Shown piece by piece: positions 1 to 57,338 of a stretch of 57,338 nt of DNA. Within the stretch, counting starts at the first letter, position 1, and every line of letters begins with the position of its first letter. The notes under the pieces are model-generated. The model did not search any database and had not been told where the DNA came from. It saw nothing but the letters and a program-made list of their open reading frames with translations. Source of the stretch: Ectocarpus siliculosus (taxonomy: Eukaryota > Sar > Phaeophyceae > Ectocarpales > Ectocarpaceae); assembly GCA_000310025.1 (NCBI GenBank), contig FN649739.1, forward strand, positions 2,550,868 through 2,608,205, written 5' to 3'. Both the position numbers and the translations under genes were made by a program.

Positions 1-3000
1 CGCACTTTGAATTCCTCGGGTTGTGCCCGTCCTTGTGCGACCAGGGCCAGGGCCTCCTTCAGTCCCCCCAGACGGAGCCCCTTCACCACCTGCTCGACAA
101 CCGGCCAAACCACAAACCGGCGGCGAAACACAAGATGTTGATGAGCAAACAAATACTTGGAACCCGAACAACGCTGAAGGGGGGGGGAGAGACACCTGAT
201 GTGTAGTGGTAGACCACATGACTGAATTGTTGTGCTGTCCCGATCACCGTGTGCCGAGCCGATTAGTCGTTGAACTCTTCTGTGAACTTCCTCCTGTGTG
301 TCCCCGGCTGGTGGATAACGGGTGGTAAATACTGGTGCAAGCACAGATTGGGCGAACACACACGCCCCTTCACGTGGTCCCATATCATGTCTTTTAGGAG
401 CATTTTGTGTTCGCCCAATCGACTGACGACGTGTTTTCATTGGTCAGCCGGATACCGCTGTCGGTGCTAGTAATAAACACCCGCATCGAAACACACGTGT
501 CCGAGAACAGAAACAAAGCGCACTACACAACCGATCTCCTGCCTGGGCGTATTCTGTCCCTCCACGCCTCCCATTCCCGGGGTTTATGATGCCGAGATCG
601 TGAAAATTCGAATATCCGGATGCTTGGACGTAACATTTCGCTGACCTATCGGCCTTACATAGCCAATTTCAGAAGAAGAAATCAGGTCATTTCTATTCGA
701 ACAAGCCCCAAGGAACAGCAACGCTTGGAAACAATGGAAACAAAACTTGATGACTGAGTGACAGAGCATCGTTTGGATGTACTTCGTAAGTGGTAAACAC
801 AACATTTAAGGCCGCGTGACGCAACAGCTGGCCAAACAAGACGAGGGAAAAAATCGCAAAAACATGATCAGAGGCATGCATCATACCTCCATGCCCGGGA
901 CGTCCGCCCGCCCGTGCATGAGGTTCACCACATCTAGGCCGTCATCACGTGCGCCAGTAACGTCGCCCCCCATGTACAGCACCTGTTCACAGACGAGAGG
1001 GCGCTTTTGTTTTCGACTGAAGATCGGTAAGCAATCAATGTCCAGCACGATCTCTATCAGAAAAAACATGCATATTGTGGAATGCCTACGCAAGGATAAG
1101 TAAGGTGTGACGAAAAATGACCAGGCGGGGGGGCACGCAGACCCAAGCCCCCAACTCCAACTTAGCCGATTCGACGTATAATTTATCCAGTATGTTCGCG
1201 TAATTGGAAAAACCTGCGTGGGCTACTGATACAACCCAAGAAAAACTGCCCGTTCGAGATATAATCACAGTCGAAGGGGATGTGTAGAAGTCGTTGCAGT
1301 GAATGGGGGAATAAACCTGCTGGATACTGAGCTTATATTGAGTCTATTTGTGTTGGAAGTCATTTACAACTGTGAGTGGGAGAGAAACCGACTGTATACG
1401 GGGCTTATTCGAGTCTATTTTAGCCTTGCACTGAAATACTAACAGTGATGCCAGCTGGTGCTAATCTGTTCGCAGAGGAGAGCGCTACATAGCGAAGGCC
1501 CTTGAGCTCCACGGGCATGCCTCCTTCTCGCTGTCACCCTACACACAGCACAGCGTCTGCAACCCCCCCCCCCACCCTTCCCCAGATTTGTCTGATTGAC
1601 GTGGTGCTGAAAAATGAGTCCGATAGCTTCGACGTCGCTTCATCTGGGGGGGTTGAGCTTGGCAGGATCATGGCTCAGGCAGACGGATCACGCCTTTGTT
1701 ACCCTTCCGCCCATACTCCAATCGTTCTGTCTGCACACGATGGAAACGATAGCCCAACAGCAGCAGCAACAGCGCTTCCACGCGGAACACCAAGCCACAC
1801 AGCCCACGTTGTCCTCCATGCCTGGGACCGGTTACAAGTCTCCCTTGCACACGTCCCCCATGGTGAAGGTGGTCGGTCTGTTGAGGATGAGGGCCACCGT
1901 TCCGTCGTCACCATGCTGGATCACCAGCGCCACCGCCTTGTAAAAGTACTGCTGCTGGGTCGTGAACATGCCCTCCTTGGCTATCACCAAGCAACCCAGC
2001 TCTGGCCGAACAAGCGGATGCGCCCACCTGAACAAAAGGAGGCGTTTTTCGGGGGGCGGGAGGGCGGAGCGGAGGGGCACTAAGGTTCGTTATCCTCGTA
2101 TTGTAACGCTTGGGGGGCTCGCAGCCCCGAGAGCGAGGGGGGGGGGGCGGCGCACACCTTGAAATAAGGCGTTTTTTTGGGCGGGGGGCGAGGAGGAGGG
2201 CCACCAAGGTGCATTTACGTCATACTCTAAAACCTGGGGGGTTCGCAGTGGCGAGAAATATGAGGGGGGGGGGGTATACACTCGTGTCTTGCATGCCTTA
2301 GCTGGTAGACCGTTGACCATGCGTCCTCGAGAGGACGGAGGGTTTCTCCCACAGGATGGATCACCGATAGCCTAGCGGCGAAGGGGGGGACCCCAGTCTG
2401 AGAGAGAGATCAGAGGACTACAATTTGCTGTCCATATCGTTGCGGCAGCTACACAAGGTTCATTCTACAAGCCGCAAGGACCTCGCTCCCACCACCTCTG
2501 CGTCACTGACTCGGGAAATCTACGTCGGCAGCTAAATAGCTCAACAGGCGTGCATGAGCCGGTGCCGCCACCAACATAAAACGCGTGACAGATGCCTCCT
2601 TTTGTTAAGGACATAAACAAGTATTCTCGACCAGGAGAACATGCTGACGTATGATATTTTCTTCGTTGTCATAAATAGTCGCGGAGAATTTGCTTGGTGT
2701 GCCTTCTTCAGTTGAACCAAGAATCCCCCTGCCAAAACAAAGGCACGCAAATTTTTTTCCTCAACGCCAACGAAAATCGACACGCGTACTGCGCCACGCG
2801 TGTTCTAGCCTTGTCACCATTGTTTTTCGTACTTGGTGAAGTGAAGAAAACTTGTTTCGTGATCGAGTAGAAACTCTGCCCACTAGCGGAGTTAGCTGCC
2901 TCCAACGTCGTGCTTCATGAATTATGACAATTGCGCTTGACGAACAGCCTCAGTCGCTCCCTACATCGTGGATTCAAAACAATGGTTCATCTAATGCACA

Positions 3001-5187
3001 AATTTCGATTGCGATTGGAAAAAACGCTTGTCCGTGAAAACACACACACACACACACACTCATGAGGCAAACTGCACCGCTTCAATTTTCTGCAACAGCC
3101 CGAAGCAGCAGCAGTGCATGATACTACAACTGCGGTGCGGCCGGAAAAAAATTACCTCTCAATGCTCGCACTCCCCGCGCCGCCGCCGTCGCCGCCGCCG
3201 CTCTGCTCCCCGCCACCCCCACCCCACCCGTCCAAGCCTTTGGACATGAGCCTAGCCCGGAAATCCCGGAGCTCCATGCTCTCAGCGCCCCCCGCCGCCC
3301 CGCTCTCCGAAACACCTTCTTCGCCGCCGCCTCCCTCCGACGCGGTTGACTCCGCCGCGGATTCCGCGCGTGCGTCCCTGCTCGGTCGCTCTTCCTCGTC
3401 CTCTGCTGCTGACGCTCGCAGGCCTGCTACGGCGGGGGCTTGCCTGGAAGCTGGCCGGCCCCGGGTCTGGCCGGGAGTGTGATCGATTAAAAAAAACGAG
3501 CTCAGGGAAGATAGAGATCCAAGCTATTTCGTCTGAATCTTTCGATAGACAAATTTCTTGTAGCCAAGGAAGGATTCGCAAGAGGAAATCGTACAAAGCT
3601 GTTGTTGCAGACCTAATAAAACCTTGTCCTATATACCACCTCTAGGGTTCGAAAAACTCTATTATACGCGTTCCGAACAAGTAACCCTGTTGCTGATTTT
3701 CGGTTTTGTTTCAAAAACGCGGCATGTCGCCGCCGTCCTAGTGACGGTGCCCCCAGCAATATTTCATCGCATTCTGCTGCTGCTTTTGGGCGACCATATT
3801 GTACGATTTTATCGTGTGTCCCAGGAGATACAGGAGCATGCGTGTTTTCGAGAGTAAATTCAAGGGGGGGGGTGTACTCATAGTCGTGCATGCCGTAGTC
3901 GTTTGACCATTGACCTCGCATCCCTACAAAGCCGGGACGGAGCACGCCGGGTTCTCACCGGACCAGGCTCTCACATCACCAAGCGCGAAGCGCCGTGAGG
4001 GGGGGGGGGGGTCACATCAATATGACGAACCACGTCAACAAGATCGCCTTCGTCATGCCACCGAGTGGATTGTGGTATGGGCATGAAGCTTGCGGGATGA
4101 CAGCGCCCTCTAAAACCTCATGGTATGATTTCACTACATTATTCACTCGCGTCACTCTGAAAGTGATGGGGTTTAGGGGGGGCAGCAGTGCGATGGAATC
4201 AACCGCGGCGGACGTGAATAAACGGTCCTTACCTTCCTCGGGGTACACTTTTTTTCATTCTTCACTTCAAATCATAGTACTCACAGCATTTGTGCCGGTT
4301 GCTCCAACCCGTGGTCACGCAGAAGGGTTTCTCTCCGTGAGGCCCCTACCCACCCCTCATGCGGTTCTTTGCCTTCGATTTTTGATGTGAGAAGATCATC
4401 CTACTCTTTTCTTTTCTTTTTTCCAGGGTGCGTCCCCACGACGACAGCAGTGCTAGACCAAACGTATGCTATTCTAAGAACTCGATACGATACGTGGAGT
4501 ATCACTCGTGCTGTCTGAGGGAGGTCGGTGTGTCCGTAGCGTTGAGATCATTGCAGGCATGCGTATTGTAGAGGCAGGTAGACAAATCGTCTTTCGAAAC
4601 ATACGTCTACTACAGCAGTAGTACCAAGGATTCAAGAGTTGTGTGTGGAATCTTAATCCTACTCGTTCTGTAAAGAAAATTACCTTCATACAAGTAGCGT
4701 GGATTAATCATCAGTGCAGGGAGTTCTTACACATCTTATGCATGCAACATACAGCAGCTTGTATCCTGTAGGGGTACAGCAGTATGCTGTATGCACGGAC
4801 ATATGCATACAGCAGTCTACAGCCTATTCATGATGTCTGCCACTACTGCATGAACACGTTCACATTCTCAAAATGGGAGATAACAACGTGTTACTCGTTT
4901 CAAACTCCACCCACACCGCACACATTTTTGTCTCCGAAACGAATGAGATCACTTCGGGTCTTCTCTGCAAAACGTGTTTGCTCACGTGCTGCTGTCAGGA
5001 ATGGTACTTTTGGCACTCGTACTCAACAACCAGAGGCATTATCCTGCATCACGGAGCTCACCGTCATTGAAGCGGGGTTGCCTCCATGCCTGACGCCAGC
5101 TGTGCAACCGGTTCTCCCGGGGGTGAATCGGAAAGAGTGGCACGGAAACATCACCAGACCCAACAGCAACAACCCCTTGGAAGTCAT
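1..5187 (-). CDS. UPF0301/AlgH-family protein, plastid-targeted, 3' end outside window
   Basis: Proposed exons, 5' to 3' on the minus strand: 5187-5062, 3466-3156, 2027-1836, 1730-1703, 982-887 and 89-1 (cut by the window edge). Every junction has GT donor and AG acceptor and keeps phase. Exon 1 reads MTSKGLLLLGLVMFPCHSF, a signal peptide followed by Phe at the likely cleavage site, which resembles the stramenopile ASAFAP plastid motif. Exon 2 is acidic and Gly/Ser-rich and ends in MELRDFRARLMSKGL. Exon 3 carries the family core: WAHPLVRPELGCLVIAKEG, then ALILNRPTTFTMGD. Exon 5 has VLYMGGDV and NLMHG; exon 6 has GLRLGGLKEALALVAQG followed by PEEFKV. These match UPF0301 (bacterial AlgH/YqgE, plant homologues), whose biochemical role is not settled. 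The 28-nt exon and the link between exons 1 and 2 are the least certain parts; the family call is firm. Confidence 0.72.
430..475 (+). repeat. dispersed 45-bp repeat with tRNA D-arm-like core, copy 1
   Basis: TTTTCATTGGTCAGCCGG is followed by a GGTGCTAGTAATAAA-like end. Related copies lie at 9,049-9,090 (+), 9,735-9,790 (-), 11,958-12,005 (+) and 57,005-57,055 (+). It could be a TIR end of a small DNA element or a SINE box. Confidence 0.5.
2255..2345. repeat. G-tract-led short repeat, related to 3,865-3,955
   Basis: A poly-G run followed by GTATACACTCGTGTCTTGCA, TAG and GACCGTTGACCATGCG resembles a second poly-G-led block near 3,865 (GTGTACTCATAGTCGTGCAT, then GACCATTGACC). Both lie in AlgH introns. 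Alignment by eye only. Confidence 0.4.
4259..4425 (+). repeat. dispersed repeat, copy 1 (copy 2 at 30,638-30,770)
   Basis: Shared pieces include CTTCACTTCAAATCA, CCGTGGTCAC, CTTTGCCTTCGATTTTTGAT (TACCTTGCCTTCGATTTTTA in copy 2) and a terminal CT-rich tract. Copy 1 is in the long first intron of the AlgH gene. Origin unknown. Confidence 0.6.
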
Positions 5188-5555
5188 CCCGAATCTCCCC
5201 CCCTCTCTGCAGCTCCCTGCCTCCCTGGCTCTGCTCGGCGCACAAGCCGACAGGTCGAAGTGCCTGAAAGCATCAACAGAGGGAGGACTGCAGAGTGGAG
5301 GAGACGCGGGGCAGTGTAGTACAGCAGGCGGCCCCCCATTCTCCGAAGAACGAGCCGCAAGCCGCCGCCCAGCGCCCAGCGCCAGGCCGCATCGGAGCCA
5401 ACACCAATGTGAGCAAGCAGATACGCACGCAACAGCATGGCGGAAGCGGGGAGGGACACCATCCAAAACGTCTCCTTCAGAAACGTATTGGAGGTATGTT
5501 TGGATCCGGGAGCGATTTGAAACCGACCTACATCATGAGCCGTATCTGGCGGAGG

Positions 5556-5819
5556 TTACCACCGACTGCTGCCTACACGAATAATGTTGGCCCCATGAAG
5601 CAGGTAGTATTTGTATCTGCTCGTCTTCTCACCCATGTAACTTGGCATGCTGCCTTCAACTATGTTTCGCGTAAGGATGCGGTGGTTGGCAAGGCTATTG
5701 CGATCGTCAATGAATGGTGAATCGGAATCCTTCCACGGAACAACCTTCACCGCAGTGGTGATTGAATTGAACCCACTACTGCTGTAGAGGAGACAGCTGT
5801 CTACGGCTATCTTCTCCAC
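5556..5819 (-). CDS. unrecognised minus-strand open frame, possible terminal exon or relic
   Basis: An open minus-strand frame of at least 87 codons ends in a stop at 5556. Its composition looks protein-like: it contains FNSITTAVKVVPWKDSDSPF and ends KYYLLHGANIIRVG. There is no ATG at its upper end, so if real it is an internal or last exon, or a relic. It lies upstream of AlgH exon 1 on the same strand and just before the first START-gene exon on the other strand. I do not recognise the family, and it could be a chance frame. Confidence 0.25.
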   Translation of the reverse strand: MEKIAVDSCLLYSSSGFNSITTAVKVVPWKDSDSPFIDDRNSLANHRILTRNIVEGSMPSYMGEKTSRYKYYLLHGANIIRVGSSRW

Positions 5820-5899
5820 GTGTCCGCCGCGAAGTACCCGTCTCCCATCACAGAGTAAATCACTTCTCGATCGTCATTCCGCCACTGCTGCTGTTAAAG

Positions 5900-8800
5900 C
5901 TTATCGCCGAGGTACAGCTGTGCCGCGAGCAAGCGCGGCTACTGGTCGCGGGTCGGTTGCTCGCCGCGGTAGACCGATACCTGGCCTCCGGACAGCACGC
6001 AGGGAGGCAAGAGGTGAAGGAAGCTCATGCTCTCCTGGCAGGGGAGCTCAAGCCTTTGTTCGATGAAGTCAGGCAACGGGCTGCGGAGTGCCAATCTTCT
6101 TTGGACGATTGGCAATCGGTAAGGGTGAACTTCTCTACATGTACGGGCTCTGTAGACTGCTGTAGCCGCTCGAGAATATTGCGTGAGTGCTGTGGAACGG
6201 TTCTCGGGTTCCTAGGTTCCCAGGCGGGGCCAATAATTTGAAATTTTCAGAACATGTCTGGTGGGAGGGATCAATGGGCCTTCGGCAGCAGCGGTAGGGA
6301 GAATGCGAAGAGGTGACTCGTTTTGGGTCTTCGGGACATTTGTTGTAAGGAATGTTTTTGGAGATCTGTTTATCCCCAAAGGGCGACCCAAAAAGGGATC
6401 TACAAAAAAGCTGACCCGCTTCTACGGTGCTGGTCGATCCTACAGTCATCGACCAAAAAAAGAGACTCTCTTATAAACGGCTGTTTCTTTACACATACAT
6501 GTACCTTCCCACCGAAATAGCGTTTCGGTGATATATCCTCAGAGAGTGAAGCAGCAGCAACGGTATAGCTATCCCTCGCGAGCTGTGTGTAGCCCGTCTT
6601 GTGTGGCGGCCGATAGAGACCACAGGGCATTACATAGGAGGCACGGAAACTGAGGTGGCGAGAGTCAACAGCACGCTCAAACACAGCCCACCGCGCCAGC
6701 AACAAGTTATGTTTTGCTCTTTTGCTTGTGTCGCCACTTGGTTTACTGGTGGTCCGTCGCCACCCACTCAAGCAACAGCGATGATAGAGGTATGCGCCAC
6801 GAGCTGTGCGTATGGTTCGTCTTGTGTGATGGTTGATACAGACCAGGAGGCTATCGGACGCCCAGAAGTTGGGTTCGCAAACTTGACAATACACGAAAAA
6901 TTATCCACTGCTGCTGCGTCCAGGCCCTCTCGTCTCATTTGCCGCTTGTTTGCCGCACATATCAGGTTGTCCACCTGGTCCAGCCAAATGACAAAGACAA
7001 CGGCTACCGCCGATGCTACCGACTCTGTACCAGCCACATGACACAACTCGTGTGACCACTGTTAGAGTTTGCGGGGATGAACCAAAGAAGTTTGTTGGTA
7101 CGAGTCATGTGGTGTGACCAACAAAAGACAACATGTTTTGGCAGCCCCACCCTGTCCAAAAGTTCCACAAAAATGACAGGATGGCGTGGCTGAAGAGGGT
7201 TGTCTTTTTTTGGTAGGAAAAGACACCGTAAGCAGGGGTTCTTTGGCCAGTTGTCTTGTTTTGGGATGAAAACAAGAAAAATACAGCAAAAAAAAAAGAA
7301 AGGAAAAAATGGCCTCAATTCCGGAGCAACACCGAACTGACACCCTCTCTTGCTGTTTTTTTTTAATATGGGTTGCGGCGAGCAGAATAAAGTGCTATTT
7401 TTATGGCGTCAACAGCAGTTGAGTCAGCCTCTGAAGGGACTCCCTGTGCCCGTCAACCGCCGTTCGATGCCCATCGTTTCCCCGCATCGTCCCGCCCTGC
7501 AGCCAGACTGGCTGGTGGCCCAGACGTTTATGGGCATCACAACGTTCTACAAGGTCGACCCGGATGGGTCGCTGTGGATAAAAATGCACGGCACGATGGA
7601 CGACGTGACGGTCATGGACCAGCTTGCGGTTGTCCGGGAGGTGGACCTGTTCAACAAATGGGTCCCCTTCTGCGACACCTCGAAGCTCCTCAAGCGCCTT
7701 GGCATTGTGGAGCTGCTCGTGTACTTCTCTATGTCGATTCCAGGAGTCGGCAGGTGTGTCGCTTGTGGGAACTACCGGTAGCATCTGTGCTGTGCAGCAA
7801 CAATATCGTCCAAGGTAGTTAGTTAGGATCGGGAATTGCACGAGCGGCTTCTCAATGACCAGCAACCTGTTCTTGCACGTGGCGGCGTTCGCCTGGCGAG
7901 CTTGTAGGTGCAAACGCACAAGACGACTTCTGTTGTGCTTGCCACGCCGCTGCGCGATCCAAGGAAAACGCACACCGTGGAGACAACCGCATGCGGGACG
8001 CCCGATGTGCCAGCATGAATCAGCCGGGGTTTTTTGCGTCGTGTGTAGTATGGCGGGGCGACGTCGAAGGCGGAGCAAATCGTCATCTTTGATTGTTTCA
8101 GCAGAGATGACCCCCGTCGATGTGCACCGTGATGATGGTCATGTGCGTCGTTCCGTTCGGATGCACGTACCAAACAGGGACTGTGTGCTTCACGCCTACG
8201 GCTGCGACTCGGTTCTGGAAACCGGCTGCATCCTCATTCAGGGGCGATCTGTCGAGGAGGTGCCGGAGGGGGTGGAAGTCCCACAAGTAAAGGGTTGGAG
8301 ACACGCTCGTATGGACGTGCGGGCGTTCAGGGCAAAGATTGAAGTGTTGTCGCCAACTTCGGCAAGAACATCAATCGTGGCCAACGTCGACCCCAAAGCG
8401 CCTGTCCCGCAGTCTGTGGTGAACTTCGTGGTAAGATCCCCCGTTCATCGCCAATCGCGGGTGCTTCCGGCTTTTCGCCTGCTACTGTATGATGGATGGT
8501 GCTCTGCACACAGTCCCTTGCAACCAAAGTATCGTTCGCCGCTGCCCTTGTCAGGTACGCAAGATGGCTGGGATGTTCTTGTACTGCCTGAAGCAAACCG
8601 CGAAATGCATTCGCGCGGACGAGGGTAACTGTCACCGACGGAGGATCGTGGAGGACAAGGCATTCTACAAGGGGTGGCTCTTCCCTCGTTTCGAGCGGTT
8701 TTACCGCCGACAAGGTTGGACAGTTGACGAGGAGCTTGGAGGCGGGGAGCCCGCCTCCAAACTCAGCGACGAACCCACTGGTGGTAGGGCCTGGTGCCCC

Positions 8801-11800
8801 AATGGCAAGACCATGTCGTTATCCCATGGAACCTGCACGCCTTTTAGGCGGAAGGCAGGGTCGCAGCTGAAGAACAGTTTCAAGCGCCTCAAGACGACAC
8901 GGCGACCAAGGCCAACCGTTACCGCCGAATTGCCGCCGCCACAGGTGGGTACAACGTCGAGATCAATCTCCAAGACTTCCGTTACTAGGGGTATCGTTGG
9001 TGCCAAATCCAACGATGCACGTTGGTGCTTGACAAAAATCAAACACACGCGTTTTCGATGGTCAGTCGGTTAGCACGGTCGGCCCCGCGTTACGACATAC
9101 AGGCGACACACACGCAGCAGGAAGGCTACATGCGCTTGTTGACTCTTCTTATCTCGCAGATACGTTTCCTATGCTAATTCAGAAGCTGGGCCCCTCGTTC
9201 AACCTTCTCCGGGTGCCTCAATCCGACGACTTTTCTCATCGTTTGCACTGGGCCCGCTTTAGTGCAGGGGTGCGTCCAGAGATTTTACCTGCACTATAGC
9301 GGGCACCTGCACTACATATACTCAGAAGAGTGCCTCAATAGTGCAGGTTCGGCACTATTGAGGTTTTGAAATAGTGCAGGACCTGCACTATTGAGGAGAT
9401 GTTTGATTTCATGGTGTGGCGCTCACGCTTTGCGGGGCCAATAGAGTACCGAAAGGGATCGAGATTAGTGAAGGTCTAGCGTGGGCGTGGACAGACTTTC
9501 TCGCGACACGTGTGGTTCCCCTCTGTCACACACAGAGATGTTGTAGAAAAATTACTTGCATGTTTCTCCTTTATTTTCTTCCTGCCTCAGCACTCGTACT
9601 GTATTACACATCTTGAACTGTCGCACGAACCAACCCTTCAAGTGCGTAGAGCTCCTCGGGTCTGCAGCAGCACGAGTACCCTCGTTTCTGTTGCGTCTGT
9701 CCGTTGCCTCGTGCCTCGTGTGTGTGCATGTGTGTGAGTCTATATTACTAGCATCGACCGCGCTAACCGGCCGACCAATGAAGAGACGTCAGTCTCAGTG
9801 CGGTTGAAAACACGAAACACTTCTAAACTGGGACCCCGTGAGCGGGCGGCATGGGGGAGGCTAAGCTATTCTCCGGATGAAAGACAGAAACGGTAGGAAC
9901 AGAAAAACTGTACGTGTCTACCAAAGCTGCTACCTTGCACTGGAGTTCGTTTTGGAATGCTTTCACCATCATCCTCCTTGTTTTCATCACCATTACTCTC
10001 ATCGTCCTTTTAAAGCAGTTATTGTTCGGCAGTTCTTCTCTAGCCCTGCGTCGTTGGTTGTTGTGGAGAAAGTCATGTCAGATTTCTCCACACCAACCAA
10101 CGACGCAGGGCATACGACTTTCTCCGCCACAACCAACGACGCAGGGCTAGAGAACTGCCGAAAAATAGCTGTAAACATGACGATGAAAGTGATGGTGATG
10201 AAAACAAGGAGGATGGTGGTGAAAGCATTCCAAAACAAACCCTTTGTGTGTGTGCCCAACCTGCACTATAGCGGGTCCACCCTCAATAGTGCAGGACCTG
10301 CACTATTGAGGCCGCTGTCTGTGTCCAGATGTTTTGCCTGCACTATACCGGGAACCTGCACTATTCAACCTGCGCTATGGCGCGCCACCCACCTACTGTA
10401 CTATTTTTTCAGCCAGAAAAGTGTCGAAACCGAGCCAAGTCGTAGGGAATGCCACTGGCGTCTGTTCACAAACCAATTATTGGCCTCTTTTATTAGCAAC
10501 TCAGACAGCACATGCGGGCCCAACCAGCACCACATTATTCCCCCCGACTGTGTGCAATGACGTCTCCTTCGACCCTTCTGCCCCACTTTCCACTCACAAC
10601 TGTTATCTAAACGGGTACGGGGGGTTCGTTCCATGTGTTTCTGCCCAGTTTGTCGCTAGGCTGGTTGTTTGCCGGTAGAACCGTTGTCAGCTCGGTTGGA
10701 AGTAGCAAGTTGCCAATTTTCGAGGCTTCCAAGGGTGCTATTGGGGTCCTGGGGGGCCCTCTGCAACGCCCTCTGCAATATCGCAAACGCCGACCCCACG
10801 ATGAAACACGAACGTTGAACGCTTGTAGAGGGATCTCAAGCATCCCGGAGGCAAGGCGTCGCCACGAGCGCTCTGTCAAGACACTCACCAAGACATGTGT
10901 CTGTAAATGGTTTGCCCCCGAACGTGGGTAGGAATCCTTCCAACACACTAAAAAGCAATGAAGAAGTGATATGTTTGGCCCAACCAAATGACGACACGCG
11001 TCCCGACCCCACACTTGATAACGAACGTCTGACGGTAAAACTTTCAGGGCTGCCCTCTAACGCCGCTGCTTTCATCGAGTGGCAGGTGATTTGCTTGCGT
11101 CTTGATTCCATCAAGAGGTGGAAGTGTCGCTCGCGACGCACAAAACCACACGCAGAAGCAAGCTCTTTCCACGTTAAACTGTGCCGGAAAAATAGCCGCT
11201 GCGTGTTGAAGAAGCAACACATCATGTTGCGAGAGACTCAAACCTGTTGAAAGACTGTTTTGAAACAGGTCACAGCCGAAGAGGCTTGCCACCCGACGAA
11301 AGCGGTGGCTGTAGAGGGCAGTCCAGCAGCTTTACCTTGTGGCAAGCACTATCGAGTGTGGCATTGGGATGGGTGTTTTCTGCTGTTGGGTCATACGTGT
11401 CTTGATTGATTTTTACTGTGTTGGAAGGATTCTTGCGCACGGGGACATATCATGACAGAAACATTCTTGTTCCGTGAACGCCTGACTCATCTTTCGCTAT
11501 CATGAGCGCCCTTAGTGACACCTTGCCTCTGGGGTGCTTGAGAACCCTGTACAAGTGTGCCACATTCGTTTTTCATGGCGAGTCGGCGATTGTGATGCAG
11601 CAGAGAGGGCACCAGGAGGGCTTCGGGGACAATAAAAAGAAGCTAACCCGTTGCTTTCACCCGAGTTGACCACTCTTGTACTGGCAAACACCCAACTTTG
11701 CGACCATTGGGCAGGAAATGATAGCATGACCCCCCCTTACCCCTTCTCCTACAACAGTTGCGGGTGAAAAGCGAGGCAGGTGGGGCGTGAGGGCGCCACA

Positions 11801-12287
11801 GCGCCCGGGTGTGGCTGTGATCCGTCGATCATCTGGCTCGTTTATAAACGAGGCAACAAGGATTGGTTTAGCTGCTGACCACCCCGAAGTTGCACAGGCA
11901 CGGCCCGCGCCCTTCTCAAAACGTTTCTGGCTGAAGAAATAGGAGTCTGCACCGCATGTCTTACCGTTGGTCGACTGGCTACAGTAGCGCGGTCGATGCC
12001 ACTTTTAAGAAAGAAACACCCCCTTGCTTACCCTTCGTGTTTTGCAGGTTGAAAATCTGGGCATCGACGAAAGACTGTTGGAAAAGTGGCAAGCAAAGAG
12101 AGACAACAGGCGCAACCGAACTGGAGGGGCAAGACTCCTTGGGTCGATCTTGTTTGCCGTGTGTGCGGCATGGGTTCGTTGGGCTTTCACATCAGAAGAG
12201 AGAGCGGCTGCACGTGTCAGAGACATCTCTTGGTTCGTTTGTGTCGCTACCGTCCTCCTCGCGACCGGCCTCTGCTTCGTCCTTTGA
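5900..12287 (+). CDS. START-like lipid-binding domain protein with two C-terminal membrane segments (5' end not resolved)
   Basis: Proposed exons: 5900-6118 (left edge uncertain, 5918 also possible), 7416-7753, 8178-8430, 8555-8944 and 12048-12287. Phases agree throughout and sum to 479 codons plus a TGA stop; the initiator exon was not found. The first exon is helical (LLVAGRLLAAVDRYLASG). Exons 2 and 3 look START-like: GITTFYKVDPDGSLWIKM, DQLAVVREVDLFNKWVPF, RDCVLHAYGCDS, GWRHARMDVRAFRAKIEV, then VANVDPKAPVPQSVVNFV. START domains form a hydrophobic pocket that binds lipids. Exon 4 adds FYKGWLFPRFERFY and a basic tail. The last exon has two hydrophobic segments (LLGSILFAVCAAWVRWAF and DISWFVCVATVLLATGLCF), suggesting membrane anchoring. 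The phase match at 7753/8178 rebuilds a family-like arginine codon. Its last intron holds the foldback structures listed separately. Ligand unknown. Confidence 0.6.
9240..9400. repeat. cluster of TGCACTAT palindromes
   Basis: Repeated CCTGCACTATTGAGG and its complement form hairpins at 9,333-9,363 (12-bp arms) and 9,367-9,397. GCCCGCTTTAGTGCAGG pairs imperfectly with CCTGCACTATAGCGGGC further in. It lies in the last intron of the START-like gene. Confidence 0.8.
9949..10236. mobile_element. 288-bp foldback (MITE-like) element
   Basis: The ends GTTTTGGAATGCTTTCACCA and its reverse complement start arms of about 125 bp that pair with few mismatches. CCAACGACGCAGGG recurs in the centre in both orientations. 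No transposase and no clear target duplication are visible. The whole would fold into one long hairpin in RNA. Confidence 0.8.
10258..10380. repeat. second cluster of TGCACTAT palindromes
   Basis: A perfect 15-bp inverted repeat (CCTCAATAGTGCAGG, one central A, then its complement) lies at 10,281-10,311. CCTGCACTATA units on both sides extend the array, the same motif family as 9,240-9,400. Confidence 0.85.
10395..11955. repeat. 1.5-kb imperfect palindrome
   Basis: 10,395-11,080 matches the reverse complement of 11,955-11,290 over most of its length. Landmarks are TTCAGCCAGAAA at both outer ends, AATCCTTCCAACACA in the arms, and TCAAGCA.CCC.GAGGCAAG. The centre (11,090-11,280) is unique. Arms are clearly diverged, so this is an old inverted duplication or foldback element. 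Confidence 0.75.
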
Positions 12288-15098
12288 ATTTTGAACAGGA
12301 TGGTGGATGTTTAGCACGCTATGTGTGCACGGGTACCGTAGAGTGCGCGGCGCGAAGAAAGTGTCCGCCTCGCAATGAGTCAAGGTTGAGGATGTGGTGC
12401 ATCGTGCGTCTTTGTAAACTTTATCAGCAAAGAGTTGTCTAAAACTTGTATATACAGATGGACCGTTTACTGTTATTAGTGGGAAGTCATAATGAGGTTT
12501 GTTTGTTGCGCTACCTAAAAAAGAACGTATTTGTTCCCGATTCTTGCGATGATCACCGGGGGACGTTCGACGTTGTGATACGTTTTTTGTCGATTTTCTC
12601 GTGTATTTGCGGGACCCATGCACATACCCGGTACCGTCTGGCCCAACAGTACGCGACATGCGGTTGTCTCCTCGGCCATTGCGGAACATGAGTGTTGAAG
12701 TGTCATTGGCAAGAGCAGAGTCTCGGTTTTTGGTGACTCGTTTGCCGGACTTCTGTAGACGCTCGTGTTGTCGATGGCGTAGCTTCCTTTAGGTGGACGA
12801 ATTTGTACAAAAGGATAGGTGTCAATCCGCAACTGATGAATACGTGGCCTGTCTTGGCGTGCTCTTCGACGGAAAATACTTGTGAGATTTAAGATGTCTT
12901 CCAAGAGGAACCCGCATGCTCACCTACGACCTGGAGACAGACGTGGTGCCGGGCTGTGGTTGATTTATCTTGCGTTGCGTGCCTTGCCATTCAATGTCTT
13001 CCAGCGATCATAAGTGTGTTCAATCGCGCAATACCTGCGCTAGCCGGTTGGCCACTGAGGGCGTCGTTTGTCTTTGAATGAGAACGCGAACATGCGTTAC
13101 AGTCATGAGTTTACCGGCAGGCGGAGAAGGCTGAACAACCATTAAACGGACTTGCGAAAACTCGACACCATTCATTCCCGCCTTGCCTCTTGCCGTGCAT
13201 ATTCTCATCAATAATCTACACGGATGCTGTGTGTGTCGCCCCATTCACATGGCACATCTTGTTGTACACATCCGGCATATTTGCGAGAGCACCAGATGGG
13301 GTCCCAAGGCCACACACGAGTGCCGTTCCTACATCGCTTGTCTTGATAAAAGGATTCAGACGCTTTGTTCTCCCCTCGAATGTTGCGTACACGAGAACCC
13401 CGGCTATGTGCACACACTTAAATACATGACATAGTAACCCTGGCGTGTGATTGCGCCGATAATGGAACCCGCCAAGCACGTCAACCGTCAGAAAACTGCG
13501 AGTGGTTGAATTTTCCAACCGCCCAGCCTTTTAGAGCCAACTCGAAGACGGCACTATTCTCCAAAGTATTGTACGTATTTTGTATTTTTTTGCGTTAGAC
13601 CTTCTTTGGCCAGTCTAGTGGACGCTGTCGAACAAGTGGAAGCCATACTACGGCGAACCACCAGTGCTCTCAGGCATGTTACAAATTCCTGTACAGTAAG
13701 CCGCGACCATCACTTTCTTCGTCCTCTTGGTTACTCTTGCATCCTCCTCGTTCAGCTCTTTTGAACAAACCGTCTAAAGTTTCCCGGTGCCTAGAATACA
13801 CTTCATTTTCGTACCTAAGTGTTTTTGTACTATAACCAATGTGTCGATCGAAGAAGGGAGCAAGCATCCAACACAAGAGCCGGCAGGTCGGCCAGCCTTT
13901 ATCGCGTGGCAACTAGTCACCAATATATCATAAATAGGCTATCAGTACAACGTGAATAGAGTACCACATTCCGGCCTGTAGAGGTTTCTTGACACCATCG
14001 ACAAAACACCAAGAGTGGCAACTGACACACAAACACAACGCGCTCAGACTCGAAGAAGAATCAGGTACCAAGTACCCTACACTATTAACCCCACACTTTC
14101 TATGAACGGCCTTGGTAGTACGCGTGACACACATATGCATATTGCGCTTGGCCTCTGATGTTGCTCGCCGCCGAAATCCACCAAAGAACGACCCGAACAA
14201 GACGATCGCAGGAAATTGAAACGCAGCAAACCGTCCGGTAGTCCACGAACGAACCTATCATACTTGTACACTACAACTTCCTCCGTCCCTCCGACGGCGA
14301 GATCGCCAAGTCCAATCTGGAAGCCAAGCGTGGGCCGCTGCACCAAGCCGGTGGTGCATGCGGTCTGGTTGAGTACTTCGTTTAGACAACGCCACATTCG
14401 AAGGAGGTGATCATCCCATGGGGGTGCGATGTCATCATCACCGGTACGTGCAATATCACCGATCCCCGCGCGGTGATCCAATTAAAATCAGACCGACCGT
14501 TGAACGCACCAGCGAAACTGTTTTGCGCTCAGGAAGCCAGGCGATCGGAAGTCATTCCACCCACCGCTAGTACGCTGAAACGTTGAACGAGGGAATCAGA
14601 CGTAAGACAGTCTAAGCACGAACAGTCGTGCGTCGCTCAACAACAACAAGAGGAAGGAGACAGCGAAGAACAAAACAAAACAAAAATGTAGATACGTAGA
14701 CTAATAAAAAAAAAGGCGAAATTATCCAAAATTGTGAAGTTGCGCAACCAAAAAAATGCACAGACTTCCCGATCGGAGTGAATTTTCGTTAATAAAAGTG
14801 GTGGAAGTAACAAAACACGCAGCAGCAAACGCATAGGTAGGACAGACGCCGTAGCAACAAAGCAAGCTCTGCGGTCGCGGTTCTGTCGCTGGTTTTTTCG
14901 CTCTTGTCTTCAGGACTAGGTCTTCGCGTCCCTAGACCTCTTCTCCACGCGACAAAAAACGAAACCTTGGTCTGCCTATCTCCCTGTTTCTTTTGGCAGA
15001 GGCCAGCCGGCTAGCCACAATCATTTGGGATCCCGCAGCGGCCGAGTAGCCGGCGCCACGCATCAATCCCTTGAAAGGTATTAGTCTCGGGGGGTCCT
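12288..15098. other. convergent intergenic region, no recognised gene
   Basis: Lies between the stop of the START-like gene and the stop of the epimerase gene, which converge here. Open frames are present on both strands (for example minus 14,077-14,481), but none shows a family motif or consistent splice sites. It should contain the 3' untranslated ends of both genes. Confidence 0.5.
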
Positions 15099-18000
15099 TC
15101 AGCAACTGGGGATGGATCCCGAGGCGAAGTCTGTGCTCTCGTCAAGGCAGCCGCCCCCGATATCGTTGTTAGTCCAAACCGTGTCGGTCGAGTCCTCGAA
15201 CTCGAACGTCTTGACGTTCTCGAAAACATTGTCTGACAAAGCGAAACGGAAACGACGCACAATGTTACTGGATTTGTGAAGGTCATCGCCGTTGTCGAAA
15301 AAGCCAAATAGAAAATACAGGTTGATCATCATACAATACCCATGAATTCATTGCTAATCTATCCCGAACTTTGATCAGTTGAAGAATGAAGTTGGTGTGT
15401 TTTCGTAAGAACAATAATCAATAGAGGTACGGCCACGCCATTCATGGAGGCGACAGAACGTGGCAAGGGCAAGGACCAACTAACACGCGCCTCCTTACGC
15501 GCGAAAAATCCCATCAAGACGCCGCCCCCCATTTGTAGAGTCGGGCGCTAGCTTCAGCACGAGGAAGCCTTCTCCCCCCCCGTCTTTCATGGACGCTTCC
15601 ACGCGGTCTCACGAGTTTGCAAGCCCTCCCTGACAGACATCAACCCACCTATCTATGTAGGGTATCGCCGAAAACCGATGAGCGGGGCATATACAGCTAC
15701 ATATTTATAAAATAGCGCCTACAACTCAACAACCTTCAAAGTCCTTTATAAAATAGCGCCTACAACTCAACAACCTTTAATGTCCTTAGTACGTGCGGTT
15801 AGGCTACACGTGACCGCTATATAGGTTTTAGTGTAGGGGTTTCTTAACCGGTCTCACGAATTTAAAAGGTGCTCAAATTCTTAGATTCTGAGTTTTTTGA
15901 GGAATTTCTGAACTCCCCAAGGTTATTGAGTGCTGTACAATAAAATAGCGCTCATTAACTGTATACCAGTACACGGAAATCACCTAGGTTCTGCTTGGGG
16001 TCTGCAATCCACGGACAGCTCTCGCTCACTCCTCTACAGCAAGTGAGTACATAGGTAGGGCACTCCAACCGGGTTTCTCTACTCACTGGTGAAGCTGTTG
16101 TCATCTCCTTCCTTGATCTTCATAGCCACATCGGTGTTGGAGATGGTGTTGGCGTCGAACGAGTTGTCCTTGACGCGACCGTCGTTGCCGGACACGTCCG
16201 GGTCGTCGCTCCCCTTGTACGTGTAGAGGCCGTCTTGAACCCCAAGAAAAACAACACGACAAGAAGCGGTAGGAACGCAATCCAGCTCGTGAGTGTCGAG
16301 AGTCCAGCTCATCGGCAATAACGGCTCGTAGTGTAGGAAAACCGTATACCCCAAATAGACGAGCAACAAGATAATTTTTGGGAAGGAATTAATCCGTCCG
16401 GAATCCGGTCAATCTGCAACAACGCAGGAAGACGTGAGCCCCCCGCAGGAGCATGGGGGGCTTGGATGGATACGTTGAATGAAACCCTCCTCTTGTGAAT
16501 AGCGAGAGGTGAAGCGTGCGGCAGCGTCTAAATGTTGGTTGCAATAGTGCCAACGCTGGCAATAACGAAAGGCCGTCCAACGCCGCCTCACGATTGCATC
16601 GGCAAGCGGCAGCTGAAGGAAGCGAGCGACCTTGATGCATTCAATAAGAACAAGCAACCTACACATCGCAGACAGAGGAAACAAGCAAACAAACCAGCGG
16701 CAACGCAAACAGAGATCCCGTTTTTCCTTCACGCACAACGAGCAAAAAAACAGGCGCGCGACACAAACGGCAGGCATCATCGTGCGTGCCGCCGCTTCCC
16801 CGTTTTTGCTGGAGAGACGCCCCGACAAGCCGGGCGAGATACACCGCAACACCCGTATCTCATGGGTTCAGGTTCAGTGCCCCTTCCCACAAGACGTGTT
16901 GGAGACGGCAAGAGGGCAGTTGTACATGCAACCTCGTCTCACATGTCGAGGAGGAGTCGAAGGTGTTGTCGTGGATGTCGTTGTCGGCGCTGCCCAGGCT
17001 GAGGCGGATGCCGTACTTGCAGTTCTCGATGGTGTTGTCGTAAATTTCGGCGCGGAACGACTCCATCAATGCTATTCCGGCGTCTAAGTTGTCGTGGACA
17101 TTGTTGTCTGCGAACGAGAATCGGGAGGAAACGCCGCAATTTTCAAAAGCCTGGAACGTACAAACAGTCGAGTGCTTGTGTGTGTGTGTGTCATGTGTGG
17201 ATGCCCCCCGTCTAACGACACAACGACGCCACCACCGTATGCCAGGGGTCTGGGCGGTGCCCCAAATCGAGGTGATGCCTCAATCGTGCCCTTTTGGTTC
17301 TGGCTCAAGTGGAGACACGTGTATGTTCGAACAGGCCTGCAACGCACTTCTACGCCGGGAGGGTGCGCATAATGTTCCTCCAGCTCCAGGCATGGTTTGT
17401 GTCTAATCACAGCCGTGGAGGGTGGTTTCGTCCGCCAAAAAGTGCAAGAAGTTAATCCCGAGCACACGGCACGTGTGACCAGACTTTCGGCGCTGACAAG
17501 CCGAAAAGCGACTGACTGCAACATGTGAATCCACTACTCGCTCGAAGCTAACGTTATAGTGCTTGCCGTCATGGAACACTGCTTGTTCAACAAGTGACCA
17601 TATAACTTTCGACGAACAACAACAAAACGTTGATTTTTGGCAGTGTCGGGGGTGCCGTGCGTGGCAGGCTTTCGCTTCGCGGCGGGAAGCTCCTGCAGCG
17701 AAGAAGGCCTCTCGGTGAGCAACGGCAGGTAAATTCGGACCGCCTTTGCGATAAATCAAGCTTAGGAGGGAATATTGAACAGGGAGGAGGTGCGCAGACC
17801 TTTTACCTATCCCTGACCCAACTCCCGCGATTGCATGCTGTATATCCAACGTGTTTACTTTCCTTGGTAGTTCCTGTTCCAAACGAGAACTCACTGTAAA
17901 CCTTCGCGTCGTCGGAGCTACGGTGGAGGAAGATTCCAGCCTGCTCTCCGTTGTACACATGGTTGTTGTAGATCTCCACGTTGTTGCAGCGCTTAGACGC

Positions 18001-21000
18001 GATGATGCCTGCCCGACACAAGAAAAGCCAACCGGGATAATCGCTCAATAGTTGTTGCAGTGTCCCACCCTCCAGGTGTAGTAGTTCATCCACACAGTAG
18101 CACCATGTTGCCCGTCTGCCACTACTCAGTACACCGGGGCATCGCATTATCAAGTTTGCCAAGAACCCCAAACTATGGATGCAGTTATCGAGAGGCTGTC
18201 CGGTGTCAATCTTTACCACATCCGAACCGCAGCATGTCAGCTCTCGTCAAAATAGGCATACACTACAAGGAACAATCTGTCTTGATTGTTTTTTTAAAGG
18301 GGGCTTACCGTGGTTTCCGTTGCCGTAGACGGTGTTTCCAGCGACTGCAACGGTAGGCACCATGGAATTTCATAGCCCGTGGCGTGTGCAGGGAGGAACG
18401 GGCGGCAAGAAAGAAAGGCAGTGACGGAGAGAGAGAGCGACAGGCAGGAAGAAAGAAGAACATAATACGGACACGTGGGGTAGGTTGGTATGCTGGACGG
18501 TACACACTCGAGAGGGGAACTGCGAAACGACCACGTGGTAAACACCACGAATTGGTAGGTGTAAGAGAGAGAGAGAGAGAGACAGACAGGCAGGCAGAAA
18601 GAAGAACGTAATACGGACACGTGGGGTAGGTTGGTATGCTGGACGGTACACACTCGAGAGGGGAACTGCGAAACGACCACGTGGTAAACACCAAGAATTG
18701 GTAGGTGTGTAAGGTGCAGGGCTCACCCTGCGACGCTTAAAGGCGGTATTGACTAGCGGCGCAAGCGGGCACATGCGGAGATAATGCGACCGCGGCATGT
18801 CGTACTCTTGCGTAAATGTTGCAACGCACGCTTTTCGTGTGATGAGGAGAGAATTGTCGGCCTTTGTCCGCAGAAACAGTCACACAACCAACCGTGAATG
18901 CAGCGGGTGATTTAATCGATTTCAGTCTGGCACCAAGCGCAAACCTGGGGACATCACGCCAAGAGCCAAGCCGTGAACGCAAACACTCGCGACGACGGCG
19001 ACCGTAACTTACTGGTCAGGTCATCCGAGTCATCGTGAGGGTCGAAGCCGTAGAGGATGTTGTCGCGCATCACGTTGTCGGTCCATACTCCTCCCTGGTG
19101 TCCGTAGGAGTACATGCCGTAGTACATGCCTGATCACAACCAAAGAGATGGGGAGAAAAGGATGCAACACCGACGACGACGACGGCGGCGGCGGCGACAA
19201 GGGGGCATGAGCAAGGCGTACACAACCGTCCCCCTCCAAACGCCAACCGTGTTGGGGCGTTTGGGTGGCCCAGGCGTTCGGTTGGCGAGTGTAGACGCAG
19301 CGGCGTAGAGGGAGCGCGGGCAGGGAGACGAAAAAAGAAAAAAACGACGCGAAAACCAGAGTGGTACAATAGTTTCTCAGACCAACGATGGCGAGTACGC
19401 GCCCCGCGCAAAGGAAACGGCTTCCACGAACGCGTGGAGAAAGCACTGCATGCGCATCTAGACAAACCGAGGTGCATGTACGGTGAGTTAGCCACGGGCT
19501 TCCTCGATGGAAAGAAGGGGGCACGACGACCACGGGGACGCGGCGGAAAAAGACAAAGGCGGTCGACATTGTGGCCAACTCAACTACTCTGTGCGGCCTG
19601 GTTTGGGAACGCGGGTGGAGGAGGAAGGAAGGAGGGAGGGAGTCGGCGAGATTCGACAGGTAACAGTCGCAAAGGAAGATAAGTCGCATCGTGTGCGCGC
19701 CCACTGCCCCCAACAGCTGATCCCGGTGCCTGCTCTTGGGCCATCTACCTTAACCAACCGTTCAACGTACAGTTATGTACTTGTTTCTCTTTTTTTTTGT
19801 CGTACATTGTTGCTAGCGCGAAGGCCACAACGACCAAAAACAATTCGGAGGCGCCACGGGAACAACGAAAAGTACCAAGCATCAAACGCTCAGCTGCTGC
19901 GTGTAGACATGTCGCAATCAAAACGAGACGAGAAGCGAGAAACGCGAACAAGAAGAAAAGAATACTCGTTACAAGGGACGATATCGCCCCAGGCCGCACC
20001 GTAGATCTCAGAACCCTTGATGTCGCCGTAGACGTTGTGGTCGTCCATGATCTCCACGTTGGAGAGGTCGGAGCACAGACCGCGGACCTTCCACGTGAGG
20101 CCGTATGACTCTGCGTCAAACCAGCCCATGTTGCCCATGGTGGAGTCGATGATGTCCTGCACGGTGGCATAATTTGTTGGTTGAATGTTTCAGTTGATCG
20201 ACGCGTCGCCTTGTGCACGAGGAAGATGCTTGGTCCGACACCAAAGGGCAAGGGTACAGTATTGTTGCAATGGAAAGGGTTAGGCTGCTGTCCCAATGGA
20301 ATTGGTTCGGCAGTTGTTGCAATGGAAGGGGTTAGGCTGCTGTTGCGCTTGGATGGGTTGGGGCTCTTTTGTCCCTCTCGTGGTGGAGTCGATCGACGTT
20401 TCGTCCTGCACGTCCAAAGGAAGTTCTCGTGCTGTGTTTCGTTTGTTCCCAACAAGGAAACGGTCGTCCTTTCCACTCGAACGCCTTTCCGACAAGTATC
20501 AACCGAACACGGAAGCATGTGTGGTTTCTTCTCTGCTTCCGACGGCGGCGTGCGCGCTCACCATCCTGCACTCTCCCCGCTCTTTGTTGGAGCGGCCACT
20601 GCACGACCATATGTCGCTGTCATCGAACTGAGTGACGCAGTTGATGAAAGAACGCCCGCCCTCGTACTCGGTCCTCTCCTCGCCCTTGTCCGTGTCCCAA
20701 GAGGTGACCTACGCGTGTTGACGCCATCGCAAGCGAATAGAGATGGAGCGAGAAAACAAGAAGCGTGTTTGGGTTGACGTTGTTGTTATAGATGGCAGTT
20801 GGCAGAAAACGCCTCCTCCACAATGTACACACAAGTGGCCGATTTTGGTTTCCCTTTTTTCTTCCCCTTCCAGTTGTTTTCTGTTCCCCATTGGTCGGTG
20901 TCCCACGATGCACCCTTCGATCCGCAACCCTTCGATCCTGTAGTTGCCATGTAGCTCCGCCATCCCTCCCCCCCCCCCAATACCCAGTGCTCGCCGGTAT

Positions 21001-24000
21001 CGCACCCAACTCCACCTTCACACCATGTTTGTGTGTGTGCGTGAACACGTTTGTGTCGCGCCATTTGTTACGCGAATCAGGCCTGTTACACCTTCGGAAC
21101 TCCTCTCTTTGATCGTGTGAAAAAGAAAGAAAACGCTCTGGGGAGTCTGTCCACTGCTTCCTCACCGTAGTCTCCAGGAAGGACAGGCTGCCGCCCCAGC
21201 CGCGGATCTCCCAGAAATCATCGTCGGTAGACTGCAACAAAAGACACAGGCATGGTCAAGCAAGAGGGCAGTGCAATGGCCAGTTTGCTACGGATTTCGG
21301 CAGCTTGATTGGCAGATTGGGAGCAAATCCGAAAATACACAAGTTGGCCGTGGGCGAGAACTACTCATGGCAACGGAGTTCCTAAAGTCTCGGCTGGCTT
21401 GTACGAAATAGGATACCCGACGAGGCAGCAATGTCGTTACTGTTCTTTTCGGTAGAACCCCGTTGACGCCGCACGCGCTGCTATTCATCCAGATCTGAGA
21501 GTGACATTCGTCGGTGTTGCCCTTGGCATGCCCACCGGCAACAAGGTCTACCATGTCGTCGTCGTTGTTTTCGTGTAGGTTCGATGCTACTCTGCTGTCG
21601 CCGTTTGGAGTCTTTTACGCAGGAAAACGCCATCCCGGCAACGCGTTCGTGGAGAACGGTGATAAAAACACAACGCCAGGCGAGATGGCAGACGAAGCAC
21701 AAACATCGTGCGAAAAACAACGCCGCCTCCTACAGCTCGGACCCCTCTTTTTCTCTCTCTATCTCTCTCTCTCTCTCTCTCTCCTACGATGCAGATACCC
21801 ACCTGGATGCGAAGCACATCTGCGTCGCCCCCGGCCGACGTCCCGTGCACGTACAGCGTCACTCCGTCGAGGATCTCCAGGGAAGAGGTGAGGAGCCAGT
21901 AACCGGTGGGGCTCGCGCTGCCTCCCCCTCCGCTGACGATGTTGTTGCTGGAGTCCAGCACGTAGAGAGGGCCGCTTCCCGACTGGGTGTTGTACATGTC
22001 GGTCAGGGTAGCGCACCCTCCCCCCGAGAAAGCTGGCGTGGAGTTTTGAGGGGGGCGGGGAGGGGGGGGGTTCTCGTTTTCGCTTGCCATGTGTCCGGAC
22101 ATGAAAGGCACAGCCGCGGCGAGACATGTCACCAATAGGTGGTATGGCAGGACAGAGTTGTTGGCTTCTCGGACTGGCCGTGTGGGTGACAAAGCGCAGG
22201 GTGATGAGGAGGACGGATGGGGGTGGTGCGTGCACCAATCGTTCTGTTTTCTCTCATAATTCCGTCGTCTTTGGATGTCGACGCAGACCTGTACACAAGC
22301 ACTCACACGATGAGTCGGAGGAAGTAGAGATGGAGGCGATGGTGCCAGAGCAAGTGGACGGCGAAGGCGGCGACGGTGTCGGTGGCGAGGGGCTCGGAGG
22401 GGTCGGCGTGGGTCCCGTCGAGTCGCCTGCAATCGTCGCGCACAGAGACAGTACGAGCGAATCAGGATTGTCAACGAAGACAGCGTCAAGAACACGTCAT
22501 TTTGCACGGGCTCGTAGCCTACTTTCCCCCGCAGGAAAACCCGACATGGACCATGTAGAGGTTTGGTGCACGATCCTTAACTGTTCTTATGGCCAACTCC
22601 TAAAACATTTCATCATGTTGTGGAGCTTGAAATCTTAACTCCCGGGTTCTTAAGTGGGAGAGCGTACTGTACAACCCCCTTCGAACGACCCCTGAGCGGT
22701 TGCCACCAACCCTCTTCATCTCGCGAGCATCTAGCTCATCCTAACCCTCTCGCGCTAGTCCCGAAGCAATATCCACCCTTTGGAGGTTTCAGCTTCTACC
22801 GGCGTGGGATACACACCCTGGTTCGGAACTCTCAATCATGTTGAGTGCAAAACGATCAACTGCTAGGGAACACGAGAGAAAGAAAACCACGGCCTTGACA
22901 CCCAAGTAAATTGTAGCGATCTACGTGGACATGGACGGCAACAACCACCCCCTTTTGGTGCGAGCGAGCGATCAACCTACCGTCCACGATGCACGGGGCG
23001 GCGCCGGTGACCGAGCAAAGGTTGGAGATATCGGACGTACAGCAGTCGGCGCCCGTCAGGCCTCCGCCACGGTCGCCACACCTGAATGCGGGAGTGGGAG
23101 TTGGGCCGTGGTTGGTCGTTATTGGTGAACTGCCTGCTTGTCTTTCCTCCAAAACGGACCTTCTCTACCACGAAGAACACCATCTCATCAGGTGCTATAC
23201 TACCGCTGCCAGAACTCACCCGGAACCACCGCACTCCCCGCATCCGGCGGAGCAGCAGTAGTCGCCCTTGAGCACGCCGTCGCACGTGAACGATCCGGAG
23301 GTGGTCGTCGTAGTCGTGGTGGGTGTCGGTGATGTGTCTCCTGCGACAAGAGGAGAGGTGTGCGGGGGAAGGGCATTACGTGACCTCAAAGGTGTATGGA
23401 CGCAAGCTTTTCAGGGCAAGAGAAATAGGCGAGGGAGGCCCCTGATGTACGGCCTGTGCGCGGAGAAACTGTCGGAAAAGTAGTATGAATTCTCGGAGTG
23501 AGAATAGACGCACACCCATTCGAGTACCCAACAAGACGACCGACTGCTGGAACAAGAGCAATCCAAGCCGTAACCCGAACAATATAAAACAACGACGTGG
23601 ACACAGACAGCATGAGCCACCCCCGAGGGCGAGCAAGCGATCAACCTACCGTCCACGATGCACGGGGCGGCGCCGGTGACCGAGCAAAGGTTAGAGATAT
23701 CGGACGTACAGCAGTCGGCGCCCGTCAGGCCTCCGCCACGGTCGCTACACCTGAATGCGGGAGTGGGGGTTGGGCCGTGGTTGGTCGTTATTGGTAAACT
23801 GCCTGCTTGTCTTTCCTCCAAAACGGACCCACTCTACCACGAAGAACACCATCACCATCTCATCAGGTGCTATACTACCGCTGCCAGAACTCACCCGGAA
23901 CCACCGCACTCCACGCATCCGGCGGAGCAGCAGTAGTCGCCCTTGAGCACGCCGTCGCACGTGAACGATCCCGAGGTGGTCGTCGTAGTCGTGGTGGGTG

Positions 24001-26865
24001 TCGGTGGGGTAGGCGTGGGTGACGTGTCCCCTGCAACGAGAGGCGAGGTGCACACGAGGGCAGGGCGATACCCGACCAAAAAGGTGCATGAAGACAATGG
24101 CAGGTGATGGGTGCCGACCCATGTGCCACGCACCAAGACACTACCGCAAACTAAACATGCTCCTCACCGGAGTGACAATCGACGCTACTTTTTGCACCCA
24201 CTCGCATCAGCTGCTGGGGAGCAAGAGCGAAACAAACCTTCGCTTCCACACCTGAGAAAGAAAGACAATTATCTATGCGGGCAGCAAGAGCCACCCCCTT
24301 TTGGTGCGAGCGAGCGATCAACCTACCATCCACGATGCACGGGGCGGCGCCGGTGACCGAGCAAAGGTTGGAGATATCGGACGTACAGCAGTCGGCGCCC
24401 GTCAGGCCTCCGCCACGGTCGCTACACCTGAATGCGGGAGTGGGGGTTGGGCCGTGGTTGGTCGTTATTGGTAAACTGCCTGCTTGTCTTTCCTCCAAAA
24501 CGGACCTTCTCTACCACGAAGAACACCATCACCATCTCATCAGGTGCTATACTACCGCTGCCAGAACTCACCCGGAACCACCGCACTCCACGCATCCGGC
24601 GGAGCAGCAGTAGTCGCCCTTGAGCACGCCGTCGCACGTGAACGATCCCGAGGTGGTCGTCGTAGTCGTCGTGGGTGTCGGTGATGTGTCTCCTGCGACA
24701 AGAGGCGAGGTGTACGAGAGCAGGGCGTTGCAAGAGAAAGGGCACATGGCCCAAGCAGGAGTAGGCGAGGGATTCGGACCCATGTGCTACGCACCAAGAA
24801 ACTACCGAAAGAGAAACAAGCATTGTCGGAGGTACAATCGACGTAAAGCCACACGAAAACCTCGTGAACAAAACGTTTGCCTCCTGTATAGATATAGCAA
24901 GGACAAAAACAAAAAAAAAGACGACTGCAAAGATGTGTCGCCAGCTTCGTGTGCTTGTCCAACGAAGACAAATCAAATAGCTATTCCCACGTGTGTGGAT
25001 GGTCCGGTCAACCTTCTCCACCATTTGAATACACAACCCCTTCTAAAAAAACGTGCACATCATCATCGTCTAAACCGGCCCCCGCTCACCGTCCACGACG
25101 CACGGAGCCGAACCGCACGGCACGTTGGCGGCGGCGATGGTTGAGGTGCAGCACTCGTTCGCGGTGAGGCCGGCCCTCGAGCCGCATCCGGAGCCGCCGC
25201 ACGTACCGCACTCAGCCTGCGAGGACGAACGTGGACGACCATGGCAGCATGGGCCACGGTCAAACGTGCCAGCGGCGAGGATAACAACAAGAGCACGGCG
25301 CAAGCTCGGTGGTTGGAAAAAGCGGAGCATTTGGCGGCCAAAGGGGAAGAAGACAGGGGAGGGAGAGGGGTACCTCTCCTCAAGTCGTTTGAAAATGCAG
25401 CACTTGTCACCAGGTCCGGTTCAACTTGGAGCATGCATCTCTTCTCGAGGTTTCTATTTCGCTCCATTGAAGCGAACTGCTATCCTTGGAGCGAAGGTGC
25501 GAGAAAAAAACAGCACCTGCGGGAGGTCCTGTCGCCCCCCAAAAGCTAACTCTAGAGCAAGGCCCTGGACTGACGCGAACGGAGGAGGACGATATGTACA
25601 CGAACCCACTTCGAGCAAGCATCTCTTACCTTGGGTTCTGATACCTACTATTCCGCTCCTATGAAGCGCCCTGCTACCCTTGTGGGTAACTTCAGCCTAA
25701 GCTCCCAACACAAAAGGAAGGCCCTGGGCTGATGCAAAAAGGAGGAGACCAATACACAAACAATCTCCCAATCGATCACAACCCCCGGCCCAAGAGAACG
25801 CGCACCGAGCAGCACACGTCGCCCTGCAGGATGCCGTCGCAACCCCCGCTGCTCGCCGGCGTGGGGGAGGAGCCCTCCTCGAGGAGGCACGGAGCGGAGC
25901 CGCAGGCCTTGCCGGCGGCCAGGATGTCGGACGTGCAGCAGTCAGCGCCGGTTAGGCCGTCGCCCCGATCGCTGCACCTGTAGTGGCAGTAGAGGGTTCG
26001 GTTGGAAACAAAGAGCTTGCCAGGTTTTTCTCTCTGGGAAGTGACTTTCGTGGACCTGTCTTTATTTAACCCAGGGGTCGAAACGTGATTCTCGCGTTGT
26101 GATCTACCTGGTACCGGCTCCCGCGAGGCTTGGGCTAAAGGGTTGCTGGGGGGCACTTGAGTTCTTTCCTATTTACGAATCTGCGGGGGAGGGTTGGGCT
26201 GGAGCTCGGGCGTGTTCGGCTTACCCTGACCCCCCGCATTCTTCGCAGCCGGCGGAGCAGCAATAAATGCCCTTGAGGATGCCGTCGCAAGTCTGGCCTG
26301 TAGTCGTGTGGAGAGAGGCACGTGAGTTCCGCGGGAGTGTGGAGAAAAAATGTGTCAAGAAAAAACAATCCGTCAGTTGCGCTCCGCGTTCGACGTGATG
26401 ACTACAGTGTATTTACAAACTCTGTCCTCTCCTACTCATGGACTCTTCTTTTCTGGTCCCACTGGCCCGAATCTGTGCAAGCCTTCTATCCCGTGGCTAC
26501 GCAACTGAGAACTCAGGATGGGGGGCTTCCCTTGACGCGTTCTAGCAAGCAACCATCCAAAAACAACCGTCTTTAGTCTTCCACCGCGTAGCATGTCCTT
26601 CCTGGAAACGGTCTGGGTAGGACTTAAGTGGGGCACGACTGACTTCTAGTCTATGTGACAACCAACCAACCAACCACCATCAGGATTTTCACGATTTTTT
26701 AGGGTTCCGTCGCGGCTCGCACACGGGTGATACGAGGGATGGATGAGAACAGAGAGCACGCCGTGAATAGCACAACCCTTGCAACAGTGCCATTTTCCTT
26801 TCACTTTGTGTACCTTTGGCCACGCCGACCACAAGGAGAGCCAGAAGCACCCCAAAGCCGCGCAT
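15099..26865 (-). CDS. secreted mannuronan C5-epimerase with five N-terminal cysteine-rich modules
   Basis: Epimerises beta-D-mannuronate to alpha-L-guluronate in alginate of the cell wall. Exons, 5' to 3': 26865-26814, 26297-26225, 25977-25806, 25216-25090, 24692-24572, 24427-24327, 24030-23895, 23750-23650, 23340-23220, 23081-22981, 22426-22307, 22032-21803, 21231-21166, 20708-20562, 20156-20000, 19129-19013, 18344-18309, 18008-17895, 17107-16943, 16233-16087 and 15232-15099. They sum to 2,538 nt (845 aa plus TGA) with every phase consistent. Residues 1-18 are a signal peptide (MRGFGVLLALLVVGVAKG). Residues 20-368 hold five cysteine modules, followed by a Pro/Ser/Thr linker to about 420. 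The rest is a right-handed parallel beta-helix: GGRSFINCV, DAESYGLTWKVRG, YSYGHQGGVWTDN, YGFDPHDDSDD, GIIASKRCN, AGIFLHRSSD, CKYGIRLSLGSADND. The DPH motif (19,035-19,043) matches the catalytic site of AlgE-type epimerases. The cysteine modules may bind wall polymer (inference). The acceptor of exon 12 has an in-phase alternative 13-15 bases downstream. Confidence 0.9.
15704..15785. repeat. 41-bp tandem duplication in epimerase intron 20
   Basis: TTTATAAAATAGCGCCTAC and the following sequence occur twice with a 41-bp period and few mismatches. Confidence 0.85.
18451..18712. repeat. 146-bp tandem duplication in epimerase intron 16, with GA microsatellite
   Basis: Two copies starting GAAAGAAGAAC (18,451 and 18,597) are almost identical, separated by a GA-rich tract. 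Both contain GGTATGCTGGACGGTACAC. No coding content. Confidence 0.85.
22960..24715 (-). repeat. three near-identical, intron-inclusive copies of one module pair
   Basis: Blocks at about 22,960-23,358, 23,630-24,050 and 24,300-24,715 repeat the same two exons and the intron between them almost base for base, including the intronic stretch that reads GGGCCGTGGTTGGTCGTTAT on the plus strand. Exon starts are spaced 662 and 690 bp apart. Differences are a 6-bp CACCAT-type duplication in the inner intron of two copies, a 15-bp longer linker in the middle copy, and diverged outer introns. Confidence 0.9.
22981..26297 (-). other. five cysteine-rich modules in the epimerase N-terminus
   Basis: Each module has the spacing C-x8-CC-x3-C-x2-C-x4-C-x11-CC-x7-C-x7-C, as in CDGVLKGDYCCSAGC, VECGGSG, GGGLTGADCCTSDI and APCIVDG; module 2 deviates slightly. 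Modules 1 and 3-5 are split by an intron after GGSG (phase 2). A second phase-1 intron after VDG separates module 2 from 3, 3 from 4, and 4 from 5. Thr/Pro-rich linkers precede modules 3-5. Even cysteine number and a signal peptide suggest disulphide-bonded extracellular domains. I have the impression of similar cysteine modules in other algal secreted proteins but cannot name a Pfam family. Carbohydrate binding is an inference. Confidence 0.8.
25430..25775. repeat. diverged tandem duplication inside epimerase intron 3
   Basis: Two copies of about 190 bp share GCATCTCTT, a TTCGCTCC.TGAAGCG stretch and AGGCCCTGG.CTGA.GC with many substitutions. No coding module remains in either copy. This is an older duplication next to the recent module expansion. 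Confidence 0.55.
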
Positions 26866-26869
26866 TGTC

Positions 26870-29800
26870 GTTGAATTTCGCGCCAAAAACAAGGCCTGCA
26901 ACGACGAAAAATGGCAGGCACTGAGAAGATAAGGACGGAGAACGAGCACCACACCCGGTCACCATTTGAGGGGGTTTGTGTCCTTGTTGCGTCGTATGCG
27001 TCTCCTCCTGTACAACGCCGGCCGATGATGCGTCCTACGATGACTACTGACGGCAGGTGTAAATGCCAACGTCGAGAACAATGACAACTAAATGATTGTT
27101 TCAAAGTCGAATGTATTTTCGACGCGGAGGCATCAAGCACCAGGCGATTCTGGTCTTAGTTCTGAAAAGCCCGCCGTAACATAACCGCTTTTGCATAACC
27201 GCTTTTGACACGACACCATGCAGAGGATTCACCGGAAAAGCGCGTGCGTGTGTGTTGGGTACTTCGCTAATTGTTACATATCCAAACAAAGCAGGCAGGA
27301 CGGGACGACAAAATAAATCACCCGGCCGACTGGCGGGAAAGCCGCAATAAAAAATCCGAAGCACACACCACCTACAGTATCACCTGACTCTTGTGAGGGG
27401 AAACAAGGAAGGGTGGATATAGTCCTTGAGAGATGGATGCATGCACGGCTTGACGGGTTGTGTGCCCTTGATCCACAATGATTAATCGTGTCGGAATGGG
27501 ACGTTCATGCTGGAGAGAGAGGTCGTAGGCAGAGCGCCTCAGCCAAGAGGGCACGCGGATTGAAAAGCAAGACGAAATACACCAACGGAAGCACAGCCAG
27601 GCACAACCCACAAACTGCCGTCAAGGACCAACGAGAGGAGGCGGGGGTCTACTCTAGTTGGATTTAGTACTAGTGTAGTAAAAATGAAAAAATACAGGAA
27701 ATGAAATAATACAGGATATAACAAATAGCCATGTATATGCAGAGGAGAGGGGGTCCCTGTTTAGTGCCAGTTGAATCGCGTCCATGCCCGTTATAGTGCC
27801 GGTGTTTTCGGCGGGCACATACTGAATTCCAAGTCATTGTCGTCAGTACTTTGAATTGAATAGTGCCGGTCCGGTATAGTGCTGCCGGTGGATTTTCTAG
27901 GCACGCACCGGCACTAAACAGGAACCCCCTCTGTACAGCAATAACAAGGACGGTCGGCCATGACTGAACCTACATGCACACCGCCGTTGTTGTATGGGTT
28001 TCGGACTGCGATCAGCAAACGAAAAAACAAACTGGTATTATTTTTATGGTCGAGGGGTGGGGGCGTGGTAGTGTATCTCCAACATTATGCGTACTTCGAA
28101 GTATAATATTTCAACTGGTTGGGTTGGCACATACAACTGCTCACCACAGCGGGGTATTTGTCATGTTCTAACTTGTTCGGTGTATTTGGCTAGCCAAAAA
28201 CAACTGATTAGTTGGGTCTTGCATTGCATCCACAGCATGCAGTCTAGTATCTCTCGGGGTAATCTCTGACTTGCGACAAGAAGACAGGAGTGAGTGGTTA
28301 CAAGACGCGATCGTCCCTTTTTGACGCACAGCTCACGGACGATGATGTGTGGGTCTCCCCCCGATGTAGATTGGCTCATCATCAATAGATGACAAGTGTG
28401 TAATCACCACTGGTGTGGCACGTTCTGTCTTTGCATAGAACACGGTTGTTCCGTCTCAAACATCGTCCCTCTCTCTGGCGAATTTGTCGTGACTGGCGTC
28501 ATAAATGACCCTTCACAACGACGACCAGTATGTACTTCAACATAGCCCTCTCTCGGAACCTCACAAACGCATGTATGTACGCTACACTGCCGTGTACCTG
28601 CCGCCTCTGTGTACTTTCGAGGCCCGCCGCGTCCGTCCGTGATTTGGGAATCTAACTTTTGGACACGGCAAGATTTATTTGTCTTCAAATAATCCGGGCA
28701 CAACTTGGCACAACAACAGGTTTTTTTGTTTTACCGGCCGCTCATTCATGCATTTCATCTGTAGACTTCGTGGACAAATTAGCCTATAAGTCTTGCACCT
28801 CGGCCCTCTCTACTGGTTGGATACTCTGGTCATCATGCAGGATTGAGATAGAACCCTTCCTTGCGGTCGTGACAACAACTGCTGTCAAAGATACACTACA
28901 GTTTTTTTTGCTGACACAGCAGACGCCCCGCCAGCGCGGGTTTTTGCCCGCAACAGTAGTAACAACAGGAGAAGAAGTGACAGATGCAACATTTTCGTTT
29001 GCACTTTTTAGTCTCTCTCCTCTCTCTCCCTCAACTCCTTCGCACGATTGGCATGGGGGGTGTTCATGTGGTGGTGCGGGTTCTGGGCGAGGCGACATTA
29101 ACACCTGGGTTGCAAGGACTTGCGGCGCGCGTATGCATCACGCGCCGGACCATCACACAAGAAAAAGACTAACGACACCCACCAGGCACAGGACCTGCTT
29201 CCGTGCACAGAACAGAGCAAGAGTCAGTTCTTTTTCAAATAAATGCACACCATCTGCAAATCTGATGGTGCATCAATCTTCGGCTATCATCGCCGGTCGG
29301 TGGTAGCGTTTGTGCATATCTGCGGAGCTGCTGTGGGCAACAACACCCGTTGCACCTGCGAGCACCAAGCCCGGCCGCCGTATCCTGCGAGCGCACGCTA
29401 GTACTACCTACCGATGCAGACGACGCAAACGGCCTATGTCCATAATAGCATAATAACCGCCCTGCCTGGCGTTCCTCACCGCGGTGATGATGGGTACACT
29501 TGTTGTAGGATGCGATCACGGGTGTGGATGTGGTGTGCTCGTAGAGCAGCAGCAGTAGTAGCTGTTCCTCCGCACGGATCCGGCGGGGGAGAGTTGACCG
29601 ATGAGCAGGCAGGGTGCTGTTGCAGCTAGCTGCCTGGGGGAAATGTGATGTGATGATGATGATGTGAAATGTTTCTTGGTGGCTGGTAGGGGAACAAGGA
29701 TATATGTCTCTCTCTATTTCGCCCACAGGTCACGGAAAGAATAATGAAATCAGTCCTCCTGGAATCTAAATCTTTACAATTGATGATGATACAGTTTGTT

Positions 29801-30215
29801 TTTTCGCATTCGAAAATGTCCCGAAAAAAAATCATATCGTCAGTGGGTGGGCCTCGGCCAGTTGTTTGTTTGTTAGTATTTGATACCCCGCGGTCTGCTT
29901 CACTCACTGGCCTCTCACAGAGTTTTTTTTTCTTTTTTGTAGAATCCCTTGCGAAAGCTTCAACCTTGAACAAAAAACTTTGTATGTTGTTGTCGTTTGT
30001 TTGTTTCTGCTTGCTTTGTTCGATAATAATGACGAAGACGATGACGATGATGCAACCAGCTGCCCTGCTGTTGTTGTTGTTGTCTCTTCGCATTAATTAT
30101 TATTTGCCACCATCATCATCATCGCGGACGGTGTGTGATGTTGATTGATTAATTGTGATTAATTAAATTACGCGTGCGTGTTCCCCGCGCCGTCTGCATA
30201 GTAATATACACTTCT
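26870..30215. other. intergenic region upstream of the epimerase gene
   Basis: Contains the 187-bp MITE at 27,746 and presumably the epimerase promoter just above 26,865, where no clear TATA box was seen. Longer open frames (for example plus 28,659-29,306) show no domain and are probably chance. Confidence 0.5.
27746..27932. mobile_element. 187-bp MITE with 23-bp terminal inverted repeats
   Basis: Left end AGAGGGGGTCCCTGTTTAG and right end complement AGAGGGGGTTCCTGTTTAG continue to GTGCC; the 23-bp arms have one mismatch. The interior holds further TAGTGCCGG units and no ORF. No clear target-site duplication. Confidence 0.8.
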
Positions 30216-30220
30216 TCTAC

Positions 30221-30519
30221 TATGTAATGGAGCAACTAGTGTATTTGCATTGTACGGGCGTTTCATGAACGTTGTATGAGCGCTTATTAGATATTTTGAA
30301 TTTTCTTTGGATATGGATATTTGGCGACGTTGAGGGGTATTGAAGTAGCTTGAAGGAAGATCAAAATCCCAGCCCCGCTCTCTCACTCTCCGAGTGGGCG
30401 CTGAGCGGACCTGGTCTAAGAAGGCTAAACAAGAGATCAAACAACAACTGTGAGTACCCGAAGCCAGGAGCAACGAGCTTGCTCCCTTCCCTCTTTTATT
30501 TCTCTGTTCCCCCATAACA
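30221..30519 (+). mobile_element. solo LTR (copy 1 of the LTR family)
   Basis: Starts TATGTAATGGAGCAACTAG and ends CCCCCATAACA, with near-palindromic termini. It is flanked on both sides by TCTAC (30,216-30,220 and 30,520-30,524), the expected 5-bp target duplication. The body matches 50,716-51,011 closely. No internal domain is attached, so it is a recombined solo LTR. Confidence 0.85.
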
Positions 30520-30637
30520 TCTACATACTACATACATGCATACACACATACGCTACAGATTGATCTACCAAACAAAGTAGTACCAAGTGTCAATCAATTT
30601 CCATCTATCTACAGCTAGCTACATTTTTTTTTTTTGT

Positions 30638-30770
30638 CTTCACTTCAAATCACCAGCAGCCCGTGGTCACAGAGAAGAGCCCCTCTCTCCCTTCCTGCGG
30701 TACCTTGCCTTCGATTTTTAATGCGAGAATAATAGTTCAGCACTCTCTTCCCTCTTCCCTCTGTGTACAC
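30638..30770 (+). repeat. dispersed repeat, copy 2 (copy 1 at 4,259-4,425)
   Basis: Same order of blocks as copy 1: a T tract, CTTCACTTCAAATCA, CCGTGGTCAC, TACCTTGCCTTCGATTTTTA and a CT-rich end. Confidence 0.6.
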
Positions 30771-30859
30771 ACGAACTACTAGCTAGCGCTATCCACTAAC
30801 TAGGTAGGCCAGGAGCGGCGAGAGAAAAACCCACGTTGCAAGAAAAGCTCGCTTACGCC

Positions 30860-30935
30860 GGGATTCGAACCCCTGACCTGACCTCTCTCTACTAAAAGGT
30901 TTCGAGGTTACCAACTGGTGGATCCACTGGGTGGG
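30860..30935 (-). repeat. tRNA-like sequence, probably SINE head or tRNA pseudogene
   Basis: The minus strand has a perfect B-box (GGTTCGAATCC) and, about 40 nt upstream, a degenerate A-box (CCACCAGTTGGT). The acceptor strands do not pair and the T stem has mismatches, so a functional tRNA is unlikely. Confidence 0.45.
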
Positions 30936-31258
30936 GCGACTGCGCGGCTACATACATACAATAAATAGCTATACTATATATTATATAGATAGATGATACG
31001 TCGACATGCATGCATGCACAGATAGATGCACAGCAAGCAGCAACAACAAGAATGAATGTTAGTACGGTGTCACATGACACACTGTGTCACGCCGCTACCT
31101 TCTTCATGGCATTTTCGCCCGATGATGTTCTTACAATTATTGTATTATTATGTCGTTGTCGGTCATCCATGTGTGTGTGTGTGCCGTTGGACTAAAAAAA
31201 AAAACACATGCATGCTCCGTATTCTTAGGGTACAACAAGTAGTAGGTCTTAACGAAGT

Positions 31259-32105
31259 AATCAGATCTCGAAATCACATTTATTTATTTCGATGTAATAA
31301 GAATACAACAAGAAAGAGTCGGATCTACCCAAATCCGGACGGAAATGAATGGTGGTGTGTCTTTTTTTCTGTTTTTTTAGCGGCAGATGATCTGTCAAGT
31401 GGAACGAGTCTCTGCAGTCCACCGCGAACAACCCGAGAGGTCCGCCGTTTGCCAACTACCAGATTGCTGTTGTGACGTACGTGCTGTTGTGACGTGGCCG
31501 CACCACATGGGGAGCTATCGCTCCCGAGAAGAACGCACCAACGCGTACTACGTACTACATGGCCTCTGTGCGGTACTGACACGACGTCTATGCATGTGAG
31601 ACTTTGAATCGAGCCGCGTCCGACGGAAAGCCACCAATTCGTCTTTGCAATTAATTGAGGTTCGACAACCCACGGGAGATTGCCCCACAGACCAACACAC
31701 CCCACACACGTTTGTTTTTCTTCGGCGCCAGTCACGTGGAACAACGATGCGCAGTCACCCTCCCTTTAGGTTGGCTTTGTTATGCTCTCTCTCTCCTTTG
31801 TGCTCGGCGGTGGATGGAGTTCGTGTGGATGGGGCTAGGTGTGGGCACGCGCCGTGCATGCATAGACCGCTAAAAATAAAATGTCCGAACTTAGTTTCGG
31901 TTCAACCAAATCTGGATCTGATTAAATGATTTCACCATTTATTTTTCAGATAGATCCCGATTTGGTTTTGGGTCGTCCTGTTTTAAGTCGTAAAGAGGAG
32001 ACTGGCGGAAGAACGTTTTGTTTGCCAAATCAATCAAAAATAGAGTTCTTTGGATCTTCCGGTCTTATCACCAAATCTGAATGTATGTGATTTCGAGATC
32101 TGATT
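31259..32105. mobile_element. 847-bp element with perfect 21-bp terminal inverted repeats
   Basis: AATCAGATCTCGAAATCACA (plus one more T) at 31,259-31,279 recurs as its exact complement at 32,085-32,105. Internally ACCAAATCTGGATCT pairs with a copy of its complement near 31,950-31,970. No transposase frame was seen, so it would be non-autonomous. Flanks show no obvious target duplication. Confidence 0.7.
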
Positions 32106-32624
32106 CCTGCGTGAAGACCGGCCCTTCCGTAGTACGTACGTGAGATCTTTACGCCGCCGATGATGGTCGGACAGACAGGAAGGACGAGGAGGAGGGCGGT
32201 CCGTTCATCGTTGAGGTTGAATTTCATTATTCCTTAATTTTGAGACAAGAAGTCATCGTGTCTTCTGAGGAAGATCATCTGGGGACGGTTCGCAAAGAAC
32301 CAACCACCGTCAGTCGTCAGTCAGACTATTATTACTGCGAGAGAGAAGAAGTGGTTGGTCTGTTCGGGTAATAGAAAGCGTCAACAACACCCCCCCGCGC
32401 GGTTTGTTCTTCCGTTTTCCTGCGGCCCACTTCCTGGGCCACACTACTACTTTACTACTGCTGCTTGCTGTTGGTCGTGGGAATTTCCACAGGGAGGGGG
32501 GGAGCTCGATCCCACAGATCAGATGCTCTCTCTCTTGCACCCATAACATATCTCGAAATTACCCCGAAAAGAGGTATGTGTAGCATACTATACATACATA
32601 CATACTGTAGCATTTCATCGGGGA

Positions 32625-32822
32625 TCGCACCGGTCGGTCGGATAGATCGCACCGGGGTGCCTTGAACATTCTAAACGAAATGATTTAATTGTATTTATTT
32701 CCGCACCGGGGTCGGAGAGTGAGATGTCACCGGTCGGTCTCGGAGAGATGGCATAGGGGTGCGATAAAAAACCAAATGGAAAAAACATTTTTTAAAACGA
32801 TCGCACCCGGTGCCAACTCTCC
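32625..32822. repeat. cluster of GCACCGG-type motifs
   Basis: GATCGCACCGG and close variants (CGCACCGGGGT, TCACCGGTCGGT, GATCGCACCCGGTG) occur five times in 200 bp, some with a following GTCGGAGAG. Function unknown. Confidence 0.45.
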
Positions 32823-34112
32823 GACTAATAGTATTAGTATATTATTACGGTAGCAAAATGTAGTCATAGATAGGTAGGTGCTATGCATACGGTACCACCA
32901 TGTTATGTCGGCGAAAACGGCACAGAATTGACCCGAATCGAATTATTACTGCCTGTATAGTTATTATCCCGTTATCCCGAAGTATCATGTGTACTTCGCT
33001 TGCTCGCCAATTTCCGCGAGCCAATTACTTGTTGTATTGTACAGTAGTAGTTGAGCGCTTATTATTAGACAGTTTCGGAACCAAAAAAAAGCTGAAATAA
33101 GGAAATATATTTTGAGTTAAGCCATCTTTCTGAGGATCGTTCCTGACAGTCTCGCCAGAACATATATAAGGGAAAAATAATCAGATTTAACAGCGGAGGG
33201 AGGCTCGTTTTGTGGAAAATTTTGCCAACTTTTCGATTTAGCAGCATTCTTTGAAATAACACATCAGGCACCACACACAACACATCATCAGGCACCACCC
33301 ACACGCACACACACAGTCTGCAAGAGCATGTCCAGCGGCCGCCCAAATAAAACCCAGCGCCCAGCGCAAAGGCGCTGGAGTTGGCGCGCCACCAACACAG
33401 AAAGGGGGAGGCTGCACGGTCAGAAAACCAAGTTGGGGTTGGTTGTTGCGCGGCTTTAGGTCAGCAACACGCGCCCGTCACACACAGGTTGAAGCAAGGA
33501 AGGGGGAGAAAGAGCGCCGGAACGAACCGCGGCAACCGACGACGTAGTGGAGGTGGCAGCACCGCCAGCAAAGGGCAGAGAGGAGGAAGAGCACGTAGTG
33601 GCCTTCTGGTGACGCGCCGCAAGAGTATTCTCTGCTTCTACTTGATTGAGAGAGCGTGTTTGACTTCGATGTGCCCCCGCCCCCCCAAAACACCCTCCTC
33701 CTCTCCCCAACGCTTGAAATGCGATACACAGTACTACTGCGTACAGGGCTGCCGGGCAGTATGTATGTGTACTTCCTGTCGCTGTTCTGGTGCGAGTTCG
33801 TGTGCTGGGGTTGAGGGGGCAACACAGACACGCACACGCATGCATGCACGCACACTCAACAGCAGTGGGAGCGCGGTGATCAGGGTGCAGCTGTCACGCA
33901 GCGCACCACAAAAAAACAGCAGTACCTGTGAACAGGGGAAGTTCGTTGGGTGCCTGTCGTCCCACAGCCAATCGCATGAAGCCGCCTTAAATCGGATAAT
34001 ATTCGCCTGCAGGAAGTTTCCAGGAAACTTTCTTATTATCTCAAAATCTGTTTCCTCATCTATCTTAGCAAATAAATTTGGAGCCCCAGTCCGAAACAGT
34101 TAATTAACTGTG

Positions 34113-34377
34113 TATTATTATTGGGTATTTTGAATTTCTTTGGATATGGACATTTGGCGTCGTTGAGGGGTATTGAAGTAGCTTGAAGGAAGATCAAAAA
34201 AATCTCAGCCCCGCTCCCTCACTCTCCGAGTGGTGGGCGCTGAGCGGACCTGCCTGGTCTAAGAAGGCTAAAACAAGAGATCAAACAACAACTAATATTA
34301 ACTGTACTGTGAGTACCCAAGCCAGGAGCAACGAACTTGCTCCCTTCCCTCCTTTATTTCTCTGTTCCTCCATGACA
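34113..34377 (+). mobile_element. 5'-truncated LTR (copy 2 of the LTR family)
   Basis: From TATTTTGAATTTCTTTGG onward it matches the LTRs at 30,221 and 50,716, ending CTCCATGACA. The first 60 or so bases are missing or replaced. Small insertions (GTGG, GCCT, TAATATTAACTG) separate it from the other copies. Just after its end, TGGCGTCGTCTGGC could be a tRNA primer site; if so, this is the 5' LTR of the 41.9-50.3 kb element. Confidence 0.65.
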
Positions 34378-34837
34378 GACATTGTGGCGTCGTCTGGCAT
34401 TTGGACACCGGTCCTTCGTTTCGGTGTTTCGGTGCTCATCGTTCGCGTGAACGTCTCGCATTTTAGCCCTCTCGATTTTTTTTAGTTACCTGGTTTTAGA
34501 GAGGGCACGGTTTTGCTCTCTCTGACTCACTCGGTGAGGCACTTTTTTGTTTTGACGTGGGCGTTTGCTCCGCGGTCGTGTGTGCGCGACGGGCGTTTGC
34601 TCCGGTTGTGTGCGCGACGGGCGTACAGGCCCCATGCGCGAGGGCTTCCCCTCGCATGGCTTTGTGTTCACCAAGGGACGGCTTGGTGGACGCTGGCCCT
34701 TCTTTCCCCATTTGCTCGGCAAACATTCTCGCGTAGGATTGATTGCTCTCCATCAATCTAGAAATTCTTCGACCTTGTGCATGACGTGCACATGTTACAA
34801 AAGACATGCCCCTTTTTGCTCCCAAGACTGTTCGTGT

Positions 34838-35774
34838 GAGTGCGTATGTATGTATGTAGTCGGATCTGTAGACGAGATGACTGTTTCAGGTGCCCTGCAC
34901 ATAGGTATGCAATGGGTAGTACGGCCAGAGAATGACTGTACTGTGCGGAGCCCCCACGCCAGCTGCTGTCAGGCTGACTCTTATGGTTCCCCATAGTTGG
35001 CCCGACGGATTTTTTTGGACGGGCATACCCCCCCCCCCCCTGATTTCGACCAAAAGACAGACCTCTCACCACATCACCACAGAGTTCTCCCTCCATGATT
35101 GTCGGGTCGTCACCAGAACTTGAAGGCTGTACGCACCACACCTGTAGGCGTCTTTGAAGCTAGTGGTGACTGCTGTGGGGTCTGTGTGTGCTGAGAAATG
35201 TCAATCCATGTGAGCAAAAGTAAGAATCCGTGTGGAGAATCCNNNNNNNNNNNNNNNNNNNNNNNNNNNNNNNNNNNNNNNNNNNNNNNNNNNNNNNNNN
35301 NNNNNNNNNNNNNNNNNNNNNNNNNNNNNNNNNNNNNNNNNNNNNNNNNNNNNNNNNNNNNNNNNNNNNNNNNNNNNNNNNNNNNNNNNNNNNNNNNNNN
35401 NNNNNNNNNNNNNNNNNNNNNNNNNNNNNNNNNNNNNNNNNNNNNNNNNGGAGATAATGCGTGGCGACACCCCAGCGAGAGAAGGCGGCGGAACCACAAT
35501 CGACACGCGCGTGACGGAGCTGTCCACGAGGCTCGAGGAGCAAAGCAAGGTGCTGTCGGCTGTCTTGGAGCTTGATGTTTAGATGCTTGTTATCTCTCAC
35601 ACACACCCGGTTGGGGGGAAAGAGCAGGGAGTGCCACGCGCACGACAGCTGACAGCAGCTGGCGTGGGGGCTCCGCACAGTCATTCTCTGGCCGTACTAC
35701 CCAACGCATACCTATGTGCAGGGCACCTGAAACAGTCATCTCGTCTACAGATCCGACTATATACGCACACATAC
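34838..35774. mobile_element. TIR element (arms about 130 bp) interrupted by the assembly gap
   Basis: 34,838-34,972 is the reverse complement of 35,649-35,774 with few differences (shared AGATGACTGTTTCAGGTGCC and CCCCCACGCCAGCTGCTGTC). Just right of the gap a plus frame ends VTELSTRLEEQSKVLSAVLE, a possible coiled-coil tail. Whether the missing bases hold a transposase cannot be told. Confidence 0.7.
35243..35449. other. assembly gap (207 N)
   Basis: Run of N. It lies between the arms of an inverted repeat, a common cause of assembly failure; its true length is unknown. Confidence 1.
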
Positions 35775-36658
35775 ACCCTACCTGGTTCTTTACGCAAAAG
35801 CAACTAACCACTTCTGTGGGCGTGCTTCCGCCACCTCATTCAGGTTTTTCTGCAAAAACAACAAATCAATAAAAACCTAAGGGGAAACCCGGCCACCGGG
35901 TCAAAACTCCTCCCTCCCAAGGATGGTACTACGAAAAAGCAAGATAAAGACGCAAACAGGATAACTCCGACAACGTAATCGATCCGGGTAACCTTCCCGC
36001 CACGTTTCAATATCACCTTCCTACAGTAGTACCCAACAAAGTCCAAAACGTCTGCAGCCACTGCCACGATTTTACTCCCACAAAGCCCAAACAAAAGTCC
36101 GTTGCAATTTACTCCTACTGCCATCCCCGCTCGACGAACACCTATCGATGATCTGAGCACCTAACTTCCTCCCCCCCCCTTGATTCCGGCGCATCGCGGC
36201 GCCCCCGGGGTCGGTGGTATATGCTATCATCCTGGGACAGCTGTTTTGTCAAACACATCAAGCATGATAAGCCTTCTTGCATACAACTCTTACTCCGACT
36301 CTCAGAAATTCAAACTTCAGCCTGCTTACACACAACTCTTCGACTCTCAGAAAAAACAAAGTTCCAATTCTCAACCGCCATACAGCACGCGTCGATATGG
36401 CTGCTCTCCCTCACTCGAAGAAAACTGCGGTCCATCATGTCGTGCGATAACCTCCCTCGCTCTTTGCTGCGAGTGGTACGCCACACACAATACCTCCTTC
36501 ATTCAACGCTCGCGGAAAAACACGCCTGAGGTTTCCTTTCCTCCTACAAGACAAACACAGTGATTCTCATCATGGGGCTTCTCCCCTTCTACAAGACAAA
36601 CACTGATACAGATTGTGGAGACGCCTTGCTACTGCGAATCCCTCAATAACGTGGGTAC

Positions 36659-36855
36659 GTCTGGTACATGGGTCCACACCGACCGGCAGCAACAACGGAA
36701 ATGTCAACTACAGTACAACAGTGTCCTCCCCTCCCTATTTCCACCTCACGCACACAAGGTGATACATCTGGTACATGGGGTCCACACCTACCTGCAGCAA
36801 CAACGGAAATGTCACCTACAACAGTGTCCTCCCCTCCCCATTTCCACCTCATGTT
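36659..36855. repeat. 107-bp tandem repeat, two copies
   Basis: TCTGGTACATGG, GCAGCAACAACGGAAATGTC and GTGTCCTCCCCTCCC recur with a 107-bp period. Confidence 0.8.
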
Positions 36856-36894
36856 GACGCCAGCACAATTAATTTCACCTGCGCCGGTGTCTGC

Positions 36895-37200
36895 AACTTT
36901 TGATACACCGGCTCCCGTTTACCCCCTTTTTTTCAGCCGACACGCTGGATACTGTTTTACCCCGTGCGTGAGTTTTCATCGGCCGCGGGGAACGCCTGTG
37001 CTGCATCCCCTCCTTTGATACACCGGATCCTGTGTACCCCTTCTCTTCAGCCGACACGCTAGATACTGGTTTACCTCTGCGTGAATTTTCATCGGTTGTG
37101 GGGAATGCCTATGCTGCATCCCCTCCTTTGATACGCCTGGTCCCGCGTACCCCTTTTATTCTGCCCCAGGCAAAGTTTTCATCGCCCGCGGACACCATGA
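36895..37200. repeat. about 114-bp tandem repeat, three copies
   Basis: Copies start near 36,901, 37,016 and 37,129 with TGATACACCGG or TGATACGCCTGG. The first two also share CAGCCGACACGCT; TTTTCATCG recurs in all three. Confidence 0.8.
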
Positions 37201-37480
37201 AATGGAAGCGCCTGTACCGCGAATCCCCATCATAGAGTGGCTGGTTTTTGGAGCCGAAATACCATCGTCGTACGAAACACCCGCGATAACACGCCTGGAT
37301 TTTACCATCGAAAAAGACGAACAACAATTGCTCAACCAAACACCCACACTCAGGAATGGAAAAGTCTGAACCGCGAATCCCCTTTCGAAAATCATCATTG
37401 GTCGTATCATCGTAAGTGAAGCTACCATCACTCTACGAACACCAAATCAGAAAATGGAAACGCCTGTACCGGGAATCGCC
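37201..37480. repeat. irregular repeat of a 27-bp motif
   Basis: AATGGAAGCGCCTGTACCGC and variants occur at 37,201, 37,355 and 37,453. Together with the two preceding arrays they form a tandem-repeat zone beside the minus-strand ORF block. Confidence 0.6.
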
Positions 37481-37654
37481 TATAGAAACTTTCGGTATCA
37501 TTCATCACAAGCAAAATCATTCACTATCTATCACTCACGAACTCAACCAGAAAGAACCGCCCCGCGGTAACGCCGCGTTGTTGTTGGCCCTCGTTCAAAA
37601 GCACAGCAGATTTCGCGGTGTCGCCCTTGCTCCTCTGCGGCAATTCCACGTTCA

Positions 37655-38410
37655 TCAGAATCCCCATGACTGCAATCCTCCAGTTCTCCCGGAGCGATTA
37701 CTTTTCCCGCGATCAACAGGCTCGTGTGTTGTGCCGCCCGCTACTCCACCGCCGACGCCGACGCCCCTCCGCTGCCTTGTCATTGGGCCGGTCCCAACAG
37801 GTCGCTCATGTTTGTGGCCCCGAAGGATTATCCTCCAGGCTCCACCTCCTGACACCTCGTCCCGTGTACCCGAGGCAGTCAACCTACCCCCAGCAGCGCC
37901 TCTGCTAGGGCTGCCAACCGTACAGAGAAAGTCGATGGTCTGGAACCCACCAAACCCACCATTTGCAGGGACGTCAAACGCCCGCACCGGTTCACTTTCC
38001 GTGCCCGATCTACTGCTGCTCTCTCTTCCAGCGGCGTCATCTGTTCTAACGCCAGCCGCAGCGTGCAGCTCTGATTGGCAGCTGCCTGGCGGCGAGATTC
38101 CGACAATCCCACCGCAGGATGCGGCGCGTCTTCCAGCACCGCCTGGCCCCCCTCGGCTTCCGCAATCTGGCATTGCCTGCAGCAGCGATGACATCTTGTC
38201 CATCACCCCCTGCATCCAAACTCCCTGCGAATTGCTTCCCAGCGGGGGGCCAGCGGATGGGTGGCCCGGGGGACCTACTCCCCAGACTCCACCGGGTGGC
38301 ACCCCAAACCGTGTGCCCGGCGCGGCTCCTCCGCGCCCTGCGGTGTTGCCAGCGCCGCTTGACTCCCCCTCTTCTGCCCCCGCCGCCCTGGCAGACGGCA
38401 TCTGAAGTTG
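37655..38410 (-). CDS. minus-strand ORF block, segment D (Gly/Ala/Pro-rich)
   Basis: An open frame with natural-looking composition continues segment C in another frame, for example LEQLQMPSARAAGAEEGESS and GVMDKMSSLLQAMPD. It ends at 37,655. No known domain. The overlapping plus-strand frame (37,416-38,405) is Pro/Leu-rich and looks like its shadow. A host or transposon origin cannot be decided. Confidence 0.35.
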   Translation of the reverse strand, partial: QLQMPSARAAGAEEGESSGAGNTAGRGGAAPGTRFGVPPGGVWGVGPPGHPSAGPPLGSNSQGVWMQGVMDKMSSLLQAMPDCGSRGGPGGAGRRAASCGGIVGISPPGSCQSELHAAAGVRTDDAAGRESSSRSGTESEPVRAFDVPANGGFGGFQTIDFLCTVGSPSRGAAGGRLTASGTRDEVSGGGAWRIILRGHKHERPVGTGPMTRQRRGVGVGGGVAGGTTHEPVDRGKSNRSGRTGGLQSWGF

Positions 38411-38412
38411 CT

Positions 38413-39620
38413 CTAGCTTCCCATGAGGACACGCTTGTGGAAGGGAGCATACCATCCAGCCACCCATGAGGGCGACTTGATGGTCTGCTTGCCGGAGGGA
38501 TCAGCGGCCGACAGGATTTCAGCCAACACGCTTTCGGTCGAACGAGCGAAGGCAGAAAATTCTGCCGGGGGAAGCGGCACTACCGCATACAACTCGTTCA
38601 CTTTAAGCTTGCCGTATCCTTTGCGCACGCTGAGGGCGTACGCCTCTGCGGCGGCAACGGCGTTTGCATCAAGCTGTACCTGCGCGGTGCGTGCACCGGC
38701 AGACGACAGGGGGAGTGCCCGGTCATCAGCGGAATCGCTTGCGGCCGCGTGCACGGCCGGCAGCCGTGGCCTCGCAACCGACACCGCGATAGCCGAGACC
38801 GGTGGTCCCTGTGGCAAAACACGTTGGGAGGGCGTCGGTACCACCCCAGAAACCTGTGTCGTCTCCGTTTTCACAACGGAGGCGGGGGGCAGTACCTCTG
38901 TTTTCACAGCGGCAAATGATGCATGCGATGGCATAGCGGAGGCTACTGACGGTGGCTCTGACTTTACTAACGGCACTGGCTGTTGTGGCATCACCGGCGG
39001 CTGCGGCACCGGCGGCACCGGCGGCACCGACGACTGCGGCACCGGCGGCTGCGGTACCTGCGGCATCGGCACCGGCGGCAACGGCACCGGCGGCTGCGGC
39101 ACCGGCTGCGGCGGCATCTGTAACGGCGGTACCAGCGGCGACGGCACCGACAGCGGCGACACCGGCGACGGCAGTCTCGACGACGGCACGTCAAAAGCCG
39201 CTACCGACGGCGACGCCGTCGCCGACGGTTGCCGCTGCTGGGGAAAACTCGACAAAGACATGCGATGCAATAGCTGTCGTGCACGTTCTAACTCAGGCTC
39301 GGGGTGGTCAACGATGGGTTGGGTCGCTTTGACCGACGTCTCAGCGATGTGGGGCGGCAAAGTACTGACCGGGGACATGGCGGCCGCAGACATTTGGGCA
39401 GAAGCGACAGTAATCGGGTCCTGCGGCATCGTCACCGGCCACTGTTGACCCCCAAGACCCATGAACGGCGGCTGCAACGGGTACGGATTTCCAAGCGCAT
39501 CTACGGCACACGGCTGCTGAAAAAACGGCACATTTTGTCCTGCGATACCATACTGTACTTGCCTGCTATTAGTCGGACCATAGTAGGAGAGAGGAGTGTG
39601 TCCGCCACGGTCAGAAGCCT
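38413..39620 (-). CDS. minus-strand ORF block, segment C (Pro/Val repeat protein)
   Basis: About 400 codons open from just after a poly-G tract near 39,630, where the reading frame of segment B slips into this one. Features in order: Gln/Pro-rich start (VPFFQQPCAVDALGNP), a helical stretch (ELERARQLLHRMSL), a PVPQPPVPLPPVP-type repeat of about 55 residues encoded by a GGCACCGGCGGC-like minisatellite (plus-strand sequence near 39,000-39,180), two VKTE-type motifs, and a C-terminus with VRKGYGKLKVNELYAVVPLP. No enzymatic motif. It could be a structural (gag-like) protein of a second retroelement. Confidence 0.45.
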
Positions 39621-40186
39621 CCCCCCCCCGGCATTCCGGCGGCTATCTCCCCCATCATTCCGGTGGCCACCTCCGCCAGCACCCCGATGAGCATCCGTGC
39701 GTCCGCGGGAGTCATGTCCTCTCGAACGGCCTGCATCCTCCTGAGGTATTTCTGTGTATGCGGGCGGTCGTGAATACGAGAGGAATGGTAGGACCCAGCA
39801 GACGCAGAAGTGCCCCACCCGGAAGGTTCCGAGGGTTGCCCCCCGATCTGAGAGCGGTGACCCCCGGAACCCCCCGAACCAGACCTCGAACGTGCAGAAG
39901 TGTCCACATCCGCCCTCGAACGCGCGGAGATGTCCACATCCGCCGCCCGCACACGACGCAGATCAGCCACCAGCCGCTCAAGCCGCCGGCGTTTCGTGGA
40001 CGACCAAAGGGGGCTGTAAAGCAGACTTGCAACCGTTTCATGACGCTGAGAAACGAGATCGACCGAGATCCTGTACACTAGCGCAAGGCCAGCATCCTTA
40101 GCTTCTGACGTCGAAAAAAAGCTGGTGTTGACGAACTCGATTAATCCGTCAATGTTGAGACCTAGAAGTCTAGTGCGAGAGAACAA
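39611..40186 (-). CDS. minus-strand ORF block, segment B (helical and Ser/Arg-rich)
   Basis: Open frame of about 190 codons with GLIEFVNTSFFSTSEAKDAG, STKRRRLERLVADLRRV, two copies of an ADVD.SARSR unit and a final MTPADARMLIGVLAEVA helix. It follows segment A after a stop at 40,189 and runs into the poly-G slip before segment C. The layout resembles a gag-type protein, but no capsid or zinc-knuckle motif is evident. Confidence 0.45.
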   Translation of the reverse strand: MFSRTRLLGLNIDGLIEFVNTSFFSTSEAKDAGLALVYRISVDLVSQRHETVASLLYSPLWSSTKRRRLERLVADLRRVRAADVDISARSRADVDTSARSRSGSGGSGGHRSQIGGQPSEPSGWGTSASAGSYHSSRIHDRPHTQKYLRRMQAVREDMTPADARMLIGVLAEVATGMMGEIAAGMPGGGGF

Positions 40187-40188
40187 GA

Positions 40189-41414
40189 CTAGAAATCACC
40201 TGCATAAGAAGACGATGAAGACGAAGAAGACGAGCTGGACGAAGAGGTGCCCAAAGAGGACGAGCTGGACGAGTTTTTGCGAGATTTGCGCCGTTTCCTG
40301 ACGTGTCCCACTGGTCCACCGGCCGAGATGGTAGTAATCACGAAGGAATTCCGACTACGAGTCTCCGTGCCTCCCTCTTCAACAGGCATGGTGTTGGTCG
40401 CAACCGCGGCAGCATCACTGTCAAAACCAGTCGTATCGGCCGTAGCCACAGCAGCAGAGGCTACTGCAGCAGCAGCAGCAGCAGCAGCAGCATTGACAGG
40501 CGCAGCATCTACACCAGTCGCAACAGGCGCGGCAACAAATACAGCATTCGCAACAGCAGACGCGTCAGCTACACCTGTCGCAACAGAAGCGGCAACAGGT
40601 GCAGCAGCAACAACAGGCGCGGACGCTACAGCAGAGGTCACAGCGGCAGAAGCCGCAGCAAGATCAGCAGTAGCGGTAGCTGCAGCAGGAACTGCAACGG
40701 TAACGTCAGACGCGTGATCAACCGCAGAAAGTTCTGGGAAATTTCCTGCGGCTTGCAAACGTGCCAACTGCTTTACGAGATCACGGGCCGTCCCAGAAGC
40801 AGATGCCATCGATGCCATGTGCTCACGCTGTGGCTCCGCGTCTTCTGCCAACAGAGCGCTGTAACGCTGAGCCTCCAGCCGTTCCTCTTCTTCACGTGCC
40901 TTACGCAGACGCTCCGCTCTTTCACGCGCAGTCGCCTCTGCCAAGGCGATTGCCTGTTCAAGACGAGCATGGTGCTCGCGTGCTTTCCGCTGATCAGTCT
41001 CTCGGCGAGACGCGCGTGCCTCGAGCTCAGCGGTTGAGAGCCGAGGGATAGCCACAGCAGCAGTCTCCTGAGAGACAGCAGCAAGCTGACGGGGGATGCC
41101 GCCGGAGCCAGTACCCTCACAGGCGCCAGGCGACACCGCAGTACTCGTCCCCGGTGTTCCGAGTTGACCCCCCCAGCGGAAGGAGACAAAGTACGTATGT
41201 ATGTATGTGTGCCACCACCACCATCATCTGTCTCCCTCGACACCGGGAGCGTGCCTGCAGCAGGAGAGCTCCCCTGCTCTCCTGCCGTCACCGAGCTGAC
41301 AGGCGTGCCAGCCTGAAGGTCTTCCTGCAGTTTCGCCAACGCAGCGGGATCTGCGGTGGTGTCGAGATCAACCGACATGCATGCACCCTGTGTTGCCATG
41401 GGTGACACATACAT
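40189..41414 (-). CDS. minus-strand ORF block, segment A (coiled coil, poly-Ala, poly-Ser)
   Basis: Starts at an ATG at 41,414 (MYVSPMATQGACMSVDLD). The frame changes at a GTAT/CCA microsatellite near 41,190-41,226, then stays open to 40,189. It contains a charged coiled coil (TERE-like: ARLEQAIALAEATARERAER), an Ala/Val-rich stretch encoded by GCA/GCT repeats, a basic VRKRRKSRKNSS motif and a poly-Ser tail. The opposite-strand poly-Ala frame is its shadow. Transcribed away from the gag gene, so the two may share a divergent start region near 41.4-42.0 kb. Confidence 0.45.
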
Positions 41415-41922
41415 GTTGTGTTGTCCCCTGGGGGAAAAACAGACGACAGAACAACAGCAGCGGCATCATCCGCAGTAGGAAAAGAGGACGGCAAGACAGC
41501 ATCATCAGCGGGCGAGTCACTGATCGGGTGACTGGTCGAGACCCAATCGTGGAGAGAGTGCCGACTCTTGCCATCCAAACTCTTCGAAGCGGCGAGAGCA
41601 AAAGGCATGAGCTAATCTTGAAAACACCAAATAAATGCACGATGCAGCAGCAGAAACAAAATCTAGAAAGAAAAATTCGTGAGGCGAATGCAAAGAAAGA
41701 GCGAATTTTTCGCCCGACAAAGTGGCCGTGCGCGGCCTTCTCTTCGATCGACCGGCCTTGACAAAAACCGCGGTTCAGCAGACGTAACACACGGTCCGAA
41801 ATTGGTGCCGGCAGAATGTCCTCCGGCCACAGATCGGTGGAGATAAGCCCCCGATCGAAATGCTCAATAACGGCACCTTTTTCGCGGATTTCTGAGATCC
41901 ATGTGAACGATTGTGCAAATAA

Positions 41923-43291
41923 ATGAGCGCAACCCACTACTACTACAACCAGACGGCAGCAAGTCATGGCAGCAAAGCGGCCATTCAGCAGCCTGTCGCC
42001 GACATGCGGAGGGGTTGCCAAGCGCGTGAGAAGCGTAAGGCTTTCCCCCGAAAGCAGGCAGAAAGGTGTCGTCTTTATTCGTCAACCCTACCTGAGTGGT
42101 ATGCCCTTCCTTCTTGTCTTTGTAGAGACTCTAGTGCCATTTCAAATCCTCAAGGCGCCAATGCCGCAACCCGCGAATTGGTGGATTCTTCGTTTTCTCA
42201 GGTGAAACGTTTCTTAGAGACGAAGGACAAGTCGGGGCCCTCGGCATACCGTCGGCTGCTCAAACTGCCCGCGGATGAGTGGGAACCGAAAGGTTTCAAC
42301 CGGGGCATCGACAAGCTGCAGGATTTTGGTGTGCCCAACGGCACGCCGTACAGCAAATTCGTTACGAAGTTTAAGGCGTTGGCAATGTCGGAGTTGGCCT
42401 CGCATAGGGCTTTCGCGCTGGATCTGCGCATGGTACAGCGTGCTCTTCGGGACGCTTTGTTGGAGCAGTACCCGAATGTTCTCTCGTCTTTGCCGTTGAA
42501 AGATAAGATTCTCCACAACGTGGTTTAGTGATCAGGATGAGCTTTGGGATGCTTTGTCGTCGGAGGAGGCACTAAAACACTCGCCCGCCTGCAACGGCGA
42601 CCGTTATTTTACCACTGTCACGTCTGGGTTTTCATCGGCGCCCACACGAGCCATGACTGCGACCGTGGGGCAGCAGCGGCCGCCACCGCCGCCGCCGGTG
42701 CAGCCGTCCGCGTGGTCGCCGGGAACACAATTTGCCGCCGGGGTGATGGCCATCGACCCTATGCCGTCCGATAACACATGTCCATTCGAGCAGGACTACG
42801 ACTGCTGGCCGTTGCGTGGTCACTACGGCTTTGTGTACAGCGTTGTGGCAAGTATGGCTAAGATGGACCCCCCTTTGTTTACACCGCTGTTGACCCCTGC
42901 CGACCGAGCACAAGTTCTGCGGCAGTATTCTGGCCAATGTCTCAACTCCGGGCAGGCGGACCACAGTCTCAAAACAAACCCGTATGCTTTCAACAATTAC
43001 ACCGACCTCTTAAACCCGGCCATTGCTTCGCATGCTGATAGCGTTCAGGTTTTTCAACGTTGGCAAAGCCGCATGAAGTCTCACCGCCCGCGTGTGCACA
43101 ATAAAAATGGCCCGGGAAAGAGCAGCGGTCATACACAGGGCGACGGCCGCCGCTCTGGGAAACGTAACTCAACTACAGAAACACCTCCTCCGGCGCCGGC
43201 CGTAGGCGCCGCCGCGACCCCGGCGCCCGCCGCCGTACCTGGAACTCCGCACGCTCGGAGTTCCGGAACCCCGCACGCGCGAGGTAACTGA
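41923..43291 (+). pseudogene. gag-like region, frameshifted
   Basis: Frame 1 (41,923-42,528) ends in a stop and frame 2 picks up at about 42,530, staying open to 43,291. Recognisable protein: TRELVDSSFSQVKRFLETKD, DKLQDFGVPNGTPYSKFV, then CPFEQDYDCWPLRGHYGFVY and NSGQADHSLKTNPYAFNNY, and a basic Gly/Ser/Pro tail that could bind RNA. No CCHC zinc knuckle. Assigned as gag from its place before protease and RT. Confidence 0.6.
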
Positions 43292-43337
43292 CACGCCGCC
43301 GACGACCTTTTGCACACATCGCCGTCAACAGCACCGG

Positions 43338-44150
43338 GTGTGCGCTGTACGACTAAATAGTTCTCAAGACGTTCGTATCACACAGACGTCTTCGGGTTCG
43401 CCTATGTTAGTTTCCCATCCTTTTATTTGTCAGATGTCGCCCCACGCCTCATCACAGCCTGTTTTGGATGACCGACGTGACTCGTCGGCGCCGAATACAG
43501 TCTTGTGGTGTGGGCGAGGGGCCGACCAGACTTCGGGTGTCTCACGGACGCTCGCCCCGATGTCTACGCCCCCCGGAGGCATGGCTTCGGCTTCTCCCAC
43601 CGTTTCGGCGGCTCCGGGTGGCCTCGTCAACCACGCTGGAGCACAGGGACCTTCGGGACAGCCGCAGGCCCGCCGCGGTGGCTCGAGTACGCTTGTACCC
43701 ACCGCGCCCCCTCCGGACCCCTCGCGACGTTCCTCTACGGAGCACCAACGTCGCACGGTGCTGACTGCACCGCCGTTGCCGAGCGCAAGTAACGGTTTCC
43801 CCAAATCGGAAGGTTCATGTTCTTTGTCACGAAAGAGCGGTCCCGAGCCTCCCGCGGCCGCTGACCATGTTGGTCGAGCGCCCGCGATGAAGGCCGCTTT
43901 TAATGAACGGACCTACGCCGACGTTTTGCGCGAAAACGCCCGCGTAGACCGTTTGGTTTCGCACGCTTCTGCGGCTGAATCCCTGCTTTTGCCTGCCTCT
44001 CCTCGTAACCCACAATCCAGCCCGCCTTCGGGTGGCACCCAGATTGTTCTGCCGGTTGCCGGTGCCATTTCTCTTGACGATATTTCCTCGGGGAAGGTAA
44101 GCGCACCCGCGCGGCAGGCCCCTGTTTTTGACGGTTGTCAGGAATACTAA
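43338..44150 (+). pseudogene. Pro/Ser-rich linker between gag and NADAR, ends at TAA
   Basis: Open frame of about 270 codons, low complexity in its first two thirds, then NERTYADVLRENARVDRLVS and VLPVAGAISLDDISSGKV. It ends at TAA (44,148-44,150) and the NADAR domain follows in the same frame. The stop is one C-to-T change from a Gln codon. Confidence 0.5.
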
Positions 44151-44642
44151 AACGATGAGGTTTTCCTCTTTTGGAAACCGCCGTCCTTTCTGTCTAACTG
44201 GACGCCCTGTGAGTTCTCGGTTCATGCCATCCGCTACGTGTGCGGCGAACAGTTCATGATGGCGGAGAAAGCCCGCATTTTCGGCGATGATGCCGCTTAT
44301 GCCAAAATCATGGCTACCTCCGACCCGAGACAACACAAGTCCCTTGGTCGCAAGGTACGCTGTTTTGACCATGCTCTATGGGAGCTCCGACGCGAGGATG
44401 TTGCCTTTTCGCTTTTGTATGCAAAATTCGCCCAAAATGCTGACGCGCGTGAACGTTTGTTGGCTACGGGTGATAGACAGATAGCGGAGGCCAGTCCTTA
44501 TGACGGATTGTGGGGCATTGGTGGTGATGCCTTCGATCCGCGTGCGGCGTCGCCCTCCAAGTGGACTGGTAAAAACCTCTTGGGCAAAGCGCTTGTTGCG
44601 ACGCGCACGCTTCTGCGTGTGCGCCCGGTCGAACCCAATTAG
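44151..44642 (+). CDS. NADAR (YbiA/DUF1768) domain inside the retroelement polyprotein
   Basis: The frame is open for 163 codons and holds a full-length NADAR domain of about 150 residues. Motifs in order: LFWKPPSFLSNWTPCEF, YVCGEQFMMAEKARIFGDD (conserved Glu in the GEQ segment), HKSLGRKV, CFDHALW, LLYAKFAQNAD, RLLATGDRQIAEASPYDGLW followed by GIGGD, and KWTGKNLLGKALVATR. These are the family signature motifs in the right order. Bacterial YbiA is a riboflavin-pathway N-glycosidase; NADAR proteins paired with DarT toxins remove ADP-ribose from guanine in DNA. In the element it sits between gag and protease. It has no ATG near its start, so it would be made by readthrough or as part of the polyprotein. 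Activity here is not shown. Confidence 0.85.
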   Translation, partial: NDEVFLFWKPPSFLSNWTPCEFSVHAIRYVCGEQFMMAEKARIFGDDAAYAKIMATSDPRQHKSLGRKVRCFDHALWELRREDVAFSLLYAKFAQNADARERLLATGDRQIAEASPYDGLWGIGGDAFDPRAASPSKWTGKNLLGKALVATRTLLRVRPVEPN

Positions 44643-45741
44643 CCTTTACGCCCTGAACACTCGGGGTAACCTGCCCCCGGGTGAGGACTCTTCGGCCAAT
44701 GATTCCTCGCCCGAGGACGCACGTGGCCCGCTGGACGTGCCAGCCAACACGCCCGCGGACCACTCGAAACTGGTGCTGCACATTGCCTCTGCTGCTTTTC
44801 GCGAAGCCGCCGCTTCCCCACCGCGGCTGTTGGCGGAACACGGCCCAGATTTGGTAAGCGGTGATGTTTTCGTAGATTGCGATACCTCTACGACGCGAGT
44901 CCGTGTGCATAGTGGTACCGGAGCCGTGTGTACAGCGCCTGGTGTCGCCCTTTTGGACTCGGGCTCACCTTCATCTTTCGTTAGTGATGATTTTCTTGAA
45001 GCCATGGAGGCGTCAGGAGCTGCATCTGTCCACAGTCGTCGTTCGGTGCCCGTTCGGCAGTGGCGTGGTTTTGGCTCTGGCAATGCTCTTGAAACCACCT
45101 CATCCGTGCGGCTGTCCGTTCAACGTTTTTATGGTGATAGTGCCACCGCTTCGTTAGCGGTGTGGGTGTATGTTGTCCCAGCTGCCGCCATGGGTCACGT
45201 CCTCAACCTTGGACGTGATAGTTGGATGCGTTTTAACTCTCGTTTGTCCACTACTTTGCCCACGCGGTCGGCGAGTGGACGCATTATGGAGAAACTTTCT
45301 CTGTCATCGGATTTTGCGGCGGGAGCTTCCGCGTATGTCGCTGGACCCTCCGCCCCCGGGGCATCTTACTTCCAGCGGTACGCCGGCAGGAAGGGTGTCT
45401 CCCTTTCCGATAAACCCACTTTGACAAGGGTGAACCTCGTTCGCAGCTCTGACACTCCCGCTCTCACCGGCAACTATCTTGTCACGTTTTTACCGAAACA
45501 CGGCGCCCTCTCGGCGTCGGACGCGTTTGTTTCGGACGGGCCTCAACACATCCCATTGACAGGGTGCGCCGAGTTGGAGCCAGGTGAGGTGCTTGGAGTG
45601 GCGACTGCCCCACTTGTGCAGATTCCGCTTGCGTCGATTGATCTTACACCGCAGACGGCCGAGGGCGTCGGGTTGAGTGACCCTCCGCCGCCAGCCCGTT
45701 CCGAGGATGGGCCGCCGTCTCGCGTGAATTCTTTGCATTAG
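44500..45741 (+). pseudogene. retropepsin-like aspartic protease region
   Basis: The frame is +1 relative to NADAR, overlapping its last 140 bases, and is open to TAG at 45,739. The active-site motif is VALLDSGSPSSFVS (Asp codon at 44,956), and a second family motif is MGHVLNLGRDSWMRF. A Pro-rich tail follows. The protease would cleave the polyprotein. The RT region continues in the same frame after the TAG, which is one C-to-T change from a Gln codon. Confidence 0.75.
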
Positions 45742-47300
45742 AACATCCCGGTTGCGGATCCGGAGATCTCGGACTCTCCCGCGGCCTCACTGCCGCCGAA
45801 ACCGCCGCCACCGGACCTGTTGGAATGCCTCTCAGAAGTGCAGCGAATGATTTTTCGCGAGTTGTGGCAACGTTTGCCTGCACATTTGCACGAAGTGACT
45901 TTTGATTTGCATGACTCGGGTTGGACCCCGGAAGCCATCGACAGCCTGGCGGATGTGCTGTGTGACTTTTCGGATGTGTTTTCGCGGTCACCGTCCGATT
46001 TCGGTTGCTGTTCCGTGAAACCGTTTCGTTTGGAAGTGCCCCCTGGCATGAAACCGTTGGCCTCGCGTCCCTATAGGCTCAACCCTCTGGTGGAGAAAAA
46101 TGTCGATGGAATTCTCGATCGATACCTTGCTGCCGGTCTTATTCAGCACTCGCATTCGCCGTGGGCGAGCCCTCTGGTGGTCATGCCTAAAAAGGACGGC
46201 AATCTGCGTTTGACCGTGAACTACAAAAAGCTTAACAAATTGTGCAGCCTTGGCCAACAACCGCAGCCGCGAGTTGACCACATCATCGATTCCCTGCACA
46301 AGGGCAAGGTGTTTTCCATTTTCGATCTTAACTCCGCTTTCCACCAGATCACCGTCGAAGAGGACACGGTTCAGCTTACGGCGTTTTGTACGCCCACGCA
46401 ACTTTTCGAGTGGCTCCGTATGCCTCAGGGAAGCTCCGTGGCACCGTCGTGGTCCACCATGGCATCAACGAAGTGGTTGAAGGTCTGGACCATGTGCATA
46501 CCTAGACGATGTGATTGTGTTTGACGCCGACCCCATCCACCATGTCGCCAACATACGGTTATTTTTGGAGCGTTTGCGCAAGTACAACCTCAAGCTTTCT
46601 CCTTTCAAGAGTCGCGTCGGCGCTAAGGAGGTTGTATATTTAGGCCACACCATCTCCCCTGCGGGTGTTAGTCCTCGTGCCGATAAGGTCGAGGCCCTCA
46701 CAAAAATGTCGCTGCCTTACAACGTCAAGCAGCTGTGTTCCTTGCTGGGTGGGCTTTCGTATTGCCGCAAAATCATCAAGGGTTTGTCCATGCGCGCGTG
46801 AAACCACTCACAGACCTTTTGCGTAAGGACGCGAAGTTTTGTTTTACGCCGGCTATGGCGGAAACTCTTGGCGAAGCTGTCCGAACCTACGGTTTTGGCT
46901 TTCCCGGATTGGGATGCTGTCGCGGATGGCAGCCGCCCTCTCCGGCTTTGCTGTGACGCCTGTGCGGATGGTTTTGGTGCGGCCCTTGAACAGGAACAGG
47001 CCGATGGTTCCGTTCGCCCCATTCTGTTCGTTAGCCGCGCTACGCTCGAATCCGAGCGCAATTGGACGACTTGGAGGCTGGAAGTATCGTGCGGGCATTC
47101 AAACGCCTACGCGGTTATTTTTGGTCTACGCACTTTCTGATTTATTTGGATCACAAGACTTTGGAGAACATCGTCAAGGTGGGTGAACACAACGCCCGCG
47201 TCCAACGTTGGCTCGAGTTCCTTCCCTCGTTCAATTACACCCTTGTCTACCGCAAAGACACTGCCAACGCCAATGCGGATTTTCTTTCGCGGTTGCCCTT
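45742..47300 (+). pseudogene. reverse transcriptase and RNase H, multiple frameshifts
   Basis: RT motifs: GLIQHSHSPWASPLVVMPKK, LRLTVNYKKLNK, FSIFDLNSAFHQI (catalytic Asp, 46,324), WLRMPQGSSVAPSW, then in another frame YLDDVIVFD (46,499-46,516) and VVYLGHTISPAGV. RNase H: LRLCCDACADGFGAALEQEQ, FVSRATLESERNW, then IYLDHKTLENI and VQRWLEFLPSFNYTLVYRK followed by NADFLSRL. The frame changes near 46,460-46,500, 46,790, 46,880 and 47,070. Strong Ty3/gypsy match. Confidence 0.9.
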
Positions 47301-49460
47301 GCCGGCGACCGACGCGGATAGACACGGTGACACCAGTTTCGCAGTCGATGACGCCGCGGGCGTTTCTCTCATCTGTGCGTACGGACGGAGTTATCACTCT
47401 AGTTCGACGCCGAACATCGGCTTGGGTGGGCTTGACATTGACGATCAACGAGACGCGTTGGTACACGCGCCTTTGACGGAGGATGACTTTGGGGACTTCC
47501 GCCGTTTTGGGCCACAAATGGTCGTGGCGGCTCCGTCGCCCTCCTCCGTAGTTGACTCGTCGAATTTTTCGCCTCCTGGTGTTTTCGCTGTCGTTTGCGA
47601 TGTAGCCCCCGAGAGTTCTGTGCCCGATGGACCTCCTCCGGCTTCCGTTTCTGCTGAACCAGACGTCGCTCCCTCGTCCACCATCGGAACCTCCTCAGCT
47701 GCCCTGTCGCTTTCGCGTGGCCCTCTGATTTCTTCTCGTACTCGGGCGAGAACGAATTCGGCCTCGGGCATGGCTCACAGCCGTCCCAATTATTTTCCGA
47801 AACAACCACGGGCCGTTGTGGTGCCCAGAACGCCGCGGCCTCCTCGAACGCCGGCCCGGTCGAGCGGTGCCGCGCGGTCTACGAGAGCCGTGGGTAGCCC
47901 TACTTCTGGCCCGCTGCCTTCTTCGGCGCCGGCTGAGTTGCCGCCGCCGCCGCCGCCCGCGCCTGCTGCCGCCACCCCGGCGCCACCGCCGCCCGCGGCG
48001 CCCACGCCGCCAGTGTTGTCGCCCGCGGGTTCTAGCCCTGCGGCTCCCGTGGTGCCGCCCACGGCCGCTGAGGACGCTCACCTCCGCGACTGTGTGCACA
48101 CATTCTCGCATGCCGATTGGGCCCGAGAACAGCTGTCGGAAAGTGAGTGTGTGGCGGCAATAATACATTTTTCGTCTTTGAGATCCCAGGCGGTTTTGCC
48201 GGATACATTCTGGGATTGCTTGCCCTGTGCGCGACGGCCGGCGTTGTCTGATGTTGTCGCCCTCGCATCTAAAACGTGCCTGCACTACAGACGATGGTAC
48301 GCGATTGTTGGTGCGAAATTCTGCCCCACTGCCTCTCGGTAGTTCGGGCGGGCGTATCACTCGCCTCCCGCCTTCGAAGACTCCACGCATACACGTGCCA
48401 ATGCTATTGCGACCTTGGGTCCTACAAGCATGTCACGCCACAGCGTCTTTTCACCTGGGCACCGCTCGGACTTTACGTATGTTGGAGCGATTTTTCTGGT
48501 GGATTGGGATGGACTTGTCCGTTCGTTGGTGGCTTCGGCATTGTTTAATTTGCCAAGCGCGCAAGACTTCCCGGCAAACGTATCGTTGGCCTACGCCCAC
48601 TCTGCCCCTCCCGAATGGGCCGGGTATTGTAGTGAGCGTCGATTGTTTTGGGCCATTGCCGGTCACGTCCCGTGGGAATGCATATATACTTTTGTTTACG
48701 GACCGTTTCAGTCGACGGGCGGATATGTATGCCACTACCAAGGCGGAATTTACCGCTAGGGGAACGGCTAACATTTTTGTCAACCGATGCATGGCGTTGT
48801 GGGGTTGTCCGGTGACTCTTCTTTCGGACAACGGTATGCAATTTTGTTCCAAGTTGTCCATGGCTATTTACGAGCTGATGAAGATCAAGAAAGTCACTAC
48901 CAGCTCATACCACCCCCAAACTAACGGTGGGGCCGAGCGTGATAAACCACACCATGGCTCAAATGCTTGCTGTTGTGGTCAACGAGCGTCAGGACGATTG
49001 GGACGTCCATCTTCCCCATGTCGAGTTTGCATACAACAACTCGGTAAACACCGCCACAGGTTTGGCGCCAAATGAAGCGCATATTGGACGGTTGCCCCGT
49101 CTCCCGCTTTCTGTTTTGGACCACCCTAGCGTGGGTGGCCATCAAAGTTTGGATTGGGACCAGCTCGCCTTCTGCAATCTTGCGGTGGAACGCCAGAGAC
49201 GAGCTTTCGCGTTGGTGCGGGAACAACATGCGGTTACGGTGTCGCGTGTCGAACGTCGGAACTCTGCGCTGTTGGACGGTCTGCGTCAGATCCCGAAGTA
49301 CGAAGTTGGTGGTCGGGCTTGGGTCTACAACTCCGCCGCTACTATTCGGCAGGGTGTGCGGAAACACACCGACGATTTGGTGCTCAAAGCGAAGCTTTCG
49401 CTCAACTACACCGGACCGCATAAGACCCTTCCTTCCTGTTGGCCCGGCCAAAGCGGATGA
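47300..49460 (+). pseudogene. low-complexity linker and integrase (HHCC and DDE core), frameshifted
   Basis: 47,300-48,110 is a Pro/Ala/Ser-rich linker in the RNase H frame. The integrase zinc-binding part is ACHATASFHLGTARTLRMLE then RHCLICQARK. The catalytic triad is Asp in VVSVDCFGPLP (48,640), Asp in LLSDNGMQF (48,827) and Glu in TNGGAERDK (48,935), a correct D-x35-E spacing. Frame changes lie at about 48,300 and 48,940. The downstream part (HVEFAYNNSVNTATGLAPNE) is the usual integrase C-terminal region. Confidence 0.9.
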
Positions 49461-49938
49461 TTCACCAGATGGGAAACCTGTAGAGCGCAAACTTCTCTAC
49501 TTGGACCTGCCATCAGACATGCTGGGACCAGAATCTCGCAACCGTGTCTCAGTCTTGCGGTGCAAACCGTGTACCAACCCATACGACACGGATGACCTGC
49601 CTAAGTATATGCCGGCCAATCTGTCGAAATATGTTTTGCACTCGTATAGTAACAAGTCTCCCCCGTACAATTTGACTGCTGATGATATTTTAGCGGAGTC
49701 TAGTCGTCTGGATGTTGAGAATATTTCAGGACACCAAATTGTACGTGGACGCGGTGGTGTGGTAGCTGTCTTGTACCTGACTCATTGGATGGGTTTGTTG
49801 ACACCGTCGTGGGAAAGGGAGTCTGATTTGCAGGAATACAGAAAACACATTCTGCTTTACTGGTCTGGTAACGCTAGTCAGCGCGTACAAGGAAACCGAG
49901 CTTATCGTAATGCTCGGATAGCTTCGGCCGACCGATAA
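49432..49938 (+). pseudogene. chromodomain at integrase C-terminus
   Basis: After a frame change near 49,435 the frame is open to TAA at 49,936. Residues from 49,711 on fit a chromodomain: DVENISGHQIV, AVLYLTHWMG, PSWERESDLQEYRKHI. The tryptophan before MG and the WE..SDL motif are kept, but the usual tyrosine after the glycine is Leu, so the methyl-lysine cage is incomplete, as in chromovirus group II domains. Role: targeting integration to chromatin. Confidence 0.7.
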
Positions 49939-50328
49939 CTTGCTCGGAATCAGGCCGAACGTTTCATTGCTCCCGGGTACGAGTTGGTTTCGCGTGACAC
50001 TTGGTGGGCTCGCTTCTCTGTTTCTGTTTTGCCTGTCGGGGCCCACATTTGGTACAAAGCTTTGGATGGACTTTGGTGGCTTGGGCAGATTAGTAGTTTC
50101 GTAACAGACCAGTACATTGTTCGATTTTTGGACACCCCCGGCCCTCGAAAGCTTTCTCTCCCGGAGTATAGTTACTCCACGGTTTTGGATGCTCCTTGCG
50201 GTTCTTGGTGCTTGCAAAAACACCGTACTCGTGGTTTGACCAACCCTTCCACGGATGATGGCGTTACGTCGCGAACACCAGGCGTTGTGGCACAGCTGGC
50301 TGTTGCCCCATCTGGAAGTGTGCTTTGA
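49939..50328 (+). pseudogene. C-terminal Tudor/SH3-like domain of the retroelement
   Basis: Same frame as the chromodomain, separated only by TAA (one C-to-T step from Gln). Core: GAHIWYKALDGLWWLGQI, QYIVRFLDTPGP, YSTVLDAPCGSWCLQKH. The WW.GQI.....YIVRF pattern resembles Tudor/PWWP-type chromatin readers. I recall similar endings in other stramenopile retroelements but cannot verify it here. Confidence 0.5.
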
Positions 50329-50715
50329 TATCATGCCGCCTACGGGCCGCTACATGTTTTTTTGTGTTTTGTTCTACATCGTACGAAGTGGTACGCTAGC
50401 GCGTGTTTGGGTGGTGTGAGCTTCTTCTATTGTTGCAATAGTCACCCCGACCTTTGCGTGCCCAACGCGACCGAACCCGGTTTTGATTCAGACGGGTTCC
50501 GTCGTTGGCGATGTGATTCTCAGTAGTCATCACTGTGTGGTGTGGGAATGGTTTGGAGTATTTGTCGGGGATGAACTATTTTCTCCGACCCTAGTTGCTT
50601 TTATTTTATCTTATTTTTGTCTGATTTGGAAAGTCGCATCTTCGATCTTTATTTGAGGTTGAGTATTGGATTGAAGATAAAGTTTCTGCATCTACGACTT
50701 CCCAGGGTGGGCTAA

Positions 50716-51011
50716 TGTAATGGAGCAACTAGTGTATTTGCATTGTACGAGCGTTTCATGAACGTTGTATGAGCGCTTATTGGATATTTTGAATTTCTTT
50801 GGATATGGATATTTGGCGTCGTTGAGGGGTATTTAAGTAGCTTGAAGGAAGATCAAATCCCCAGCCCCGCTCCCTCACTCTCCGAGTGGGCGCTGAGCGG
50901 ACCTGGTCTAGGAGGCTAAAACAAGAGATCAAACAACAACTGTGAGTACCCGAAGCCAGGAGCAACGAACTTGCTCCCTTCCCTCTTTTATTTCTCTGTT
51001 CCTCCATAACA
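50716..51011 (+). mobile_element. 3' LTR of the Ty3/gypsy element (copy 3)
   Basis: TGTAATGGAGCAACTAG to CTCCATAACA, 296 bp, preceded by a purine-rich tract (AGGGTGGGCTAA) that could prime plus-strand synthesis. It contains a TATTTAAG TATA-like box. It is closely related to the solo LTR at 30,221. No flanking duplication is recognisable. Confidence 0.8.
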
Positions 51012-51173
51012 TTGTCCCGTATCGGTTCTCGAAGAGGTGTTGTAGATGTCCTAATTTGTTCTTGAGTTGGTGCGTGCTCTCTCCGCAGCGTATCGCGCGA
51101 GCAGAACAAACTCTATAAAGCACGAAAAATTTCACCGAAGCGTGCTTTCTTGCAAATAGATGTAGGCGTTTTC

Positions 51174-51237
51174 CCCCCGATCCGTGAAAGTAGCAAGCAG
51201 TTTTTTTTGGGGGCTTGCTGCTTTCACGGATCCGGGG
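51174..51237. repeat. hairpin with 19-bp arms
   Basis: GATCCGTGAAAGTAGCAAG pairs with CTTGCTGCTTTCACGGATC (one mismatch) across a T/G loop, flanked by C and G runs that extend the stem. Confidence 0.85.
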
Positions 51238-53108
51238 AATTTGACACAAGGGTCGGGCAGGGTCGGGCAGGCGCACCGCGGGCGCTGTAACATCACTGAG
51301 AACGCTTGCAAGGCCTGCTAGACTCACGTCCAGGTCTGTTGTGGAGACGGACAAGCGACAGAAGCCGCGTTCAATCCGTTCATGGTCCAAAACGAGACAT
51401 TTCGTGATGCTCTCGTCTTCAACTGCTGCTGTTGGTGCTGGAGAATTGTTTCAATCACACATAGCAAACACGGAAACAGTAGAACGAGTACAGCAGCACC
51501 ACCAAGACCTCCAACGCGCTGATTCCTTCGGTTCGGCTGTCTATATGATACCTCACTCCCGGCGCCGTGCTGCTTCCTGGGTATTGGGGGCTTGGATGCT
51601 GCTCAATAAGGTGACACGTGTGTGAGAGACTCGTGCCACCTCACCAAAATGCCGTTCGTTGGAAAAAATGCGGCGAGATGATCTGTTTTTGGTCGGACAC
51701 ATCAACATCAATCCACGGCACCACGCAACCGTAGAGCAACAGAGCCTCCGACACGCTAATTATTTCATTATTTCGGATTGTCCATCTATCTATATGATGC
51801 TAGCCGTCAGCCCCTCTGCCGCCCTACGATTGTTGAGCTCGTCTACCTTTGGGCAGGTGGTGGTCAAAGAAGGGAGCCGCAACCGTGAAAAATGAGCCGG
51901 CAAACTGAAGAAATCGGAAGCAACACCCAGGTTGCAACACTCTGCCCTGCGCTGTTGTTGCTGAAAACTGAAAACAGCAGGCCGGGTGGACGGGATCTTT
52001 CTAAGTGTGTGTGCTGTCCTTTGTGTCGGGTCCTGCTCATTGCGCTTTTACCGCTGCTCTATGGTGAGCAAAACCAAGTCAACCTGTTGTGTGCCGAGCA
52101 AAGCGTGTATTCAGGGATGACATCACGAATAGAACAAGCGAAAAAATATCGATTCTTCTTTTCACCGTTCAGTGAAAAAATGCGTGAATTTTCCGTTGCG
52201 TTAACAATAGGCCTATAAGTAGACTATTATGTCCTTTTCGTGGGGCGGCCCGTTACATATTTTGTCCGACTTTGTTTGGTACTTCCACAGTTTTTTTCCC
52301 GAAGTTATCACAGGGTGTTTTCAAAAGCCTTACTGTCTGCAAAAAAAGTGACCACCATGTTAGTCCGCCTACCAAGGAGAGCAGGGGAACAGCATGCACT
52401 GATGTTCAAAGAGGTTACTCAACAAGTGGCCCTTCATGAGGGCCTTCAGTACACCGTCAATAAGGGGAGTTGGTGTGACGTCATCGGAGGAAAACGGTGT
52501 GCCCGAGAAACTCCGCTTCCGTAGCGCCAATGATGACTTTCGGGGGCGTCCTTCTCATGCTGTGAGTACGCAATTAATTGTTGAAAAACAGCAAGAATGA
52601 TACCGACGTTAGAGGCAAAAGCGTGTCGTCAAGCACGATCAAGTCGTCCAAACGCGATGCGACACAATTCATGGAGACGATTCAACGACTTCTTATTCGT
52701 TGACAAGCTTGCCAATAAAACCTATCACAGGGGGCAGCAGAGCTTCCGTGCGGCATTGCAGGCCACTCAAACAGCTCAGATTACGTCGCGTACTACGCCA
52801 AAGGGATGGTGCCGCGGTGAACAGTGATGATTTGGCGAAATGAAGATATTTCAAACGTGCGTCGAAAAGAGGAGATGATTCTGTCGCCTGCATCAACAAC
52901 TCCTACTAGACTACACATGTAAAAACATTGACCGTAATTCACGTTGAGAATGCGAACACCATCACTGCACCACTTCTTTGATGTAATGACAACCAAAGGG
53001 TTCCTGTAAGACCAAGTCGAAGGTTGAATCAGACCCACCCATGTAAGAACAGCGTCCAACTTCATCGCGGTTACCCTCCCAGGCGGGACTGTCAGCTTTG
53101 GCGAAAAA

Positions 53109-53206
53109 ACGTGAGGAGGCGGTACATACGTGAGGAGGCGGTACATGACGCTCACGGACAGCCGGGGGGTCTTCCGGCTCAACAGCGTCGTCTTCCGGCT
53201 CAACAG
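53109..53206. repeat. two short tandem duplications
   Basis: ACGTGAGGAGGCGGTACAT is repeated exactly (53,109-53,146). GTCTTCCGGCTCAACAG recurs with a 21-bp period (53,169-53,206). Confidence 0.85.
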
Positions 53207-53211
53207 TACAT

Positions 53212-53994
53212 TTGACTACAAGAACAACGGCGCTCGCGGTGGTGGGCCCGGCCACTTTCCTGGAGGACGTCGCCGCCGAGGCGCGCGACTCTGCGGGCGC
53301 CGGGGCGACTCCGCGGGAGGTCCGGACGAGGGCCAAGACGGAGCGAGCCTCAAGGCCACAATCGACGTCCTCTTCCTGTGGTCCTGTCCCCCCACCGGCT
53401 GCCGACACGGCGGGCTTTTTTCCCTCTTGCCGACGGGGGGGGGGAGGGGGTTCGACGACGGGGTTATAGCCGTTCCGGTCGTCGTCTTGCCACGGCGACT
53501 CAGCCCCCGCCACAACGACGCAGCAGACGTGATCTTCCTCCCGGGTGTCCTGCTACTAGGCGGTGGGCGGCGACAGAGGAGGAGGAGGAGGAGGAGGAGG
53601 AGGAGGAGGAGGAGGAGCACCCTGCCGCGCCCGTGTTGGCGGCGCCGCAGCAGCACCCGGCGTTTCGGGCCGCTCCCCCCGGCGGATCAGGGAAACGCCT
53701 TCGACACTGTTGTTCCAGAAAACGGCGCTGCCGCCGCCGCAGCGGCACAGCTCCAGACCCTCCCTTCATCGCCGTTGCCATCCCAATCCCGCTCCTATGA
53801 GCTCGGCGGCAGCGGCGCACCGCGGGCGACGGAGGGCGGTCTCCTACCCCGAGTGCTCGCGAGGGTGGCCCGCGGATGATGACAGCGGCGCCGCGCTCGC
53901 CCGGTCTTTCTTGGCCGCCTCGCTGGCGGCAAACGGCACCGGTATCGGCGGCGCTGTAAAGAAGCCGAAATCATATCAGACTAGTCAGCGCTGA
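53212..53994 (+). CDS. GC-rich possible coding island, frame unresolved
   Basis: Plus-strand frames with protein-like composition follow one another but not in one frame: AVVGPATFLEDVAAEARDSA, a Glu-rich stretch from a GAG microsatellite (53,575-53,615), FDTVVPENGAAAAAAAQLQ, and DDDSGAALARSFLAASLAAN ending at 53,994. A minus-strand frame (52,962-53,513) is an alternative. No known domain. It may be part of a gene with introns or sequencing indels. Confidence 0.25.
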
Positions 53995-54018
53995 CTTGTA
54001 GTCAGCGCTGACTAGTCT
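53978..54018. repeat. perfect 18-bp inverted repeat with 5-nt loop
   Basis: AGACTAGTCAGCGCTGAC, TTGTA, then the exact complement. Beyond it CGAAATCA pairs on both sides after a mismatched gap, so the imperfect stem spans about 53,966-54,031. It begins inside the last codons of the GC-rich island. Confidence 0.9.
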
Positions 54019-57000
54019 AATGGTTTGATTTCGCGAAGACGAAGACTTCCTTCTTCTCCGCCAAAACTGGCGGGGGGTTGGGCTAAGGCGTCCGTGTATA
54101 AGTGGCTGCTGACTTTGTACACAAAGGAAATCGGCAAGGCAGATCCATAACCTCGGGGAAAAGTATTGGATCTTAGGGGAGAACGCGACGTGGCGGACGT
54201 CTCGAGGGTGGGCTTCTTTTTTTTTTGGTGATGCGTTTGATACCCACACGGAAGGAAACACAATGTTGGTGTCCCCGAGTTTGCACGAGCACGTTGCGCT
54301 GTATGTTAAAAACCTTAGAACTCCGTGTTGTGTGCATACCTCGGTATTTAATTCGGTTGATTTTCGTCGTGGTACAGGTCTCTGGGGTGTTGGCCGTGTG
54401 GGCGCCCTCGTTGCTTGTAGCTTGGGCCCCGACTTACACTGTAATCTCTCTTGGTGTTAGACTAATCTTTTCAAAACAAAATTGCCGTCCCGTGTTTGGT
54501 GGACGTCGGTCCTTAGGATAATAGAGTAGACCTTTCCGGTGCAATTTCTGCAACCACCAGCCGGGGTTACGTACAATAGTTAGGCGGAACAGGCCACGCA
54601 GAAGTTGTTTTCTCCGCCTTTCTGCTGCGTGCGGTGGTTGCCTTGTTTTCATTTTTTCTCGAGAAGGATTGATTCAGCCGTTCCTTTCCCTCGTCCACCG
54701 CGAAAAAACATTGCTCGTGGATTGTCACATATATGCAAGTTTATGAGGTTATGGGGGAGATCAAACGAGGGAGAGTGTGGTCATTAGATTGAGGGCTTTG
54801 CATGCTGCTGGCATTTGTGTGACATGTATCTGGACCTTGTGGATTCGTTAGTCTCTCCCGGCTTGTTTGTTGGATCTGCTGCAGTATCTCGTATGCTGGT
54901 TTTCTAAGTGCATGAAATTTCCGTCTTGATTTCGACAAGTATTTACCCTTGTCTCGGTGGTTGACTTTTGTGACCACACGGAAAGCGTCAGTTGGACCGG
55001 TGCGGATGCTGGACGGTACAAAGCAGAGCACGGAACGGTTGATGACGTGCAGGAACAACAATGAAAAAGTCGCTTGTTGCCCACGGTTTCTAACGTGCAG
55101 GAACAACAACAAAATGCAAACGTCGCTTGTTGTCCCGGGACAACAACAACAGTGTACACGTCGCTTGGGGTCCGGCGATTGCACTCCTGGAACAACCTTG
55201 GTTGGAAGCAAGAGAGAGAGCGAAAACGACGTCGGTGTGTGCGCGAGCTTGGAGGGGAACGGCAAGCGTCCGTCCTCCTTTTTGGCAAGCAAGCCACACT
55301 TCATGTTTCTCTTGTGGCGCGCTTGCGTTCGCAGCCACGCGACTACTCGTAAAACACACACACATACATGATTATCAAAACTTCGCGAGGGCTTCTGTCC
55401 CGTGGCCAAAACGTGTCTGCACAACGTTGTTGCGTCTTGATTCGTTCGCCTTCTTGCTTGCCCGCCCGGCGTTGACTGCGGTGTGTTGAACACGCGGCGT
55501 CCTCGCTGCAAGCTTGCAGGAGAAGACCCCCCTCTGGATCACAACCTAACACACACAAAACCCTCACTCCACCCTTCACCTGCCAAAAACGTGCTCTTCG
55601 TGGTTCGTTCCAAATCTACACCAATCACAGGCGAAAGACTCCTCCTGTTGTTTTGAACCGCCGCCGCCGCCAACGCTGCTACTATGGGTGCTATTTGTTG
55701 AGGACTTGGGCAACGTTCTTCTCGGCCGGAAAAACAAAAACAAAAAAAACTTCGCAGAAAGTCTTTGGCGCGCCGTTCTCCTCTAGAGTTGACCAGCCAA
55801 TCGTTGTCACACACCCTCACAAAGCATCCGCAACGCTAGCACCACACCACCACCGCCACCAGTTGTCTCCCCCCCCCCCAACCCACACACTCTCACGCAA
55901 GATCAGACGCAAATGGATCTATGGCCACTGAATAACAGCTACATGCAAGCACGTTCCAGACGTATTATACAGGCCGGCCACTACAACTACCAGAAGAAGG
56001 TGGCGTGTGCGTGCTGTAGTAGGGCACCCGGCAACGGTGGTGTTTGGTGCCATTCACGGCAGCACACCAACCACCACCGCGTCGTTTCCTACGGCCTCTC
56101 TCATGGTCGCCCGAGGCGCGAAAAGCGCAGAGGTTCCGCGCGTGCCGCACGCGCATGCTACAGCAGTAGGCCTCCCCCCCCTCCCCCAACAACAACCGCC
56201 ACCGCTACTCTGACAGAGGTCTAGCTATAGCGTCACACCCCTGAGCGATGTAAAACAACGCGAAGAAGGACAAAAAAAAAAAGGTAGGTCCAACAAAGTA
56301 CTGCTACCCCACGAATACGGTAAGATAAAAACACCATTGCAAGATGCGGCTTGCAACCTCGCAAGTTTCGCCGCACAACACACACGGCTGAATAAAGTGT
56401 GGGGATTGGGGGGGGGGGGATGTACACCAGAGAGAGACTTGTATGCCATGTCCTCCCCAAAACGAGGGATTGGTTCTCTAAATACAAACGCGTCTCGGTC
56501 GTCCCCGCTGCTTGTAAACACTACTATAAATACCACCAGGTGCCACACACAGATGGATACAGCAAAGTAACTGCTTTCATGAGAAATACTAGCCTATACC
56601 TCTTGCGCCCCTCCCCCCGCCCCCGCCCCCCCCGATGGGCCCACAGATAGAGCTCGCTTGACCAATTATCAAGCGAGACCCACCACCCACTACAGGGACA
56701 AGGCAAGGGACAACAAGAACAGGGACCACGACCAAACGAAGGGGGGCACCAACCCAAAATGGCACCAATACCTCTGCTAAAACGGCGACTGCTGCTGTAG
56801 GAGCCTCGCAACTAACTGCCTCGATATCTACCACACCACACGCCCTAATCCACGCTGAAATCGACAACAGCTACACACACTGGAACACGAGCCGATCATC
56901 ACACAGGCGGGGCCAATCCTCTTCGCGTAGCAAAAAGGTGGTACCGACCGGACCGGCGCAGTAAACGACCGTTGATGGAGGCATGCACGGCGAAACACAC

Positions 57001-57338
57001 AAACGCTTTCATTGGTCAGCCGGCTAGCGCGGTCGATGCTAAAAACAAAATAAAAAACCACACACAATGGGGCTCCGGGAGTGCGAAACACCGGGGGGGG
57101 GGGGGGGAGTGGACCCCACGGCCCCCCCTGTGGCAAAAATAAACACCTCCACCCCCGGCGGGAAGGAAGGAGGGGTTGGACCCTTTTCGCGTGCTGCGGA
57201 CAACGCGCACACCTCTACCCGAAAAAAAAAAAAACTTCCAGTAGTCTAATACGCCACCACCACCGCTACTTTACGCTGTCGCCCCGCTTGGCTCTCCAAT
57301 GATTGGACGCCCAAAGTAGCCGCCGCCCCCCCCTCCCC
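54019..57338. other. right-hand flank, no recognised gene
   Basis: Apart from the minisatellite, a 9-bp hairpin (CTCGCTTGA, 7-nt loop, 56,650-56,674), poly-C/G tracts and the dispersed repeat at 57,005, I see no domain, splice-consistent exon set or RNA gene. Small open frames occur on both strands. Confidence 0.5.
55045..55170. repeat. minisatellite of a GCAGGAACAACAA / GTCGCTTGTTG unit, about three copies
   Basis: ACGTGCAGGAACAACAA occurs at 55,045 and 55,093. ACAACAACAACAGTG at 55,139 begins a third, shorter copy, and each copy is followed by a GTCGCTTG motif. Confidence 0.65.

Follow-up and report, generated by a model that had tools for sequence, protein, structure and literature searches.

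The 57,338-nt stretch of the Ectocarpus siliculosus genome analyzed here (contig FN649739.1, positions 2,550,868 to 2,608,205 of the forward strand; referred to below as the window) contains a decayed copy of a Ty3/Gypsy retroelement. This copy belongs to a lineage in which gag and the protease (PR) are separated by a YbiA-type NADAR domain; in the intact members of the lineage, Gag, NADAR, PR, and the reverse transcriptase (RT) form a single polyprotein. The features of the window copy are listed in Table 1.

Table 1. Features of the NADAR-bearing Ty3/Gypsy copy, in window positions
Feature	Position	Strand	Remarks
Element 5′ sequence	40600..42075		Adjoins gag on gag's strand here; looks inverted
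Gag part and the linker preceding NADAR	42136..44150	+	Broken frames 42500-43291 and 43206-44150; family match starts at 42136
NADAR (YbiA-type) domain	44151..44642	+	Open frame of 163 aa plus stop; Pfam, PDB sequence, and fold searches
Retropepsin-like protease region	44836..45240	+	DSG at 44956-44964, in frame 44485-45741; weak Pfam match
Reverse transcriptase fragment frame	45742..46521	+	RVT_1, 2.1e-16
Frame with the C-terminal part of RNase H	47035..48342	+	RT_RNaseH, 2.9e-10, residues 12-66
Integrase	48182..49075	+	H2C2 zinc domain, 1.6e-15; rve core, 1.1e-8
Integrase C-terminal frame	49048..49938	+	Weak chromodomain match, E 0.016, under the cut-off
3′ LTR	50715..51011	+	Most family matches from its left end finish at or a few bases from 51011

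The assignment of the carrier to the Ty3/Gypsy retroelements, proposed in the initial annotation, is borne out by the succession of RT, RNase H, and integrase on the plus strand, followed by the 3′ LTR. The gag-PR-RT-RNaseH-IN order with LTRs can be recognized, with PR identified by motif and position only and the LTRs represented in the window copy by the 3′ one only. Pfam matches of the protease region (Peptidase_A2B at 0.044 and RVP_2 at 0.05) were both below the cut-off, and no Pfam protease match at 0.05 was found in the frames of two relatives, L009 and L027, so that the label “protease” rests on the motif and its position. The window copy is defective: the pol frame is broken, and the NADAR domain is flanked by stops, one immediately before it and the second at its end.

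The sequence that corresponds to the 5′ part of the element in the window is found upstream of gag, on the opposite strand and 1.5 to 9.6 kb away, in 10 other contigs, and it therefore looks inverted in the window copy. At two places on contig C25, it lies on gag's strand; one of these is diverged (68 to 81%) and in the window order. The 5′ LTR of the window copy was not identified among the two candidates considered. The segment at 30222-30520, 95.7% identical to the 3′ LTR, is flanked by TCTAC at either end when its start is placed 2 bases before the match and is probably a solo LTR of another insertion of the same family. The diverged LTR piece with a 5′ leader at 34118-34559 (86 to 87%) looks too old and is an older fragment of the family. 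A different repeat, present at six other places at 88 to 92%, occupies positions 51115-51700, starting about 100 bases past the LTR. A search for direct repeats in 38000-53500 returned only a GC-rich low-complexity family; the repeat at 38960-39190 is of this GC-rich low-complexity kind, with copies mostly 9 and 15 bases apart.

The NADAR domain itself is complete, as had been claimed from the sequence. Its frame matches the Pfam NADAR family (PF08719) with an E value of 1.6e-45 and 155.7 bits against a curated cut-off of 35.1, over positions 2 to 163 of the 163-position model, which places it in the NADAR superfamily by a whole-domain profile. All four signature motifs named earlier, including GEQFMMAEKA, KFAQN, and GKNLLG, are found in the window copy. 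At E values of up to 0.01, a PDB sequence search returned two NADAR/YbiA structures alone, 8bau (1.5e-19) and 2b3w (1.6e-6), and a fold search with the predicted structure (mean pLDDT of 81.7, with values below 50 at residues 118-120 and 123-127) returned only the same two below E 0.001. Given TM scores of 0.73 against 8bau and 0.76 against 2b3w, the domain is predicted to adopt the YbiA fold. Matches to the domain in a viral library were mainly phage, giant-virus, and nidovirus proteins already named as NADAR.

Family copies, active site, and selection

The source genome (G000) comprises 492 contigs and 189.5 Mb. When it was searched with the NADAR domain, it gave at least 150 matches (the best 150 of 262 candidates), a few of which are pieces of one copy, and a search with the Pfam NADAR family also gave at least 150 (the best 150 of 230 candidates). 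Thus, the domain is not confined to the window copy, as it would be in the case of the chance insertion considered in the initial annotation. Of the 150 listed NADAR matches, 120 are followed on their own strand by a family RT at a distance of 0.3 to 2.4 kb (median, 1,174 bases); within 4 kb upstream and within 4.5 kb on the other strand, no RT was seen. The 30 listed matches that have no paired RT represent either truncated copies or the fact that the RT matches are the best 150 of 453 candidates from the search with the window RT. Conversely, NADAR lies upstream of 125 of the 150 listed RT matches, which adds nine further NADAR matches from the Pfam search, seven of them paired. Among the 25 RT matches that have no NADAR, four are the only ones with less than 50% identity (43 to 44%) and presumably come from other Gypsy lineages. 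NADAR and RT share one frame and phase in 22 of the 26 copies whose NADAR frame reaches at least 2,000 aa. Across the source genome, the copies keep the domain in the same position.

The initial annotation described the gag linker, NADAR, and the DSG protease as joined in frame. This is true of the relatives but not of the window copy, in which stops intervene and the DSG motif lies in a different frame. In 9 out of 11 relatives, the frame starts in a Pro/Ser-rich linker, passes a lead-in that contains EY, continues into NADAR and a further linker that contains IHE or a similar motif, and reaches the protease motif site, which reads DSG in six, NSG in two, and DSD in one; the other two frames (L024 and L030) end before this site. 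In two copies, L011 and L017, most of gag is missing but NADAR is retained: the late gag linker and NADAR come almost immediately after the LTR. Long proteins with the domain were also returned from a protein search: all four are named as Ectocarpus sp. CCAP 1310/34, and a predicted protein of this strain, P0124, combines NADAR with RVT_1 and RNase H.

Conservation was analyzed in NADAR DNA taken from 70 matches, 61 of which lack stops and reach 150 aa or more; the other nine were dropped. Clustering at 80% identity produced six groups and three single sequences, of which L022 and L066 look like frameshifted group members; the six groups and L059 are treated here as seven subfamilies. Eleven side-chain positions of the active site were mapped from the Phytophthora nicotianae NADAR structure (PMC11543638), whose numbering differs from that of the PDB chain by 2 throughout. 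Nine of them are identical in all seven subfamily representatives, each in 57 to 61 of the 61 stop-free copies: Glu43, Lys50, Lys75, Arg79, Trp89, Arg93, Glu125, Asp130, and Trp133 of the P. nicotianae protein correspond, respectively, to Glu33, Lys40, Lys63, Arg67, Trp77, Arg81, Glu113, Asp118, and Trp121 of the window copy. For comparison, 64 of 150 positions overall are invariant in the seven representatives. Asp118 and Trp121 fall within or next to the segment of the predicted structure that has low confidence, and Lys75 (Lys63 in the window) is described as making no direct ligand contact (PMC11543638). The two mapped positions that are not kept are Tyr84, replaced by Phe72 (Phe in 58 of 61), and Asp86, where the window has His74 and the residue is variable. 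The last-strand residue typical of the YbiA subfamily, Glu rather than Asp or His (Glu125 in P. nicotianae), is present as Glu113 in 61 of 61 copies, and the other distal-ribose residue, Glu33, in 59 of 61. The active-site residues of the element NADAR fit a hydrolase.

Selection was evaluated in 23 copies of the window subfamily, with L020 left out, by separating variants found in two or more copies (shared), which should derive from the source elements, from those found in a single copy (singletons). For shared variants, the ratio of nonsynonymous to synonymous rates (N/S) was 0.14 in NADAR (5 N and 11 S) and 0.15 in the protease region (5 N and 12 S), both from small counts, with 0.23 to 0.24 in the linkers and 0.20 between the protease and RT. 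The dN/dS comparison across copies that had been suggested therefore finds NADAR as constrained as the neighboring protease region. The ratios for singletons were 0.54 in NADAR, 0.54 in the protease region, 0.63 to 0.91 in the linkers, and 0.78 between the protease and RT; the NADAR value below 1 may reflect the bias of simple counts as well as selection. Across stop-free copies of six subfamilies, shared ratios ranged from 0.11 to 0.30 in the four that have shared N variants, and the pooled, rounded counts were 150 N to 118 S for singletons versus 15 N to 36 S for shared variants (Fisher p, 0.00067). Between subfamilies, where silent sites are mostly saturated, pN/pS was 0.20 to 0.46. The NADAR domain is family-wide, held in place, and under purifying selection across copies.

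Relationship to the host NADAR gene

The source genome also encodes a host NADAR gene (L074; contig C24, positions 2124900-2127400), which consists of four coding stretches split by introns; its three clean stretches are 83, 90, and 95% identical to a protein from Ectocarpus sp. 13. Stand-alone NADAR proteins of this type are found in Ectocarpus sp. 13 (P0008), E. fasciculatus (P0017), Pylaiella littoralis (P0013), and Scytosiphon promiscuus (P0028). Like the element domain, the host gene contains NADAR with a similar FDG..EY lead-in and the FSQWTPS motif, but it is stand-alone, intron-split in G000, has a Cys/His-rich N terminus, and is not part of a retroelement frame. Proteins of Ectocarpus, Pylaiella, and Scytosiphon share this Cys/His-rich N terminus, and in P0008 the NADAR part is the only one to which Pfam gives a name.

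A search of a protein collection with a profile of the element domain gave 6,410 matches, the best 120 of which are mostly bacterial or unnamed, with some brown-algal stand-alone proteins. In trees of 65 and 101 rows, the element NADARs and element-like metagenome proteins form one group (support of 85/85 and 92/89, respectively). In the next larger group (98/92 and 94/95), these are joined by the host genes, a second Pylaiella protein, and two further lineages without names, whereas the remaining bacterial and viral rows fall elsewhere. When only element and host rows are taken, the branch has support of 57/70. A bacterial origin would agree with the mostly bacterial listed named matches, which parallel the finding of the 2025 paper (PMC12477816), yet the trees favor the host gene; in AU tests, neither the union of the element group with the bacterial block (p, 0.17) nor that of the host group with the same block (p, 0.16) was rejected. 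As for a viral origin, 11 IMG/VR loci were retrieved, the best at 46% identity, and none of the seven included in the tree was placed with the element/host group. The host gene is thus favored, though not shown, to be the nearest relative of the element NADARs, which appear to go back to a single acquisition by the lineage. Within the element group, seven proteins from metagenomes (P0130, P0139, P0142, P0003, P0009, P0030, and P0002) have diverged in the tree from the subfamilies of G000, and two of these, P0139 and P0142, have Pro/Ser-rich flanks resembling the element linkers; the NADAR-element lineage may reach past the source genome.

Possible functions of the element NADAR

NADAR-bearing Gypsy elements are already known: the domain, which the initial annotation held would be a new kind of cargo as a counter-defence enzyme if general, was described in Ectocarpus Gypsy elements in 2025 (PMC12477816), and no other paper on NADAR in retrotransposons appeared among the titles listed from the open-licence literature. 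The results on the active site, selection, position, and host gene are added here. As described in that paper, the lineage, exemplified by Gypsy-12_Ec32, resembles the present one in being Ty3/Gypsy, in carrying a YbiA-type NADAR in the N-terminal region of Pol and a putative C-terminal chromodomain, and in coming from a genome of the brown-alga type; the paper suggests possible horizontal transfer from bacteria, whereas in the present trees the element domains lie nearer to the host NADAR gene, although not conclusively. It also reports a retroelement-borne NADAR in a Tx1 LINE of Crassostrea gigas, considered here from that paper only, which differs in being divergent and located in ORF1 of a non-LTR element (PMC12477816). 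The stand-alone P. nicotianae NADAR (8bau), which hydrolyzes ADP-ribosyl-guanine, shares the fold and the nine active-site residues listed above with the element domain and is 32% identical to it in the fold alignment. A positional analogue is the dUTPase-Pro arrangement of betaretroviruses, in which an accessory enzyme is likewise located directly N-terminal to the protease; that enzyme is unrelated and acts on dUTP (PMC1224870).

Chances appear about even that the element NADAR is a particle-borne ADP-ribosyl hydrolase that clears ADP-ribose from guanine bases in the RNA or cDNA of the element, or from ADP-ribosylated molecules in its vicinity. Such a protein would be made with Gag-Pol, packed into the particle, and freed there by the protease; by stripping ADP-ribose from these targets, it would keep the template copyable. 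Hydrolysis of guanine-linked ADP-ribose has been reported for the P. nicotianae NADAR (PMC11543638) and for other YbiA-type NADARs (PMC11125620). For the NADARs of eukaryotic RNA viruses, macromolecular ADP-ribosylation is favored as the target in section 3.7.2 of PMC9503650, while section 3.4.3 of the same paper leans to soluble targets for viruses at large.

Several other explanations bear on the same data. NADAR could process by-products or ends of the element RNA as part of its house-keeping, with host defence not involved, as proposed in PMC12477816; RNA repair is named as a possible NADAR role in PMC9503650, and the conservation and selection data fit this role equally. Against it, Pfam recognized no RNA-repair partner domain in the frames of the window or of two relatives, which cover parts of the element, and we regard it as a serious if somewhat unlikely alternative. 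Action on soluble NAD-derived metabolites or signals instead of macromolecules, argued for phage NADARs (PMC9503650), seems improbable here: the polyprotein position beside the protease points to a particle-bound role, and the preference for macromolecular targets of eukaryotic RNA virus NADARs goes the same way. Slightly less probable still is a noncatalytic role, either as a structural Gag-Pol spacer or in binding ADP-ribose only, for example, in steering integration to ADP-ribosylated chromatin. Chromatin-reader domains are described in Ectocarpus Gypsy families of all four lineages (PMC12477816), but a spacer would not need the conserved distal-ribose residues. Finally, chance capture or an annotation artefact in one copy, which would agree with the broken state of the window copy, has next to no probability in view of the number of scored matches, the fixed position, and the constraint, and the genome search refutes the one-copy artefact outright.

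Against the hydrolase reading stand the two active-site positions that are not kept and the lack of a DarT match: no such match, and hence no guanine writer, was detected in a six-frame, intron-blind search of the genome, which did contain PARP-like exon pieces in the form of four partial matches. Judged by the lack of a DarT match in this search and by Glu, rather than Asp, as the subfamily residue, the locus does not look like a DarT-NADAR toxin-antitoxin system of the BC4488 type. A counter-defence role in reversing host ADP-ribosylation is no more than possible. The more specific scenario, in which a Gypsy lineage captured a host hydrolase and its particles erase ADP-ribose placed by defence on retroelement RNA or cDNA, is unlikely; if true, brown algae would have to restrict retroelements by means of ADP-ribosylation in a way that has not been described. 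The presence of the host gene and the element copies in one genome makes the host-capture origin testable. If NADAR is active in particles, retroelements would be added to the carriers of ADP-ribose erasers, alongside phages, giant viruses, and nidoviruses, and the abundance of copies under selection would allow a direct approach to the question of whether retrotransposition is restricted by host ADP-ribosylation.
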